Part shown: piece by piece, positions 1 through 64,000 of the stretch
How the letters are laid out: each line of letters opens with the position of its first letter
Numbering within the stretch: the first letter of the stretch is position 1
NCBI RefSeq assembly: GCF_000168975.1
Contig: NZ_AAUW01000010.1
Span: 124,001-188,000 of the forward strand
Direction of reading: 5' to 3'
DNA: 64,000 bases
DNA from: Roseibium aggregatum IAM 12614
GTDB taxonomy: Bacteria > Pseudomonadota > Alphaproteobacteria > Rhizobiales > Stappiaceae
Position numbers and translations under genes: made by a program
Notes under the pieces: generated by a model
Database searches by the model: none
Told to the model about the DNA's origin: nothing
What the model saw: the letters and a program-made list of their open reading frames with translations, nothing else

Positions 1-1
1 T

Positions 2-151
2 TTGGTGCAGGAAGCGGGCGGTGTATTGACCGACCTGTCGGGCCGGAACCTGATCTACAACCGCGCCAAGACCGGCCACCCGGCCCTGATCGCAGCTCCT
101 GTTGCGCTGATCGGGCCTGTGCGCGACGTGCTCGATGATCTGATCGGATAG
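2..151 (+). CDS. CysQ-like 3'(2'),5'-bisphosphate nucleotidase / inositol monophosphatase family, C-terminal end
   Basis: Only the last 49 codons lie in the window; the reading frame is open from base 2 to the TAG at 149-151. The visible tail contains EAGGVLTDLSG, then YNRAKTGHPALIAAP. This resembles the C-terminal part of the inositol monophosphatase superfamily, where the glycine pair follows the last metal-proximal region, and it is closest to CysQ-type bisphosphate nucleotidases that recycle PAP from sulfate assimilation. The metal-binding motifs lie outside the window, so the subfamily is inference. DUF4170 follows 34 bases downstream on the same strand and may be co-transcribed. Confidence 0.7.
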   Translation: MVQEAGGVLTDLSGRNLIYNRAKTGHPALIAAPVALIGPVRDVLDDLIG

Positions 152-185
152 CGGCACGGTTGCAGCGACGAAAGCGAGGAAATTC

Positions 186-425
186 ATGAGTGACACCGAT
201 ACCCCGAAACAGCTCCTTCATCTTGTGTTCGGCGGCGAGCTGGAAACACCCGAAGGGCTGACGTTCCGGGACCTCAACGATCTGGATATCGTCGGGATCT
301 ATCCGAATTATGCCGAAGCCTACAAAGCCTGGAAATCCAAGGCGCAGGCGACGGTCGACAATGCGCATATGCGCTACTTCATCGTCCACATGCACCGCTT
401 GCTCGATCCGGAAACGGCTTCTTAA
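186..425 (+). CDS. DUF4170 domain protein
   Basis: Small soluble protein of 79 residues. The pattern FGGELETPEG near the N-terminus, then the YAEAYKAWKSKAQATVDNA stretch (about residues 43-61) and MRYFIVHMHRLL, matches the alphaproteobacterial family DUF4170. These proteins are usually 70-85 residues long, and I know of no assigned function. A GA-rich Shine-Dalgarno stretch (GCGAGGAAATTC) precedes the ATG. It lies between the cysQ-like gene and the lipid A genes and is probably in the same transcript. No signal peptide or membrane segment is visible. Confidence 0.8.
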   Translation: MSDTDTPKQLLHLVFGGELETPEGLTFRDLNDLDIVGIYPNYAEAYKAWKSKAQATVDNAHMRYFIVHMHRLLDPETAS

Positions 426-458
426 AGGCAGCGCAGCTCTTTCAGGCGACAATACCAA

Positions 459-1157
459 ATGATCAAACGCCTCGGCCGCCAACCCTGGGTTCTGGCCAGC
501 ATCGGCACTTTGATGGCCCTATACCTGAAGCTGGTCTATCGCACCAACCGGTTCGTCATCGAGCCGGAGGGCGTCCACGAACAGTCCGAAAAGGATCTGC
601 CGGTGATCGTAGCCATGTGGCATGGGCAGCATTTCATGGTTCCGTTCGCCAAACCGGCCCACTGGCCGGCCAAGGTGATGATTTCCCGCTCGGCCGATGG
701 TGAGGTCAACGCAATTGCGGCCCGCAAGCTGGGCCTGGGGCTGATCCGCGCTTCCGGCGGCAAGAATGCCCGCCAGATCAAGAAGCGCGGCGGCATGCGC
801 GGGTTTATCGAGGCGCTTCGCGCGCTGAAGGAAGGCTATTCGATCGCCATGACGGCGGATGTGCCCAAGGGTCCGGCGCGCAAGTCTGGCGTTGGTATCG
901 TTCAGCTTGCCAAGCATTCGGGCCGTCCGGTCCTGCCGGTGGCCGTGGCTACCAGCCGCAGTATCGAGCTCAACAGTTGGGACAAGGCCAGCGTCAATCT
1001 GCCTTTCGGCCGTGGCAGCATCGCGGTGAGCGATCTTATCTGGGTTCCCGCAGATGCGGACGATGCAACCCTTGAGGACTATCGCCTCAAGGTCGAGGAC
1101 GGGCTGAACAAGGCAACGAAGCGGGCGTATGAGCTGGTCGGAAGGGCGGATGGCTGA
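459..1157 (+). CDS. DUF374 lysophospholipid acyltransferase family protein
   Basis: 232 residues. DUF374 proteins are predicted membrane-associated acyltransferases related to LpxL/LpxM. A hydrophobic N-terminal stretch (about 10-27) precedes a WHGQH motif at 54-58, which resembles the HX4D-type acyltransferase block. It is followed by ISRSADGE, RASGGKNAR, an ADVPKGPA block and a SGRPVLPVAVA block, all typical of DUF374. The gene directly precedes waaA and lpxK, which supports a role in lipid A or LPS acylation at the inner membrane. Its stop overlaps the likely waaA start by 8 bases, which suggests translational coupling. The acyl donor and acceptor cannot be read from the sequence. Confidence 0.85.
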   Translation: MIKRLGRQPWVLASIGTLMALYLKLVYRTNRFVIEPEGVHEQSEKDLPVIVAMWHGQHFMVPFAKPAHWPAKVMISRSADGEVNAIAARKLGLGLIRASGGKNARQIKKRGGMRGFIEALRALKEGYSIAMTADVPKGPARKSGVGIVQLAKHSGRPVLPVAVATSRSIELNSWDKASVNLPFGRGSIAVSDLIWVPADADDATLEDYRLKVEDGLNKATKRAYELVGRADG

Positions 1158-2466
1158 CCGGCGCCCCCTTGTCTTCAGTCTCTACAGGGGCCTTGCCCGG
1201 GCCCTGACGCCTCTGTTCAATCTTCTCTTCTGGTTTCGCAGCCGGTCGGGCAAGGAAGTGCCGGCCCGCAAGGGCGAGCGTTTCGGCCGCATGGCAACAA
1301 GCCGCCCCTCCGGAACACTTGTCTGGATCCACGCCGCCAGTGTCGGCGAAACCGTGTCCGTGCTGCCGTTGGTCGAGGAACTGACGGCATCCGGGCACAA
1401 GGTGCTGCTGACCACTGTCACCGTGACGTCGGCCGAGCTGGCGCAGAGCCGTCTGCCCGACGGCGCAATCCACCAGTTCATGCCTTTCGACGCACCTGGT
1501 CCGATTTCCCGTTTTCTCGACCACTGGTCGCCGGATCTGGCAATGGTGGTGGAATCCGAAATCTGGCCCTGCCTGTTCGATGAAATGCGTGCGCGTCAAA
1601 CGCCGTTCGTGCTGCTGAATGGACGCCTGTCGGACAGGTCCTACCGAAGCTGGGCACGGTTTCCGCGCATTTCTGGGTATCTGTTCCGGTGCCTCGATCT
1701 GGTTCTGGCGCAAAGCGCCGCCGATGGCGAGCGGTTCCGCCTTTTGGGCTGTGGCACCGTTTCAACGCCGGGGAACTTGAAATTCGACGCACCGGACCCG
1801 GCCGTGGATGAAGACCAGGCAGCCGCCCTGACGGCGCAGACAGGGCACCGACCAGTGTGGCTGGCGGCGCTGACACATCCGGGCGAGGACGAGATCGTGC
1901 TCGATGCCTTTGGCCGTCTGCGTGAAGAATTCCCGGATCTTTTGCTGCTTCTGGTGCCGCGCCATCCTGCCCGTGCGGATGAGATTTCTGCCCTCATCGA
2001 AACCCATGGCCTGCGCACCGCGCGCAGAAGCCTGAATCAGCCAATCGAAACGGACACAGATGTCTATCTCGGTGATACACTGGGTGAGATGGGACTTTTT
2101 TACAGATTGGCACCGGTGACATTTTTGGGTGGTTCTTTTAACGATGCAGGCGGTCATAACCCGGTGGAAGCCGCGCTTTCGGGCTCGGCGCTGGTCACCG
2201 GGCCGCGCGTGGCGAACGCCCGGGCCGTCTACAAGGATTTCTGGATCCGGCAGGCTTCTCTTAAAGCCGAGCAGCCGGAAGATCTGGCGAAGCACATCGG
2301 CAGCCTTCTGCGCGATCCCGAAAAAGCAAGGGGGCAAGCGGAAACAGCGAGAGCTCTTGTTGAAGCCGGACGCGGCGCGTTGGCCGAAACCCTGAAGGTG
2401 CTTCAACCCATGCTCGGAAAATCTGGCCCGGTGCCTGACACTCCACGCTCTCGGGGCCATGCATGA
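1150..2466 (+). CDS. waaA: 3-deoxy-D-manno-octulosonic acid transferase (KDO transferase)
   Basis: WaaA/KdtA (GT30) adds KDO to the lipid A precursor at the cytoplasmic face of the inner membrane. I prefer the ATG at 1150 (438 residues), with GGAAGG just upstream and an ATGGCTGA overlap with the previous stop; an in-frame ATG at 1129 would add 7 residues. A hydrophobic N-terminal anchor is followed by HAASVGE, whose Glu (about residue 67) is the catalytic base position of the family. The C-terminal half has the GGSF(N)DAGGHNPVEAA block typical of GT30 donor binding. The gene ends in a 4-base ATGA overlap with lpxK. Whether the enzyme adds one or more KDO residues is not predictable here. Confidence 0.93.
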   Translation: MADRRPLVFSLYRGLARALTPLFNLLFWFRSRSGKEVPARKGERFGRMATSRPSGTLVWIHAASVGETVSVLPLVEELTASGHKVLLTTVTVTSAELAQSRLPDGAIHQFMPFDAPGPISRFLDHWSPDLAMVVESEIWPCLFDEMRARQTPFVLLNGRLSDRSYRSWARFPRISGYLFRCLDLVLAQSAADGERFRLLGCGTVSTPGNLKFDAPDPAVDEDQAAALTAQTGHRPVWLAALTHPGEDEIVLDAFGRLREEFPDLLLLLVPRHPARADEISALIETHGLRTARRSLNQPIETDTDVYLGDTLGEMGLFYRLAPVTFLGGSFNDAGGHNPVEAALSGSALVTGPRVANARAVYKDFWIRQASLKAEQPEDLAKHIGSLLRDPEKARGQAETARALVEAGRGALAETLKVLQPMLGKSGPVPDTPRSRGHA

Positions 2467-3485
2467 AGACGGCGCCCGACTTCTGGTGGAAGCCGGGATC
2501 GACGCTGGCTAGCTGGCTGCTGTCGCCGGCTGGCTGGATTTATGGCCTCGTCTCCGGACGGCGCATGTTGAAGAAACCGAAAGCCAGGAGCCGGTTGCCC
2601 GTCATCTGTGTCGGCAATTTCGTGGTCGGCGGCACCGGCAAGACACCCTTTGCCATTGAACTGTCCTACCGCCTGCAGGAAGACGGCCTGCGACCCGGTT
2701 TCCTGCTGCGCGGTTACGGCGGCAAGGCCAAGGGGCCGCTGCTCGTCGACGCTGGTCTGCACGATGCTGATGTGGTTGGGGACGAAGCCTTGTTGCTGGC
2801 CAGATACGGGCCGACCGTGATTTCCGCCGACAGGCCCGCAGGAGCCCGGCTTGCCGAACAGCAGCCCATCGACGTTCTTCTGATGGACGACGGATTTCAG
2901 AACCCGGCCCTGGCGAAAGACCTCAGCCTGGTGCTGGTCGATTGCAGCGTAGGTTTCGGCAATGGCAAATGCCTGCCCGCCGGGCCCTTGCGGGCGCCGG
3001 CGGCGAAGCAGATCCTCAAGGCCGATTGTCTGGTTCTGGTGGGCGAGGGCGATGCAGCCGAAGAAGCGATCCATCTGGCCGGCCGCAAGGGGCTGCCGAT
3101 CCTGCACGCGCATGTGCGGCCGCAGCCGAACGACGAACTGGCCGGATTGAGGCTCTTTGCCTTTGCCGGCATCGGCAGGCCGCAGAAATTCTTCGATACG
3201 TTGAAATCGCTTGGTTATGACGTGAAGAAAACGCGGGAATTTCCCGATCACCATCTCTACACGCAAGCCGACGCCCGCGCGCTGTTGACCGAAGCCGAGG
3301 AGGCCGGCTTCAAGCTGGTGACGACGTCAAAGGACATGGCACGGCTGGAAACCGCGACGGGGGAACTGTTCCACTGGATCGCATCCAGCGCGGCCGTTCT
3401 GGAAGTGCGAATGGAAATCGACGACGAAGATCGGTTGGCATCGCTCATCAAGGAGAGACTGCGGCAGCGTCAGTTCGGAAAATAA
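2463..3485 (+). CDS. lpxK: Tetraacyldisaccharide 4'-kinase
   Basis: LpxK phosphorylates the 4' position of the lipid A disaccharide with ATP at the inner membrane. The 340-residue length fits the family. An N-terminal hydrophobic helix precedes the P-loop GGTGKT at residues 56-61. LLRGYGG and MDDGFQN follow; the latter is the hallmark LpxK block. FPDHHLYT lies towards the C-terminus. The start codon overlaps the waaA stop as ATGA, so DUF374, waaA and lpxK form a tightly coupled lipid A operon. A convergent DUF2093 gene begins right after it, and no clear terminator is visible in the 26-base gap. Confidence 0.95.
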   Translation: MKTAPDFWWKPGSTLASWLLSPAGWIYGLVSGRRMLKKPKARSRLPVICVGNFVVGGTGKTPFAIELSYRLQEDGLRPGFLLRGYGGKAKGPLLVDAGLHDADVVGDEALLLARYGPTVISADRPAGARLAEQQPIDVLLMDDGFQNPALAKDLSLVLVDCSVGFGNGKCLPAGPLRAPAAKQILKADCLVLVGEGDAAEEAIHLAGRKGLPILHAHVRPQPNDELAGLRLFAFAGIGRPQKFFDTLKSLGYDVKKTREFPDHHLYTQADARALLTEAEEAGFKLVTTSKDMARLETATGELFHWIASSAAVLEVRMEIDDEDRLASLIKERLRQRQFGK

Positions 3486-3511
3486 GGCTGTGTCGTCTTG
3501 CCTGAAGCGGC

Positions 3512-3769
3512 TCAGTGCGTTTCCAGGTACCGCTTCATGGATGCGTTGGCATCGACATAAGCTTCCTGCCGCGCGACAGACCAGTATTTCAGTTCGTCCA
3601 GCGGGATGGCTGTTCCGGTCACCGCACAGCGTACGAACGTCCCCGGTGTTTCCACCTGATAGTCTCCGTCCAGGTAGCGGACACGGGCTTCGCTGGGGAT
3701 GCGCGGATTTTCGTAGCGGTTCATGATCTGCAGTTTGGCTGTCGGTTGATCGGGAAGTCTTGGTAGCAT
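3512..3769 (-). CDS. DUF2093 domain protein
   Basis: Small protein of 85 residues as drawn. The core RYLDGDYQVETPGTFVRCAV then TGTAIPLDELKYWSV with a RQEAY tail is the alphaproteobacterial family DUF2093, of unknown function. Most relatives begin close to the internal Met at base 3724 (MNRYENP), which would give 70 residues. Neither start has a strong Shine-Dalgarno sequence, so the start is uncertain. The gene is convergent with lpxK. The single Cys in RCAVTG is conserved in the family, but no metal site is complete. Confidence 0.8.
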   Translation of the reverse strand: MLPRLPDQPTAKLQIMNRYENPRIPSEARVRYLDGDYQVETPGTFVRCAVTGTAIPLDELKYWSVARQEAYVDANASMKRYLETH

Positions 3770-4035
3770 TTATGGCAGACTGGCGGGTGAGGGCAAGTCA
3801 AAGCTTTGCCGGGGCCATTTCCCACGACAGTCCTTTTCGGCCATAAGCCCGGCAAGGTCCCCCATGCCCAACACGAAAGAGAGCTCGGGGCTTGGAGAAA
3901 TTGGCAAGTGGAATTCTCCGCTTATGGGATGAATTGTGCGTCAAAACGCCTATGTTGGGATAAACAACCAAATTGCCCGGCCTGACAGTGTGACCTCCAC
4001 CGGCCAGACGATCCGGGCGAAATCAGGACAGACAG

Positions 4036-5460
4036 ATGACCCTTTCCACGACCGATCTTATCGAATCTTCAGGCCTGGGGCTCGAAACGGCAAGGCGGAT
4101 CACCCAGGACGCCCTTGATGGCGCGGATGATGGTGAGCTTTTTGTCGAATACCGGCAAAGCGAGGGGCTTGTGTTCGATAATGGCCGCCTGAAGGGCGCC
4201 AACTACGACACCGTGCAAGGCTTCGGCCTCCGGGCGGTGGCCGGCGAAGCTGCGGGCTACGCCCACGCTGGCGACATTTCCGAGGGGGCTTTGAAACGGG
4301 CCGCCGATGCGGTCAGCGCTGTCAAGAAGGGCTATTCGGGCAGCTATGCGGCTGCCCCCGCCCGCACCAACCAGACGCTTTATACCGATGCAAATCCGCT
4401 TGGCGGACCGAGCTTTGAGGACAAGGTCAAGCTTCTGCAGGAAATCGATGCCTATGCGCGGGCAAAAGATCCGCGCGTGCGTCAGGTGTCCGCGTCGCTG
4501 GCCGGGTCCTGGCAGGTGGTCGAGATCCTGCGCGCGGACGGTCATCTGGTGCGTGACGTGCGCCCGATGGTGCGACTGAGCATTTCCGTCGTTGCTGGCA
4601 ATGACGACCGCCAGGAAAACGGCTCTTTCGGTTGCGGTGGCCGGGAAGGTTTCGAGCGGTTCATCACGACGGAAAACTGGCAGGGCGGCGTCGACGAGGC
4701 GCTGCGTCAGGCTCTTGTCAATCTGGAAGCCGTTCCCGCCCCTGCGGGCACCTTCGATGTGGTGTTGGGGCCGGGCTGGCCGGGCATCCTGCTGCATGAA
4801 GCCGTTGGCCACGGCCTCGAAGGCGATTTCAACCGAAAGAAAACCTCCGCATTTGCAGGCCTCATGGGCCAGCGCGTTGCCTCGCCGGGTGTCACCATCG
4901 TCGACGACGGCACCATCGCCGATCGTCGCGGTTCGCTGACGGTGGACGACGAAGGCACGCCGTCCAGCCGGACGGTGCTGATCGAAGACGGCATCCTGAA
5001 GGGCTACATGCAGGACCGCCAGAACGCGCGTCTGATGGGCATGGAGCCGACCGGTAACGGCCGCCGGCAATCCTATGCCCACATTCCCATGCCGCGCATG
5101 ACCAACACGGTGATGATGGCGGGCGACAAGGACCCGGACGAGATCCTGGCGTCGGTCAAGGACGGCATTTACGCCGTGTCCTTCGGTGGCGGCCAGGTTG
5201 ACATCACCTCCGGCAAATTCGTGTTCTCCTGCACCGAGGCCTACCGTGTCCAGAACGGCAAGGTCGGCGCACCGCTGAAAGGGGCGATGCTGATCGGCAA
5301 CGGACCGGATGCGCTGACCCGCGTCTCCATGATCGGCAACGACATGAAGCTCGATCCCGGAATGGGCACATGCGGCAAGCAGGGACAGGGCGTGCCTGTC
5401 GGCGTCGGCCAGCCTTCCATGCGCATCAATGCCATGACCATCGGCGGAACGGCGGTCTGA
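4036..5460 (+). CDS. tldD: Metalloprotease TldD
   Basis: TldD pairs with PmbA/TldE to degrade unfolded peptides and, in several bacteria, to mature microcins or modified peptides. The 474-residue length fits. The zinc motif HEAVGH (HExxxH) is at residues 254-259, followed by EGDFNRKKTSAF. The C-terminal FSCTEAY and GKVGAPLKGAMLIGNG blocks are typical of TldD rather than PmbA. An AGGA ribosome-binding site lies about 7 bases before the ATG. No pmbA is in the window. The next gene, a HAD hydrolase, starts 20 bases after the stop and may be co-transcribed. Confidence 0.95.
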   Translation: MTLSTTDLIESSGLGLETARRITQDALDGADDGELFVEYRQSEGLVFDNGRLKGANYDTVQGFGLRAVAGEAAGYAHAGDISEGALKRAADAVSAVKKGYSGSYAAAPARTNQTLYTDANPLGGPSFEDKVKLLQEIDAYARAKDPRVRQVSASLAGSWQVVEILRADGHLVRDVRPMVRLSISVVAGNDDRQENGSFGCGGREGFERFITTENWQGGVDEALRQALVNLEAVPAPAGTFDVVLGPGWPGILLHEAVGHGLEGDFNRKKTSAFAGLMGQRVASPGVTIVDDGTIADRRGSLTVDDEGTPSSRTVLIEDGILKGYMQDRQNARLMGMEPTGNGRRQSYAHIPMPRMTNTVMMAGDKDPDEILASVKDGIYAVSFGGGQVDITSGKFVFSCTEAYRVQNGKVGAPLKGAMLIGNGPDALTRVSMIGNDMKLDPGMGTCGKQGQGVPVGVGQPSMRINAMTIGGTAV

Positions 5461-5480
5461 CAAGACTGCCCGGGGAAACT

Positions 5481-6095
5481 ATGCCTGACATAAAATTCGT
5501 TATCTTCGATATGGATCTGGTGCTCTACGACTATGACCACCAGATCCGCCTGAAGCTGCTTGAAGACCTGACGGGACGGCCTGCTGCCGAAATCGATCAG
5601 TCGGTCTGGGGTGGTCCGCATGAAAATGCGGCCGAGGCGGGAAATCCGGCAACGTCCGAAGCCTATCTGAAGCAATTTGCAAGGTTGCTCGAGTATCCGA
5701 TCGACTTCGAAACCTGGGCGGATGTGCGCCGCCAGATGATGCGCGCGCGGCCGGATGTGTTGTCGCTCGTCCGCAATTTGAAGAGGGCCGCGGACGTCGC
5801 GCTTCTCACCAACAACGGCATGCTGTTGAAGGAGGCCTTACCGGTCTGCGCGCCGGAGACTGTCGAGATTTTCGGCGAAAAGGCGCACGTCTCGGCGGAG
5901 TTTGGCGTCCGCAAACCGGATCCGCTCATCTATGAGCGCGTCTGCAGCCGGTATGGCTACCGTCCAGAGGAAAGCGCGTTTGTCGATGACCGCGAGGAAA
6001 ATGTCGAGGGCGCGCTAAGTGCCGGATTGACCGGCCACCTCTACGAGACTGCCGAAGGCCTTGAAACCTTCCTGAGGGCTTACCGGTTGATCTGA
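5481..6095 (+). CDS. HAD-superfamily hydrolase, subfamily IA
   Basis: 204 residues from the ATG at 5481; an upstream in-frame extension would run inside tldD and is not supported. Motif I is FDMDLVLYD, with the two catalytic Asp near residues 10 and 12. The central LLTNNG gives motif II, GVRKPDP supplies the motif III Lys, and FVDDREENVEGA is motif IV. This order is typical of phosphatases such as epoxide-hydrolase-N-like or glucose-1-phosphatase-like HAD-IA members. The usual DxDG has become DMDL, which is common in this branch. The substrate is unknown. It lies directly downstream of tldD. Confidence 0.8.
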   Translation: MPDIKFVIFDMDLVLYDYDHQIRLKLLEDLTGRPAAEIDQSVWGGPHENAAEAGNPATSEAYLKQFARLLEYPIDFETWADVRRQMMRARPDVLSLVRNLKRAADVALLTNNGMLLKEALPVCAPETVEIFGEKAHVSAEFGVRKPDPLIYERVCSRYGYRPEESAFVDDREENVEGALSAGLTGHLYETAEGLETFLRAYRLI

Positions 6096-6126
6096 CTGGC
6101 ACGGGTGCCCGGGTATCAGGCTGGTG

Positions 6127-6741
6127 TCAGGCTTTCGGGTGAAAGTGTCTTTGAGGCAGCAGGTCGTCCGCGCTGAACGTTCCATTGCCGGCTATCACCA
6201 TGCCGCGAGCGACGGTCAGGTTTCTGGCGACGCCACTGCCTTTCAGTAGTCCCGCCCTCAGGTCCGGATCGTCTTCCCGAAAGGAGCCTCCGTCCGCCAG
6301 CGTGCAGCTATCGACGGTAATGTTGCCGAGGATCTGGCTGCCATCGCCCAACACGCATCTGCCGAACAGGGCCGGGTTGTTAAGGTGCCGGCCATGGCTG
6401 CCGATCCGGATCTCCGCGCCGGGCCTGTTGGCCTTGGCGGTAAACCCGCCTTCGCCGAACTGGTTGTTGCTTCCAATCAGAATGTTGCCGGTCACCGCCT
6501 CGAAAAGGCTGCCCGCGTGCACACTGTTGTCGTCTCCAAGGCGGATCTCCATGCCGGTTGAGGCTTTAAGCGTGACGCCTGGATAAAAGGTATTGTTTTT
6601 CCCGGCCGTTACGCCTGCCGATATCAGCGTGGAAAAGGGATCCAGAACGTGATTGCCCGCAAGGGCGTCCATCATCTGTGACAAGGGCAGAAACCCGCAG
6701 GCAAGGCGGGCAGCATCGATAGAGGCAAACAGGCCGGACAT
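6127..6741 (-). CDS. Left-handed beta-helix (hexapeptide-like) protein of unknown function
   Basis: 204 residues from the ATG at 6741; an upstream in-frame extension to 6819 lacks support. After a short helical N-terminus (SIDAARLACGFLPLSQM), the protein consists of repeats such as VTAGKNNTFYPGVTL, IRLGDDNSVHAGSL, ILIGSNNQFGEGGF and IRIGSHG. These have the hydrophobic-x-x-G-x-x spacing of trimeric hexapeptide-repeat proteins. It resembles acyl- or acetyltransferase folds, but I see no recognisable catalytic His context, so it could be a non-enzymatic beta-helix protein. It is convergent with the HAD gene and divergent from the KefB-type antiporter. Confidence 0.55.
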   Translation of the reverse strand: MSGLFASIDAARLACGFLPLSQMMDALAGNHVLDPFSTLISAGVTAGKNNTFYPGVTLKASTGMEIRLGDDNSVHAGSLFEAVTGNILIGSNNQFGEGGFTAKANRPGAEIRIGSHGRHLNNPALFGRCVLGDGSQILGNITVDSCTLADGGSFREDDPDLRAGLLKGSGVARNLTVARGMVIAGNGTFSADDLLPQRHFHPKA

Positions 6742-7039
6742 GCTGTGAGGGGTTCCTGTTGGAGGGCGGGTGAAACGTACCACCGTGCAGAGCGCACGCT
6801 GTCTTCCAAGCTCTTTCACCGGATGCGCACGAAGCTACGCAGCGACGTTCCGGCTTGCAATCAACTTGTGCGGTCCTTCGCGGGTTTGGCCGTGCCTGGA
6901 TTGAAAATAAAGCACTTTTTTGCTGCAGGCGCTGGATTTGATGGAGGGATGGGGCGTATTCTCTGATATCTTCGAAGAGTGCCGGATTTGCTTGGCGTAA
7001 ACAGGCGAAAAGGCGGGATCTAACGGCATAGGAGAAGGA

Positions 7040-8833
7040 ATGGCAGCAGAAGGAGCCCCTCCGTTTTTCGCTGAGTCGATCGTGTTTCTGGCGGCAACGG
7101 TCGTCGCGGTTCCGATCGCCAAGCGGCTGGGGCTTGGGTCGGTGGTCGGATATCTCGCCGCCGGGGCGGTGATTGGTCCGCACGGCCTTAAGCTTCTGGG
7201 ATCCGGCGAGGATGTGCTTCACGTCGCCGAACTGGGCGTTGTCCTGCTGCTCTTCGTCATAGGCCTGGAGCTGGACCCGCGAAAACTCTGGCGGATGAAG
7301 CGCGACATCTTCGGCCTTGGGACGGCACAGGTGCTTCTCACTGGTGTGACCTTTTACGCAATTGGGCGATTTGTCGGCTATTCCTTCACCACGTCTTTGG
7401 TGGCCGGTTTCGGCCTTGCCCTCTCATCCACCGCATTCGCGTTGCAGATCCTGCAGGAACGCGGTCAACTGTCGTCAGCCTACGGCCAGCGGGCGTTCGG
7501 CATCCTGTTGCTTCAGGATATCGCCATCGTGCCGCTGCTGGCGATGGTGGCCATTCTGGCACCGGGGGAAGGCCAGTCCACCTACACTCAGATCCTGAGC
7601 GAGATCATGATCGTTCTGGCGGCGGTGGCCGCCGTTGTCCTGACAGGCCGATATCTGGTGTCGCCGATTTTCCTGTTGCTGGCGGCAAGTCGGGCGCGCG
7701 AGGTCATGCTGACGGCGGCGCTTCTGGTCGCCCTCGGCAGCGCCGGCATCATGCACGCGGTGGGCCTGTCCATGGCGCTCGGCGCTTTCCTGGCCGGTGT
7801 GCTGCTGGCCGAATCGAGTTTCCGACACACACTGGAAGCGGATATCGAGCCCTTCCGGTCTTTATTGATGGGGCTGTTTTTCGTCGCTGTCGGCATGTCG
7901 CTCGATTTTTATCTGGTGATGAGCCATTGGGAGATCCTCGCCATTGGCGTCTTGTGTGTCATGGGCGTGAAGGGGATCTTCCTCTGGGCCCTGTCGCGTG
8001 GCACCGGCTCGCCGAATTCTGATGCTCTGCGCATAGCCGTCACCCTGCCTCAAGGGGGCGAATTCGCCTTTGTTCTGTTCACGGCTGCCGTTGGCGAGCG
8101 CCTGCTGACCTACCAGGACGTCAATCAGCTCAATGCTATTGTCGTCTTGACCATGCTTCTTACGCCGGTCGCCTGTCTCGGGCTGGACCGGCTGGCCGCC
8201 AGGGTGAAGGCACGCGGCGTTGAAAATCCGTCGATTGAAACCTTCGAGGAAGCAACGCCAACGGTGCTGGTGATCGGCTTTGGACGTTTCGGCATGGTGG
8301 TTGCCCAGTTCCTGACATCCGAAGGCCTGGAGATCACGGCAATCGACAACCGGCCGGACCGCATCGCCTATGCTCGCAAGCAGGGCTACAAGGTGTACTA
8401 CGGCGATGCCACGCGCGCCGATGTGCTGGCGGCGGCCGGTGCCGGCAAGGCTGCGCTTGTCGCCATGTGCATCGAAAACGACAAGGTGATGGGCAAGGCA
8501 ATCGATCTCGTCCGCGAGGGCTTCCCCGATGCCCTGATCTTCTGCCGCGCGACAGACCGCGCCCATATGCTGGATCTCACCAAGCGCGGGGTCGATTTCC
8601 AGATTCGCGAGACGTTCGAATCAAGCGTCGTCTTCGGCCGGGCGGCGCTGGAAGCGCTTGGAACCCCGCTCGACCGGATCGACCAGATCGAGGAAGACGT
8701 GCGCGACCGGGACGAGGAGCGCCTTGCCCAGCAGCTGCGTGAGGGCATGTTCGCCGGTGCGGACAAGCTTCACAAGGTGACGCCGCGCCGGCCGATGGAG
8801 ACAAAAGCCCCCGACGCGCCAGCCGCTGAGTAG
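7040..8833 (+). CDS. Monovalent cation:proton antiporter-2 (CPA2), KefB/YbaL-type with RCK domain
   Basis: 597 residues. The first 380 or so form the Na+/H+ exchanger domain with about 12 hydrophobic segments, including the AAGAVIGPHGL and LLLFVIGLELDP signatures of CPA2 transporters. An RCK_N (TrkA-N) nucleotide-binding domain starts near residue 407 with VLVIGFGRFGMVVAQ (GxGxxG-like), an acidic Asp after beta-2 and YGDATRADVL. The protein is therefore a K+/H+ efflux system gated by NAD(H) or glutathione adducts. Whether it is glutathione-gated KefB/C proper or a YbaL-like paralogue is not decided. No ancillary KefF/KefG is adjacent. GGAGAAGGA directly precedes the ATG. Confidence 0.9.
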   Translation: MAAEGAPPFFAESIVFLAATVVAVPIAKRLGLGSVVGYLAAGAVIGPHGLKLLGSGEDVLHVAELGVVLLLFVIGLELDPRKLWRMKRDIFGLGTAQVLLTGVTFYAIGRFVGYSFTTSLVAGFGLALSSTAFALQILQERGQLSSAYGQRAFGILLLQDIAIVPLLAMVAILAPGEGQSTYTQILSEIMIVLAAVAAVVLTGRYLVSPIFLLLAASRAREVMLTAALLVALGSAGIMHAVGLSMALGAFLAGVLLAESSFRHTLEADIEPFRSLLMGLFFVAVGMSLDFYLVMSHWEILAIGVLCVMGVKGIFLWALSRGTGSPNSDALRIAVTLPQGGEFAFVLFTAAVGERLLTYQDVNQLNAIVVLTMLLTPVACLGLDRLAARVKARGVENPSIETFEEATPTVLVIGFGRFGMVVAQFLTSEGLEITAIDNRPDRIAYARKQGYKVYYGDATRADVLAAAGAGKAALVAMCIENDKVMGKAIDLVREGFPDALIFCRATDRAHMLDLTKRGVDFQIRETFESSVVFGRAALEALGTPLDRIDQIEEDVRDRDEERLAQQLREGMFAGADKLHKVTPRRPMETKAPDAPAAE

Positions 8834-8870
8834 GCCGGGGGATGGCGGTATCACCGGGTCCTGAACAGAA

Positions 8871-8900
8871 AAAGGCGCCTCAGGGGCGCCTTTCGTTTGC
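8871..8900. terminator. Bidirectional intrinsic terminator between the antiporter gene and ialB
   Basis: A perfect 9-bp stem AAAGGCGCC / GGCGCCTTT (8871-8879 and 8885-8893) with a short loop. It is flanked by A-rich sequence on the left and CGTTT on the right, so it can end transcription of both convergent genes. Confidence 0.8.
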
Positions 8901-8918
8901 TTGTTGCCTGGTATCCGG

Positions 8919-9479
8919 TCAGGGCAGGGCGTCGAAGCCCGCGGAGAAACCGTTCAGCGAGATCGGAATGCCGATTCCTTCTTCCGGGGTCTGGAAGATG
9001 ATGAAGGTGGCCTGTGAGCCGGCCTGCAACTTGCTCAGCAGATCTTCTTCCAGGATGACCTCGGCAATACAGCCGTTCGGCAGGCAGCGGACGAAGCCGG
9101 CGCGGCCGATATCGGCATTGTCGACCCTCAGGCCAAGGCCGGATGGCAACAGCACGCCAAGCGGTGCCAGAACCCTGAGGATGCGGGCCTGCTTGTCGGC
9201 GGTTTTAAGAATGATCACCGACAAGCCGACGTTTTCCCGGTCGGCGGCCGTGACGTTCTGGATCAGGGCGCACTGCTCGCCGGTGGAGCCAGGAGGCGTG
9301 TCGCAACGCATTTGCCAGTCGCCGTGAGTCGAGCGGACCTCGCCTTGTGCCGCGGCGGGCAGATTTCCGTATGTCAACGAACTGCAGACGATCCCGGCAA
9401 TGGCCGCGAGTTTTGAAAAAGACAGTCTGGAACGTCCGTTGGGGCGGGCAGCCGGTGACTGCGGCAATTGGGTTGACAA
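8919..9479 (-). CDS. Invasion-associated locus B (IalB) family protein
   Basis: 186 residues with a TTG start that has a good GGAGGA Shine-Dalgarno 7 bases upstream. An N-terminal hydrophobic segment ending near PAAAQG looks like a Sec signal peptide. The body GDWQMRCD, GEQCALIQNV, ADIGRAGFVRCLPNGCIAEV matches the IalB family (DUF1176-like fold), with the paired Cys residues typical of these periplasmic proteins. IalB was described in Bartonella, but the family is widespread in free-living alphaproteobacteria and the function here is unknown. It is divergent from the coxB operon. Confidence 0.88.
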   Translation of the reverse strand: MSTQLPQSPAARPNGRSRLSFSKLAAIAGIVCSSLTYGNLPAAAQGEVRSTHGDWQMRCDTPPGSTGEQCALIQNVTAADRENVGLSVIILKTADKQARILRVLAPLGVLLPSGLGLRVDNADIGRAGFVRCLPNGCIAEVILEEDLLSKLQAGSQATFIIFQTPEEGIGIPISLNGFSAGFDALP

Positions 9480-9997
9480 GAAATCCTCCAGTCAATCGTT
9501 GTCCGGTTCGCTTCTGGCCGGCCTGCTAAAAAGAAGCGGCCGCTTGGCGAATCAAGATGTAATTCCAGGCCAGACATTGACGCATGACGGCGCGCGTTTC
9601 CAGTCCGGCGGCTCAGGAAGCGCAGGATTAACCGCAATTCTTGTCGAAAATTCGCATGTCCTTGACCCTTGTCAAAACGCAGAGCGCTTGTGGTGGCTGT
9701 GAAAAGTTGGAAATTCCGTTGCAGCTCGGCGTTTCTTGTGGTTTTTGTGCGGCTCAAAGGTGTCGGTGGATTGATGCGGCACATCGCCGCTATGCCCGAT
9801 GGTAGCCATCGCCCTTTATATGAGTTTGTGGTTATAGTCCGGTCAAACTCATGACCTTGTCCAATGCCAGGACGCAGCAGATTTGGCTTGCGCAGTGCCG
9901 CCAAGCCCGCTACTGCCGCACCGGATTGGACCGGATCTGAGTCCGGAAATTTAGCATTTTCCGCCACTTGAGGCGGATGAGGGAAGGGAGCGCGGAC
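9480..9997. promoter_or_regulatory. Long intergenic region upstream of the cytochrome oxidase operon
   Basis: 518 bases without a supported gene between divergent ialB and coxB. It contains a dyad with 9-bp arms, ATGAGTTTG (9820-9828) and CAAACTCAT (9844-9852), separated by 15 bases. This could be an operator for the oxidase promoter. No convincing -35/-10 pair is assigned. Short open frames here show no family resemblance. Confidence 0.4.
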
Positions 9998-10924
9998 GTG
10001 AAGGCAGTCTTCAAGCGTCTCATGACTATGGCCGGTGCGGCGGCGACTTTTGCTGGAGTGTCGACAGCGGCCCTGGCAGCGGAATCCGGCATCAAGGAAT
10101 GGCAGTTGGGCTTTCAGGCCTCTGTCACCGATGTAATGGACGACATTACCTGGTTCAACGGGTTCACCCTGGTGATCATCACCGTAATCACGCTGTTCGT
10201 GCTTGCGCTGCTGATCGTCTGCATGACCCGTTTCAGCGCGAAAAAGAACCCGGTTCCGTCCAGGACGTCGCATAACACCATGATCGAAGTGGTCTGGACG
10301 GTTGCTCCGATCCTGATCCTGGTCGTGATCGCGATCCCGTCTTTCCGGCTGCTCTACAAGCAGCTGGACATTCCAGAATACGAGATGACCGTCAAGGCGA
10401 CCGGGTACCAGTGGTACTGGGGTTACGAGTACACCGACGAGAACATGGGTGAGCTCTCCTTCGATTCCATCATGGTCAAGGACGATGAGCGCCAGGCAGT
10501 GGCAGACGCCCGCGGCGTGACGCTGAACGAAGTTCCGCGCCTTCTGTCCGTTGACTACGACCTCGTCATTCCGGTCGACACGACGGTTCGCGTCCAGGTG
10601 ACTTCCGAGGACGTGATCCACTCCTTCGCGATGCCGTCCTTCGGCGTCAAGGTCGACGCCATTCCGGGCCGTCTGAACGAGACCTGGTTCCACGCTCGCG
10701 AGGAAGGCGTCTACTACGGCCAGTGTTCCGAACTGTGCGGCAAGGATCATGCTTTCATGCCGATCGCGATCCGGGTGGTTTCCAAGGATCAGTTCCAGAC
10801 CTGGTCGACTGCCGCTCAGGACGATCTGGACACTGCAAACCAGCAGCTCCTGGCATCGATCGCCGATACCAAGAAGCTGGCTGCCGCAGGCAAGCTTGAA
10901 GAGATCTCTGTCGCCGCGAAATAA
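9998..10924 (+). CDS. coxB: Cytochrome c oxidase subunit II (aa3 type)
   Basis: Subunit II carries the CuA centre that receives electrons from cytochrome c. I use the GTG at 9998 (308 residues) because GGGAGCG lies at good spacing; earlier in-frame starts at 9968 (TTG) and 9977 (ATG) are possible. A signal peptide ends at about ALAAES. Two transmembrane helices follow, then a QWYWGYEY aromatic patch and a cupredoxin domain. The CuA ligand cluster is CSELCGKDHAFM, with the partner His in VIHSFAMPSFG. It is the first gene of the operon, and coxA follows after 77 bases. Confidence 0.95.
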   Translation: MKAVFKRLMTMAGAAATFAGVSTAALAAESGIKEWQLGFQASVTDVMDDITWFNGFTLVIITVITLFVLALLIVCMTRFSAKKNPVPSRTSHNTMIEVVWTVAPILILVVIAIPSFRLLYKQLDIPEYEMTVKATGYQWYWGYEYTDENMGELSFDSIMVKDDERQAVADARGVTLNEVPRLLSVDYDLVIPVDTTVRVQVTSEDVIHSFAMPSFGVKVDAIPGRLNETWFHAREEGVYYGQCSELCGKDHAFMPIAIRVVSKDQFQTWSTAAQDDLDTANQQLLASIADTKKLAAAGKLEEISVAAK

Positions 10925-10986
10925 CGCGGCGACGATCCTGTTTGGCGATGCGCGCGATGTCATGCAGCGCCGCTGAGAAAGTCTGA

Positions 10987-12597
<1,611 letters not shown>

Positions 12598-12604
12598 TCC
12601 GCGG

Positions 12605-12666
12605 CGGGAGGTTCGCCTCCCGGTCAAGATCAGCACCGCGCCGGTTGCCGGCGCGGTGCTCCCTTT
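12605..12666 (+). promoter_or_regulatory. Two tandem GC-rich hairpins after ctaD (possible attenuator or mRNA stabiliser)
   Basis: The first hairpin is CGGGAGG-TTCG-CCTCCCG (12605-12622), a perfect 7-bp stem closed by a UUCG-type tetraloop. The second is a perfect 13-bp stem AGCACCGCGCCGG / CCGGCGCGGTGCT (12632-12644, 12648-12660) followed by CCCTTT. The T-run is weak, so partial termination or 3' protection of coxB-ctaD mRNA is more likely than full termination. Confidence 0.6.
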
Positions 12667-12747
12667 AAAGAAATCTCCCGGGCCATGTGCACCCGGTTGC
12701 GCGATCCCTGGATCGCGGACCAAAACAAGAATTCGAAGGACGTGCCT

Positions 12748-13683
12748 ATGTCGCTCGTTGAGCGCCAGGATATGATGAGCCAGGAAACCGCCGTCTGGGA
12801 CGGCGGCATGGGATCGGTGAGCGACTATGTGGCGCTCCTGAAGCCGCGTGTGATGTCCCTGGTTATCTTCACCGCTTTTGTCGGCCTGATGCTGGCTCCG
12901 GGAACCGTCCATCCGGTGCTCGGTGTTGTCGCGATCCTGTGCATTGCCATCGGCGCGGGCGCTTCCGGCGCGCTCAACATGTGGTACGACGCTGACATCG
13001 ATGAAGTCATGACGCGGACCCGCAAGCGGCCGATCCCGGCCGGCAAGGTTACGCGCGACGAAGCGCTGGCCTTCGGTGTGACGCTGTCCATCGGTTCGGT
13101 GGTCCTGCTCGGCCTTCTGGTCAACTGGTTTGCCGGAGCGTTCCTGGCCTTCACCATCTTCTTCTACGTGATCGTCTATACGATGTGGCTGAAGCGCTCG
13201 ACGCCGCAGAACATTGTGATTGGCGGTGCTGCGGGCGCTTTCCCTCCGATGATCGGCTGGGCAGCCGTTACCGGCAGCGTCAGCCTGGAAAGCTTCGTTC
13301 TGTTCCTGATCATCTTCATGTGGACACCGCCGCACTTCTGGGCGCTGGCGCTGGTCAAGAATGGCGACTATCAGGCCGCCAAGATCCCGATGCTGCCCGT
13401 TGTCGCCGGCGAGACCGCGACACGGCATCACATTCTTGCCTATGCCGTTCTGCTCGCCCCCATCGGTGTCGCGCCTTACCTGCTTGGCTTCGCCAGCCCC
13501 GTTTACGGTGTGGCATCGGCGGTTCTGAGCGCCATCTTCGTCGGCCTGTCCTTTGATGTCTGGCGCAAACGCGAAGGCGACCCGGCGAAGGCCGCCTGCT
13601 GGCGCCTGTTCAAGTTCTCGATCTTTTACCTGTTCATGCTGTTTGCCCTTCTTCTGGGCGAAAGCCTGATCGCAGGAGCGTGA
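12748..13683 (+). CDS. ctaB: Protoheme IX farnesyltransferase (heme o synthase)
   Basis: CtaB/CyoE transfers a farnesyl group to heme b to form heme o, the precursor of heme a for the oxidase. The ATG at 12748 has GAAGGA 7 bases upstream and gives 311 residues; an in-frame extension to 12685 is less likely. The UbiA-type prenyl-diphosphate site [14 protein letters not shown] lies near residue 90, with KRPIPAG following. About nine transmembrane segments are visible. It sits in the oxidase operon just before the small coxF-like gene, whose start is 4 bases after the stop. Confidence 0.95.
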
Positions 13684-13687
13684 CGTG

Positions 13688-13849
13688 ATGGCCAAGGAAG
13701 ATCAGGGCATTACGCTCACCGAAGAACAGAAGAAGAAGCGCCGCTCGCGGTCGATTGCGATTGCCTGCGTGCTCGGCGGCCTCGTCTTGCTGTTCTATGT
13801 CGTGACCATCGTCAAACTGGGCCCCGGCATTCTCGACCGGGCGCTGTGA
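13688..13849 (+). CDS. coxF: CoxF-like small membrane protein of the oxidase operon
   Basis: 53 residues, starting 4 bases after the ctaB stop; a GTG immediately precedes the ATG. A charged N-terminus with [11 protein letters not shown] is followed by one transmembrane helix (about 23-42, [16 protein letters not shown]) and a [13 protein letters not shown] tail. This small protein is conserved between ctaB and ctaG in alphaproteobacteria and is often annotated CoxF. Its role is unproven; membership in oxidase assembly is inferred from position. The ctaG start lies 10 bases downstream. Confidence 0.8.
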
Positions 13850-13859
13850 GGAAGATCGC

Positions 13860-14468
13860 GTGAGCAACGGACAAGACACTTCCAACCTGTCACGCAGCAA
13901 CCGCAAGGTCGCGGTGGTCTGCGCTGGCGTGTTCATGTTCATGGTCGGGGCGGCCTATGCCGCCGTGCCGCTCTACAATCTTTTCTGCCGCGTCACCGGT
14001 TTTGGCGGCACCACGCAGGTTGCCACCGCCGAAAGCGACGTGATCCTGGACCGCAAGATCACCGTGCGCTTCGACGGCAACGTCAATCACGAGCTGCCCT
14101 GGAAGTTCAAACCGGTGCAGCGTTCGGTCACGCTTCAGATGGGCGAAACCGCCCAGCTTGAATATGTGGCAACCAACACGGGTTCCGAAAGGACCGTCGG
14201 GACGTCGACCTTCAACGTGTCGCCGCCGACGGCCGGAGCCTATTTCAACAAGCTGCAATGCTTCTGCTTCACCGAGCAGGCGCTGGAAAGCGGCGAGACT
14301 GTCGAAATGCCGGTCGTCTTCTTTGTCGATCCGGAAATGGACAAGGATCCTGAGCTGAAACACGTGAAGGAAATCACTTTGTCCTACACCTTCTTCCCGG
14401 TAGAACAACCGGAACGTCCTGTTGCAGCCAAGGCCGAGAAGGCTGAAGCTGAAACAAAATTTGAGTGA
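13860..14468 (+). CDS. ctaG: Cytochrome c oxidase assembly protein CtaG/Cox11
   Basis: 202 residues from a GTG with GAGGAAG upstream. CtaG/Cox11 delivers copper to the CuB site of subunit I. One N-terminal transmembrane helix (VVCAGVFMFMVGAAYAAVPLY, in two parts) anchors a periplasmic immunoglobulin-like domain. The copper-binding CFCF motif is in NKLQCFCFTEQ, and the membrane-proximal Cys in YNLFCRVTGFGG is also present. The C-terminus is charged and rich in Lys, Ala and Glu. Gene order between coxF and ctaE is the usual alphaproteobacterial one. Confidence 0.95.
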   Translation: MSNGQDTSNLSRSNRKVAVVCAGVFMFMVGAAYAAVPLYNLFCRVTGFGGTTQVATAESDVILDRKITVRFDGNVNHELPWKFKPVQRSVTLQMGETAQLEYVATNTGSERTVGTSTFNVSPPTAGAYFNKLQCFCFTEQALESGETVEMPVVFFVDPEMDKDPELKHVKEITLSYTFFPVEQPERPVAAKAEKAEAETKFE

Positions 14469-14513
14469 TTGGCGCAACCGCGCCTGAAATGAATGTCTTT
14501 GGGGAGCTTGCCG

Positions 14514-15386
14514 ATGGCTGAGGCACATACCAAAAATCACGACTATCACCTGGTCGATCCAAGTCCGTGGCCGTTCATCGCATCCGTCGGTGCGTTCGTC
14601 ATGGCACTGGGTGCCATCGGCTTCATGAAGTTTGCTCAGGGAACGGAATTCGTTCTCCTCGGCATGAATCTCACCGGCTGGGGCCTCTTCGCCGTCGGTC
14701 TGCTGATCGTCCTTTATGTGATGTTCGGCTGGTGGCGCGACACCATTCGCGAATCCGCTCAGGGTCACCACACCCGTGTGGTCTCGCTGCATCTTCGCTA
14801 CGGCATGCTGCTGTTCATCGCTTCGGAAGTGATGTTCTTCGTTGCCTGGTTCTGGGCCTATTTCGATGCTTCGCTCTTCACCGGCGAAGCCATCCAGTAT
14901 GCCCGCGTCGAGGCAACCGGCGGTCACTGGCCGCCGGCTGGCATCGAAACGTTCGATCCCTGGCACCTGCCGCTGCTCAACACGCTGATCCTGCTGTGCT
15001 CCGGCACCACGGTCACCTGGGCGCACCATGCTCTGCTGCACAATGACCGCGATGGTCTGAAGTGGGGCCTGACCTGCACGGTTCTGCTCGGTATTCTCTT
15101 CACCATCTGCCAGGTGTACGAATACTCTCACGCTGCATTCGACTTTGGCGGCAACATCTATGGCGCGACCTTCTTCATGGCGACCGGTTTCCACGGCTTC
15201 CACGTGATCGTCGGCACCATCTTCCTGGCCGTCTGCCTGTTCCGGGCTCTGGCCGGTCAGTTCACCGTCGAGAAGCATTTCGGCTTCGAAGCGGCTGCAT
15301 GGTATTGGCACTTCGTTGACGTCGTCTGGCTGTTCCTGTTCGTCTCCATCTATATCTGGGGCGCAGGCACACCGGCCGCTCACTAG
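14514..15386 (+). CDS. ctaE: Cytochrome c oxidase subunit III
   Basis: 290 residues from the ATG at 14514, with GGGGAG 7 bases upstream. Subunit III stabilises the oxidase and supports proton uptake; it binds lipids but no metals. Seven transmembrane helices are visible. Characteristic blocks are [14 protein letters not shown] at the N-terminus, [18 protein letters not shown] and [14 protein letters not shown]. The C-terminal [14 protein letters not shown] is typical of the family. A strong hairpin follows, marking a main 3' end of the structural part of the operon. Confidence 0.96.
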
Positions 15387-15411
15387 GTTCGCGCCACACC
15401 GGCACGAACAA

Positions 15412-15449
15412 CGCCCGATCCGGCCCACCGGATCGGGCGTTTCCATTTT
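15412..15449 (+). terminator. Intrinsic terminator-like hairpin after ctaE
   Basis: A perfect 12-bp stem CGCCCGATCCGG / CCGGATCGGGCG (15412-15423, 15428-15439) with a 4-base loop, followed by TTTCCATTTT. DUF983 and surf1 follow on the same strand, so partial read-through or a separate promoter is expected. Confidence 0.8.
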
Positions 15450-15470
15450 CGCTTAAGCTTGAGGCACATC

Positions 15471-15863
15471 ATGGAAGACAAGGCGCATTTCCCACCGGTC
15501 AATCCGGTTACTGCCGGCCTGTCGGGCAAGTGTCCACGTTGTGGCCAGGGCAAGCTTTTTGACGGTTTCCTGAGCGTCAAGAAATCCTGCATGGCCTGTG
15601 GACTTGACTATTCCTTCGCTGACAGCGGCGACGGCCCGGCAGTCTTTGTCATCATGATCGTCGGCTTCATCGTTGTCGGCCTGGTGCTGTTCGTCGAACT
15701 GTCCTACCAGCCGCCGATCTGGGTGCATCTGGTTCTCTGGCTGCCGCTCACGGTCATTCTGGCCGGCGGTGTGCTGCGGCCTTTGAAGGGGCTGATGATC
15801 GCGCTTCAGTTCCGGCACAAGGCCTCCGAAGGGCAACTGGACAACGGCAAGGACAACAACTGA
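15471..15863 (+). CDS. DUF983 family membrane protein
   Basis: 130 residues from the ATG at 15471 with GAGGCA upstream; a TTG at 15459 would add four residues. The N-terminus contains a zinc-ribbon-like CPRCG and, about 20 residues later, CMACG. Two transmembrane helices follow (FVIMIVGFIVVGLVLFVEL and VLWLPLTVILAGGVL). DUF983 proteins are often encoded with cytochrome oxidase genes in alphaproteobacteria, as here between ctaE and surf1, so a role in oxidase biogenesis is plausible but unproven. Confidence 0.88.
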   Translation: MEDKAHFPPVNPVTAGLSGKCPRCGQGKLFDGFLSVKKSCMACGLDYSFADSGDGPAVFVIMIVGFIVVGLVLFVELSYQPPIWVHLVLWLPLTVILAGGVLRPLKGLMIALQFRHKASEGQLDNGKDNN

Positions 15864-15890
15864 CCGGGCAGGCCCCGGGAAGACAATCCC

Positions 15891-16652
15891 ATGCGCAAAC
15901 TCATTCTCCTGACGCTAGCCGCCATCGCGGCACTGGTGGTTCTGCTCAATCTCGGCTTCTGGCAGCTTGACCGCCTGGCCTGGAAAGAAAACCTCATCGA
16001 ACAGGTGGAGGCTGGTGTCACCAGCTCGCCGAAGGCCGCACCCGAGCCTGCGGACTGGGCAGACCTGTCGCCCTCGGACGACTATGAGCGTGTCAGGCTC
16101 AGCGGCCGTTTCCTGGAAGGTGCGGTCTTCTATTACACTTCCTTGAGCGAACCGGCGGGAGCAGTGGGCGGTCCGGGCGTGATGGTCTATGCGCCTTTTG
16201 AAACGGATCAGGAGTGGGTTGTCCTGGTCAATCGCGGGTTCCTGCCGCAGGGCCTCGACAAGACAGTGCGCCAGCAGGCAATCGTACCGCCCGATGGCGC
16301 CTGGGAGCTGACGGGATTGTTGCGGTTGAGCGAAAAGCCCAACTGGACGACGCCGGAACCGGGAAAGGAAGATCGTATCTGGTTCGCGCGCGACACGGAG
16401 GCCATGGCTGCGGAACTGGGCCTCGACCCAGCAAAACTTGCGCCCTACAGCATCGATCTCGACGCATCCTTCACGCCGCCTTCAGGTCTGCCGCAGGCAG
16501 GTGAGACCATCGTTCGCTTCAAGAACGACCACCTCGGCTACGCACTGACCTGGTTCGGTCTGGCGGCAACGCTGATTGGTGTCTACCTGACTTACGCCGC
16601 AAGCATCCTGTGGCCGCGCAAACGGCAGGCGGGTGAAACGTCGACCAAGTAG
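15891..16652 (+). CDS. SURF1 family cytochrome oxidase assembly protein
   Basis: 253 residues. SURF1 assists insertion of heme a into subunit I. An N-terminal helix (about 3-21) and a C-terminal helix near residues 213-233 flank a large periplasmic domain, the standard SURF1 topology. Family signatures include GFWQLDRLAWKE after the first helix, YERVRLSGRF, VLVNRGFLPQ and the C-terminal KNDHLGYALTWFGLA. It closes the oxidase-related cluster. No terminator is obvious directly after the stop, where a repeat element begins. Confidence 0.92.
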   Translation: MRKLILLTLAAIAALVVLLNLGFWQLDRLAWKENLIEQVEAGVTSSPKAAPEPADWADLSPSDDYERVRLSGRFLEGAVFYYTSLSEPAGAVGGPGVMVYAPFETDQEWVVLVNRGFLPQGLDKTVRQQAIVPPDGAWELTGLLRLSEKPNWTTPEPGKEDRIWFARDTEAMAAELGLDPAKLAPYSIDLDASFTPPSGLPQAGETIVRFKNDHLGYALTWFGLAATLIGVYLTYAASILWPRKRQAGETSTK

Positions 16653-16692
16653 GTGGTGCTGGTGGCCTCGTGACACGAGAGAATTTGGCTCC

Positions 16693-16702
16693 GGGGGGGG
16701 GG
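16693..16702. repeat. G10 homopolymer tract
   Basis: Ten consecutive G residues in the intergenic region after surf1. Such tracts are prone to slippage and also to base-calling error. It lies in no gene. Confidence 0.9.
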
Positions 16703-16724
16703 CGGTAAAACCCAGGCTCTCGGT

Positions 16725-16851
16725 CGTCATCCCGGCCAGGCAAAGCGCGAGCCGGGATCGGGGAGCCATAGCGGCACTTTTGTCAGCAGTTATTTTGAAA
16801 GGCCCTCGGCTCTCCGATCCCGGATCTCCGCGTTGCTGCGTCCGGGATGAC
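16725..16851. repeat. Intergenic palindromic repeat, family 1 copy 1
   Basis: An element bounded by CGTCATCCCGG and CCGGGATGAC, with internal stretches such as CGGGATCGGGGAGCC and GGCTCTCCGATCCCGG that pair with each other. A related element is at 33406-33512. It is non-coding, and the ends suggest a REP/RPE-like mobile palindrome. Confidence 0.75.
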
Positions 16852-16865
16852 CTGCTGAGAAGGGG

Positions 16866-16895
16866 CGATAAAAAAAGGGCCCCGCAGGACCCTTC
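16866..16895 (-). terminator. Terminator of the peroxiredoxin gene
   Basis: Read on the minus strand, AGGGTCC-TGCG-GGGCCCT forms a stem with one G-U pair and is followed by a run of T residues (16867-16876 on the plus strand are mostly A). It lies 30 bases after the peroxiredoxin stop. Confidence 0.7.
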
Positions 16896-16924
16896 GTCAT
16901 TTCTCGTGCAGGCTTGCAAACGGC

Positions 16925-17413
16925 TTAGCCGAGGGCTTCCAGGATAGCGGCAGCGCCTGATTTAACGGCTTCGCCCGGGGCGTCTTCAATGGCCATGAAG
17001 GTCACGACCCCGTCTTTTGCAATCAGCGCAAAACGCTGCGAGCGCAGGTGGCCGAAGATTGGTGCCGGGCCGAGGCCGAGACCAGCAGCTTCCACGAAAG
17101 CGGCGCCCGTGTCGGACAGGAAGGTGATGCTGTCACCGGCATTGGAGGCCTTCTTCCAGGCGTCCATGACGAAGACGTCGTTGACGGACAGGACCGCGAT
17201 GGTATCGACGCCCTTGTTCTTCAGCGTTTCCGCATGCTCGATGAACCCGGGCAGATGGTTCATGTGGCAAGTCGGGGTGAAGGCGCCGGGCACACCGAAA
17301 AGAACAACGGTCTTGCCGGACGTCAGCTCGCCGGTCGACATTTCGCCGGGGCCGTCCGCGGTCATGATGTTGAACGTTGCTTCAGGAAGACGATCCCCAA
17401 CAGAAAGTGTCAT
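16925..17413 (-). CDS. Peroxiredoxin, Prx5-like
   Basis: 162 residues from the ATG at 17413; an in-frame extension to 17536 is poorly supported. AAGGG lies upstream of the ATG. The peroxidatic Cys is at residue 49 in GAFTPTCHMNHLPGF, the Prx5 form of PxxxTxxC. The C-terminal half has GLGLGPAPIFGHLRSQRFALI. These enzymes reduce hydrogen and organic peroxides with glutaredoxin or thioredoxin. Only one Cys is present, so it is an atypical 1-Cys-like Prx5 that needs an external thiol. The adjacent minus-strand gene upstream is a DsbD-N-like protein. Confidence 0.92.
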   Translation of the reverse strand: MTLSVGDRLPEATFNIMTADGPGEMSTGELTSGKTVVLFGVPGAFTPTCHMNHLPGFIEHAETLKNKGVDTIAVLSVNDVFVMDAWKKASNAGDSITFLSDTGAAFVEAAGLGLGPAPIFGHLRSQRFALIAKDGVVTFMAIEDAPGEAVKSGAAAILEALG

Positions 17414-17558
17414 AGTGAATATCCCTTGATTGAGTGGCTGCAGCGACACGGCAGCCCCGCGACACAGATAGGGCGTGTTGGACCATCCGTCGAGGGAGGT
17501 TGTGCCAAAAGCGGTTCGGTGGCGCCGCTGGCACAACGGATATTCAAGGGGTCACACC

Positions 17559-18380
17559 TTATTTCAGCCAGGCCGGATCGATTGCAAAGAGCTGCTCGAT
17601 CGCGCGTCCGTCGGCAGAAAGGACAAGGCGCAAGTCGGTGTCGGTTTCCGTCGTTTTCATGCCTTTGAGCGGCAGGCGCCAGACAGGACCTTGACTGCTT
17701 TGACCCGTGGGTTTCGGCAGACCGATGTAGGAACCTTCGGGGGCTGCCGCAAAAAGATCGGGCGAAGTGCCTTCAGGTGCCTGAACCTCGATGTCCAGCG
17801 CATCTCCGGTGGCCGATAGCGTTACGGTCTTGATCTGAAGATCTTCCGAAGGACCGACGTCCGGCACGGCGTCAAGGTCGCGCGCAATCAGCGTCTGGGC
17901 AAGGCTGTCAGTCTGGTCATCTGGAACCAGATCCAGCGTCAGGGAGGCGTCGCCGGGAACACAGATCTCGTTGCAGATGCCGAAAAAGACATCCAGCGAC
18001 AGCGTCATCGGTTGGTCAACGGTCTCCGGCTGGATCCGTAGCGGCAGAACAATGCCGTTGTGATAGACGATCGATTCCGAAAAACCGTCGTCATAACGCT
18101 CCGGAACGGGAAAGAGCACTTCCATGGACTTGAGGTTCGCGCTTGCCGAAGTGTCGATCAGAGGCGGAATTCCGGCTTCCCCCGGATAGCGCCAATAGGT
18201 GTGCCAGCCTGGTTCGAGCATGAACTCCAGCCCGGCTTCATAGTGGCCATCCTTCAAGGGACCGGATGCGATCAGCCTGACGGCCCCTCCCTGAACTTCC
18301 GTCCAGCCTGTCATGGCGGCATGGGCGGGCGGGGCAAGGACTGCAAGAGCGACTGCGAAAGCGACGACAGAGCGTTTCAT
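17559..18380 (-). CDS. Secreted DsbD N-terminal-domain-like (thiol:disulfide interchange) protein
   Basis: 273 residues from the ATG at 18380, which has AGAGAAGG directly upstream; an earlier in-frame start at 18416 is possible. A signal peptide (KRSVVAFAVALAVLAPPAHA) is clear. The body resembles the DsbD alpha domain: EPGWHTYWRYPGEAG near the N-terminus and FFGICNEICVPG, whose CxxxC Cys pair corresponds to the redox-active pair of DsbD-alpha. No transmembrane or thioredoxin domain follows, so this is a stand-alone periplasmic domain. The redox partner is unknown. It is divergent from the yqgE-like gene. Confidence 0.82.
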   Translation of the reverse strand: MKRSVVAFAVALAVLAPPAHAAMTGWTEVQGGAVRLIASGPLKDGHYEAGLEFMLEPGWHTYWRYPGEAGIPPLIDTSASANLKSMEVLFPVPERYDDGFSESIVYHNGIVLPLRIQPETVDQPMTLSLDVFFGICNEICVPGDASLTLDLVPDDQTDSLAQTLIARDLDAVPDVGPSEDLQIKTVTLSATGDALDIEVQAPEGTSPDLFAAAPEGSYIGLPKPTGQSSQGPVWRLPLKGMKTTETDTDLRLVLSADGRAIEQLFAIDPAWLK

Positions 18381-18564
18381 GCCTTCTCTGCTACACGAGT
18401 TTCGGGCAAGCGTCATCGGTCAGACTGGCCAATTCAGGTCATATCCTTGTGACGGTTAAGTGAGCTGGACGCGATCCGGCGGGCACAAACAGACATTAAC
18501 AAAGCTCCTCAAAGGGTCTATGCTTTTTGCAGGGCTAAGAGCGTCAACAGAAAACGAGGTATGC

Positions 18565-19161
18565 ATGGCCGGAGCCGCAGCAACAGAATCCCTTGAAGGT
18601 CAGTTTCTGATTGCGATGCCGGGCATGTCAGACAGCCGGTTCGAACATTCCGTGATTTATCTGTGCTCCCATTCCGACCAGGGGGCCATGGGCATTGTGG
18701 TGAACCAGGTGGCCCGTCACCTGTCCCTGGAAGAGCTTCTCATCCAGCTTGATATCGTCAACGATGACAGCGCCATCCGCCTGCCGCCAAAGGTGCGTGA
18801 CATGAGCGTGCACAAGGGTGGGCCGGTCGAGGTCGAACGTGGCTTTGTGCTGCATAGCGACGATTTCATGCTGAACCAGTCGACCCTGGCCATCGACAAC
18901 GGCATTTGCCTGACGGCAACGCTGGAGATCCTGCGGGCGCTCGCGCAAGGTGAAGGTCCGGCCCAGGCGATGCTGGCCCTCGGCTATGCCGGCTGGGCGC
19001 CGGGGCAGCTTGAAAACGAAATTCAGGCCAATGGCTGGCTGACGGCGCCGGCCGATCCGGACATCCTGTTCGACCGGGCCTCCGACAAGAAATGGCATCG
19101 CGCGCTTGCCAGCATGGGGATCGACCCTGCCATGCTCTATGGCGATGCCGGGCACGCCTGA
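18565..19161 (+). CDS. YqgE/AlgH family protein (DUF179)
   Basis: 198 residues from the ATG at 18565, with CGAGG upstream. In-frame extension back to 18460 adds 35 unconserved residues and is rejected. Family blocks visible are LIAMPGMSDSRFEHSVIYLC, then GAMGIVVNQ, the KGGPVEVERGFVLHS segment and ALGYAGWAPGQLE. The function of DUF179 is not settled; AlgH was once proposed as an alginate regulator. The protein is soluble, with no signal peptide. Confidence 0.9.
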   Translation: MAGAAATESLEGQFLIAMPGMSDSRFEHSVIYLCSHSDQGAMGIVVNQVARHLSLEELLIQLDIVNDDSAIRLPPKVRDMSVHKGGPVEVERGFVLHSDDFMLNQSTLAIDNGICLTATLEILRALAQGEGPAQAMLALGYAGWAPGQLENEIQANGWLTAPADPDILFDRASDKKWHRALASMGIDPAMLYGDAGHA

Positions 19162-19225
19162 GCGCGCCAGCCTTATGAACGGTTTCGGGAAACTTGTCTC
19201 TCCACGGTCATCATTTTAACCAAAA

Positions 19226-19261
19226 GCGACTTGCGCTTGAATGTTATGGCGCGTAAGTCGC
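19226..19261. promoter_or_regulatory. Inverted repeat in the thrC upstream region
   Basis: Arms GCGACTT (19226-19232) and AAGTCGC (19255-19261) with flanking imperfect pairing (GCGC on both sides) between yqgE and thrC. A second short hairpin GGGACG-CGGG-CGTCCC lies at 19344-19359. Either could regulate thrC; no leader peptide rich in Thr or Ile codons was found. Confidence 0.4.
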
Positions 19262-19391
19262 ATCAATGGCATGGTTTGTTTCAAATCTACCGGAATTCAA
19301 GTAGGCTGATCTTTCTCGCATCAGAGGTCTGGCAAACAGGCAGGGGACGCGGGCGTCCCGCGACAAACAAAAGCAAGAGGAACGTTGCGCG

Positions 19392-20798
19392 GTGAAATAC
19401 ATCAGTACGCGTGGTGAAGCACCAGTTCTGGAATTTTCCGATGTCCTGCTCCAGGGGCTCGCACGCGACGGCGGACTTTACTTACCCGAAACCTGGCCGC
19501 AATTTGATGCCGACACCATCGCATCCTTCGCTGGAAAGCCGTATCAGGATGTTGCCTTTCAGGTGATTTCGCCTTTTGTCGGCGGCGCCATTCCCGAAGA
19601 CGATCTGAAGTCCATGATTGCAGAAGCCTATGACGGCTTCCGCCACCCGGCCGTTACGCCGCTTGTCCAGACAGCCCCCAACACCTTCATCCTGGAACTG
19701 TTCCATGGCCCGACGCTGGCGTTCAAGGACGTCGCGATGCAGTTGCTCGGCCGGATGATGGATTATGTCCTGAGCGAACGTGACCTGCGGGCGACCATCG
19801 TCGGCGCGACATCCGGCGACACCGGCGGCGCAGCCATCGAAGCCTTCCGCGGGCGCGAGCGCACCGATATCTTCATCCTGTTCCCCGACGGGCGCATTTC
19901 CAACGTGCAGCGTCGGCAGATGACGACGCCGGCGGAAGAGAATGTCCATGCCCTGGCTCTGACTGGCAACTTCGACGATTGCCAGGCGATCCTGAAAGGC
20001 ATGTTCAACCACTTTTCGTTCCGCGACAGGGTTGCCCTGTCCGGTGTCAATTCGATCAACTGGGCGCGTATTCTGGCGCAGATCGTCTATTACTTCGTCG
20101 CAGGCGCAGCCCTCGGCGCTCCGCATCGGAAGATCTCCTTCACGGTGCCGACCGGCAACTTCGGCGATATTTTCGCCGGCTATGCCGCCATGAAGATGGG
20201 GCTTCCCGTCGAAAAGCTGGTGGTGGCAACCAATGTCAACGACATCCTGGCACGGACACTCGAAACCGGGCGCTACGAAAAGCGCGGCGTGACGCCGACC
20301 ATTTCTCCGTCCATGGACATCCAGGTATCGTCCAATTTCGAGCGGCTGCTGGCCGAGGTCTGCGGCCGTGATGGCGGCACTGTCCGCCGCATGATGAACC
20401 AGTTGAGCCAGTCCGGCAGTTTCGAGATCGAGGAAGGCCCGCTTCGCGAGATGCGTGCGGTCTTCGGAGCCGGGCGCTGCAACGAGGACGAAACGGAGGC
20501 GACCATCGCCGAGACATGGAACGAGGCCGGCTATCTTCTGGACCCGCACACGGCAATCGGCGTCCATGTGGCGAAAGACCATGATAACGGCGAGGCACCG
20601 ATGGTGGTGCTGGGCACGGCCCATCCGGCCAAATTCCCGGATGCGGTGGAAAAGGCTTCAGGAAACCGGCCGGAGTTGCCGGAAAACCTGAAGGACATGA
20701 TGACTGCGGAGGAGCGCCAGCAGGTTCTGGCGGCGGAACAGGGCGTGGTGGAGAAATACATCGAAGATCACGCCCGGGCCGTTACTGCTGGGGTGTGA
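19392..20798 (+). CDS. thrC: Threonine synthase
   Basis: 468 residues from a GTG, with AAGAGGA upstream; the MKYISTRG start matches the family. ThrC converts O-phosphohomoserine to threonine with PLP. The N-terminal domain has YISTRGEAP and GLARDGGLYLPE. The PLP Lys is residue 112 in HGPTLAFKDVAMQ, followed by GATSGDTGGAAIEA. The length fits the longer fungal/proteobacterial class. Homoserine kinase thrB is in the window but in another operon (28 kb), so the threonine genes are split. An M16 protease gene begins 4 bases after the stop. Confidence 0.96.
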   Translation: MKYISTRGEAPVLEFSDVLLQGLARDGGLYLPETWPQFDADTIASFAGKPYQDVAFQVISPFVGGAIPEDDLKSMIAEAYDGFRHPAVTPLVQTAPNTFILELFHGPTLAFKDVAMQLLGRMMDYVLSERDLRATIVGATSGDTGGAAIEAFRGRERTDIFILFPDGRISNVQRRQMTTPAEENVHALALTGNFDDCQAILKGMFNHFSFRDRVALSGVNSINWARILAQIVYYFVAGAALGAPHRKISFTVPTGNFGDIFAGYAAMKMGLPVEKLVVATNVNDILARTLETGRYEKRGVTPTISPSMDIQVSSNFERLLAEVCGRDGGTVRRMMNQLSQSGSFEIEEGPLREMRAVFGAGRCNEDETEATIAETWNEAGYLLDPHTAIGVHVAKDHDNGEAPMVVLGTAHPAKFPDAVEKASGNRPELPENLKDMMTAEERQQVLAAEQGVVEKYIEDHARAVTAGV

Positions 20799-20802
20799 GC
20801 AT

Positions 20803-22092
20803 ATGAAAGTACAAACAACAATCCTCGACAACGGGATGACGGTCGTCACCGACCAGATGCCTCATTTGAAGACGGCGGCTCTCGGCGTGTGGGTACGAAC
20901 GGGATCCCGCGCGGAGACCGTGCACCAGAACGGGATTACCCATCTTCTTGAGCATATGGCCTTCAAGGGCACCAAGACCCGCACAGCTCGAGGTATTGCC
21001 GAGGAAATCGAGGCCGTTGGCGGTGAGCTGAACGCCTCCACCAGCATCGAACACACCAATTACTACGCGCGTATCCTGGCCGAGGACACACCGCTTGCGG
21101 TCGATATCCTCGCCGACATCCTGCAGAATTCCACATTCGATGCCCAGGAACTGACGCGCGAGCAGCATGTGATCCTGCAGGAAATCGGCGCTGCCAACGA
21201 TTCTCCCGACGATCAGGCATTCGACCTGTTCCAGGAAACCGCCTGGCCGGAGCAGGCCATCGGGCGGCCGATCCTCGGAACGCCGGAAACGGTGCAGGGG
21301 TTCAACCGGGATGCTCTGAACGCCTATCTCGCAGACCGCTACCGGGCACCCGACATGGTTCTGGCCGCGGCCGGGGCTGTCGAGCACGAGGCGCTTGTGG
21401 CTCTTGCTCGCGAAAAATTCGGCGGGTTCAATTCCGAACCGGCTGCGCCGGAATCGGAAGCGCGGTACCGGGGTGGGGAAACCCTTCGGCCGAAAGAGCT
21501 GATGGAAGCTCAGGTTCTGATCGGTTTTGAAGGCCAGCCCTATAAATCCGCGGACTATTACGCCATCCAGATCCTCGCCTCCGTTCTGGGCGGGGGCATG
21601 TCGTCGCGCCTGTTTCAGGAAATCCGCGAGAAGCACGGCCTTTGCTACGCCATCTACAGCTTCCACTGGGCGTTCTCCGATACCGGCTTGTTCGGTCTGC
21701 ATGCGGCCACCAGCCAGGAAGATCTCGCGGCACTGATGCCAATGATCGTGGAAGAGCTTATTGCTGCCACGCAGACGATCACCGACGAGGAAGTTGCCCG
21801 GTCCAGGGCACAGATCCGCGCCGGCCTGATGATGGCGCTGGAAAGCCCGGCAGCACGGGCCGGTCAGATTGCCCGCCAGATCCTCGTGCACAACCGTGTG
21901 CTCGATCCGGACGAGATTTCCTCGAAGATCGAAGCCGTGACGGCCGCCGATATCCGCAGGGTCGCCCACCAGACCTTCGTCGGCACGGTGCCGACACTGA
22001 CGGCGATCGGGCCGGTGGACGGCATCATGACTGCGGACGAACTCGCCGGACGGCTTCAGCAGAGCCCGATCCTGCGGGCAGCGTCCATGTAA
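20803..22092 (+). CDS. M16 family zinc peptidase (mitochondrial processing peptidase-like)
   Basis: 429 residues. The inverted zinc motif HLLEH is at residues 47-51 and the third ligand Glu is at about 127 in REQHVILQEI, giving the M16B spacing HxxEH-x76-E. The second half contains the GGGMSSRLFQEIREKHGLCYAI glycine-rich and R/Y signature in two adjacent parts, which places it with active beta-MPP-like single-chain peptidases. It has no signal peptide and is likely cytoplasmic. The thrC-M16-GNAT order is common in alphaproteobacteria. The next gene starts 29 bases on. Confidence 0.93.
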   Translation: MKVQTTILDNGMTVVTDQMPHLKTAALGVWVRTGSRAETVHQNGITHLLEHMAFKGTKTRTARGIAEEIEAVGGELNASTSIEHTNYYARILAEDTPLAVDILADILQNSTFDAQELTREQHVILQEIGAANDSPDDQAFDLFQETAWPEQAIGRPILGTPETVQGFNRDALNAYLADRYRAPDMVLAAAGAVEHEALVALAREKFGGFNSEPAAPESEARYRGGETLRPKELMEAQVLIGFEGQPYKSADYYAIQILASVLGGGMSSRLFQEIREKHGLCYAIYSFHWAFSDTGLFGLHAATSQEDLAALMPMIVEELIAATQTITDEEVARSRAQIRAGLMMALESPAARAGQIARQILVHNRVLDPDEISSKIEAVTAADIRRVAHQTFVGTVPTLTAIGPVDGIMTADELAGRLQQSPILRAASM

Positions 22093-22121
22093 GGCTGGCA
22101 GAACAAGGCGGAGTGTGGGGC

Positions 22122-22760
22122 ATGGCGCTTTTACGGCCGGGAGCATCACCTGACGCCGAGCTGCTGATCGAGGCGGGAGGCTATTACCTTCGCCCGCCGA
22201 TCATGTACGATTTCAAGCCCTGGGCTGAACTACGCGGTGAAAGCCGGGCCTTCCTGAAGCCCTGGGAACCGCTCTGGCCTTCCGACGATCTGACCCGCAC
22301 CGGGTTTCGCCGCCGCTTGCGCCGCTATTCGAAGGACCGCAAGGAAGGCCGAAGCCTGTCCTTTCTTCTCTTCCGTGCGCGCACCAACGAGATCCTCGGC
22401 GGTCTGACCCTCAGCAATATCCGCAGAGGTGTCAGCCAGACTGCAACACTTGGCTACTGGATGGGAGAACGACACGCGGGAAAAGGACATATGTCCTCGG
22501 CTGTCGCCATGATCTTGCCGTTTTGTTTCGACGTTTTGAACCTTCATCGTATTGAAGCGGCCTGTCTGCCAACGAACATGCCGTCCATCCGTCTGCTCGA
22601 AAATGCCGGGTTCCACCGGGAAGGATACGCACGCAACTATCTGTTAATTAACGGGACCTGGCAGGATCATCTGCTGTTTGCCTGTTTGGCGGAAGACCAT
22701 GCGTTACGACCTGAAAAGGTGGCTCCGAGCGTCGAGGGAATCTTGAAAGAATTCTTGTGA
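22122..22760 (+). CDS. GNAT family N-acetyltransferase, RimJ/RimL type
   Basis: 212 residues from the ATG at 22122; a GTG three codons earlier is possible, and the long in-frame extension back into the protease gene is a shadow. RimJ-like features are YYLRPPIMYDF at the N-terminus, EILGGLTLSNI, and GYWMGERHAGKGHMSSAV, which forms the acetyl-CoA loop (R/Q-x-x-G-x-A-like). The conserved tail LHRIEAACLPTNMPSIRLLENAGF then YARNYLLINGTWQDH follows. It could acetylate ribosomal protein N-termini, but the target is not proven. The GGDEF-EAL gene starts 1 base after the stop. Confidence 0.88.
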   Translation: MALLRPGASPDAELLIEAGGYYLRPPIMYDFKPWAELRGESRAFLKPWEPLWPSDDLTRTGFRRRLRRYSKDRKEGRSLSFLLFRARTNEILGGLTLSNIRRGVSQTATLGYWMGERHAGKGHMSSAVAMILPFCFDVLNLHRIEAACLPTNMPSIRLLENAGFHREGYARNYLLINGTWQDHLLFACLAEDHALRPEKVAPSVEGILKEFL

Positions 22761-22761
22761 C

Positions 22762-25701
22762 ATGCGCTACAACCCGGTACTTCTTCGCCCCATGTCGATT
22801 GTGATACCGGATCCGATAAGAAGCGTGTTCAGAAACCTTGTCATTGCTCTGGCGTTGTTTGCAACGTTGCTTGGCAGCCTGCCGGCACGGGCGCTGGAGC
22901 CGATTCCTGTTCCGATCGATGTCGAAGCGCTGGATATCACCAATTCCGTCGACCTGCATCGCGAGGCCGGTACCCGCCTGCAGGTGTCGACCGCACCGGG
23001 TGCGGACGGCATCGTGCGCCGCATCGAGGTTCCATCGCGTGAAGGCACCAACACCAACTGGGCGGTTTTCGCGCTGGCAAACACCAGCGATGAACAGATC
23101 GATCGCCTGATCGTTGCCCCCAACTACAAGCTGGTCGGCTCCGACCTGTTCTGGCCGGACCTCGGCTCCTCGCGCATTCTGGCGATCACGCCGAGCCAGG
23201 GTATCGCCCCGGAACGTCAGAAAAGTCTTGAAGCCGATGTCTTCCTGGTCACGCTCGACCCGGGCTCCATCGTCACTTTCGTCGCGGAAATGACGACGCC
23301 GAACCTGCCGGAAATCCGGATCTGGGAACCGGACGTCTACGAGGAAACCGTCAACGCGTACACGCTTTATCGCGGCATCATTCTGGGCATTTCCGGGCTG
23401 CTGGCCCTGTTCCTCACCATCCTGTTCGTGGTCAAGGGCACGGTCATGTTCCCGGCCACTGCAGCGCTTGCCTGGTCGGTTCTGGCCTATCTGTGCATTG
23501 ATTTCGGCTTCTGGGGCATGGTGTTCAATCTGGAAGGAGGCGGCAGCCAGCTTGCGCGTGCCTGTGCCGAGGTCATGCTCGCGGCCAGTTTGATCATCTT
23601 TCTCTACGCCTATCTCAATCTCAACCGCTGGAACATTCACTACTCGCATCTGGCACTGACGACGCTGATCCTGATCCTGGGTCTGCTGGGCGTCGCCGTC
23701 TGGGACCCGTCGATTGCAGCCGGTATTGCCCGTTTGGCGCTGGCCGTTATCGGCATACTCGGCTTCGTCACCATCGCCGTGCTTGCCTTCCAGCATTACG
23801 ACCGCGCCATTCTGCTGATCCCGACCTGGTGCCTGCTGATGGCCTGGCTGGTCGGGGCGGCGATGACCGTAACCGGATATCTGTCCAACGACATCGTCCA
23901 GCCTGCCCTTGGAGGCGGTCTCGTCCTCATCGTGCTGCTGATCGGCTTCACGGTGATGCAGCATGCCTTTGCCGGCGGTGCGATCGCGCAAGGTCTCATT
24001 TCCGATGTCGAACGCAAGGCCCTGGCCTTGACTGGTGCCGGTGACATCATCTGGGACTGGGACATTGACCGCGACCGCATCTACACGGGCAACGAGGTGG
24101 AAGACCTGCTCAACCTGAAGCGGGGCACCCTGGAGGGGCCTGCGCGCGACTGGCTGGATATTCTTCATCCGCAGGATCGTGACCGGTTCCGAGCAACGCT
24201 GGACGCGGTCATCGATCAGCGCCGCGGCAAGGTCACGCAAACCTTCCGGCTACGCTCAGAAGACGGCCATTTCCGCTGGTTCCGCCTGCGCGCCCGCCCG
24301 ATTATCGGCTCCGATGGTGAGGTGATCCGCTGCGTGGGCACGTTGCTGGACGTGACCGAGGAGCGCACGGCGGAAGAACGTCTTCTGCACGATGCCGTCC
24401 ACGACAATCTGACCGGCCTGCCGAACCGGGAGCTCTTCGTTGACCGTTTGCGCACCAGCGTCATCCGGTCGAGGGCAGAGGAAACCACCAAGCCGACCTT
24501 GCTCGTGCTCAATCTGGACCGGTTCAAGCAGGTCAACGACAGCATCGGTCTGTCCGCCGGTGACAGCATTCTGCTGACAGTTGCCCGCCGGCTTGGTCGC
24601 CTGATCGGTCAGCAGGATACGCTCGGCCGCCTGTCCGGCGACCAGTACGGCCTTGTCCTTCTGTCCGAACAGGAGCCCGACCGGATCGTCGCGCTGGCGG
24701 ATTCGCTGCGCAAGGCCGTCCGTGCTCCGATCACCTTCGGCGACCGGGAAATTTTCCTGACCTGCTCCGTCGGCATTGCCTTCTTCGAAGGCGGCAAACA
24801 GGCGGTGGAAGATATGGTCACCAATGCGGAGATCGCACTCAATCACGCCAAGCGTCTGGGTGGTGACCGCCAGGAAGTGTTCCGTCCGATCCTGCGTCCG
24901 CTCGACAAGAACATCGTCGACCTGGAAGCCGATCTGCGTGAAGCGATCAAGAAGGAAACGCTCGGCGTCTATTTCCAGCCGATCATCCGGCTGGAAGACC
25001 AGTCCGTGGCCGGTTTCGAAGTGCTGGCGCGCTGGAACCACGCCAAGCGCGGCAAGATTTCGCCCTCGGAGTTCATTCCGGTCGCCGAGCAGTCCGGTCT
25101 CATCAACGAACTGGGCATCTACATGCTCGACAAGGGCGCGCAGCAGCTGGCGTTCTGGCAACGCGAGTTCCCGTTGCCGCAGCCGCTGTTTGCGTCGGTC
25201 AATCTTTCCTCGCGCCAACTGTTGAAGCAGGACCTGATCAACGATGTGAAAGCGGTTCTGTCGCGAACCTCTCTCACTCCGGGCACCTTGAAACTGGAGC
25301 TGACGGAATCGCTCGTCATGTCCAATCCGGAATATTCCGCCAAGGTTCTGGAGCGCCTTCGCGGGCTCGGTGCGGGTCTGTCCCTGGACGACTTCGGCAC
25401 AGGGCACTCCTCGCTGTCCTACCTGCAGCGGTTCCCCTTCGACACGATCAAGATCGACCAGTCCTTCGTCAAACCGAACGGCTCGTCCGCGCGGCCGGTG
25501 CTGCTCAGGACCATTGTCGCCATGGGCCACGATCTCGGCATGTCGGTCGTTGCCGAAGGGGCGGAGAGCGAGAATGACGCGCTGGAACTCTACCAACTCG
25601 GCTGCGAATTCGCTCAGGGCTTCTATTTCGGCGAGGCCGTCACGGCGGCGGAGGCGACCAAGATCCTGCGCAAGATGCCGGCCCAAGCCGAAACGGCTTG
25701 A
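22762..25701 (+). CDS. Membrane GGDEF-EAL protein with degenerate GGDEF motif
   Basis: 979 residues. A signal peptide-like segment (about 24-44) precedes a periplasmic domain of about 150 residues (45-205, 7TMR-DISMED2-like in layout, not certain). Seven or so transmembrane helices follow (about 210-405), then a PAS domain (about 425-530, ALTGAGDIIWDWDIDRDRIY, TFRLRSEDGHFRWFRLRARP), GGDEF (about 545-700) and EAL (about 715-965). The GGDEF signature reads SGDQY near residue 626, so cyclase activity is unlikely. The EAL domain keeps EVLAR, NLSSRQL, ELTES, DDFGTGHSS, KID and AEGAES, so c-di-GMP hydrolysis is plausible. The degenerate GGDEF may act as a GTP-binding regulatory domain. Confidence 0.9.
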   Translation: MRYNPVLLRPMSIVIPDPIRSVFRNLVIALALFATLLGSLPARALEPIPVPIDVEALDITNSVDLHREAGTRLQVSTAPGADGIVRRIEVPSREGTNTNWAVFALANTSDEQIDRLIVAPNYKLVGSDLFWPDLGSSRILAITPSQGIAPERQKSLEADVFLVTLDPGSIVTFVAEMTTPNLPEIRIWEPDVYEETVNAYTLYRGIILGISGLLALFLTILFVVKGTVMFPATAALAWSVLAYLCIDFGFWGMVFNLEGGGSQLARACAEVMLAASLIIFLYAYLNLNRWNIHYSHLALTTLILILGLLGVAVWDPSIAAGIARLALAVIGILGFVTIAVLAFQHYDRAILLIPTWCLLMAWLVGAAMTVTGYLSNDIVQPALGGGLVLIVLLIGFTVMQHAFAGGAIAQGLISDVERKALALTGAGDIIWDWDIDRDRIYTGNEVEDLLNLKRGTLEGPARDWLDILHPQDRDRFRATLDAVIDQRRGKVTQTFRLRSEDGHFRWFRLRARPIIGSDGEVIRCVGTLLDVTEERTAEERLLHDAVHDNLTGLPNRELFVDRLRTSVIRSRAEETTKPTLLVLNLDRFKQVNDSIGLSAGDSILLTVARRLGRLIGQQDTLGRLSGDQYGLVLLSEQEPDRIVALADSLRKAVRAPITFGDREIFLTCSVGIAFFEGGKQAVEDMVTNAEIALNHAKRLGGDRQEVFRPILRPLDKNIVDLEADLREAIKKETLGVYFQPIIRLEDQSVAGFEVLARWNHAKRGKISPSEFIPVAEQSGLINELGIYMLDKGAQQLAFWQREFPLPQPLFASVNLSSRQLLKQDLINDVKAVLSRTSLTPGTLKLELTESLVMSNPEYSAKVLERLRGLGAGLSLDDFGTGHSSLSYLQRFPFDTIKIDQSFVKPNGSSARPVLLRTIVAMGHDLGMSVVAEGAESENDALELYQLGCEFAQGFYFGEAVTAAEATKILRKMPAQAETA

Positions 25702-25770
25702 TATTGGCCGGCGTCTGTCGCGTCGATTAATCTTGCTTCAGCGGTTCTGGCATCAGCTTCCCATCCACTT

Positions 25771-26588
25771 CGTCATGCCATGGCTCGACCATGGCATCCA
25801 TGCCGCTCGCCATCCTGTCGGAAAGACTTCGGGTGGGGCGAGGAAACGGAATGGATTGCAGGGTCGAGCCCTGCAATGACGGGGAATGGAAATGGCTGAG
25901 GTGACGAAAGGAACGTAGCGCGAGTTGCGTTCTTCTGGCGCGCCACTCAGTCTTCGACAAAACACAAAGCCCCTATCGAGACACTGAGCCCCTCGACACA
26001 CCCTCCGTCATGCCATGGCTCGACCATGGCATCCATGCCGCTCACCATCCTGTCGCAAGGACTTCGGGTGGGTCGAGGAAACGGAATGGATTGCAGGGTC
26101 AAGCCCTGCAATGACGGGGAATGGAAAGGGCTGCGGCGACAAAAGGTGCGTAGTGCGTGTTGCGTTCTTCTGGCGTGCGATTCAGTCTTCGACAACACGC
26201 AAAGCCCCTATCGAGACACTGAGCCCCTCGACACACCCACCGTCATGCCATGGCCCGACCATGGCATCCATGCCGCTCGTTCTCCTGTCGCAAAGACTTC
26301 TGGTGGGGCGAGGAAACGGAATGGATTGCAGGGTCGAGTCCTGCAATGACGGGGAATGGAAAGGGCTGCGGCGACAAAAGGTGCGTAGTGCGTGTTGCGT
26401 TCTTCTGGCGTGCGATTCAGTCTTCGACAACACGCAAAGCCCCTATCGAGACACTGAGCCCCTCGACACTTTCTCCGTCCTGCCATGGCTCGACCATGGC
26501 ATCCATGCCGCTCACCATCCTGTCGCAAGGACTTCGGGTAGGGCGAGGAAACGGAATGGATTGCAGGGTCGAGCCCTGCAATGACAGA
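25771..26588. repeat. Tandem array A: about 3.5 units of 235 bp
   Basis: Unit starts at 25771, 26006, 26241 and 26476, an exact 235-bp period. Each unit has a 112-bp palindromic core, bounded by CGTCATGCCATGG and CCCTGCAATGACGG, plus a linker of about 123 bp. Core hairpins are CCATGG-CTCGA-CCATGG and TGCAGGG-TCGA-CCCTGCA. Linkers of units 2 and 3 are almost identical, while unit 1 differs at many positions. The fourth unit holds only the core. Open frames through the array are a by-product of the repeat and are not called as genes. The core also occurs at 42490-43076. Confidence 0.92.
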
Positions 26589-26646
26589 GGGAGATGTGTG
26601 ATCGGGAGTGTGAGAGGTGAGGGGACGTTGTTGCGCGGTTTCCGCG

Positions 26647-27570
26647 TCAGGGTGCCAGGACAGGAACTGTCTTGTCCGTCTGCCGGATTTCCAGTGGCGT
26701 CGCGCCGAAAGGATCGCCGTCCACCTGCGCGGCGACGGCGCCTGTTGCCAGAATGGATGCGGATGTGAATGGGCGGACCAGGGCACCCTTGGCCTTGTGA
26801 ATGCGACCCATCAGGAGGGCGATGCCGTAGCAGAAGGACGACCAGGGGTCGTCTCTTTCCAGAACCAGCATATGCAGGCCCGGATCGGTCGCTCCACCGG
26901 GACAGATGACGAAGGGGCCACCGTAGTGGCGGGCGTTGCTGGCAACGGCGAGTTTGCCGGTCACTTCTTCTCCATCAAGGATGACCTTCAGCGAAGCACT
27001 CTTGCGTTTGAAGCCGGTGCGCAGGGCCGTGATGACGTAGGCGAGCTTGCCAAGACGCCGCTTCAGGGACAGCGGCACGGCGTGAACGACTTCGGCATCA
27101 AAACCGGCGGACGCCATCAGCACGAAAGGCCTGCCGTTGGCGAGCCCATAATGCAGTTGTCTGGTCTTGCCGCGCCGGATCAAGGCCGCGATCGCCTTTG
27201 CAGTGCGCGGCAGGCCGAGTTCCAGTGCCAGCACGTTGGCGGTGCCAAAGGGGATAATGCCCAAGTGGGGCGGGGCGGGGTGGTTCTGAAACCCGGTCAG
27301 CGCCTCGTTGACGGAACCATCGCCTCCGGCGACCACAAGCGTTTGCACGGGCAATGAGGGATCAGAGCAGATGTCGCCGATTTCACCGGCGTGACGGGTC
27401 AGCCGGATTTCGGTCTTGCAGCCGAGGTCTTCCAGTCGGTTGCGCACGTCATCCAGGAGCTCGGCGTTGTAACCACCCGAGGTCGGGTTGGCAACGATCA
27501 GCACCTTTCCGGCCATATCCGGAACCATTGTGCGCACTGCCGCTGCGCCGGACCACGAGAAAAGTCTCAC
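26647..27570 (-). CDS. Diacylglycerol kinase-family lipid kinase (YegS/BmrU-like)
   Basis: 307 residues from a GTG with AGAGGA 7 bases upstream; an internal ATG at 27516 is the alternative. The catalytic-domain motif AGGDGSVNE is at residues 81-89, preceded by NPTSGG near 28-33. IIPFGTANVLA is the second nucleotide loop. The C-terminal beta domain ends with AAQVDGDPFG, the usual Gly-Asp block. The enzyme would phosphorylate diacylglycerol or a related lipid at the membrane. It is the last gene of the minus-strand ispH-thrB-rnhA operon, 17 bases after rnhA. Confidence 0.9.
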   Translation of the reverse strand: MRLFSWSGAAAVRTMVPDMAGKVLIVANPTSGGYNAELLDDVRNRLEDLGCKTEIRLTRHAGEIGDICSDPSLPVQTLVVAGGDGSVNEALTGFQNHPAPPHLGIIPFGTANVLALELGLPRTAKAIAALIRRGKTRQLHYGLANGRPFVLMASAGFDAEVVHAVPLSLKRRLGKLAYVITALRTGFKRKSASLKVILDGEEVTGKLAVASNARHYGGPFVICPGGATDPGLHMLVLERDDPWSSFCYGIALLMGRIHKAKGALVRPFTSASILATGAVAAQVDGDPFGATPLEIRQTDKTVPVLAP

Positions 27571-27587
27571 TCAAAATCCTCTGCTCA

Positions 27588-28058
27588 TCAGACAGGATTC
27601 GTTTTTTCGCCGTTCTTATACGGGGCCATTCCGCCGCGCGCCAGTTCATCGGCGCGTTCATTGTCCGGATGGCCTGCATGTCCCTTGACCCAGTGCCAGG
27701 TAACGTCGTGACGTTCCTTCGCTGCGTCAAGGGCTTGCCAGAGATCCGCATTTTTCACCGGTTTGTTGGCAGCCGTGCGCCAGTTTTTGCGCTTCCAGCC
27801 GTACATCCATTCCTTGATGCCGCTGCGCACATAGGTGCTGTCGGTATAAAGGTCGACCGCGCACGGGCGCTTGAGGGCATTCAGCGCCTCGATGGCAGCC
27901 ATCAGTTCCATACGATTGTTGGTGGTTTCCGCTTCGCCGCCGCAAAGCTCTTTCTCGTGCTCCCCGAACCGCAGGATCACCCCCCAGCCGCCTGGGCCCG
28001 GATTACCCGAGCAGGCGCCATCCGTATAGATCGTGACCCGATTGGTATTTTCCGTCAT
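27588..28058 (-). CDS. rnhA: Ribonuclease HI
   Basis: 156 residues from the ATG at 28058, which overlaps the thrB stop by 4 bases (ATGA). RNase HI cleaves RNA in RNA-DNA hybrids. The catalytic carboxylates are visible: Asp in [11 protein letters not shown] (residue 13), Glu in NNRMELMA, Asp in LYTDSTYV and Asp in [20 protein letters not shown] carries the loop His. Extension upstream to 28217 would run inside thrB in another frame and is rejected. The coupling of thrB and rnhA is seen in several Hyphomicrobiales. Confidence 0.95.
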
Positions 28059-29020
28059 CGCTCCAACCCATAGGCTTCGGCGGAAGAAATGCTCTGATGA
28101 AAGCGAAGCTTCTTCAGGTATTCCAGCGGGTCCTTCGGCGTCACCAGCGCCCCTTCCGGAACGCTCAGCCAGTCGTAAAGCCGCGTCAGCAGGAAGCGCA
28201 GCGCAGCACCCCGGCAAAGCGTTGGCAAGGCATCATACTCGGCCTCGCTCAACGGCCGGACAGTGGCATAGCCCTTGAGCAGCGCCTTCGCCTTGGTAAC
28301 GTTGAACGACATGTCCTGTTCGAAGCACCAGGCGTTGAGGCAGATGGCAACGTCATAGGCAAAGGCGTCGTTGCAGGCGAAATAGAAATCGATCAGCCCG
28401 GACAGCTCGTTGCCGAGAAAGAACACATTGTCCGGAAACAGATCCGCATGGATCACGCCGCCCGGAAGGTCGTTCGGCCAGACTTTTTCAAGGTGATCGA
28501 GTTCACGCGCGATCTCGCCGCCAAGGCCCGGGTGAACAGTATCGCTGCGTTCCCCGCATTGATCGAACAGGGGCCGCCAGCCGCTGACGTCGAGCGCGTT
28601 CTTGCGGAAGCCCTCGTAGTCAGCGCCGTCCAGATGCAGCTCGGCCATGGCTTTGCCAAGTTCGGCGCAATGATCGACCCTGGGCCGTTTGACCCACATG
28701 CCGTCCAGAAAGGTAACGAGCGCCGCCGGCCTGCCGGCGAGCGTGCCCAGAAGCTTGCCGTCCCTGGAGGGAACGGGCGTCGGGCAGGACAGGCCCTTTG
28801 CGGCCAGATGCTGCAGAAGGTTCAGAAAATAGGGCAGGTCATCCGGGTTCACGCGCTTTTCGTAAAGCGTCAGAATGTAGGACGCCTTGTCCGTGTGGAC
28901 CAGGAAGTTGCTGTTCTCGACGCCCTCGGCGATGCCCTTGAAGGACAGCAGGCGTCCGACGTCATAGCTGCCGATGAAGTCGTTCAGTTCCTCATCGGTC
29001 ACTTCGGTATAAACAGCCAT
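28055..29020 (-). CDS. thrB: Homoserine kinase, ThrB type II (APH fold)
   Basis: 321 residues. This alphaproteobacterial ThrB belongs to the aminoglycoside phosphotransferase/choline kinase fold, not the GHMP fold of E. coli ThrB. The catalytic loop [13 protein letters not shown] and the metal-binding IDFYFACND are present, and the N-terminus [19 protein letters not shown] (as adjacent segments) is typical. It makes O-phosphohomoserine for ThrC, encoded about 8 kb away on the other strand. It starts 4 bases after the ispH stop and overlaps rnhA by 4 bases, so expression is coupled. Confidence 0.95.
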
Positions 29021-29024
29021 GGGG

Positions 29025-30026
29025 TTATCCGGCGGCGGCCTGGGAGGCGTCGATCATGTCGCGCAGCTCCCGCGGCAGGTTGAAGGAAATCGTTTCTTCG
29101 GCGGTGCGAACCGTCTCGACCTTGACGTCGAACCGGTCGGCGAAGGCCGCGATGATTTCCTCTACCAGAGTCTCGGGGGCCGATGCACCCGCCGTCAGAC
29201 CCAGCGACGAGATTCCTTCGAAATCCAGCCAGTCAATGTCGGTTGCGCGCTGTATCAGCACTGCCGTCCTGCAGCCGGCCCGTTCCGCAACCTCGCGCAG
29301 GCGCTGGGAGTTTGACGAATTCGGAGCGCCGACAACGATCATCGCATCAACCTTGGGCGCCACATGCTTGACCGCTTCCTGCCGGTTGGTGGTGGCGTAG
29401 CAGATGTCTTCCTTGTGAGGAGCGACAATCTGCGGGAACCTTTCCTGCAACACCGCCACGATGCCGGCCGTGTCGTCCACGGACAAGGTGGTCTGGGTAA
29501 TGTAGGCAAGAGGGCGGTCGGTCTTCGGCGTGAAGGCGCGTGCGTCGTCCTCGGTCTCTATCAGGCTGACGGTGCCTTCCGGCAACTGGCCCATGGTGCC
29601 GATCACTTCGGGATGGCCCGCATGACCGATGAGCAGAATTTCCCGATCCCGCCGGAAGTGGATTTCCGCTTCCTTGTGGACCTTGGAAACCAGCGGGCAG
29701 GTGGCATCAAGATAGAACATCTTGCGGCTCTGGGCATCTTCCGGCACGGATTTCGGCACACCATGCGCCGAGAAGATCACCGGCCTGTCGGTGTGTCCGG
29801 CCGGAATTTCCTCCAGCTCTTCCACGAAGACAGCGCCCATGGCCTTCAGCCCGTCGACGACGAACTTGTTGTGCACGATCTCGTGACGGACGTAGACCGG
29901 GCTGCCATATTTCTCCAGCGCAAGTTCCACGATCTGGATCGCGCGGTCGACGCCGGCGCAAAACCCGCGGGGTGCGCACAGGTGAATGGCAAGCGGTGTT
30001 TTTTCCTGTCTGCTCTCGGTCATCAT
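29025..30026 (-). CDS. ispH: 4-hydroxy-3-methylbut-2-enyl diphosphate reductase
   Basis: IspH (LytB) performs the last step of the MEP isoprenoid pathway with a [4Fe-4S] cluster. 333 residues as drawn, with two consecutive Met at the start. Cluster Cys residues are in [26 protein letters not shown] and [12 protein letters not shown]. The HEIVHN, SAHGV and [13 protein letters not shown] blocks carry substrate-binding His and Glu residues. It is the first gene of the operon with thrB, rnhA and the lipid kinase. Confidence 0.96.
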
Positions 30027-30208
30027 GCTCTTTCGAGGAACGTTTCTGCGCGCAATAAGGGCTTGCTGCCCGGCTGTGTCAAGGGATGTGCGGCAAGCTG
30101 AACCAATTCAGCCACAATGAGCTGCTTCAAGGTTTGCGTTTGACAAGCCTCGCCAAGCAATTCTTCACCTGCTATGAAGCTCCGCCGACAAGTGTTGCAT
30201 TTTATGGA

Positions 30209-30799
30209 ATGAAGATGATCAGTGCGATTCACGCCGTCTCCGGCAAGACCCTGAAGACAATTCTGGCCGTGGGCCTGTCCGCCGCGGCTCTGGCGGGGTG
30301 CATGAGTGCCGCCGACGGTGTCGCAGGCAAGGTGATTTCCGGTGGTCAGAAGCCGATCGAGATTTCGCCCGATACCTTTGCACCGCCCGTTCCCTGTCCT
30401 GCGTTGCAGCTTCAATCCAACACCTATCTGATACGCAAATATGTTCGCGGCAAGGATGATGACCCGCAAGGCCTGCTCTATCAGGCGACCGTGAAGGACT
30501 GGGCCAACACCTGCACACAGCAGCCCGACGGCAGCCGCCGCATGAAGCTGGGCCTGTCCGGCGATGTGACGTCCGGCCCTGCCTGGAAGGGTGGTGAAGT
30601 GGTCCTGCCGATCCGGGTCGCGATTGTGCCCGGCGGCAGCGGAGCCAAGCCGATCAGTTCCGAGATCCTGAAAATTCCGGTCACGCTCGGCGCGAATTCC
30701 CCCAGCGAAACCTGGACGCTGATCGAAGAGAAATTCACCATACCGGCAGGTGCGGAAGCCAAGGTGATCTTCGGATTCGACGAAGGGCGCCGCCGGTAA
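30209..30799 (+). CDS. Putative lipoprotein of unknown function
   Basis: 196 residues from the ATG at 30209 (a second ATG two codons later is possible). The N-terminus has a basic start, a hydrophobic segment and the lipobox LAGC, so lipid attachment at the Cys near residue 31 and an envelope location are likely. The body (DTFAPPVPCPALQLQ, QGLLYQATVKDWANTC, SRRMKLGLSGDVTSG) is conserved-looking but belongs to no family I recognise by name. An extension back to 30086 lacks support. It is divergent from ispH and upstream of the gcv promoter region. Confidence 0.6.
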   Translation: MKMISAIHAVSGKTLKTILAVGLSAAALAGCMSAADGVAGKVISGGQKPIEISPDTFAPPVPCPALQLQSNTYLIRKYVRGKDDDPQGLLYQATVKDWANTCTQQPDGSRRMKLGLSGDVTSGPAWKGGEVVLPIRVAIVPGGSGAKPISSEILKIPVTLGANSPSETWTLIEEKFTIPAGAEAKVIFGFDEGRRR

Positions 30800-30949
30800 G
30801 GCAGCATTCGCACGTAATTTGCCGATTTCCGATGCTTGATCTGGTCCTTGCCGGAACGTTTGAAACCGGCGGGCTGCCGCTCGTGCGTGGCCTTTGGGAC
30901 GGTGCCTAAAATTTGCACCGGCAAAATTGCGGGCGCCGCATGTCGCATA

Positions 30950-30978
30950 TTGACAAGACTATGTCTGCCTCGCACAAT
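30950..30978 (+). promoter_or_regulatory. Predicted promoter of the gcv operon
   Basis: TTGACA at 30950-30955, a 17-base spacer, and CACAAT at 30973-30978. A start near 30985 would place the riboswitch aptamers in the leader. The region 30800-30949 before it shows no gene. Confidence 0.55.
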
Positions 30979-31029
30979 CCCGCCCCAATCGGGGTCGTCC
31001 CCCGGTTGGCGTGGTAACACGTCAATGTT

Positions 31030-31232
31030 TATGCGGGAGAGGCCGGGTGAAAGGATCCTGGCGCCGAAGGAGCAACCGCCCCGGAAACTCTCAGGCAGAA
31101 GGACCGCATGAACTGCAACGCTCTGGAAAGCAGTGCTCCGCAACTGGGTTTGCGGACTGCTCACCGAAGGAGTAACCGGAAGGCACCGACGGTGCCGGTC
31201 GGGAAATCTCTCAGGTACTCGGACAGAGGGGG
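31030..31232 (+). ncRNA. Tandem glycine riboswitch
   Basis: Two consecutive glycine aptamers. The first begins at GCGGGAGAGGCCGGG and contains GCGCCGAAGGAGCAA, then GAAACTCTCAGGCAGAAGGACCGC. The second, after a short linker, contains CACCGAAGGAGTAACCGG, an extended P3 hairpin GGCACCGACGGTGCC, and GAAATCTCTCAGGTACTCGGACAGAGGG. The CCGAAGGAG and CTCTCAGG signatures occur twice. It sits 67 bases before gcvT and will activate glycine cleavage when glycine is abundant. No clear terminator separates it from gcvT, so control may be translational. Confidence 0.95.
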
Positions 31233-31298
31233 TGCAGACGGATCAGGACCCGCACGGGCCGATTCGGGACTGCGCAACCCCGAATACGAGGACCGTTC

Positions 31299-32450
31299 AT
31301 GGCGGAAACCGTTGCAGACGAAGATCTGAAACAAACGCCTCTTCACGACCTTCATGTGGAACTGGGTGCACGCATGGTGCCGTTTGCCGGCTATTCCATG
31401 CCCGTGCAGTACAAGGCCGGTATCATGGCCGAGCACCAGCAGACGCGCACGAAGGCCGGCCTTTTCGATGTTTCCCACATGGGCCAGGCCCTGTTGATCG
31501 GTCCCGATCACGAAACGACGGCCCGGGCGCTGGAAGCGCTGACCCCGTCCAATTTCGTCGAACTCGGCCATGGCCGTCAGCGCTACACGGTGCTGCTCAA
31601 CGACGAGGGCGGCATCATCGACGATCTCATGGTCACCCGCCCGCTGTCTGAAGACGAAGACGGCAAGCTGATGCTGGTGGTCAATGCTTCCCGCAAGGAT
31701 GTCGACTACGCACATCTGCGCGAGAGACTGCCTGACAACGTAACCCTTGAAGTGATCGAGGACCGCGCGCTGATTGCGGTTCAGGGTCCGGAGGCTGTTG
31801 CAGCTGTTGCCGCGCACGCACCGCAGGCGGCAGACCTCGGCTTCATGGCCGCAGCACCAATGGAATTTGACGGGATCGACTGTCACGTTGCCCGTGCCGG
31901 CTACACCGGCGAGGACGGCGTCGAGATGTCCGTGCCTGCAGGTGCCGCGGAAGCCATTGCCCGCGCGCTGCTGGCCGATGACAGGGTCGAACCGATCGGC
32001 CTTGGCGCGCGCGACAGCCTGCGTATGGAAGCCGGGCTTTGCCTTTACGGCCACGACATCGATGAGATGACGTCGCCGGTCGAAGGCGCGATCACCTTCT
32101 GCATGCAGAAACGCCGCCGCGAAGAAGGTGGCTTTCCGGGCGCTGAACGCATTCAGGGCGAACTTGAAAACGGACCGGGCCGTATCCGCGTCGGCCTGCG
32201 CCTTGACGGCAAGGCCCCCGCGCGGGAAGGGGCCGAGATCGCTCAGCCCGGCGGGCCGGTGATCGGCATCGTGACATCCGGCGGCTTTGCGCCCACCGTG
32301 GGCGCACCGATTGCCATGGGCTATGTGCCGTCGGAACATTCCGAAATCGGTACGCCCCTTGAATTGATCGTCAGAGGCAAGCGCCTGCCCGCCACCGTTG
32401 CGGACATGCCGTTTGTTCCGAACCGGTATTACCGCAAACCCAAAGCATGA
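31299..32450 (+). CDS. gcvT: Aminomethyltransferase, glycine cleavage T protein
   Basis: GcvT transfers the methylene from aminomethyl-lipoyl-GcvH to tetrahydrofolate. 383 residues. Typical blocks are TPLHDLHVELGARMVPFAGY at the N-terminus, FDVSHMGQ, ARAGYTGEDGVE and ARDSLRMEAGLCLYGHD, the last with the folate-proximal residues. AGGA lies about 8 bases before the ATG. It is the first gene after the glycine riboswitch; gcvH follows 26 bases downstream. Confidence 0.96.
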   Translation: MAETVADEDLKQTPLHDLHVELGARMVPFAGYSMPVQYKAGIMAEHQQTRTKAGLFDVSHMGQALLIGPDHETTARALEALTPSNFVELGHGRQRYTVLLNDEGGIIDDLMVTRPLSEDEDGKLMLVVNASRKDVDYAHLRERLPDNVTLEVIEDRALIAVQGPEAVAAVAAHAPQAADLGFMAAAPMEFDGIDCHVARAGYTGEDGVEMSVPAGAAEAIARALLADDRVEPIGLGARDSLRMEAGLCLYGHDIDEMTSPVEGAITFCMQKRRREEGGFPGAERIQGELENGPGRIRVGLRLDGKAPAREGAEIAQPGGPVIGIVTSGGFAPTVGAPIAMGYVPSEHSEIGTPLELIVRGKRLPATVADMPFVPNRYYRKPKA

Positions 32451-32476
32451 CACTTTCCAGATAACGGACGCACACT

Positions 32477-32848
32477 ATGACCACCTATTATTCCAAAGAC
32501 CACGAGTGGATTGCCGTTGACGGCGACACCGCCACCATTGGCATCACGTCTTACGCGCAGGAACAGCTCGGAGATGTCGTGTATGTGGAGCTGCCGGAAG
32601 CCGGCAAGGCGCTGTCACAGGGCGATGAAGCCGCTGTTGTCGAATCTGTCAAGGCAGCCAGCGAAGTCTACGCGCCGATCGACGGCGAAGTGGTTGAAGC
32701 CAACAATGCACTTGTAGACGAACCGGCCAAAGTCAACGAAGATCCGGAAGGTGCCGCCTGGTTCATCAAGATGACCGTCGGCAATTCGGATCAGCTGTCC
32801 GACCTCATGGACGAGGCAGCCTACAAGGCGTACGTGGAGACGTTGTAA
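32477..32848 (+). CDS. gcvH: Glycine cleavage system H protein
   Basis: 123 residues, normal length for the lipoyl carrier of the system. The lipoylated Lys is residue 59 in [14 protein letters not shown]. The N-terminal [13 protein letters not shown] and the [13 protein letters not shown] block are canonical, and the protein ends with [13 protein letters not shown]. It shuttles the aminomethyl group between the P and T proteins. The OsmC-like gene starts 3 bases after its stop. Confidence 0.97.
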
Positions 32849-32851
32849 TTC

Positions 32852-33337
32852 ATGGCAGGGCACTACTACACGGCACAGGTGGAATGGGCATGCGACGGCG
32901 ACTACACCGCAAACGCTTATTCCAGAGGGCATATCTGGCGTTTTGACGGCGGCCTGGAGGTTCCGGCAAGCGCATCGCCCACGGTGGTACCCCTGCCATA
33001 CTCCATTGAAGCCGCCGTCGATCCGGAAGAGGCTTTCGTCGCCGCTATCTCGTCCTGCCACATGATGTCCTTTCTGGATCTGGCCCGCCGGGCGAACTTC
33101 GTTGTCGCCAGCTACAGCGACCGTGCCCAGGGCCAGATGAGCCGTGTGGCGCGGGGCAAGATGGCGATCACGAAAGTGGTTTTGCGGCCAGCAATCACGC
33201 TGGTCGCAAAGGAAAATCCGGACCCGACCTGGCTGACGGATCTGCATGAAAAGGCGCATGACGTCTGTTTCATCGCCAACTCCGTGAATTGCGAGATCGT
33301 TGTGGAGCCCGAACCGCTCCGCCTCGTCGCACCGTGA
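32852..33337 (+). CDS. OsmC/Ohr family protein inside the gcv operon
   Basis: 161 residues. OsmC-family proteins reduce organic or fatty-acid peroxides with two Cys. The first Cys is at about residue 69 in AAISSCHMMSFLDLA and the second at about 149 in SVNCEIVV, the expected positions; SRGHIWRFDGGLEVPASASP is the N-terminal beta-sheet part. It begins 3 bases after gcvH, with no own promoter visible, so it should be induced with glycine cleavage. A link to the lipoyl-dependent system (OsmC and Ohr use dihydrolipoamide as reductant in known cases) is attractive but is inference. Confidence 0.88.
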   Translation: MAGHYYTAQVEWACDGDYTANAYSRGHIWRFDGGLEVPASASPTVVPLPYSIEAAVDPEEAFVAAISSCHMMSFLDLARRANFVVASYSDRAQGQMSRVARGKMAITKVVLRPAITLVAKENPDPTWLTDLHEKAHDVCFIANSVNCEIVVEPEPLRLVAP

Positions 33338-33405
33338 ATGTGCGGGATCGGCCGCACGCTGTCGCGGCCGGTTCCATGCTCTGGATGGTAACCAATACTC
33401 CTCTC

Positions 33406-33512
33406 CGTCCTCCCGGACGGCGCCTCCGCGCCGACCCGGGATCGGGGAGCCCGTATCCGGGAGCTTGCCGGCTCTCCGGTCCGGGGTCGCATTCCCTTCG
33501 CCCGGGATGACG
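33406..33512. repeat. Intergenic palindromic repeat, family 1 copy 2
   Basis: Bounded by CGTCCTCCCGG and CCCGGGATGACG, with internal CGGGATCGGGGAGCCCG and GCCGGCTCTCCGGTCCGGGG able to pair. It is related to the element at 16725-16851. It lies between the OsmC-like gene and gcvPA and so splits the gcv transcript; it may act as a processing or stability element. Confidence 0.75.
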
Positions 33513-33569
33513 AACTGAGAGCGTGGTTGTGCCGGTCCGTTTTTAGATCAAACCCTTGGGAGCTGCCTG

Positions 33570-34916
33570 ATGCGCTACCTGCCTTTGAACGATACCGACC
33601 GCAGCGACATGCTCGCGCGGGTCGGCGTCAAATCCGTCGACGAACTCTTTGCGGATATTCCCGAAGACGTTCGCATGAAAGGTCTGCTCGACCTTCCCAA
33701 ACGTGCCAGCGAAATGGAAGTGGAGCGCAAGCTCACGGCCATGGCCTCCAAAAACACGGCCGCCGGTTCCGTACCGTTCTTCGTAGGGGCCGGTGCCTAC
33801 AAGCACCATGTGCCGGCAACGGTCGATCACCTGATCCAGCGGTCGGAGTTCCTGACCTCCTATACGCCCTATCAGCCGGAAATCACGCAGGGTACGTTGC
33901 AGTACCTGTTCGAGTTCCAGTCCCAGGTCGCGCGGCTGACCGCCATGGATGTTGCCAACGCGTCCATGTATGACGGCTCCACCGGCACCGGTGAAGCCGT
34001 GCTGATGGCGCACCGGGTCACCAAGCGCAACAAGGCCGTGCTTTCCGGCGGTCTGCATCCGCAGTACCGCGAAGTCGTCGAAGGCCTGTCCAACATGGCT
34101 GGCGACCGGGTTGTCAGCCTGCCGGCAGACCCGACGGGCACCGAAGACATCCTGTCCCAGATCGATGACGAGACGTCCTGTGTTGTCGTCCAGTCACCGT
34201 CGTTCTATGGTCAGTTGATCGACCTGAAGCCGATTGCCGAAAAGGCACACCAGCACAAGGCGCTGCTGATCGCGGTCTTTACCGAAGTGGTGTCGCTCGG
34301 CCTGATCGAACCGCCGGGAACACAAGGCGCGGATATCGTGGTTGGTGAAGGTCAGTCCATCGGCAACGGCCTCAATTTCGGCGGGCCGTATGTGGGCCTC
34401 TTCGCCACCCGTCAGCAATATGTCCGCCAGATGCCGGGCCGGCTCTGCGGTGAGACGGTGGACGCGGAAGGCAAGCGTGGTTTCGTGCTGACGCTGTCCA
34501 CCCGCGAGCAGCATATCCGCCGCGACAAGGCAACGTCGAACATCTGCACGAACTCGGGCCTCTGCTGCCTTGCCTTCACCATTCACATGTCGCTGCTTGG
34601 GCAGGCCGGGCTGACCAAGCTCGCCCGCATCAACCACGGCAATGCGGTGAAGCTGAAGAAGCTGCTTGCCGGCGTGCATGGTGTCGAAGTGCTGAACTCT
34701 GTCTATTTCAACGAGTTCACCATTGCCCTGCCGAAAGTGGCGGAAGACGTGGTCGAGCAACTGGCCGAGCGCGGCATTCTCGCTGGCCTGCCGGTTTCAC
34801 GACTGGAGCCGGGCAACAAGGATCTCGCAAACCTGCTGGTCGTCGCATCGACCGAAGTCAACACGGATGAAGACCGCGCGGCCTTTGCGGACGCGCTGAA
34901 GGAGGTGCTGGCATGA
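33570..34916 (+). CDS. gcvPA: Glycine dehydrogenase (decarboxylating) subunit 1
   Basis: 448 residues. The P protein decarboxylates glycine with PLP. Here it is encoded as two subunits, with this one corresponding to the N-terminal half of single-chain GcvP. Typical blocks are [54 protein letters not shown] and [14 protein letters not shown]. It lacks the PLP Lys, which is in gcvPB. GGGAGCTGCCTG precedes the ATG. Its stop overlaps the gcvPB start by 4 bases, and a near-perfect AAGGAGGTG inside its end serves gcvPB. Confidence 0.95.
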
Positions 34917-36505
34917 GCATGAACACGCAAGGCCGCCCGACAGCCGCGGGCGACGTCGGGGAGAGCTTCCGCCCGAAGACCTTCACCGGCAACCGGGGTC
35001 TCGACATGGAGGAGCCGCTGATCTTCGAATTCGGCTCTCTGGAAACCACTGGCGTCGACCTGGATGAGGACGAAAGCGCCGAGTTCGAGCTTGGCAGCTT
35101 CAAGCGTACCGCCGAGATCGGCCTGCCGGGTCTCGCCGAACCGGAAGCCATGCGCCATTACGTGCGTCTGTCGCGGAACAACTACGCCATCGACAGCGGC
35201 CTTTACCCGCTCGGCTCGTGCACCATGAAGCACAATCCGCGTCTCAACGAGAAAATGGCCCGCTTGCCGGGCTTCGCAGACATCCACCCGCTGCAGCCAG
35301 TCTCCTCCGTGCCGGGCGCGCTGGAACTGATCGATGCGCTTGCCCACTGGCTGATGGTGTCGACCAACACCTCCGCTGTCGCGATGAGCCCGAAGGCCGG
35401 TGCCCACGGCGAACTGTGCGGCATGATGGCGATCAAGGCGGCCCACACGGCAGCCGGCCGCGATCCGAAGATCGTGCTGGTGCCGGAAAGTGCCCATGGC
35501 ACCAACCCGGCAACGGCAGCCCTCCTAGGCTACAAGGTCGTCAACATCGATGCCAAGGATGACGGCACCGTCGATCTGGAGGCCCTGAAAAAGACCATTG
35601 CCGAACACGAAGGCAACATCGCCGGCATCATGCTGACCAACCCGAACACCTGCGGGCTGTTCGAGCGGGAAGTGAAGCAGATCGCCGATCTGATTCACAA
35701 GGCGGATGCCTATTTCTACTGCGATGGCGCCAACTTCAACGCCATCGTCGGCAAGGCTCGCCCGGGGGATCTCGGCGTCGACGCCATGCACATCAACCTG
35801 CACAAGACCTTCTCGACGCCTCATGGCGGCGGTGGTCCGGGTTCCGGTCCGGTGGTCCTGTCCGAGCGCCTGGCGCCCTTTGCGCCGCTGCCGTTCATCC
35901 GCAAGACGGACAAGGGCCTTGAGCTGGTCGAGACCGAAGCCGCCACCAAGGACAGCGAGCAGCCGTTTGGCCGCATGACTGCCTTCCACGGCCAGATGGG
36001 CATGTACGTGCGGGCCCTGTCCTACATGATGAGCCATGGCTCCGACGGTTTGCGGCAGGCGTCTGAAGATGCGGTCTTGAACGCGAACTATGTCCGCGTC
36101 GGCCTGCAGGACCTGATGAGCCTGCCCTTCGGCGAGCGTCCGTGCATGCACGAAGTGCTGTTCGACGACAGCTTCCTGAAGGACACTGGTGTCACCACGC
36201 TCGACTTCGCCAAGGCGATGATCGACGAGGGCTATCACCCGATGACCATGTACTTCCCGCTGGTGGTCCATGGTGCGATGCTGATCGAGCCGACGGAATC
36301 GGAAAGCCGGGCCGCGCTTGACCTCTTCATCGCCACCATGCGTGATCTGGTGATGAGTGCAAAACGCGGTGAAACGGAACGCTTCTCCGGCGCGCCGTAT
36401 CTCGCTCCGCGCCGCCGTCTGGACGAAACGGGCGCCGCCCGCAAGCCGGTCCTGAAGTGGACCGAGCCTGCTCCGGCCGAAGTGACCCCGGCCGCCGCGG
36501 AGTAA
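34913..36505 (+). CDS. gcvPB: Glycine dehydrogenase (decarboxylating) subunit 2
   Basis: 530 residues, the C-terminal half of the P protein. The PLP Lys is in [19 protein letters not shown] (LHKT). Other conserved blocks are [34 protein letters not shown] and [11 protein letters not shown]. The C-terminus extends beyond usual subunit-2 proteins with an Ala/Pro-rich tail ([15 protein letters not shown]). Coupled to gcvPA by ATGA overlap. A strong terminator follows. Confidence 0.95.
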
Positions 36506-36531
36506 CGCTTCGCACGATCCGCAAGAGTTTG

Positions 36532-36562
36532 AAAACCCCGGCCTCGGCCGGGGTTTTTGTTT
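36532..36562 (+). terminator. Terminator of the gcv operon
   Basis: CCCCGGC-CTCG-GCCGGGG stem with A4 on the left and TTTTTGTTTTT on the right, 26 bases after the gcvPB stop. A classic rho-independent terminator. Confidence 0.92.
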
Positions 36563-36740
36563 TTCGAACCGTCGGTGCGTCATCCCGGCTCGCCGTCTGC
36601 TTGACTGCGATAGCAAAGACTGGATTTTCGCGTCGCTTCTTGCAAAGACACGGCTGCGGTTTGTCCCTTCACCTGGAAGTGTCCGGCGCTTTTGCCAAAT
36701 GCACTAGCGCCATATTCGCATTCGACAACTCAAAACCATG

Positions 36741-36767
36741 TTGACAATATTAATGTCAAAATGACAT
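36741..36767. promoter_or_regulatory. Overlapping palindromes, likely MarR operator
   Basis: TTGACA-N7-TGTCAA (36741-36746 and 36754-36759) overlaps the perfect palindrome ATGTCA-AAA-TGACAT (36753-36767). The first arm also matches a -35 hexamer. The pair sits 24-50 bases before the MarR gene start, the expected place for an autoregulatory operator. Confidence 0.65.
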
Positions 36768-36790
36768 AAAAATTGTCAAATGAGGTGCCC

Positions 36791-37258
36791 ATGAAGAAGT
36801 CCGTCGAGCTTTACGAAATCATTCGCCTGATACGTCCCGTACACCGCCGGCTCGCACGGGCGGTGGAGGCCAAGCTGGAGGGAACCGGCGTGACCGTGGG
36901 TATGCGAGCGGTCATGGAAGTGCTGGAGGAGGCCGGGCCGATGGCGGTACCCGAGACCGGCCGGGCGTTGTTTCTTGCCCGCCAGCAGATCCAGCTCCTG
37001 ATGAACGCCCTGGAAGAGCAGGGGCTGGTTGAACGCAGGGCCAATCCGGCGCACAAGCGATCACCGCTATTTGCGCTCACCGAAGCGGGGCACGACCGGT
37101 TTGGCGAAATCCGGTCGCGGGAGACCGACGAGATCGAAAAGGTCTGCGAGCTCTTCTCGGACGACGATCTGTGCTCCACGCAGCGGGTGCTGTGTACCAT
37201 GCTTGATCATTTTGCCGCTTTCGAGGACGACCCGGACCAGCCCATGGGGCTGGAATAA
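36791..37258 (+). CDS. MarR family transcriptional regulator
   Basis: 155 residues from the ATG at 36791 with GAGG 5-6 bases upstream; a TTG at 36773 would add six residues. The winged-helix core is MRAVMEVLEEAGPMAVPETGRAL, with LARQQIQLLMNALEEQGLVERR as recognition helix and RSPLFALTEAG as wing; each matches MarR. The isochorismatase-like gene follows 21 bases downstream, so this regulator probably controls an operon with it through the palindromes upstream. The ligand is unknown. Confidence 0.85.
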   Translation: MKKSVELYEIIRLIRPVHRRLARAVEAKLEGTGVTVGMRAVMEVLEEAGPMAVPETGRALFLARQQIQLLMNALEEQGLVERRANPAHKRSPLFALTEAGHDRFGEIRSRETDEIEKVCELFSDDDLCSTQRVLCTMLDHFAAFEDDPDQPMGLE

Positions 37259-37279
37259 CTTGAAAACAGGAGAGGTCAC

Positions 37280-37924
37280 ATGACCGGTATCTGGATTGCA
37301 GTCGGGCTCTGCGCTGCGAGCGGGCTTGCCTATATCGTTTATTGCCTGAAGCGTCTGGGGACGCCGACAAAGGGCAAGAGGATCGACAGGGCAATGCGGC
37401 CGGTCACCGCCCTTGTGGTGATTGACGTGCAGGAGGATTTCACCCGCAACACCGGCAAACATGCCTTCGATCCAGGCGAGAGAGAGGCGGCACTGGCTGA
37501 AATCAACCGGCAGGTGGAAGCGCATCGGGTGGCGGGGCATCAGGTGGTTTTCATCAAGAACGTCTTCCGGGACTGGCCGGTGATCGCTGCGATGAAGATG
37601 GCCGCGGACGGCATCGGCACACCCGGTCGCGACGGGCTGAAACTCGACCGGACGCTTGATGTAGGCAACGCCGCCGTCTTCGAAAAATCGATCGGGGACA
37701 GCTTCTCCAGTCCGCAATTTGAAGCCTGGCTGGAAGAAAAACGCGTCGGCAAGCTGGTTCTGGTCGGTCTTGATGCCTGCCACTGCGTGCAGTTGACCGC
37801 AAAGGGAGCCCTGGCCCGGGGCTATGAAGTTGAAATCAGGGATCCGGCGACCCTGACCACGCGGCCGGACAAGTGGGCGGAGCTGAAAGGCGAGTTGAGC
37901 CATCTTGGAGCCGCCTTCGCCTGA
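37280..37924 (+). CDS. Membrane-anchored isochorismatase-like cysteine hydrolase
   Basis: 214 residues. Catalytic residues of the family are present: Asp in VVIDVQEDF, Lys in VFEKSIGDSF and Cys in LVGLDACHCVQLTAKGA. The N-terminus adds a hydrophobic helix (about 3-22) followed by KRLGTPTKGKRID, so the enzyme is likely tethered to the inner membrane, which is unusual for this soluble family. The substrate is unknown; related enzymes act on nicotinamide, isochorismate or ureido compounds. It is co-transcribed with the MarR regulator. Confidence 0.82.
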   Translation: MTGIWIAVGLCAASGLAYIVYCLKRLGTPTKGKRIDRAMRPVTALVVIDVQEDFTRNTGKHAFDPGEREAALAEINRQVEAHRVAGHQVVFIKNVFRDWPVIAAMKMAADGIGTPGRDGLKLDRTLDVGNAAVFEKSIGDSFSSPQFEAWLEEKRVGKLVLVGLDACHCVQLTAKGALARGYEVEIRDPATLTTRPDKWAELKGELSHLGAAFA

Positions 37925-37966
37925 TGCGGGCGCAGCCGGGTTTGGCTTCGGCTGCGCCGCAAGCTC

Positions 37967-38671
37967 CTATTGTGCGGCCTGGAGTGCCTGCTCCCGGCTG
38001 CGCAGATCAAGCAGATGGGACATCCAGCTGCCGCGCTTTTGCAAAAAGGCGGTCAGGAGCGCGGGATAGTCCTCCGAGACGGCTTTCCGGACAGAAGGTC
38101 TTGCCGCGAGGCTGTCACGCCACGCCGTGACCCGGTCGAGGGCGTCAAAAGTTCCAAGGTCTGCAAAACCGTCAAAGACATCGAAATAGCGGAACACAGG
38201 CGCAAAAGCTGCGTCGACCAGCGAAAAGGAGGACCCGGCAAAGAAGGGGCCAGCCGGATCAAGGGCGTTTTCCAGATGTCGGAACTTTGCGCGCAAGGCT
38301 TCGCCGGCAGCATAAAAGCCGGTGTCGTCCCTGGCGTTGTAGAGCGTGCCGATGCCGTTCAGGATCTGCGAGGCAAATTCGATATAGGCCCGGTGCCGGG
38401 CGCGTTCCACCGGGTCTGCCGGGTGCAATCGGCTCCCCTCGGTCTCGTCCAGGAACTCGACGATCGGAGCGGATTCGAAGAGATAGCGGTCGCCGTCCAG
38501 TTTCAGCAGTGGCACCTTGCCAAGCGGGGAAGCCGTGCGGAACCAGTCCGGTTTGTCGGCAAGGTCGATCATGACCCGGTCAAACGGCACATTCTTTTCA
38601 TCAAGGACAATCGCTGCGCGCTGCACGTAAGGGCAAAGCGCGTGGCTGATCAGGGTAAGCTTGTCTGGCAT
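37967..38671 (-). CDS. Glutathione S-transferase family protein
   Basis: 234 residues. The thioredoxin-like N-terminal domain has LISHALCPYVQRAAIVLDEK, where the CPYV motif gives an active-site Cys (omega- or beta-like class). PLGKVPLL carries the cis-Pro, and FESAPIVEFLDE the Glu-Ser glutathione contacts. The C-terminal helical domain starts near residue 90. It is divergent from a MarR gene, with three copies of a 12-bp palindrome between them, so it is likely regulated by that MarR. The substrate is unknown. Confidence 0.9.
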   Translation of the reverse strand: MPDKLTLISHALCPYVQRAAIVLDEKNVPFDRVMIDLADKPDWFRTASPLGKVPLLKLDGDRYLFESAPIVEFLDETEGSRLHPADPVERARHRAYIEFASQILNGIGTLYNARDDTGFYAAGEALRAKFRHLENALDPAGPFFAGSSFSLVDAAFAPVFRYFDVFDGFADLGTFDALDRVTAWRDSLAARPSVRKAVSEDYPALLTAFLQKRGSWMSHLLDLRSREQALQAAQ

Positions 38672-38688
38672 CTGAAAACTCCTTTTTC

Positions 38689-38747
38689 ATGCACTTGCAT
38701 TAAGATGAATGCACTTGCATTAAAAATCAAGATTGATGCACTTGCAT
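38689..38747. promoter_or_regulatory. Three ATGCACTTGCAT operators between gst and marR
   Basis: Identical copies of the interrupted palindrome ATGCA-CT-TGCAT at 38689-38700, 38709-38720 and 38736-38747 (steps of 20 and 27 bases). The location between divergent gst and marR and the dyad symmetry make them strong candidate MarR binding sites. Confidence 0.8.
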
Positions 38748-38767
38748 AAATTTTCTATTTCTCCCTC

Positions 38768-39211
38768 ATGAGCAAGAGCACCCCAACTCCGTCTGCCGCC
38801 ATCGATGCCTGGGCCCGTTTGCAGCGGGCGAGCGGTGCTGTCCTGGCTCGCGTCGAGACGCGCCTCAAGACGGATGGGTTTCCACCGCTTGGCTGGTACG
38901 ATGTGTTGCTGGAGCTGAGCCGTGCCGAGGACAGGACACTGCGTCCGGTTGAAATCGAAAAGCGGATGCTGCTGGCGCAATACAACGTCTCGCGGCTGCT
39001 CGACCGCCTCGCGGCGGCCGGTTACATCGAAAAGCTGAAGAGCCCGGAGGACGGCCGCGGCGTGTCAGTACGCCTTACATCCGAGGGCGAAGCGCTTTTG
39101 AAGGCCATGTGGCCGTGTTACCAGGCTGCAGTGGAGGCCGAATTTACAAACCTTCTGGAGCCGGGAGACGCCGAAACGCTCTGGAATGTGCTGGGCAGGC
39201 TTGTGCGGTGA
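38768..39211 (+). CDS. MarR family transcriptional regulator
   Basis: 147 residues. The N-terminal helices (AWARLQRASGAVLARVETRL) are followed by a winged helix: WYDVLLELSR, RPVEIEKRMLLAQYNVSRLLDRL as the HTH, and DGRGVSVRLTSEG as the wing; this is close to MarR regulators of redox or antibiotic stress. No Shine-Dalgarno precedes the ATG (TTTCTATTTCTCCCTC), so the mRNA may be leaderless. Probably autoregulates and controls the divergent GST through the three upstream palindromes. Confidence 0.88.
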   Translation: MSKSTPTPSAAIDAWARLQRASGAVLARVETRLKTDGFPPLGWYDVLLELSRAEDRTLRPVEIEKRMLLAQYNVSRLLDRLAAAGYIEKLKSPEDGRGVSVRLTSEGEALLKAMWPCYQAAVEAEFTNLLEPGDAETLWNVLGRLVR

Positions 39212-39286
39212 CATCTGTTCCCGGGGAGTGAACACACTGTTTCCCCATGGCAGACCAAAACATGCGTATAAGGTCCGCAAATACCC

Positions 39287-39552
39287 TAGGGTGTGGACCC
39301 ATACATGAAGACGAAATGGCATGAGAAATGGTGAAGCCGCGTTAGAAGGATGCGCGGAGCGGGCTTTGTGCCCGGTCAAGCAGGCTGACGACACGCGGTG
39401 AAGCCATTTTCATGTCCTTCGGATTTGACCGGATTGGTCCTCCTCGGCGTTGCGGAAGCTTGAAAATGAGCCACATTTCCTGCGCTTCCGCGCCTTGACG
39501 AAGACCAATCCGCCTCAAACCATTTCATCTTCATTTATGTGACCACACCCTA
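39287..39552. mobile_element. MITE-like element or IS remnant with long terminal inverted repeats
   Basis: 266 bases bounded by TAGGGTGTGG (39287-39296) and CCACACCCTA (39543-39552). Pairing extends inward with ATGAAGA and GAAATGG on the left, matching CCATTTC and TCTTCAT on the right, over about 34 bases with a few mismatches. The interior holds no transposase, only a 23-codon minus-strand frame (39342-39413). A shorter internal dyad pairs GGATTGGTC near 39433 with GACCAATCC near 39504. This fills the gap between marR and the hemerythrin gene. Confidence 0.7.
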
Positions 39553-39573
39553 ACCAACCGGACCCTGAGGCCC

Positions 39574-40158
39574 ATGACCAAAACAACCAATCTGGATGAA
39601 CGGACCGGACTTCCGCAGGAATGGCTGTTCCTTCTGAAAGAGCATCCGCGTGAAGATTGGCCGGGGCACCGCAATCTCGGCCCATTGACCGAATTCTGGC
39701 TCGCCCGGCACAATGGCTTCCGTCAGCTTGGCGGCGATCTGAACAAGATCCTGACCGACTTTCGCGAACAGAAGATCCCGGTAAACCGATTCGGCAACCT
39801 GTTTGCGCCGCGCCTGCAGCAGTTCCTCAGCGAATTGCATCACCACCACATGATCGAGGATCACCACTATTTCCCGGTTTTCATGGAAGCGGAAAAGCGC
39901 CTTGTGGATGGATTCGAGCTGCTGGAAGGCGATCATGAGCTGATCCATCATCGCATTGAATCGGTCATCAAGAGCGCCAACAAGCTGTTCGGGCAACTGC
40001 AGACGAAAGACCGCGATGCCATCCGACGCGCAGCCGACAGTTTCGCCGGTGTCAGCGACACGCTGATCTCCGGGCTGATGCGCCATCTGGATGACGAGGA
40101 AGACCTGATCGTGCCGGTGATACTGGATCGCGGCGAACGGAAGCTGGGACTGTCCTGA
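39574..40158 (+). CDS. Hemerythrin HHE domain protein
   Basis: 194 residues. The four-helix HHE pattern is visible: HNGFRQLGGDL (first His), LHHHHMIEDHHYFPVF (His and Glu ligands in helix 2), LLEGDHELIHHRI (helix 3) and GLMRHLDDEEDLIVPVIL (helix 4). Such proteins bind a di-iron site and act in oxygen, NO or iron handling. The MITE-like element ends 21 bases before the ATG and may supply or disrupt its promoter. No partner gene is adjacent. Confidence 0.85.
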   Translation: MTKTTNLDERTGLPQEWLFLLKEHPREDWPGHRNLGPLTEFWLARHNGFRQLGGDLNKILTDFREQKIPVNRFGNLFAPRLQQFLSELHHHHMIEDHHYFPVFMEAEKRLVDGFELLEGDHELIHHRIESVIKSANKLFGQLQTKDRDAIRRAADSFAGVSDTLISGLMRHLDDEEDLIVPVILDRGERKLGLS

Positions 40159-40283
40159 CACGCCCGTGTCTGCGGGTTTGCCTCCGATCGCACAAGGCGA
40201 TACCGGGTTTGCTACCCGCTGGGCGGTGATGAGGCTTTCCGGTTACATCCGGCCCGGCCAGTGTCCTTACGAACACAACAGGC

Positions 40284-40312
40284 TTGACTCTTTTCCCGCT
40301 CTCGCGCATTTA
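40284..40312 (+). promoter_or_regulatory. Predicted promoter of the tyrS leader transcript
   Basis: TTGACT at 40284-40289 and, after 17 bases, a weak -10 CATTTA (or TTTAAA two bases later). The implied transcription start falls within a few bases of the leader ATG at 40320, which would make the leader mRNA leaderless. The stretch 40159-40283 shows nothing else. Confidence 0.45.
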
Positions 40313-40319
40313 AACTGGC

Positions 40320-40385
40320 ATGACCAAGACGAGCGCATCCTTCGTGTATTTTTATTACGTCACCGACATACCGGCGGCTGCGTAG
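40320..40385 (+). CDS. Leader peptide of tyrS with Tyr-Phe-Tyr-Tyr codons
   Basis: 21 codons ending in TAG: MTKTSASFVYFYYVTDIPA plus two Ala. Codons 10-13 are Tyr, Phe, Tyr, Tyr, so three of the 21 residues are Tyr within four positions. No Shine-Dalgarno lies upstream, consistent with leaderless translation as known for trpL in Sinorhizobium. The last codons contain CGGCGGCT (40372-40379), which can pair with the 5' arm of the downstream terminator. It is recognised as a leader by position, codon content and RNA architecture, not by homology. Confidence 0.7.
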   Translation: MTKTSASFVYFYYVTDIPAAA

Positions 40386-40438
40386 GATCTTGTTCACCCC
40401 ATAGACACCTCAAAAGCCGCCGCGTCAGGCGGCTTTTT
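40372..40438 (+). terminator. Attenuator of tyrS: intrinsic terminator with competing antiterminator
   Basis: The terminator is a perfect 10-bp stem AAAAGCCGCC (40412-40421) / GGCGGCTTTT (40428-40437), with a 6-base loop and a T-rich 3' end. Its 5' arm can instead pair with CGGCGGCT at 40372-40379 (8 bp with AGCCGCCG) inside the leader ORF. A ribosome reaching the stop at 40383 would cover this segment and favour termination. A ribosome stalled at the Tyr codons (40347-40358) would leave it free for antitermination. Confidence 0.75.
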
Positions 40439-40455
40439 GGTTTCTAGAGACCCGA

Positions 40456-40481
40456 GCTTCCTGGCGGGGGAACCAGGAAGC
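40456..40481 (+). promoter_or_regulatory. Hairpin sequestering the tyrS Shine-Dalgarno
   Basis: GCTTCCTGG (40456-40464) and CCAGGAAGC (40473-40481) form a perfect 9-bp stem with an 8-base loop. The 3' arm contains AGGAAG (40475-40480), which is 6 bases before the tyrS ATG and is the only good ribosome-binding site. Confidence 0.7.
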
Positions 40482-40486
40482 GAAAA

Positions 40487-41764
40487 ATGACCAGACATAT
40501 GATCGAAGCCGGTAAACCGGCGACAAAACTCAAATCGGAAGCACTTGCCGTGCTTCTGGAACGTGGCCTCGTGCACCAATGCACGGATATCGAGGCGCTC
40601 GACCAGACCCTGTCGCAAGGGCCGATCACAGCATACGCCGGCTTTGATGCCACGGCGGCAAGCCTTCATGTCGGCCACCTGATGCCGCTGATGACCATGC
40701 GCTGGCTGCAGAAGCTCGGCCATCGTCCCATCGTCGTGCTGGGAGGCGGCACCAGCCAGATCGGCGATCCGAGTTTCCGCAAGGATGCCCGGCCGATGCT
40801 GGAAGAACGCCAGATCGCCGCCAACATAGCGACCATTCGGCGATCCGTCGAACGGCTGGTCGACATGAACGGCGAAGACGGGGCTTTGCTGGTCGACAAT
40901 GCGGAATGGCTCAATGAATTCCGCTTCCTGGAATTCCTCCGCGACTATGGCTCCCAGTTCACCGTCAACCGCATGATGACCTTCGACAGCGTCAAGTCAC
41001 GCCTCGATGCACAGATGCCGCTGACGGTTCTGGAGTTCTGCTACATGATGCTGCAGGCCGTCGATTTCCTGGAACTGGCAAAGCGCTACGATTGTTCGCT
41101 TCAGGTCGGTGGGTCCGATCAGTGGGGCAACATCGTCAACGGTGTCGAGCTTGGCCGCCGCGACGGCCGCAAGCTGCACGGACTGACGGTTCCGCTGCTG
41201 ACGACCGCGAGCGGCGCCAAGATGGGCAAGACGGCCGCCGGTGCCGTGTGGTTGCATCCTGAACATCTGTCGCCCTTCGGCTTCTGGCAGTTCTGGCGCA
41301 ACACCGCCGACGCCGATGTCGCCAAATGCCTGCGGCTCTTCACCGAACTGCCGATGAGCGAGATCGAACGTCTGGCAGCGCTGGAAGGGGCGGAGCTCAA
41401 CGAAGCCAAGAAGATCCTGGCCACCCAGGTGACGGCTATCGTTCATGGACCCGAAGAAGCGCGTGGCGCCTTGCAGCAGGGCGATGCCCTGTTTTCCGGC
41501 GAAGGCGAGATCCTGGAACCGACCCACAGTCTGCCGCTGAAAACGCTGGCGGAAGGTCTGGGTCTTCTGGAACTCGTGGTCGCGGTCGGCTTCGCGTCCT
41601 CCAACGGCGAAGCCCGCCGGCTGGTGGAAGGAGGAGGCGTCCGCCTCAACAACCAGATCCTTGACGACCCGCGCCGCCGCATCGCCACAGGTGATCTTCA
41701 GGCCAATGACCGCCTGTCGATTTCCGTCGGCAAACGCCGCAAGGCCCTGATCGGCTTCGAATGA
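40487..41764 (+). CDS. tyrS: Tyrosyl-tRNA synthetase
   Basis: 425 residues, class I synthetase of the bacterial TyrRS type. The HIGH-type motif is HVGH at residues 61-64, after AYAGFDATAASL. The KMSKS-type loop is KMGKT near 245-249. LEFCYMMLQAVDFLEL and GGSDQWGNI are the tyrosine-binding blocks (Tyr, Gln, Asp). A C-terminal S4 RNA-binding domain follows (about 355-425, EARRLVEGGGVRLN). It is charged with regulation by the leader, attenuator and SD hairpin just upstream. A second in-frame ATG four codons in is possible but less well placed. Confidence 0.97.
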   Translation: MTRHMIEAGKPATKLKSEALAVLLERGLVHQCTDIEALDQTLSQGPITAYAGFDATAASLHVGHLMPLMTMRWLQKLGHRPIVVLGGGTSQIGDPSFRKDARPMLEERQIAANIATIRRSVERLVDMNGEDGALLVDNAEWLNEFRFLEFLRDYGSQFTVNRMMTFDSVKSRLDAQMPLTVLEFCYMMLQAVDFLELAKRYDCSLQVGGSDQWGNIVNGVELGRRDGRKLHGLTVPLLTTASGAKMGKTAAGAVWLHPEHLSPFGFWQFWRNTADADVAKCLRLFTELPMSEIERLAALEGAELNEAKKILATQVTAIVHGPEEARGALQQGDALFSGEGEILEPTHSLPLKTLAEGLGLLELVVAVGFASSNGEARRLVEGGGVRLNNQILDDPRRRIATGDLQANDRLSISVGKRRKALIGFE

Positions 41765-41770
41765 GGCCGG

Positions 41771-42331
41771 TCAGACGGTTTCCGCGTCATCGATCAGAAC
41801 GGCCGGCTCCAGCCGGCCGTTGTAGCCGAAGACCTTCCCGATCAGCGGGAAGGTCACCTCAACGCTGAAACTATACCTCCCATTGACAACACGTTCGCGC
41901 CCGACCGCTCTCGGAGCAAGGCACAGCGGCAAAGACAGAGGACCGAGTGAAACTTCCGCCGGGGTGATGTCGATACCCTGTTCGCTCGCCGTCACCTGCA
42001 TCTTGAACAGGAACGGTCCAAGGCGCTCCAGCATGCAGGGATAGGCTTCGCCCTTTCCGGCCATCATGTCGGTCTGGAACGGCTGTCCGTCAAACCGCCG
42101 TGTCCAGCGCTCTCCACCCGCGATAGGTTCGAAGCTGGTCTCGACCGGAACACCCGTCCGGGCTTCCGGCAACTTCGCCAGCCGGCAGACCAGTCTTGCG
42201 CCCCACGAGCTTCCCCGGATGACATCCGCGGTGCCCTGCGCCACCCGCGCGAAGCTGTGCATCCGCCGGATTTCTACCGGAACCTTGTCTAACTCGGGGC
42301 CGAGGATGGTTTGATAAAGCGTGCGGGGCAT
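41771..42331 (-). CDS. DUF4166 domain protein
   Basis: 186 residues from the ATG at 42331; an upstream extension to 42454 lacks conservation. The pattern LYQTILGPELDKVPVEIRRMH, GLARLVCRLAKLPEA-like segment, and WTRRFDGQPF with MLERLGPFLFKMQV matches DUF4166, often found alone or fused to saccharopine-dehydrogenase-like or DoxX-like domains. No function is established. It is convergent with tyrS, ending 6 bases apart. No strong ribosome-binding site is visible. Confidence 0.8.
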   Translation of the reverse strand: MPRTLYQTILGPELDKVPVEIRRMHSFARVAQGTADVIRGSSWGARLVCRLAKLPEARTGVPVETSFEPIAGGERWTRRFDGQPFQTDMMAGKGEAYPCMLERLGPFLFKMQVTASEQGIDITPAEVSLGPLSLPLCLAPRAVGRERVVNGRYSFSVEVTFPLIGKVFGYNGRLEPAVLIDDAETV

Positions 42332-42489
42332 GTGAGAACTGCTTTGATGTCGATGTGTCTTCTCAGACAGACCATTCTCGCGTCGATTGGACAACTGCAA
42401 ATCTCTTTGCACTTGTTTGGTAACGTCCAGGTGAGCACCATTCAGCCTTCTCATCCCTCAGCCTCCCCATCATCCCTCTCCACTTCCTC

Positions 42490-43076
42490 CGTCATGCCAT
42501 GGCCCGACCATGGCATCCACGCCGTTCCCCATCCGCCAATTGAGGCTTCCGGTTGAGGCACGGTCACGGCATGGATTGCAGGGGCGGGCCCTGCAATGAC
42601 GGGGGAGTTTGAGGGGGCAGTAAGAGGCCGAGTTCTTTGGGGTATGCTGCCCTATGTGCGGACGCCCCGCTGCGCCCGGAAGACTGCCCGCAGCACGCTG
42701 TCCAAACGCCCAATTCTCCACTTCCTCCGTCATGCCATGGCCCGACCATGGCATCCATGCCGTTCCCATCCGCCAATTGAGGCTTCCGGTTGAGGCACGG
42801 TCACGGCATGGATTGCAAGGTCGAGCACTGCAATGACGGGGGAGTTTGAGGGGGCAGTAAGAGGCCGAGTTCTTTGGGGTGTGCTGCCCTATGTGCGGAC
42901 GCCCCGCTGCGCCCGGAAGACTGCCCGCAGCACGCTGTCCAAACGCCCGATTCTCCACTTCCTCCGTCATGCCATGGCCCGACCATGGCATCCATGCCGT
43001 TCCCCATCCGCCAATTGAGGCTTCCGGCTGAGGCACGGTCACGGAATGGATTGCAGGGTCGAGCCCTGCAATGACG
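42490..43076. repeat. Tandem array B: about 2.5 units of 237-238 bp
   Basis: Core starts at 42490, 42728 and 42965. The 112-bp core is bounded as in array A (CGTCATGCCATGGCCCG and CCCTGCAATGACGG), but its centre (CCGCCAATTGAGGCTTCCGG) and the linker of about 125 bp differ from array A. Linkers contain GTTCTTTGGGGT and CGGACGCCCCGCTGCGCCC and are nearly identical between units 1 and 2. The third unit is core only. Together with flanks, this fills the gene-free stretch 42332-43197. Confidence 0.92.
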
Positions 43077-43160
43077 AATGTTTGGGACGAACGGAACAGT
43101 CCAGGCTTTCCGGACTGTGGAGAGGAACTGAAAGAGGGAAGCGCAACGCGGCCACAAAGA

Positions 43161-43192
43161 AAGAAGCCGGGATTGCCCCGGCTTCCTTTTTG
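43161..43192. terminator. Terminator of the tautomerase operon
   Basis: GAAGCCGGG and CCCCGGCTTC pair around ATTG, with A/T-rich flanks on both sides (CAAAGAAA on the left, CTTTTTG on the right). It lies just after the tautomerase stop, on the minus strand. Confidence 0.8.
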
Positions 43193-43197
43193 ACCAG

Positions 43198-43413
43198 TCA
43201 GCTTTGTTTCGCCAGTTGCCTTGCCCGGTAATCTTCCACCGGCAGGCCGCCGACGCCCCAGTTCTCAAGGTCCACTTCCTCGATCACCACGAAGGTGGTG
43301 GCGGGGTTCTTGTCGAGCACATCGACCAGAAGGTCCGTCGCGCCCTTGATGAGCCTTGCTTTCTGCTCTGCGGTCACCCCTTCGCGGGTTACCTGGATAT
43401 TCACGTAAGGCAT
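43198..43413 (-). CDS. 4-oxalocrotonate tautomerase family protein
   Basis: 71 residues. After Met removal, Pro-1 (MPYVNIQVT) would be the catalytic base of the tautomerase superfamily. GVTAEQKARLIKGATDLLVDVL and the tail TTFVVIEEVDLENWGVGG are typical of the 4-OT subgroup. It starts one base after the stop of the NTF2-like gene and is the last gene of a three-gene minus-strand operon with it and a GST. The substrate is likely a small keto-enol compound and is not predictable. Confidence 0.9.
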   Translation of the reverse strand: MPYVNIQVTREGVTAEQKARLIKGATDLLVDVLDKNPATTFVVIEEVDLENWGVGGLPVEDYRARQLAKQS

Positions 43414-43414
43414 G

Positions 43415-43801
43415 TCAGGTCACTCCTTCGGTGCGAGGCCGGATTTCGAAGACCTTCGCCATGATTTGCCAGCGGCCCTCGTCACGTACGAAGGTAAGGA
43501 GATCGGTGAAGTCATTACTTCCGATCGAGCAGCGAACCCGGGCAAAGGCAGTGTTCTCGCCGGCAAACTGGATTTGGTCGATGACATCGCGGCGCTCTTC
43601 GCCCCGGGACGCCGGCGACTGACGGGCCGCGACGACCGGCACATACTCGGTCATCGTGCGGTAGAGCAGGGGTGTTTCGTCCGCAGTGGCGTAGATCGCC
43701 CGTTCGTGAAACACCTGCTGCAACAGGTCGGTATCACAGTGATAGAGCGCGTCGAAATAGTTGGAAATGACCTTTTCCAGCGCGATCAGGGCGCTGCTCA
43801 T
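43415..43801 (-). CDS. NTF2/SnoaL-like small protein
   Basis: 128 residues. The cone-shaped NTF2-like fold is suggested by VISNYFDALYHCDTDLLQQVFHE at the N-terminus, YATADETPLLYRTM, then alternating beta-strands with FARVRCSI, FTDLLTFVRDEGRWQIMAKVF. The best match is the 'putative lumazine-binding' nuclear transport factor 2 subgroup, a family without firm function that often appears with redox enzymes. It overlaps the GST gene stop/start by 4 bases. Confidence 0.75.
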   Translation of the reverse strand: MSSALIALEKVISNYFDALYHCDTDLLQQVFHERAIYATADETPLLYRTMTEYVPVVAARQSPASRGEERRDVIDQIQFAGENTAFARVRCSIGSNDFTDLLTFVRDEGRWQIMAKVFEIRPRTEGVT

Positions 43802-44412
43802 GCTGCCAGACCTTCTTCCTGAAGGGTCTTCTGGGCCGCCGGACGGGCGCGGATGCGCTCCACATAGGCTGCCGTCTCCGGCCAGTCGCTGAGAGACACA
43901 CCGATGAAGTTGGTCCAGTTCAGGATGACGAAGGCATAGGCATCGGCGACGGAGAAGGTGTCACCCAGCAGATAGTCGCCGCCCTTGGCCAAGAGGGCAT
44001 CGAACTGGCCGAGCCTGGTCTTCAGCTTGGCCTGCCTTTCAGCCGCTTCGGCATCGGAAAACTCCCTGCCAGAGAAGAACGGGCTGAAGGCGTTGTGCAA
44101 CTCGGAAGACAGAAAGCTGAGCAACTCCAGCACGCGGAACCGGTCGAGCGGTTTGCCGGCGCTATCGGAGGCAAAGTCCGGATATTGTTCGCCAAGCCAA
44201 TGCAGGATTGCAACGTTTTCCGTGAGAACGTCGCCGTTTTCAAACCGAAGCGCCGGCACATAGCCGCGCGGATTGGTCTCGTCGTAAGTCGCGCCGGTCT
44301 CCGTCAGACCCGCAGACGTATCCACTTTTTCGAGACTGTAGGTGGCGCCCGCTTCGTTGAGAATGAGATGAGCAGCCATGGAACAGGCACCGGGTTTGTA
44401 GAACAGTTTCAT
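43798..44412 (-). CDS. Glutathione S-transferase, beta-like class
   Basis: 204 residues. The N-terminus MKLFYKPGACSMAAHLILNEAG has the Cys-10 of bacterial beta-class GSTs (ACSMA). GYVPALRFENGDVLTENVAILHWL carries the cis-Pro and Glu-Asn contacts. The C-terminal domain has LGDTFSVADAYAFVILNW, the N-capping box. It is the first gene of an operon with an NTF2-like protein and a tautomerase, and it is divergent from an HxlR regulator across a 49-bp dyad. This cluster probably answers electrophile or quinone stress. Confidence 0.92.
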   Translation of the reverse strand: MKLFYKPGACSMAAHLILNEAGATYSLEKVDTSAGLTETGATYDETNPRGYVPALRFENGDVLTENVAILHWLGEQYPDFASDSAGKPLDRFRVLELLSFLSSELHNAFSPFFSGREFSDAEAAERQAKLKTRLGQFDALLAKGGDYLLGDTFSVADAYAFVILNWTNFIGVSLSDWPETAAYVERIRARPAAQKTLQEEGLAA

Positions 44413-44474
44413 CGATTGGCTCCTTGGTTCATATCGATGCCCGGAAGGTGTAATTTTAGGTCACCATTGACAAG

Positions 44475-44523
44475 CAGGTTTCTATTGGTAACTTGAATTA
44501 TCGAGTTACCGGGCAGAAACCTG
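44475..44523. promoter_or_regulatory. 49-bp nested dyad between gst and hxlR
   Basis: Inner arms GGTAACT (44487-44493) and AGTTACC (44504-44510) are separated by 10 bases. Outer arms CAGGTTTCT (44475-44483) and AGAAACCTG (44515-44523) are also perfectly complementary. It is placed between the divergent genes, as expected for the HxlR operator. Confidence 0.75.
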
Positions 44524-44568
44524 ATGGTTCCCGCGTGACCTTGGAACTTAAAAGATCGTGTGGTGCCC

Positions 44569-44943
44569 ATGGCATTGAAAATGCGCAAGAACCTGAGCCC
44601 GAAGCCGCCGCAGCCCTGCAGTCTGACCCAGTGCATGAAGGTGATTTCCGGCGCCTGGGCGCCCAACGTCATCTGGAGCCTGCGGGCAGGTCCGCGCCGG
44701 TTCAACGAGCTGAAGGCGGATATTCCCCCTGTTTCCGGCAAGGTTCTGTCCCAACGCCTTTCAGAACTGGAAGGGCGCGGCATACTGTTGCGCCATGTCA
44801 GGCCGACATCGCCACCGTCTGTCGAATATGAGCTAACGGACCTGGGCCAGGATCTCGTTCCCGCGCTGGAAGCCATCGTCGAAGTCGGTCACAAACTGAA
44901 GGAACGGCGTGATTTCCAGAAGGCAGCGGAAGCTGCCGAATAG
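44569..44943 (+). CDS. HxlR family transcriptional regulator
   Basis: 124 residues from the ATG at 44569; a GTG at 44560 and an ATG at 44581 are alternatives, and none has a good Shine-Dalgarno. The HxlR winged helix is clear: SLTQCMKVISGAWAPNVIWSL with the conserved Cys, GPRRFNELKADIP, GKVLSQRLSELEGRGILLRH and a wing SPPSVEYELTDLGQDL. HxlR proteins sense electrophiles or aldehydes through Cys. It probably regulates the divergent GST operon and the hydrolase remnant downstream, through the nested dyad. Confidence 0.88.
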   Translation: MALKMRKNLSPKPPQPCSLTQCMKVISGAWAPNVIWSLRAGPRRFNELKADIPPVSGKVLSQRLSELEGRGILLRHVRPTSPPSVEYELTDLGQDLVPALEAIVEVGHKLKERRDFQKAAEAAE

Positions 44944-44965
44944 GCGCTGGATCGGGGAGGGGAAC

Positions 44966-45686
44966 TTGAAACAACGGACCTTTGTTTGTGTCCACGGCGT
45001 CTGGCATGGCGGCTGGTGCTGGTCGCGTCTGGCAGATGTCTTGAGGGTGCGCGGCCACCGCGTCACCACACCAACGCAAACGGGCCTCGGCGAGCGCTCG
45101 CATCTGCTTTCGCCGGACATCACGATCCAGACCTTCGTGGAAGATATCGTCCGGCATCTTCAGTTCGAGGATCTGACGGACGTCATTCTTGTGGGCCACA
45201 GCTTTGGTGGTATTCCAATCACCGGTGTTGCGGACATCCTGCCGGAGCGCATCGCGAAGCTGGTCTCTCGACGCCATCATGCTGGAAAGCGGGGAGACCT
45301 GGTTCGATCTTCTGCCGCAAGATCTTGCGGAAGACCGCCGGAAACTGGCTGAAACCAGCAGCAACGGCCTCTCGCTGCCGCCGGCCCCGCCGGAAAGCTT
45401 TGGCATCACAAGGCTGGACGACGTTGCCTTTTTGAAACCGCGCCTGACCCCGCATCCGTTCAGGACCTTCACCACGGCGCTGAAGCTGAAACATCCGGTG
45501 GGCAACGGCCTTCCGGCTCATTACATCGAATGCACAGACCCGTCCTATCCTCCGGCAAAAATCGCCTTGGCCCGGGCACAGGCAAAGGGTTGGCCGGTCT
45601 CGCAGATAGCGACCGGGCATGATGCGATGGTGAGCGAACCGGAGAGGTTGGCGGACTTGCTGGAAGGCATTGCAAAAGAGCTTTGA
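44966..45686 (+). pseudogene. Alpha/beta hydrolase, frameshifted
   Basis: The N-terminal half (TTG start at 44966 with GGGAGGGG upstream) reads TFVCVHGVWHGGWCW, the oxyanion HG loop, and VGHSFGGIPI with the nucleophile Ser. Near 45268 the frame is lost; it continues in the +1 frame as LDAIMLESGETWFDLLPQDL to PAHYIECTDPSYPP and TGHDAMVSEPERLADLL, which carries the catalytic His. The join lacks two bases (or has one extra) where a Tyr codon is expected after KLV. It resembles salicylate esterase/EstC-like hydrolases. Either a real recent pseudogene or a base-calling error. Confidence 0.75.
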
Positions 45687-45720
45687 CGACGAAGGGGCTG
45701 CCGCTCCCGGTTCTTCAACG

Positions 45721-45755
45721 AAAAACGGGGCAGCCCTCTTTCGAAGGCTGCCCCG
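45721..45755 (-). terminator. Terminator of the aldehyde dehydrogenase gene
   Basis: Read on the minus strand, CGGGGCAGCC and GGCTGCCCCG (10 bp, plus positions 45726-45735 and 45746-45755) form a stem followed by TTTTT. It is about 40 bases after the stop codon. Confidence 0.88.
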
Positions 45756-45794
45756 CATCACTGCCAGGACAAGATCGGGTAACGCCGGCAGTCT

Positions 45795-47315
45795 TTAGAA
45801 GAACCCGAGCTTGTTCGGGTTGTAGCTGACCAGCATGTTCTTGGTCTGCTGATAGTGATCCAGCATCATCTTGTGGGTTTCACGTCCGATACCGGACTGC
45901 TTGTAACCGCCGAAAGCCGCGTGGGCCGGGTAGGCGTGGTAGTTGTTCACCCACACGCGGCCAGCCTCGATGGCGCGACCGAAGCGGTAGCAGCGGTTGG
46001 CATCGCGTGACCACACGCCGGCGCCGAGGCCGTACATGGTGTCATTGGCAATCGCCAGGGCTTCTTCTTCGGTCTTGAACGTGGTGACGGACACCACCGG
46101 ACCGAAGATTTCCTCCTGGAAGACCCGCATCTTGTTGTGGCCTTTCAGGATGGTTGGCTGAACGTAGAAGCCGCCGGAAAGGTCGCCGTCGAACTTGGCT
46201 TCCGCGCCGCCGCACAGCACTTCCGCACCTTCCTCGACCCCGATGGTGAGATAAGACAGGATCTTGTCCTGCTGCTCACGGCTGGCCTGCGCTCCGACCA
46301 TGGTCTCCATGGCGCGCGGGTCGCCTTGCTTGATGGCTTTCACACGGGCAATCGCCCGTTCGATGAAGGCTTCGTAGATGTCTTCCTGGATCAAGGCGCG
46401 GCTCGGGCAGGTGCAGACCTCGCCCTGGTTGAAGGCGAACAGAACAAAGCCCTCTATGGCCTTGTCCAGGAATGCATCGTCTTCGCTCATCACGTCGGAG
46501 AAGAAGATGTTCGGCGACTTGCCGCCGAGCTCAAGCGTCACCGGAATGAGGTTCTCGGTCGCATACTGCATGATCATCCGGCCGGTTTCGGTGGAACCGG
46601 TAAAGGCGATCTTTGCGATGCGGTTGGACTTCGCAAGCGGCGCGCCGACTTCAGCGCCAAAGCCGTTGACGATGTTGAGAACGCCATCCGGCAGCAGGCC
46701 GCCGATGAGCTCTGCCAGCACCATGATCGCAGCGGGTGTCTGCTCGGCCGGTTTCAGGACGACACAGTTGCCGGCAGCAAGCGCCGGAGCCAGCTTCCAG
46801 GCCGCCATGAGGATGGAAAAGTTCCACGGAATGATCTGACCGACAACGCCGAGCGGTTCGTGAAAGTGATAGGCGACCGTATCGGCATCAATCTCCGACA
46901 TCGATCCTTCCTGGCCGCGCAGAACGCCTGCGAAATAGCGGAAGTGGTCGACGGAAAGCGGAATGTCGGCGGCGGTCGTCTCGCGGATCGGTTTGCCGTT
47001 GTCCCAGGTTTCCGCCTTGGCCAGAATGTCGAGGTTCTGCTCCATGACATCGGCGATTTTCAAAAGAACGTTGGCGCGCTCTGCCGCCGGGGTCCGGCCC
47101 CAGGCGTCCTTGGCTGCATGGGCTGCATCCAGCGCCAGCTCCACGTCGGCGGCGTCGGAGCGGGCGACTTCGCACACGGTTGTGCCGGAAATCGGTGTGA
47201 TGTTGTTGAAATACCGTCCGTTCACAGGGGCAACGAACTTGCCGCCTATGTAGTTGTCGTAACGGGATTTGAACGGCGACGACGTGTCGATGTTAAAACT
47301 GGGCATCTGGTTCAT
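45795..47315 (-). CDS. NAD-dependent aldehyde dehydrogenase (ExaC/AcoD-like)
   Basis: 506 residues from the ATG at 47315, the usual length for the acetaldehyde dehydrogenase II group; an in-frame extension to 47363 is not needed. Catalytic Cys is in [14 protein letters not shown], the general-base Glu in [10 protein letters not shown], the NAD loop in [11 protein letters not shown], and [21 protein letters not shown] carries the family Asn. It oxidises acetaldehyde or similar aldehydes. A perfect 18-bp palindrome at 47457-47474 lies about 140 bases upstream, and an AcoR-like regulator gene is next to it on the same strand. Confidence 0.94.
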
Positions 47316-47456
47316 CTGGGATCCTCCACTAGATCGGCAGTCCGGCGGGTGAAGCCGCGACAATCCGAAGGTCCCGGTCCTCCACCGGGAATGGGTGGAC
47401 TGTGCCGGAGGAGCTCTGGAAGCGGTAGGAGGGGGAAAAGACCAGTGTTTCGAATG

Positions 47457-47474
47457 TGTCTCAGTTCTGAGACA
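47457..47474. promoter_or_regulatory. Perfect palindrome TGTCTCAG-TT-CTGAGACA
   Basis: 8-bp arms around TT in the gap between the aldehyde dehydrogenase gene and the regulator gene. It resembles enhancer-type sites of AcoR-like Fis-HTH proteins. No convincing -24/-12 (GG-N10-GC) promoter was found downstream. Confidence 0.7.
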
Positions 47475-47488
47475 GGTCGGCCGGGATT

Positions 47489-48466
47489 TCAGTCGATACC
47501 GAGCCGTTTCATGCGCCGGTAAAGGGTTGCCCGGCCGATGCCGAGCGCGCGGGCGGCTTCCGAGACGTTGCCGCCGGCGCGCGTCAGGGCGCGGATGACG
47601 GCGGCTCTTTCTGCCTTTTCAAAGCCGCTCGGACCATCCTCCCGGCCAAGCAGATCTGAGGCGGGCAGGGGTTTCAGCGGGCCGCTCGCGCCGAGCCCGA
47701 AGGCCTTTCTGGCGGCACGGGTCGCGCCCAGCACGATGTCGTCGCCGTCGACCGCCAGCAGCATCGCGTTATCAGTGCTTTCCCCATCGGCGACAATGAT
47801 ACGGGCGCCAGGAAAGGCAGCGCGGAAGGTTTCGATCTCGATCTGCCTTGCGGTCTGCGAGACCATGGCGGCAATCAGCCGGTTGAAGGCTTCTGTCTGG
47901 TCCGACCGGGCTGAGGAGACGTCCAGAGCCCCGGCGAGTCGCCCATCCGGGCCGTAGATTGGCGCGTCCATGCAGCTCATGCCGACATTGCGTGCCAGAA
48001 AGTGCTCCTGCCGGTGAACGATGAGATTGCGTTCTTCCGCAAGGCAGGTGCCGATGCCGTTGGTGCCGACGGCAGCCTCGCTCCAGTTGGTGCCCTGGCT
48101 CAAGCCCCAGTCCTGAAAGATATCCGCGTCGGCTGAGGTGCAGCGCTGGTCGAGAATGACACCTTCCGCATCGGTCAGAAGAACCGTGCAGCCGGATTGA
48201 CCGACCAGGCCAAAAAGCTGATCCAGCTTCGGGGCCGCGATCTTCAGGAAAGCGCCCGTCTCTTCGCGTCGCTGGTAAAGCTGGTCGTCGCCGATGCGCT
48301 GAGGGGGCTTGCGAGCGGCCGGATCCAGACCGTGCTTGTCGATGGATCTGCGCCAGGACGCAGCGATCCGGGACAGCGCAGGTGCTGAGGCGGATTGCAC
48401 GGTTCGCAGAACTGTTTCGACATGATCCTTCATCGTCGCGATCGCCGGCCCAGAGGCTGCCGGCAT
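47489..48466 (-). CDS. AcoR-like GAF-Fis regulator lacking the AAA+ domain
   Basis: 325 residues as drawn (an ATG at 48433 would give 314). The N-terminal two thirds match the sensory part of Aco[14 protein letters not shown], a GAF domain with [29 protein letters not shown] and [21 protein letters not shown]. The C-terminus is a Fis-type HTH ([34 protein letters not shown], two parts). The sigma-54 AAA+ module with GAFTGA and Walker motifs is absent. The protein may act with sigma-70 or as a repressor of the aldehyde dehydrogenase gene just downstream. Confidence 0.85.
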
Positions 48467-48870
48467 TCTGAGCCGGCCTCAAACCTTGGATCCGTTCCTC
48501 CCATGAACGCTCGTTTGAGCGCAGAGGATGGCGGCATTGCATGGCGATTGCAAGCTGTCTGTCCGGCGGAGTTCCCGGACCGGTGTCGCGCAAGGCCCCA
48601 TCTCTACAGGCTGCTGCTGCCTTGCTGGCAAATCGCGTTGAAAAGGATTTCCGCAATTGTCGACGTAAGGGGAGGGCAGATACTCCTTGTTGTTTTTCTG
48701 GATGATTTCGTGCGGAAAAAAGAAACGTAGAGTGATTATTTGAAAAATCTCGCGAGAAAGTAGTAAATTTTTCTCTCGATGAGAGTTAAGTGCCGAAATA
48801 TTTCTGGAGCAGATTAAAGCTGATGTAAGCAAATTCGTATAATCACAATATAAATTCCGGAGGGGCCTCT
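48467..48870. promoter_or_regulatory. Intergenic region upstream of the H-NOX gene
   Basis: 404 bases between the divergent AcoR-like gene and hnoX. The right third is AT-rich, with CTCGCGAG near 48748 and a region of short T and A runs, followed by CCGGAGGGG as ribosome-binding site. No gene or strong dyad was identified. Confidence 0.4.
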
Positions 48871-49455
48871 ATGTATGGAATGCTGAACGAGGGCATTCGT
48901 AGTTTCATTACGGACAACCATGGACCCGAGGCCTGGCAACGCATTTGTGAATCCGCGGGCCTGGATCAGCTCGAATTCGAAAGAATGTCGAGTTACGACG
49001 ATGCCATCACCTACAAGCTTATCGAAGCCATCTGCCGCTTTACGGGTCTGCCTTTGACGGAGGTTATGGACATCTTCGGCAGATACTGGGTTGAATTTGC
49101 GGGCGCTTCGCATTTCGGCAATCTCATGCGGCTCGCCGGCAATTCCTTCATCGAACAGTTGAAGGGTCTCGACGACATGCACGACCGCATTCTCCTGACG
49201 ATGCCGCACCTCAAACCACCCTCCTTCGAAGTCGACCAGAAGGACGATGGCTCCTGCATTCTGCATTACTATTCCGAGCGCGAAGGACTGGCACCGATGG
49301 TGATCGGCCTTCTGCACGGCCTGGCCAAGGAAACCGGTGAGCGCATCGAGGTGAGCCAGGTCGCTGTGAAATCCGAGCAGTTCGATCACGACATTTTCGA
49401 AGTCAGGATTCTCGACAAGGCACCGAACCCCACCAGCACCGAGGCCGGAATTTGA
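48871..49455 (+). CDS. hnoX: H-NOX heme nitric-oxide sensor protein
   Basis: 194 residues. The H-NOX signature is complete: the proximal heme His at residue 104 (LDDMHDRI), the heme-propionate motif YxSxR as Y133, S135 and R137 (YYSEREGLAP), and the family blocks MYGMLNEGIRSF, ITYKLIEAI and MPHLKPPSF. No distal-pocket Tyr is obvious, so NO rather than O2 sensing is expected. It is coupled to a GGDEF-EAL protein by a 4-base TTGA overlap, which indicates NO control of c-di-GMP. Confidence 0.94.
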   Translation: MYGMLNEGIRSFITDNHGPEAWQRICESAGLDQLEFERMSSYDDAITYKLIEAICRFTGLPLTEVMDIFGRYWVEFAGASHFGNLMRLAGNSFIEQLKGLDDMHDRILLTMPHLKPPSFEVDQKDDGSCILHYYSEREGLAPMVIGLLHGLAKETGERIEVSQVAVKSEQFDHDIFEVRILDKAPNPTSTEAGI

Positions 49456-51257
49456 CCGCATCCAAACTCGATCTGACCGGCAAGGCCATCGACATGCTTT
49501 TTCCCATGCATGTTGTGTTGGACGATCGCGGTCGGATCGGAGGGCTGGGCCCGACCCTGGAAAGGGTCCTTGGGACAGGCGTTTTGGAGGCGGATCTGTT
49601 TGACGTCTTCACGGTGGAAAGACCGCGAAACGTCAGATCGATGGCCGATATCCGTGAAAGGCTCGGTACGAAACTGGTTCTGAGGGCACATCTGCAAGAC
49701 GGCGCGCCGATACAGTTCCGCGGTTTCGCGCTGGCTGCCGCGGACGAGGAGGGGATATTCCTGGATCTGTCCTTCGGTCTTCACCTGTCGCAGGTTGTCG
49801 AACGTTTCGGGCTGACGGAAGCTGACTTCAAACCCAACGATTTTTCCATCGATCTTTTCTATTCCTTCGAAGCGCAGCGCACGCTTCTTGAAGACAGCCA
49901 GAAAATGGCCTCCGCACTCAAGGCGGCGAAGATAGAAGCGGAAAAGAAGGCCTTGCAGGACCCACTGACGGAAATAGCGAACCGGGGAGCCCTGCACCGC
50001 CGCCTGGAAGACGTATTGCACCTGCCGGACAGGGGGCAAATGTTCGCCCTTCTGCATATCGATCTGGATGAGTTCAAGTCGATCAACGATAACTTCGGCC
50101 ACTCCGCAGGTGACATGATCCTCCTGCAGACGGCGGAGGCAATGACATCCTTTTGCGGTCCGAACGACCTTCCGGCGCGCCTCGGCGGGGATGAGTTCGC
50201 CCTGTTTCTGGCAGAGCCCCCGGACAAGGAAGAGCTCCACGCCATGGCGCTTCGCCTGTTGAATGCGATTGCCATGCCGATCCGCTACAACGGCCATAGT
50301 TGCCAGGTCACGGCAAGCATAGGCGTTGTCCTGTTTCATCCCGGACAGGTGCAGAACGCCGACCGGCTGATCGCGCATTCCGATATCGCGCTTTACGACG
50401 CCAAGACCACCAGATCGTCCGTCAAATTGCTGTCAAAGGAGATGATCCGGCGGCACGAGGAGACCAGCAGGCTGATCTCGCTGATCGAGAGGGGGCTGAA
50501 ACTCAGCCAGTTCGTTCCCTATTTTCAGCCGCAGATAGACAGCATGACGGGAGGGGTGTGCGGTCTGGAAGTGGTTGCCCGCTGGCAGACCGAGAAGGAA
50601 GGGGTACTGCCGCCGGCCCGTTTTCTGGAAACGGCGACCAGGGCAAATATCATGTCCGAGATTGACCGGCAGGTGCGGTGCAAGGCCTTCACGCATTTTG
50701 CGGAATGGAAATCCGACGGCAAGGACATCGGCAAGCTCTCCCTGAACGTGACTGCATCCAACCTCAGGTCGGAGGCGTTTGCCGCAATTTTGCAGACCGA
50801 ACTTGCCGATGCGGGTCTGACGCCCGGCGATATTCAACTGGAACTTCTGGAATCGATCCTCTTCGACCAGTCGGACCAGGAATTGATTGCCCAGTGCCGC
50901 AATCTGGAACAGGCAGGCTTTGCCCTGGCCCTTGATGACTTCGGCACGGGGCACTCTTCCATCGCCACCTTGATCGAGACACCAGTTGCGACCTTGAAGA
51001 TAGATCGCTCTTTCGTCTCCGGGCTCGACAGAAACCCGAAGATGCAGCGGATTGCAGGTGCCATGCTGGCAATGGCCCAGAACATGGGACTGGATGTTCT
51101 GGCAGAGGGCGTTGAAACGCGCGAGGAACTGGAATTCCTGGAAAACTGCGGCTGCCGGCTGTTTCAAGGCTTCTATTTCTCGCCGCCCCTCAGCGCAGTG
51201 GAGATCCGCAAATGGCTGGATGTCTGGGCGCCGGACCTGAAGCGCGTGACGGCCTGA
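49452..51257 (+). CDS. H-NOX-associated GGDEF-EAL protein
   Basis: 601 residues from a TTG overlapping the hnoX stop, with GAGG upstream. Residues 1-140 resemble the heme-NO-binding-associated (HNOBA) domain (LFPMHVVLDDRGRIGGLG). A coiled-coil linker (about 141-170) leads to an intact GGDEF (GGDEF at 245-249) and an EAL domain (E373 in LEVVARW, then LNVTASNL, ELLES, LDDFGTGHSS, KIDRSF and AEGVET). No RxxD I-site is seen before GGDEF. Both activities may be present; H-NOX binding NO would switch them, as for HnoD/HaCE-type partners. Likely controls biofilm or motility. Confidence 0.92.
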   Translation: MTASKLDLTGKAIDMLFPMHVVLDDRGRIGGLGPTLERVLGTGVLEADLFDVFTVERPRNVRSMADIRERLGTKLVLRAHLQDGAPIQFRGFALAAADEEGIFLDLSFGLHLSQVVERFGLTEADFKPNDFSIDLFYSFEAQRTLLEDSQKMASALKAAKIEAEKKALQDPLTEIANRGALHRRLEDVLHLPDRGQMFALLHIDLDEFKSINDNFGHSAGDMILLQTAEAMTSFCGPNDLPARLGGDEFALFLAEPPDKEELHAMALRLLNAIAMPIRYNGHSCQVTASIGVVLFHPGQVQNADRLIAHSDIALYDAKTTRSSVKLLSKEMIRRHEETSRLISLIERGLKLSQFVPYFQPQIDSMTGGVCGLEVVARWQTEKEGVLPPARFLETATRANIMSEIDRQVRCKAFTHFAEWKSDGKDIGKLSLNVTASNLRSEAFAAILQTELADAGLTPGDIQLELLESILFDQSDQELIAQCRNLEQAGFALALDDFGTGHSSIATLIETPVATLKIDRSFVSGLDRNPKMQRIAGAMLAMAQNMGLDVLAEGVETREELEFLENCGCRLFQGFYFSPPLSAVEIRKWLDVWAPDLKRVTA

Positions 51258-51280
51258 TCCGGGCAATTCCCCCTCTTAAA

Positions 51281-51318
51281 CAAAGAAAACCCCGTCTCCC
51301 TTTCTGGGAAACGGGGCT
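51281..51318. terminator. Bidirectional terminator between GGDEF-EAL gene and ccrM
   Basis: CCCCGTCTCCC (51290-51300) and GGGAAACGGGG (51306-51316) pair with one mismatch around TTTCT. Upstream AAAGAAAA gives a T-tract for the minus-strand ccrM transcript. Confidence 0.85.
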
Positions 51319-51365
51319 AAGTGGATCTCGCGGGGAACGCGAAGTCTCCTCTTTGGAGTGCCTGC

Positions 51366-52559
<1,194 letters not shown>

Positions 52560-52636
52560 TCAGCGGTTAAGCGATCGAAACAAAAATTCCCTTTGAATCA
52601 AGGCTTTGTTTACAATCGTAAAAGCTGAATGAGAAG

Positions 52637-53323
52637 TTAATGGCCTGTTCCGACCGAAAAGGCCAGAATTCTGCTGATTTCATTGAGGGGACGACCGGAA
52701 GTTGCTTTCCATTCGTTAAAGGCAGCCTGAATCGCGTTCAGATTTTTTTTCGACATCGCGTCCTTCTCAATGACATTTTCGCGGATGAGGGCGTTAACCA
52801 CATCGCCGGAGAGGATTAAACTTTCCTTGCCCATGAATCGCAAAGCGATTTGCCCGGTGTTGCCGCCGAGCCGGCAACCCCGCTTCTTGAGAAGGTCCAT
52901 CAGGCCGATCTGATCGCTCACCGGGTAATGCGCGAAAAACCTGGCCGCGCTGCCGTGTTCGGCCGCAAGCTTCTTGAGGAAAATCGCGTTCTCCTGAACG
53001 GAACGGATCTTGGCGCCATTGCGCACGATCCGTTTGTCGCCGAGCAGTTCCTCGAACGCTTCGTCGGGCAAGAAGGCGAGGCGGGCGACATCGAAGCCTT
53101 CGAAGGCCTCTTCGAAACCCGGCCACTTCTGATCGATGACTTTCCAGCTGAACCCGGCCTGAAAGACGCATTTGGTGAACATGGCAAGCCAGCGGTCGTC
53201 ACCGACCTGTTCCAGCTCTTCAGCCGTTCTCGGGGCTGCATGCTCTGCAAGCAGCGCCTTGAGTACTTCCGGTCCGCCCTTTTTCTCCGCGGCCAGGTCT
53301 TCTATTTCTTCAAAGGAACGCAT
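52637..53323 (-). CDS. DNA-3-methyladenine glycosylase I-like protein
   Basis: 228 residues from the ATG at 53323. The Tag/PF03352 pattern is visible: RSFEEIEDLA, DDRWLAMFTKCVFQAGFSWKVIDQKWPGFEEAFEGFD in parts (Trp and Glu of the 3-methyladenine pocket), and KIRSVQENAIF. However, the classical Cys/His zinc snap of E. coli Tag is absent, so this belongs to the zinc-less subgroup often annotated as 3-methyladenine DNA glycosylase. It would remove alkylated adenine. It lies upstream of ccrM on the same strand with a 131-base gap. Confidence 0.82.
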   Translation of the reverse strand: MRSFEEIEDLAAEKKGGPEVLKALLAEHAAPRTAEELEQVGDDRWLAMFTKCVFQAGFSWKVIDQKWPGFEEAFEGFDVARLAFLPDEAFEELLGDKRIVRNGAKIRSVQENAIFLKKLAAEHGSAARFFAHYPVSDQIGLMDLLKKRGCRLGGNTGQIALRFMGKESLILSGDVVNALIRENVIEKDAMSKKNLNAIQAAFNEWKATSGRPLNEISRILAFSVGTGH

Positions 53324-53364
53324 GCAGATCTCCGTCTCGCTGCAGATGCCGTTCCCCCTGCACC

Positions 53365-53473
53365 CCCTCATCCTGAGGAGGGCCGCAAGGCCCGTCTCGA
53401 AGGATGGGCTACATACTCGGGAACAAGCAGCCCATCCTTCGAGACGGCGCGTCGCGCCTCCTCAGGATGAGGG
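53365..53473. repeat. Large intergenic palindrome, family 3
   Basis: Inverted repeat: CCCTCATCCTGAGGAGG pairs with CCTCCTCAGGATGAGGG, and CCCGTCTCGAAGGATGGGC with GCCCATCCTTCGAGACGG, leaving a loop of about 20 bases. This cruciform-type repeat is common in alphaproteobacterial genomes. It lies between the convergent-side ends of the glycosylase start region and the ABC permease stop. Confidence 0.85.
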
Positions 53474-53502
53474 AGGAGGAAAGGCGTGGTCAGGCGAAAA
53501 CC

Positions 53503-54309
53503 TTAGCGTTCCTGGATCTGTTTTGTCCGTTCAAATTTGCGCAGGGCCAGCGAAAGCGTGATCGTCATCATCAAGTAGATCAAGGCGACGACGTTATAGG
53601 TCTCGAAATAGCGGAAGGAGCCGGCGGCATAGACCTTGCCGAGCTGGGTGATGTCCGCGACGCCCAGAACCGACACCAGCGAGCTGTCCTTGATCAGTGC
53701 GACGAAATCATTGCCGAGCGGCGGCAGGATGGTCTTCAGCGCCTGCGGGAAGATGATGAGGCGAAAGCGTAGCCAGCCGTTCATGCCGAGTGCCTCGGCT
53801 GCCTCGATCTGGCCCTTGTCGACGGCCTGAATGCCTGCCCGGAAAACCTCGGCAATAAAGGCCGAGTAGCCGATCGTCAGCGCAAGAACCGCCCGCCAGA
53901 GCAGCGGAAAATCCCGGGTGCGCAGAAGGTCCAGCCCCAAAGGCTCCAGAACGGCGTTGACCGCTGCGATGAACAGCGGGGTCGCGACGAAGGCAATATA
54001 GAGCAGAAGCACGATGATCGGCATTCCGCGCACGATCTCGACGTAGAACCGTGCCGTCTGACGCAACACGATCGATCCGGACAGCGAGGCGAGCGCCAGC
54101 AACAGCCCGAGCAGCGACGCGCAGAAGAAGGCGACAAGCGTTACGAAAACCGTCAGTCCGATACCGCGCGAAACCGTCGCCATGACCTGCGAATAGATGT
54201 CGTTAGTCGCGATCTGGAACAACAGGAAAACCGCAATGCCGACCGCAACCAGAAGCCAGTAGGGGAAATCTTCCTTGGGCGCGCCGGACGGTGTCTTGGT
54301 GCGGAACAT
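53503..54309 (-). CDS. Polar amino acid ABC transporter permease
   Basis: 268 residues from the ATG at 54309. The earlier ATG at 54393 lies inside a hairpin and would add 28 unlike residues. The His/Glu/Gln/Arg permease pattern is present: N-terminal helices, IVRGMPIIVLLLYIAF, and the ATPase-coupling EAA loop EAAEALGMNGWLRFRLIIFPQAL. About five transmembrane segments are visible. Its binding-protein gene is directly upstream. No ATPase gene is in this operon within the window, so it must share one or the ATPase lies elsewhere. Confidence 0.92.
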   Translation of the reverse strand: MFRTKTPSGAPKEDFPYWLLVAVGIAVFLLFQIATNDIYSQVMATVSRGIGLTVFVTLVAFFCASLLGLLLALASLSGSIVLRQTARFYVEIVRGMPIIVLLLYIAFVATPLFIAAVNAVLEPLGLDLLRTRDFPLLWRAVLALTIGYSAFIAEVFRAGIQAVDKGQIEAAEALGMNGWLRFRLIIFPQALKTILPPLGNDFVALIKDSSLVSVLGVADITQLGKVYAAGSFRYFETYNVVALIYLMMTITLSLALRKFERTKQIQER

Positions 54310-54354
54310 GGCTTGGTCTGGGCTCCAGCGTTGGTTACGGCGGTTCAAACGAAA

Positions 54355-54393
54355 ATGGCCGGCATCGGGGCCAAAAGCCCGGATACCGGCCAT
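54355..54393 (-). promoter_or_regulatory. Hairpin between substrate-binding protein and permease genes
   Basis: ATGGCCGGCATCGGG (54355-54369) and CCCGGATACCGGCCAT (54378-54393) pair with one bulge; on the minus strand it is followed by TTTTCGTTT. It may terminate part of the transcripts so that the binding protein exceeds the permease. Confidence 0.6.
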
Positions 54394-54432
54394 GGGTCGT
54401 AAAGTCCAGCCGCCAACAGGCGGTGATTGACC

Positions 54433-55233
54433 CTACTCGGCGACTTTGTAGTCGAAGAACCACTTTTTGTTGAGGGCATCCAGCGTACCGTCGTCGCGCA
54501 TGCTGGCAATGGCCGCGTTGACCGGTTCGATCAGGTCCGAGCCTTTGGGAAAGATGAAGCCGAAGTCTTCCGAGCCCATCGGATCGCCAATCAGCTTGAA
54601 GGTGTCCGGATTGGTGGAGACATAACCCTGGCCGCCGGTGCTGTCGGTCAGAACCAGATCGACATCGCCTGCCTTGAGCGCCTGAACGGCCGCACCGAAG
54701 GTTTCAAACAGCTTGATGCGCGGGTTGGCTTCGTCGCCATCCAGCACTTCATAGACGGTGACATAGAACGGCGTGGTGCCCGGCTGAGCGCCGGCCAGAA
54801 AATCGCTGTTGGCGGCAAAGCCCTTGGCATCGGTGAACCGGTCTTCGCCCGCGCGTACCAGCATGAACATTTCGGACCGCATGTAGGGGTTTGAAAAGTC
54901 TACCTGTTCGGCGCGGTCGGCGCGAATGGTGATGCCGTTCATCGCGATGTCGTATTCGCCGGCGGAGATGGCGGGGATCATCGCGTCCCAACTGGTGTTC
55001 TGAAAGGTGACGTTCAGGTTCAGCCGTTTGGCAATCTCGGCAACGGCATCATATTCCCAGCCGATTGCCTCGCCCGACTTCGGGTCGACGAATTGCAGCG
55101 GCGGGTAGGTATTTTCGGTCGCGATGACGACATCCCGGCCGCCGAGATCCGGCAGATTGTCGGCAAGGGCGGAAACGCCTGCGCCAATCAGGGAGGAAAC
55201 GGCGACCGCAAGGGTCAGGACAGTGTTTTTCAT
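54433..55233 (-). CDS. Amino acid ABC transporter substrate-binding protein
   Basis: 266 residues from the ATG at 55233 with AGGAG 6 bases upstream; an extension to 55356 is rejected. A signal peptide ([22 protein letters not shown]) is followed by a type II periplasmic binding fold: [52 protein letters not shown] in parts, and [12 protein letters not shown]. This is the His/Arg/Glu family. The ligand is a polar amino acid; which one is not clear. The permease gene follows downstream after a hairpin. Confidence 0.92.
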
Positions 55234-55433
55234 GGGGAACTCCTGATCGAAAACTTTGCCGGACTTTAGCCGCTTGCCTCGCTTTGGGAAAGCCTGCTCA
55301 AATGCAGCAGTAAGAGGCGGTTTGCAGAAATTTTCTCTCTGCGAAAAAAAATTCAAAATCCGATGCTAGATCTATTGACCATGGCAAGCGTTAGCGGGAC
55401 TGTGAGCCCATAAGAACAATAAGGAGACGGTTT

Positions 55434-56942
55434 GTGTCCAACTCGAACAAGAACATGTTTCATCAAGCCGCCCGCAGGGTCCGGCACGCGCCATCGCATC
55501 CGCTTGAGGTTTTTACCGACGCCGATAAGGCCGTCGACCGGCTGATCGAAATTTTTGAATCCAACACCGCGTTTCTGCGTCAGCATTTTCAGGAACTCTT
55601 GGAAGGCAAGGAAATCAGTGGCCGCGTGCGCGCGTTCTATCCGCAGGTCCGGATCGTGACCGACAGCCATGTCCGGCTGGACAGCCGCCTGTCTTATGGT
55701 TTCGTCTCCCGTCCCGGCACCCACGCCTCGACGATCACCCGCCCGGACCTCTTCCGGCACTATCTGGTGTCCCAGTTGTCGCTGCTGATGAAGAACCACG
55801 ACGTGCCGATCCAGGTCGGCGACAGCGACATGCCCATCCCGCTGCACTTCGCCTTCTATGACGGCACGCATGTGGAAGGCGGAGCTGCAGCAGCGAATCT
55901 GGACCGTCCCCTGGCGGATATGTTCGATCTGCCGGACCTGACCGTCATGGACGATTCCATCGCCAACGGCACGTATGATCCGGCCGACGGGGTGATGCCG
56001 CTTGCTTCCTTCACGGCGCCGCGTGTCGACTATTCCCTGCACCGCCTGCAGCACTATACGGCGACAAAGGCCGAGCACTTCCAGAACTACGTGCTGTTCA
56101 CGAACTATCAGTTCTACATCGACGAGTTCTGCCGCATGTCCAAGGAACTGCTGTCGCAGCCGGATAGTGGCTACGAGTCTTTCGTTTCCCCCGGCAATGT
56201 GGTGCTGGAAGCAGGACAGAGCCAGCCGGATGGTGAAGAGCTGACAAAGCTGCCGCAAATGCCGGCCTATCACCTGAAGCGGGCGGACGGCAGCGGCATC
56301 ACCATGGTCAATATCGGTGTCGGGCCGTCCAACGCCAAAACCATTACCGACCATATCGCCGTGCTGCGGCCGCATGTGTGGCTGATGCTCGGTCACTGCG
56401 CAGGCCTCCGGAACAGCCAGACGCTTGGCGACTACGTTCTGGCCCATGGCTATGTGCGCGAGGACAATGTCCTCGACCAGGACCTGCCGATCTGGGTGCC
56501 GATCCCGCCTCTGGCGGAAGTGCAGGTGGCCCTGGAAGACGCGGTCGCGGAAATCACCGGTATAGACGGCTACGAACTGAAGCGTGTCATGCGGACGGGA
56601 ACCGTCGTCTCGCTCGACAACCGCAACTGGGAGCTCTGGGATCAGCCGGAACTGGTCAAGCGATTCTCCCAGTCCCGTGCCATCGCGCTCGACATGGAAT
56701 CGGCGACCATCGCCGCCAACGGGTTCCGTTTCCGCGTGCCCTACGGCACGCTGCTGTGCATCTCGGACAAGCCGCTTCACGGCGAGTTGAAGCTGCCGGG
56801 CATGGCAACCGACTTCTACAAGCGCCAGGTTGCCCAGCATCTTCAGATCGGCATCCGGGCGATGGAGAAGATGCGCGACATGACCGCCGAACGCCTGCAT
56901 TCGCGCAAGCTTCGCAGCTTCGCTGAGACAGCATTCCAGTAA
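55434..56942 (+). CDS. amn: AMP nucleosidase
   Basis: 502 residues from a GTG with AAGGAGAC upstream. Amn splits AMP to adenine and ribose 5-phosphate and is regulated by ATP and phosphate. The N-terminal regulatory domain has TDADKAVDRLIEIFE and YPQVRI. The catalytic phosphorylase-like domain has MVNIGVGPSNAKTITDH, VLRPHVWLMLGHCAGLR, and AIALDMESATIAANGFRFRVPYGTLLCISDKPLH in parts, with the Met-Glu-Ser ribose site. A normal full-length gene. Confidence 0.95.
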   Translation: MSNSNKNMFHQAARRVRHAPSHPLEVFTDADKAVDRLIEIFESNTAFLRQHFQELLEGKEISGRVRAFYPQVRIVTDSHVRLDSRLSYGFVSRPGTHASTITRPDLFRHYLVSQLSLLMKNHDVPIQVGDSDMPIPLHFAFYDGTHVEGGAAAANLDRPLADMFDLPDLTVMDDSIANGTYDPADGVMPLASFTAPRVDYSLHRLQHYTATKAEHFQNYVLFTNYQFYIDEFCRMSKELLSQPDSGYESFVSPGNVVLEAGQSQPDGEELTKLPQMPAYHLKRADGSGITMVNIGVGPSNAKTITDHIAVLRPHVWLMLGHCAGLRNSQTLGDYVLAHGYVREDNVLDQDLPIWVPIPPLAEVQVALEDAVAEITGIDGYELKRVMRTGTVVSLDNRNWELWDQPELVKRFSQSRAIALDMESATIAANGFRFRVPYGTLLCISDKPLHGELKLPGMATDFYKRQVAQHLQIGIRAMEKMRDMTAERLHSRKLRSFAETAFQ

Positions 56943-57039
56943 GACGTCCTGAACGGTGCAGGCGGTTCGCTAACCGGCGGTACCGAAAATGACGAAGCCT
57001 GCCGCATGAAGTCGTAAGAGCGCGAAACACAACAAAAAA

Positions 57040-58190
<1,151 letters not shown>

Positions 58191-58194
58191 GTAT

Positions 58195-58219
58195 AAGCCG
58201 GTGCAATGCACCGGCTTTT
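58195..58219. terminator. Hairpin at the 3' side of bfr
   Basis: AAGCCGGTGC-AAT-GCACCGGCTT, a perfect 10-bp stem (58195-58217) with TTTT on the plus side. On the minus strand, the bfr direction, the T-run is weak (TTATAC). Confidence 0.6.
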
Positions 58220-58249
58220 GCATAGCCAATGAAATGGCGGCTTGACGGT

Positions 58250-58735
58250 TTACTCGGCTTCGTCGGCCGGGGCGGCATTCAGCATGCCGTAGCGCTCGAC
58301 ACCGATCTTTTCCAGAAGCTCAAGCTGGGTTTCCAGAAAGTCGATATGACCTTCCTCGTCTGTCAGCAGCTCTTCGAAAAGCTGCATGGAAACATAGTCG
58401 CCTTCCTCGCGGCAGATGTCGCGGGACTTGGCGTAGGACGTGCGGGCGTCATATTCGCCGGCAAGGTCCGATTCCAGAACTTCCTTGATGTTCTGTCCGA
58501 TCCGCAGCGGTGCAACCTTCTGCATGTTCGGATGGCCTTCGAGGAAGATGATGCGGTCGACCAGCTTGTCGGCGTGCTGCATTTCCTCGATGGATTCTTC
58601 ACGTTCCTTCTTTGCAAGGCGCGCGAAGCCCCAATCGCTCAGGAGGCGGTAGTGAAGCCAATACTGGTTGATGGCGCCCAGCTCCAGAAACAGAGCTTCG
58701 TTCAGGCGCTCAATGACTTTCTCGTTCCCTTTCAC
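58250..58735 (-). CDS. bfr: Bacterioferritin
   Basis: 161 residues from a GTG at 58735 with AAGGAGG upstream; an extension to 58816 would cover the iron box. Ferroxidase ligands are all canonical: E18, E51, H54, E94, E127 and H130. Met52 is the heme axial ligand between subunits. Bfr stores iron as a 24-mer in the cytoplasm. A 17-bp Irr-type box lies 32 bases upstream of the start, so iron-dependent control by Irr is likely. The IS110 element follows the gene. Confidence 0.96.
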
Positions 58736-58766
58736 GGCAGAGCCTCCTTCTTGGAAATCGATTTTG

Positions 58767-58783
58767 TTTAGAATTATTCTAGA
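58767..58783. promoter_or_regulatory. Irr-type iron control element upstream of bfr
   Basis: TTTAGAA-TTA-TTCTAGA fits the ICE consensus TTTAGAA-N3-TTCTAAA with one mismatch. It lies at the promoter position for bfr. Confidence 0.75.
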
Positions 58784-59026
58784 GTATTTCACTTCAGGCG
58801 CAAGGGGCCTTGGCACTCTGAAATGGAACTTCCACTGGTTACACCCCGAAGCGGCGAATTGAAACTGGCCACTGATCGCTCAATGTAAGGCAAACCGGTT
58901 TCAAGGCCTTTTCCGGGCAAGCAATCGCAAATTCGTCTTACTGCCCGTTTGTTGCCGCCTGATGAACGGAAGTCCGCCGCAAGGAAAGGAACTTGGCAAC
59001 TGCTCGAGCAGGCGTCTGCCCCGGCC

Positions 59027-59575
59027 TCAGCGGAAGCGGGGGCCATGGCTCCAGCAGGTGAGGGAGTAGCGGGTTCCCTTTGTCACCGGCACCACCCTGT
59101 GCAGCATGAAACTGGCAAACAGCGTTGCGCAGCCCTGATCGCGTGAGGCAGCCATCACCTTGTGGCCGAGGCTGATTTCCAGCGCCCCGCCTTCATAGGC
59201 GTCCGATGGCGAAAGCTGTGTGACGATAGTCGCCTTGCGGAACTGGGCGATAGGGCCTTCACCGACATCCGAATGCCAGTCGTAGTGGCCTTCTTCGCTC
59301 TCATCGTAGATGGCAACCTGAAGCTTTTCCCGAAACTCGGTGATGTCGAAATCGAAGGCCTCGCGGTTGGCTTTTGCAACGGCGGTCATCACACGGTCCA
59401 TGACCCAGCCGGCGGTGCCTTCGTCATCAAGCCAGCTTATGCGCGCGCGGCGGATCTCGCCTTGCTGCTTGCCACCCACCAGGCCGCCCGTATCCTGGGC
59501 TTCCGCCTGGCTCAGGCGGATGATTTCATCGCAGTCCTTTTGAGAAAAGAGTGCGTCGTAGGAATAAGTGAACAT
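59027..59575 (-). CDS. 2-oxoglutarate/Fe(II)-dependent oxygenase (P4Hc-like)
   Basis: 182 residues. The double-stranded beta-helix iron site is H101 and D103 (YDWHSDVG), distal His at about 159 (FMLHRVVPV) and the 2-oxoglutarate Arg at about 169 (GTRYSLTCW). GGALEISLG is the usual turn before the distal half. It resembles prolyl-4-hydroxylase-type or PiuC-like proteins; many of these modify proteins or siderophores. Position next to bfr hints at iron physiology, which is inference. The substrate is unknown. Confidence 0.87.
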   Translation of the reverse strand: MFTYSYDALFSQKDCDEIIRLSQAEAQDTGGLVGGKQQGEIRRARISWLDDEGTAGWVMDRVMTAVAKANREAFDFDITEFREKLQVAIYDESEEGHYDWHSDVGEGPIAQFRKATIVTQLSPSDAYEGGALEISLGHKVMAASRDQGCATLFASFMLHRVVPVTKGTRYSLTCWSHGPRFR

Positions 59576-59658
59576 CGAGGCTCAGATCCAGGAAAGAGGT
59601 GCGCTGTTCAACCTCCAATCCGGGGAAACTGCAACAGTTTTTTTGAGCCGGGAAAGAA

Positions 59659-60738
59659 CTATTTCCTGGGCCTTTCGACCGCGGCGGCCAGCGCCTTCTT
59701 CATCACCGTCGGAAGGGCTTCGCTTTCAATGACGTCCGGGGCCGACCACCAGGCACCGTCCAGCAAGGGTGTGGCGCTCACTACAAGGTCGGCCCGGTAG
59801 ACCGTGAGCCGTAAATGGAAGTGGGTGAAGGTGTGTTTCACTTCCACCGGACGCTGCTGCCAATCCGCGGGAAACGGCGCAAGGCTGACAGCATCCTGAA
59901 GATCGAAATCCTCTGCCCACTTGGTTCCCGGCACTTCGCTCATCCCGCCCAGCAGGCCTCGCGGCGGGCGGCGGCGCAGCAAGACGGCGCCCGTTGCCGC
60001 GTCGACCGCCACGAAGGCCGCACCGAACCGCGTGGGCTTTTCTTTCTTGGGAGCCTTGCGCGGCAGTGTTTCGGCAAGGGCCGACGACTGGACCCTGCAG
60101 ATGGAGCGCCAGGGGCAGATGGCGCAGGCCGGTCGTCTGGGTGTGCAGATCGTCGCGCCGAGATCCATGACCGCCTGCGCAAAGTCACCGGGCCGCTCGT
60201 CTGGCGTCAGCTCCGCCATTTTCGCCTTGATTTCGGGTTTGGCGTCCGGAAGTGGCGTTTCGATCTGGAAAAGCCGCGTCAGCACCCTTTCCACGTTGCC
60301 GTCAACCACAGCCGCGTGCCGGTCGAAGGCGATGGTTGCGATGGCTGCCGCCGTATAGGGGCCGATGCCCGGCAACTTCAGCAAGGCTTCTTCATCTTCC
60401 GGAAACCGGCCGTCGTGATCCCGGGCAACGGTTTCGGCACATTTTTTCAAATTGCGCGCCCGCGAATAATATCCAAGGCCCGCCCAGGCTTTCATGACGT
60501 CTTCTTCCGCCGCCTCGGCAAGATCGGTCACGGTTGGCCAGCTTCGCGTAAACTTCTCGAAGTAGTCTTTCACGGCGGCGACGGTGGTTTGCTGCAGCAT
60601 GACTTCAGACAGCCAGATCCGGTAGGGATCCGGGACTTCACCCAGGTTTCGGTCTTCCGGAGAAACTCGCCAGGGCAGGCGCCGGGCGTGCCGGTCGTAC
60701 CAGTCAAGAAGCAGTCGAGAAGGGGAAGCAGATGCCAT
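59659..60738 (-). CDS. mutY: A/G-specific adenine glycosylase
   Basis: 359 residues from the ATG at 60738 (an extension to 60777 is possible). MutY removes A opposite 8-oxoG. The HhH-GPD domain has WLSEVMLQQTTV (catalytic Glu near 45), LPGIGPYTAAAIA and DGNVERVLTRLF (catalytic Asp). The [4Fe-4S] loop is C-x6-C-x2-C-x5-C in ICTPRRPACAICPWRSIC. The C-terminal NUDIX-like domain (about 235-355, RRRPPRGLLGGMSEVPG) recognises 8-oxoG. Divergent from dciA. Confidence 0.96.
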   Translation of the reverse strand: MASASPSRLLLDWYDRHARRLPWRVSPEDRNLGEVPDPYRIWLSEVMLQQTTVAAVKDYFEKFTRSWPTVTDLAEAAEEDVMKAWAGLGYYSRARNLKKCAETVARDHDGRFPEDEEALLKLPGIGPYTAAAIATIAFDRHAAVVDGNVERVLTRLFQIETPLPDAKPEIKAKMAELTPDERPGDFAQAVMDLGATICTPRRPACAICPWRSICRVQSSALAETLPRKAPKKEKPTRFGAAFVAVDAATGAVLLRRRPPRGLLGGMSEVPGTKWAEDFDLQDAVSLAPFPADWQQRPVEVKHTFTHFHLRLTVYRADLVVSATPLLDGAWWSAPDVIESEALPTVMKKALAAAVERPRK

Positions 60739-60962
60739 GAGATCAGATGAACAACAGGTGGTGATATGAAGCAGCAAGCCTTGGATAGCCTGGGGACAAC
60801 TTGGCTGATATAGGCAGTGCGATGAGTTCGGGGAAAGTAATCGTCGTCATTTTGTCGTATTCTATTGAGACACAACACCCCAATCTGGAAACCGGCCGGC
60901 AAATCGCCGGACCGTATGTCTGGATGAGGAGGTAGGCTATAAGCGCTACGAAGGCAAACCCT

Positions 60963-61472
60963 GTGCACGCCTCGAGAGGGGCAAAGACGCTGGCCGATCT
61001 TGTCGGCAAGGCCATGACGCCTGTTTGCCGGAAGCGTGGGTTTGCGTCCGTTGACATCATTGCCTCCTGGGCCGACATCGTCGGCGAGCGTTACGGCACG
61101 CGTGTACAGCCTGACCGGCTGATCTGGCCACGCCAGCCCGAGCGCAGCGACCCGGAAAACCCGCCGGAGCCGGCGACACTCGTGGTCCACACTGACGGCG
61201 CAACGGCCCTGATGCTGTCTCATGACAGTGCGCAGGTGATCGAGCGCATCAATACTTTCTACGGCTGGCGGGCCATTGGCCGCATCAAGATCTTGCAGAA
61301 ACCGGTTCTGGTGAAGCAGCCGGTGCGCAAGAAACCCCTGCGCGATCTGACACAATCCGAAGAGCAGCAGCTTGAGGCACGGCTGGAGGGCGTCGAAAAT
61401 GACCGTCTTCGGCAAGCGCTGATGAAACTGGGTGCGCAGGTCATCGCCCGCCGTGAAGACGATGCTGCGTGA
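60963..61472 (+). CDS. dciA: DciA-like protein (DUF721)
   Basis: 169 residues from a GTG; no better upstream start is visible. The DUF721 pattern is present: KTLADLVGKAMTPVCRKRGF, DIIASWADIVGERYGTRVQPDRLIW in parts, and LVVHTDGATALMLSHDSAQVIERINTFYGWRAIGRI in parts, the KH-like fold. DciA loads the replicative helicase DnaB in bacteria that lack DnaC. The C-terminal tail (about 115-169) is charged and probably partly disordered. It is followed by the DsbA-like gene after 365 bases. Confidence 0.85.
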   Translation: MHASRGAKTLADLVGKAMTPVCRKRGFASVDIIASWADIVGERYGTRVQPDRLIWPRQPERSDPENPPEPATLVVHTDGATALMLSHDSAQVIERINTFYGWRAIGRIKILQKPVLVKQPVRKKPLRDLTQSEEQQLEARLEGVENDRLRQALMKLGAQVIARREDDAA

Positions 61473-61837
61473 CGCGGACGCGCCTTTTCCTCCAATAACA
61501 ACTCTGTGAAGCGCGGATCGGCGTCCATTCTCTTGGACACTGCTTTTCCCGAAAAGGGCTGCTTTTTCCGGACCCTTCGCTCGATCGGGGTCTGGAATGA
61601 CGCAATGAGGCCTCGGCGGTTGCCCGTCCTCGCTCCTGCCACATTTGATAAGCTTTGTTGACGCCGCCTGCCCGAGAGGGCAGAGAAGGCGGCAAGCCGG
61701 TTCATCCTGCATTCAGCTGAAGGCAAATAGGGTGGCCCGGTACCGTTAAACCCGATCGGCTTGGATATCCGTCAGGATGTTCTTCGATCCACGCACCGGC
61801 CGGTGCAGCGCTTGACTATTGTGACAGGACGATCTTC
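61473..61837. other. Gene-free stretch with one hairpin
   Basis: 365 bases between dciA and the DsbA-like gene. A compound hairpin has outer arms GCCGCCT (61664-61670) and AGGCGGC (61688-61694), with an inner TGCCC-GAGA-GGGCA. TTGACTATTGTGAC near 61813 may contribute to the promoter of the downstream gene. I see no coding sequence. Confidence 0.4.
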
Positions 61838-62473
61838 GTGACCCAGACCCGTAGACAGTTTCTCAAAACCACTGCCCTGGCGACGGCAGCCTTCTGCCTT
61901 GCCGGTTCGAGCTTGGCTCTTGCGCAGACCGTCGACCAGGACGAACTGGTAAAACCCGGCCCGCTGGGTGACAAGATCCTCGGCGATGAAAATGCGCCGG
62001 TCACCATTGTGGAATATGCGTCCATGACCTGCGGTCATTGCGCCAACTTCCACAAACGCACCTATCCGGAGCTGAAGGCCGATTACATCGATACCGGCAA
62101 GGTTCGCTTCATTTTCCGCGAGTTCCCGCTGGATCCGGTTGCCGCAGGCGCTTTCATGCTGGCACGCTGCGCACCTGCCGACAAATATTTCGAGATTGTG
62201 GACATCATGTTCGAACAGCAGCGGACCTGGGCGTTTACCGACAATCCGTACCAATCCATGCTCGACTTTTCCAAGCAGATAGGTTTTACAAAAGAGTCCT
62301 TTGAGGAATGCTTGGGGAACCAGGGTCTGCTTGATGCCATCGATGCGGTGAAAAACCGTGGTGCGAGCGAGTTTGGCGTGAATTCCACCCCGACGTTCTT
62401 CATCAATGGCGAAAAGCACTCGGGGGCGCTTTCGATTGAAGAGATGGGCAAACTTATTGACGCAAACCTCTAG
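61838..62473 (+). CDS. DsbA-family periplasmic thiol-disulfide oxidoreductase
   Basis: 211 residues from a GTG. The N-terminus TRRQFLKTTALATAAFCLAG looks like a Tat or Sec signal (RR followed by FLK). The thioredoxin-like domain has CGHC at residues 65-68 after EYASMTCGHC, and the cis-Pro loop GVNSTPTFFING. The layout matches the alphaproteobacterial DsbA/Com1-like family with a helical insert (LARCAPADKYFEIVDIMFEQ). It would oxidise or isomerise envelope protein disulfides. smc starts 87 bases downstream, an arrangement common in this class. Confidence 0.92.
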   Translation: MTQTRRQFLKTTALATAAFCLAGSSLALAQTVDQDELVKPGPLGDKILGDENAPVTIVEYASMTCGHCANFHKRTYPELKADYIDTGKVRFIFREFPLDPVAAGAFMLARCAPADKYFEIVDIMFEQQRTWAFTDNPYQSMLDFSKQIGFTKESFEECLGNQGLLDAIDAVKNRGASEFGVNSTPTFFINGEKHSGALSIEEMGKLIDANL

Positions 62474-62560
62474 ACTGGCGGTCGATCCGCCGGTCTTCTC
62501 GGTTTGCCTCGATCAAACCCATGATCTTCGGGTGTCCGTGTCCACGAGGCACGGGCGCCA

Positions 62561-64000
62561 ATGAAATTTTCCAAACTCCGCATCGTCGGCTTCAAATCCT
62601 TCGTCGAACCGATGGAGTTCATCATCGGCAACGGCCTGACCGGAGTGGTCGGGCCGAATGGCTGCGGCAAGTCCAACCTTGTCGAAGCCCTGCGCTGGGT
62701 GATGGGCGAAAACTCCTACAAGAACATGCGTGCGTCCGGCATGGACGACGTCATCTTTTCCGGCAGCCTGAACCGCCCGGCGCGCAACACCGCCGAAGTG
62801 ACGCTGTACCTGGAAAATCAGGACCGAACGGCACCAGCCGCGTTCAACGATGCCGATGCGCTCGAAGTCAGCCGCCGCATCGAGCGCGAGCAGGGCTCCA
62901 ACTACAAGATCAACGCCAAGGATGTGCGTGCGCGTGACGTGCAGCTTCTGTTCGCGGACGCCTCCACCGGCGCGCGCTCGCCTGCCATGGTGCGTCAGGG
63001 GCAGATCGGCGAGTTGATCGCTGCCAAACCGACCTCTCGCAGGCAGATCCTGGAAGAGGCGGCCGGTATCTCCGGTCTGCACTCGCGTCGGCATGAGGCG
63101 GAAATTCGCCTTCGTGCCGCAGAGCAGAACCTGGAGAGGCTGGAGGATGTCCTCGTCCAGATCGACGGCCAGCTGGACAATCTGCGCCGCCAATCGCGCC
63201 AGGCCTCGCGCTATCGTAACCTGTCGTCTGAAATCCGCGCAGCCGAAGCCTCGATCCTTTACATTCGCTGGACCGAGGCACGCGATGCGCTGGGCACCGC
63301 CGAAAGGCATTTTGCCGAAGCCCAGAAGCAGGTGAACGAAGCCACGGGCCTGCAGGCCGAAAGCGCCCGCATTCAGGCCATCGCCGCCCACAAGCTGCCT
63401 GAACTGCGTGAGGATGCGGCTAAGGCGGGGGCCGCATTGCAACGGCTGGTCATTGCCCGCAACGAACTGGACGCCGAAGAGCGGCGGGTGAAGGAAAAGC
63501 TTCAGGACCTGGAGCGCCGTCTGGTGCAACTGGCGGAAGACATCCGGCGCGAACAGTCCATGGTGTCTGAAAATGATGAGGTTCTGGAGCGCCTGTCGGA
63601 AGAGCGCGCAGAGCTGCTGGAAGAAAACGAGATGGTGCAGGAGCGCACCGAAAGCGCCCGCGAAAAAGTGACCGAGGCAGAAGAGGCCGTGGGAACGCTG
63701 GAAAGCCAGTTGTCCGACCTGACTGCGGCCGAGGCTCGGGCGACTGCCGAACGCCGCCAGTTGGAGCGGGCTGTTGCCGAAAGTCGGCAGCGCGCGGACC
63801 GGCTGCTTGCCCAGGCCCAGGACGCCCAGAAAGCCCTTGCCGAAATCAACGAGCGCATGGCCGAACAGGACGGCGTTACCGAAAACCGGGAAGCCCTGGA
63901 AGTGGCCGAGGAAGCCCTTCTGGAGGCGGAGGCTGCCGCGGAAGAAGCCGAAACTGCAACCCGAGAAGCACGTGAGCAGGAGCAATCTGCCCGCGGCCCC
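62561..64000 (+). CDS. smc: Chromosome segregation protein SMC, N-terminal part
   Basis: The first 480 residues are in the window; the gene continues past its end. The N-terminal ATPase domain has [14 protein letters not shown], the Walker [11 protein letters not shown] (31-40), [12 protein letters not shown] (Q-loop region) and [13 protein letters not shown]. From about residue 165 a long Glu/Arg/Ala-rich coiled coil begins and runs to the window end. Alphaproteobacterial SMC is about 1150 residues long; hinge and C-terminal ABC signature lie outside. It organises and segregates the chromosome. Confidence 0.96.

Follow-up and report, generated by a model that had tools for sequence, protein, structure and literature searches.

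A second tyrosyl-tRNA synthetase gene in Roseibium

The stretch of DNA analysed here, 64 kb from Roseibium aggregatum IAM 12614 (hereafter the window), carries tyrS2, a gene for a tyrosyl-tRNA synthetase (TyrRS), preceded by a short ORF with clustered tyrosine codons, an intrinsic terminator and a further hairpin over the Shine–Dalgarno (SD) sequence of the gene (Table 1). An earlier note on this DNA had taken the gene behind the terminator to be tyrS; a match to TIGR00234 (355 bits, cut-off 114) bears this out, but the gene is a second, divergent copy and not the ordinary tyrS. Searches with the window TyrRS returned two tyrS genes in all 37 genomes of the genus, its own included, and one in each of 24 genomes from other families of the order. 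The ordinary copy in the same genome (L038) is 56–78% identical to the single-copy tyrS of the other bacteria compared, and the window TyrS2 is 47–56% identical to every ordinary tyrS of that same set. Consistent with this divergence, the tyrS2 copies of Stappiaceae formed a separate clade in the tree, with support of 100/100.

Table 1 Features of the tyrS2 locus (window coordinates)
Feature	Position	Strand	Basis
-35-like element TTGACT	40284–40289	+	Spacing of TTGAC to leader ATG conserved
-10-like stretch CATTTAA (putative)	about 40307–40313	+	Placed by eye
Leader peptide ORF, MTKTSASFVYFYYVTDIPAAA and stop	40320–40385	+	Translation, conserved TTGAC spacing, motif counts
Candidate control codons Tyr-Phe-Tyr-Tyr (TAT TTT TAT TAC)	40347–40358	+	At least two Tyr codons in 65/65 leaders
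Segment 2 (antiterminator 5' arm), CGGCGGCT	40372–40379	+	Pairs with segment 3 over 6–9 nt in 65/65 leaders
Intrinsic terminator, segments 3 and 4: 10-bp stem, 6-nt loop, T-rich tail	40412–40437	+	Scan
Segment 3 core, AGCCGCCG	40415–40422	+	Complementary to segment 2
Second hairpin covering the tyrS SD: GCTTCCTGG, 8-nt loop, CCAGGAAGC	40456–40481	+	Helix counts
tyrS2, second tyrosyl-tRNA synthetase, 425 aa	40487–41764	+	TIGR00234, PF00579, PF01479; two tyrS per genome; separate clade

Pfam assigns class I and S4 domains to the window TyrS2, which also contains the motifs LHVGH and KMGKT; these we take to be its HIGH-like and KMSKS-like motifs. All 18 Stappiaceae TyrS2 proteins checked (P0002, the window copy, and 17 others) contain QAVDF where the 58 other TyrRS that match the pattern have A/G-Y-D, Val thus replacing Tyr; six further TyrRS did not match the pattern. 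QAVDF presumably adjoins the tyrosine-binding Asp, and the change suggests a possible shift in the selectivity of TyrS2.

A plasmid origin of tyrS2 was considered and rejected, as none of the 31 plasmid records that matched covered 80% of the query. Three plasmid records were opened, and two Paracoccus plasmid tyrS genes were found to be divergent to an anmK gene. A 425-kb Pseudomonas aeruginosa plasmid (CP109682.1; L308) has an annotated tyrS at 1456–2694; by eye, the 275 nt at its start contain neither a terminator nor adjacent Tyr codons, and an upstream ATG is followed by Tyr-Gly-Tyr. Elsewhere in the window lie a glycine riboswitch (RF00504, 66 bits, 31024–31116) and, downstream of tyrS2, a minus-strand ORF (42470–43042) with a repeated stretch in its translation.

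A leader ORF with conserved tyrosine codons

The 21-codon ORF and its Tyr-Phe-Tyr-Tyr run, both described in the earlier note, are present as listed in Table 1. Among ATG-initiated ORFs of 10–40 codons on both strands of the window, no other was found with three Tyr within four successive codons, and a search of the R. aggregatum genome for the motif with up to three mismatches returned only the window copy.

Leaders were read for all intact tyrS2 genes found in Stappiaceae except those of G075 and G083 (64 of 66), and for one relic; the 72 loci, less seven duplicates, gave 65 distinct leaders. Three Tyr codons occur in 60 of these and two in the remaining five, amounting to 130 TAT and 60 TAC. 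Tyr codons are thus kept in all 64 intact loci read and in the relic, as expected of the codon run in a ribosome-mediated attenuator, even though their positions shift and TAT and TAC are exchanged. The run is rearranged among leaders (YFYY, FYYY, VYYY, VYYF, DFYY) and yet kept; nearly all Roseibium leaders have VYFYY or AYFYY. Tyr is not the sole universal residue, because Ala is also present in 65/65 leaders and Phe in 64/65; Trp occurs in none of the 65.

The start region is equally regular. With the ATG set by alignment, the distance from the end of the TTGAC hexamer to the leader ATG is 28–31 nt in 37/37 genomes of the genus, and in the scripted reading TTGAC lies 28–32 nt ahead of the ATG in all 65 distinct leaders, the script itself requiring a Tyr/Phe motif and an ATG 26–33 nt past TTGAC, on which 0/72 loci failed. 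An SD-like motif precedes the leader ATG in 0/37 genus genomes and the tyrS ATG in 35/37. A sigma-70 consensus scan returned no promoter and so did not pick out the TTGACT element. The TTGAC spacing and the absent SD-like motif fit a leaderless transcript, as in Sinorhizobium trpL, whose transcript is described as leaderless in the parts of PMC7298713 and PMC10117765 available to us. On these grounds the leader ORF is probably translated from a leaderless mRNA with its 5' end at or near the ATG. The fold of the 162-nt leader is more stable than that of shuffled sequences (z = -3.2).

Mutually exclusive pairings ahead of tyrS2

The complementarity of segment 2 to segment 3 over 8 nt and the 10-bp terminator with a T-rich tail, which the earlier note had also pointed out, were both recovered, the latter by a terminator scan and 49 nt from the tyrS ATG at 40487. 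An intrinsic terminator thus lies between the leader ORF and tyrS2, and near the end of the ORF a segment able to pair with the 5' arm of the terminator over 6–9 nt is found in 65/65 leaders. The 2:3 and 3:4 pairings are mutually exclusive. Seven central pairs of the terminator stem are identical across all 46 aligned leaders. The alignment proposed in the earlier note accordingly returned the conserved Tyr codons and the complementarity but not the compensatory changes: two-sided changes occur at 0/10 consensus terminator pairs, and covariation of segments 2–4 is uninformative because those bases hardly vary.

The spacing is such that stalling would expose segment 2 and completion would cover it. 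In the 64 intact loci, segment 2 begins 16–20 nt beyond the first nucleotide of the final Tyr codon. Relative to the end of segment 2, the end of the stop codon ranges from 5 nt upstream to 22 nt downstream. Four leaders (L087, L088, L095 and L159) stand at the far edge, their stop ending 19–22 nt past segment 2, which is the limit of ribosome cover at the stop.

We folded the RNA left free by a ribosome at either position. A ribosome placed at the last Tyr codon left RNA that formed the 2:3 helix in 64/64 leaders, and one placed at the stop left RNA that formed the terminator in 65/65; because these folds used a simple footprint and each omitted the competing segment, they indicate that the structures are possible and not which of them is preferred. 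In minimum free energy folds of free leaders, segment 2 paired with upstream sequence in 64/64. Such pairing was seen in 30/30 leaders against 79% of shuffles, with a mean energy z of -2.2; support for a 1:2 hairpin is weak, as shuffled upstream sequence permits the pairing 79% of the time.

Conservation of the element within Stappiaceae

Our sample of the family comprised 87 genomes in seven genera. Every one of the 45 genomes of Roseibium (Labrenzia; g1) has an intact second tyrS, as do 21 of the 22 from three sister genera (Pannonibacter, g28, 5/5; g29, 1/1; Pseudovibrio, g30, 15/16; g28 and g30 were named through matching contig coordinates of their loci), and the genomes of the other three genera each have one tyrS (20/20). 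All 64 intact-locus leaders contain at least two Tyr codons, TTGAC, a terminator-pairing segment and a terminator. In one genome of the Pseudovibrio group (G076; L159) a fragment is all that is left of tyrS2; the Tyr-codon leader and terminator are still recognisable, and the complementarity of 6 nt is no shorter than in eight intact loci.

Among the 37 genus leaders, mean column identity in the alignment is 87%, and the second half of the leader is near-invariant at the DNA level within Roseibium. By BLAST, the core matched in 666/666 pairs of these genomes and the upstream flank (300 nt lying 40–340 nt 5' of the leader ATG) in 69/666. Because the flank has no detectable match in the other 597 pairs, the element does not represent the end of a neighbouring gene common to these genomes.

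We then compared these loci with other tyrS genes using a detector for terminators and Tyr-run leaders. Both were found at all 37 genus tyrS2 loci. At 18 loci of Pannonibacter, HF-Dia03 and Pseudovibrio the detector, which relies on the T tail, recovered 18 leaders and 16 terminators, some Pannonibacter and Pseudovibrio loci having T-poorer tails. Five ordinary tyrS genes of the genus gave one terminator and no leader, and 38 other tyrS genes, mostly alphaproteobacterial, gave three terminators and no leader. A Tyr-run leader was therefore found before none of the 43 other tyrS examined, their upstream sequence being counted from the start of the match, which in some cases differs from the true start codon.

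The same architecture outside Stappiaceae

A covariance model built from 46 leaders was run on 397 genomes of the order. It found 13/13 sampled Stappiaceae with tyrS2 at E values of 2e-18 or below, many of these being in the training set, and matched 0/7 sampled Stappiaceae without tyrS2. Weaker matches followed from 8e-7 on, and 71 of the 397 genomes reached E 0.1, many of them probably by chance. Three of the 20 weak matches retrieved precede tyrS (in G402, G349 and G286). The leader peptide is MIKNAPIAANYYATLP in G402 and G349 and MITTAPIAARYYATFP in G286; each of these genomes has two tyrS, and five genomes of the genus of G402 have one.

Eight non-Stappiaceae genomes in the order sample had two tyrS matches: these three, three with a fragment or split second match (G287, G310 and G244), and G112 and G284. 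In a sample of the class, 12 genomes besides that of R. aggregatum had two or more tyrS matches, and five were followed. G672 has two full-length tyrS, one of them with a probably leaderless MTEMMHITAVYFARLP leader, a segment 2 and a terminator, the leader having only one Tyr and one Phe codon. The two full-length tyrS of G589, whose assembly is 74% complete, both lie at the ends of contigs; they look near-identical where they overlap, and no leader was seen; this genome was left out of the count below. G768, G574 and G532 contain tyrS fragments.

Four genomes outside the family (G402, G349, G286 and G672) thus have two distinct full-length tyrS genes, one of which has the same architecture as the window locus. 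They represent three lineages, as G402 and G349 belong to the same genus and are 98% identical in tyrS2. No leader was seen before the ordinary partner tyrS in G286 and G672. In a tree of 61 rows the attenuated tyrS fell on one side of a branch and all other rows on the other (support 89/85), and the same split was seen with a distant outgroup (82/75; 47 rows, bootstrap unsettled). This split makes a single origin of the accessory TyrRS together with its switch possible.

Similar leaders precede other genes. Seven of the 17 other retrieved matches are Phe/Trp/Tyr-rich leaders (for example MIHLTASFWYFYYSSLAAGGLRSI) ahead of DAHP synthase, a call made by Pfam scan for one protein and from sequence for the rest (for L187 from the N terminus only). 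This set (L170, L173, L175, L182, L183, L187 and L189, about 1001–1140 in match orientation, with terminators) comes from other families of the order. Eight loci (L172, L176, L178, L184, L188, L177, L179 and L180, 1001–1115 in match orientation) contain aromatic leader ORFs such as SYFWAYL, TYFWLYL and VSYWYPS with terminators, and in seven of them, L184 not being assigned, a GNAT acetyltransferase lies downstream (two proteins Pfam-scanned, the rest judged by sequence), which makes seven of the 17. The weak matches L181 and L186 look like chance. A class-wide GC-pattern scan matched 62 of 385 genomes, a reversed-pattern control also matching many; besides the window, G672 was the only tyrS case recognised in it.

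A proposed tyrosine attenuator and its alternatives

We consider it very likely that the element controls an accessory second TyrRS by ribosome-mediated transcription attenuation in response to the charging of tRNA-Tyr. A Tyr attenuator before tyrS was the reading put forward in the earlier note, and comparison strongly supports it through conserved Tyr codons, complementarity, geometry and terminator; we infer the response to tyrosine. Transcription would start at the leader ATG, and a ribosome would translate the leader while RNA polymerase advances. When Tyr-tRNA is scarce, the ribosome would stall at the Tyr codons and leave segment 2 free to pair with segment 3, in which case no terminator would form and tyrS2 would be transcribed. 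When Tyr-tRNA is plentiful, the ribosome would run on to the stop codon and mask segment 2, leaving segment 3 to pair with segment 4, and transcription would end ahead of tyrS2. In an untranslated leader, segment 2 could fold back on the leader start, which would also favour termination. Together with the start site, the stalling and the read-through, we infer a role for tyrS2 as a reserve enzyme.

Several other explanations were weighed against this attenuator. Intrinsic terminators are often intergenic, and the leader could be an ORF that arose by chance across the terminator of the preceding gene. The conservation of the element in 64/64 intact loci read, set against an upstream flank that rarely matches, rules this out, and the ORF is the only one of its kind found in the window; we give the idea practically no credence. 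A T-box, riboswitch or protein-binding leader controlling tyrS2 has a precedent in Bacillus tyrZ, which is under a T box according to a title cited in PMC9437257, but any such model leaves the conserved ORF and its Tyr codons without a role. The T-box covariance model had no match in the window at gathering score, where the only Rfam match at that score is the glycine riboswitch noted above, and we regard this kind of control as scarcely credible. Alternatively, the main product of the element might be a trans-acting molecule, either a terminated small RNA or the leader peptide, like rnTrpL and peTrpL in Sinorhizobium, and control of tyrS2 would be secondary. It resembles trpL (as described in the accessible parts of PMC7298713) in its probably leaderless leader and strong terminator, the second half of the leader is near-invariant in Roseibium, and G076 retains the element beside a mere tyrS2 fragment, with complementarity no shorter than in eight intact loci. 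The invariant stretch is, however, largely explained by segments 1 and 2, the element adjoins tyrS2 and went undetected ahead of the other tyrS genes examined, and the R. aggregatum genome has one copy, which together make a primary role in trans very improbable.

A closer variant of the attenuator would have it sense shortage of Phe, or of any aromatic amino acid, with the Tyr codons as passengers. Phe occurs in all but one of the leaders, those of Roseibium read F-V-Y-F-Y-Y, and codons for Phe, Trp and Tyr occur together in the related elements ahead of DAHP synthase; in Corynebacterium, moreover, aroR (Phe-Tyr-Phe) answers to Phe and reportedly not to Tyr, as far as the available parts of PMC11802643 go. 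Against this, the run lacks Phe (VYYY) in 11 of the 13 intact Pseudovibrio leaders read; Phe lies outside the run in these peptides, except in L095, which has none. Every one of the 65 leaders has at least two Tyr, none has Trp, and the gene under control charges Tyr. We therefore judge Phe or general aromatic sensing unlikely, and prefer sensing of Tyr-tRNA.

Beyond the window locus, our confidence is evenly divided on a wider proposal: that alphaproteobacteria possess a family of accessory TyrS2 enzymes with a patchy distribution across four or more families, recognisable by a leaderless Tyr-codon attenuator and, in most cases, an SD hairpin; these would serve as reserve enzymes in tyrosine starvation, and the switch would travel with them. 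The switch would then be part of a larger group of leaderless aromatic attenuators, with DAHP synthase and GNAT acetyltransferase genes among their targets.

Relation to known systems

The leader gene of Escherichia coli pheST is pheM. Unlike tyrS2, pheST is the only copy of its synthetase and its leader is SD-led. Attenuation of aminoacyl-tRNA synthetase genes is described for E. coli pheST in the parts of PMC11802643 available to us, a case that resembles Roseibium tyrS2 in being an attenuated synthetase gene and differs in its amino acid, Phe instead of Tyr. In the same excerpts, Corynebacterium glutamicum aroR–aroF has, like tyrS2, a leader with aromatic codons (Phe-Tyr-Phe), but the gene controlled encodes DAHP synthase and reportedly does not respond to Tyr.

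Attenuators have also been predicted for trpS/trpS2 and leuS in the accessible text of PMC1262725. Both trpS2 of Streptomyces avermitilis and leuS of Streptomyces are, like tyrS2, synthetase genes with codon-rich leaders, and trpS2 is by its name also a second copy; they differ in concerning Trp or Leu, in belonging to Actinobacteria and in being prediction only. The hisS paralogues of bacilli (PMC2965389, in part) are likewise duplicated synthetase genes under a predicted leader peptide, for His and in Firmicutes. In Sinorhizobium meliloti, trpL is a leaderless ORF under transcription attenuation in an alphaproteobacterium, as is probable for the element before tyrS2, but it has Trp codons and precedes a biosynthetic gene, trpE(G) (PMC7298713 and PMC10117765, in part). 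Bacillus subtilis tyrZ, like tyrS2, is a second, specialised TyrRS beside a housekeeping one, but is controlled by a MarR regulator and a T box (from a title cited in PMC9437257); in the available part of that paper its conditions of expression are stated to be unknown.

In the literature searched, which included few subscription journals and in part only excerpts, we found no report of tyrS under a Tyr-codon attenuator; related cases may appear in Vitreschak 2004 and Lopatovskaya 2010. The element would represent a known mechanism with a new amino-acid specificity, acting on an accessory synthetase. If the proposal is correct, it provides a tyrosine-specific case of a classic control mechanism, applied to a spare and not a housekeeping synthetase and outside the bacteria that use T boxes, and makes the reason for two TyrRS per cell testable in cultivable Roseibium and Pseudovibrio.

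A hairpin over the tyrS2 Shine–Dalgarno sequence

The attenuator model leaves unexplained the hairpin that covers the SD sequence of tyrS2, which may add translational control. In 49 of 59 loci the SD forms part of a continuous helix of 5 bp or more, the L185 row being counted as a miss. Because the MAFFT alignment put the arms out of register, the hairpin was scored for each sequence separately. The register CCT:AGG is present in 54 of 58 loci, and five positions show more than one type of Watson–Crick pair; position -4, for example, is G-C in 32 and C-G in 8, and position -2 is T-A in 13, C-G in 12 and unpaired in 29 of 54. Several pair types at a position indicate that pairing is kept through sequence change, with many imperfect members. 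Arms pairing over 5 bp or more came in 18 distinct combinations, which include nested versions of a single stem.
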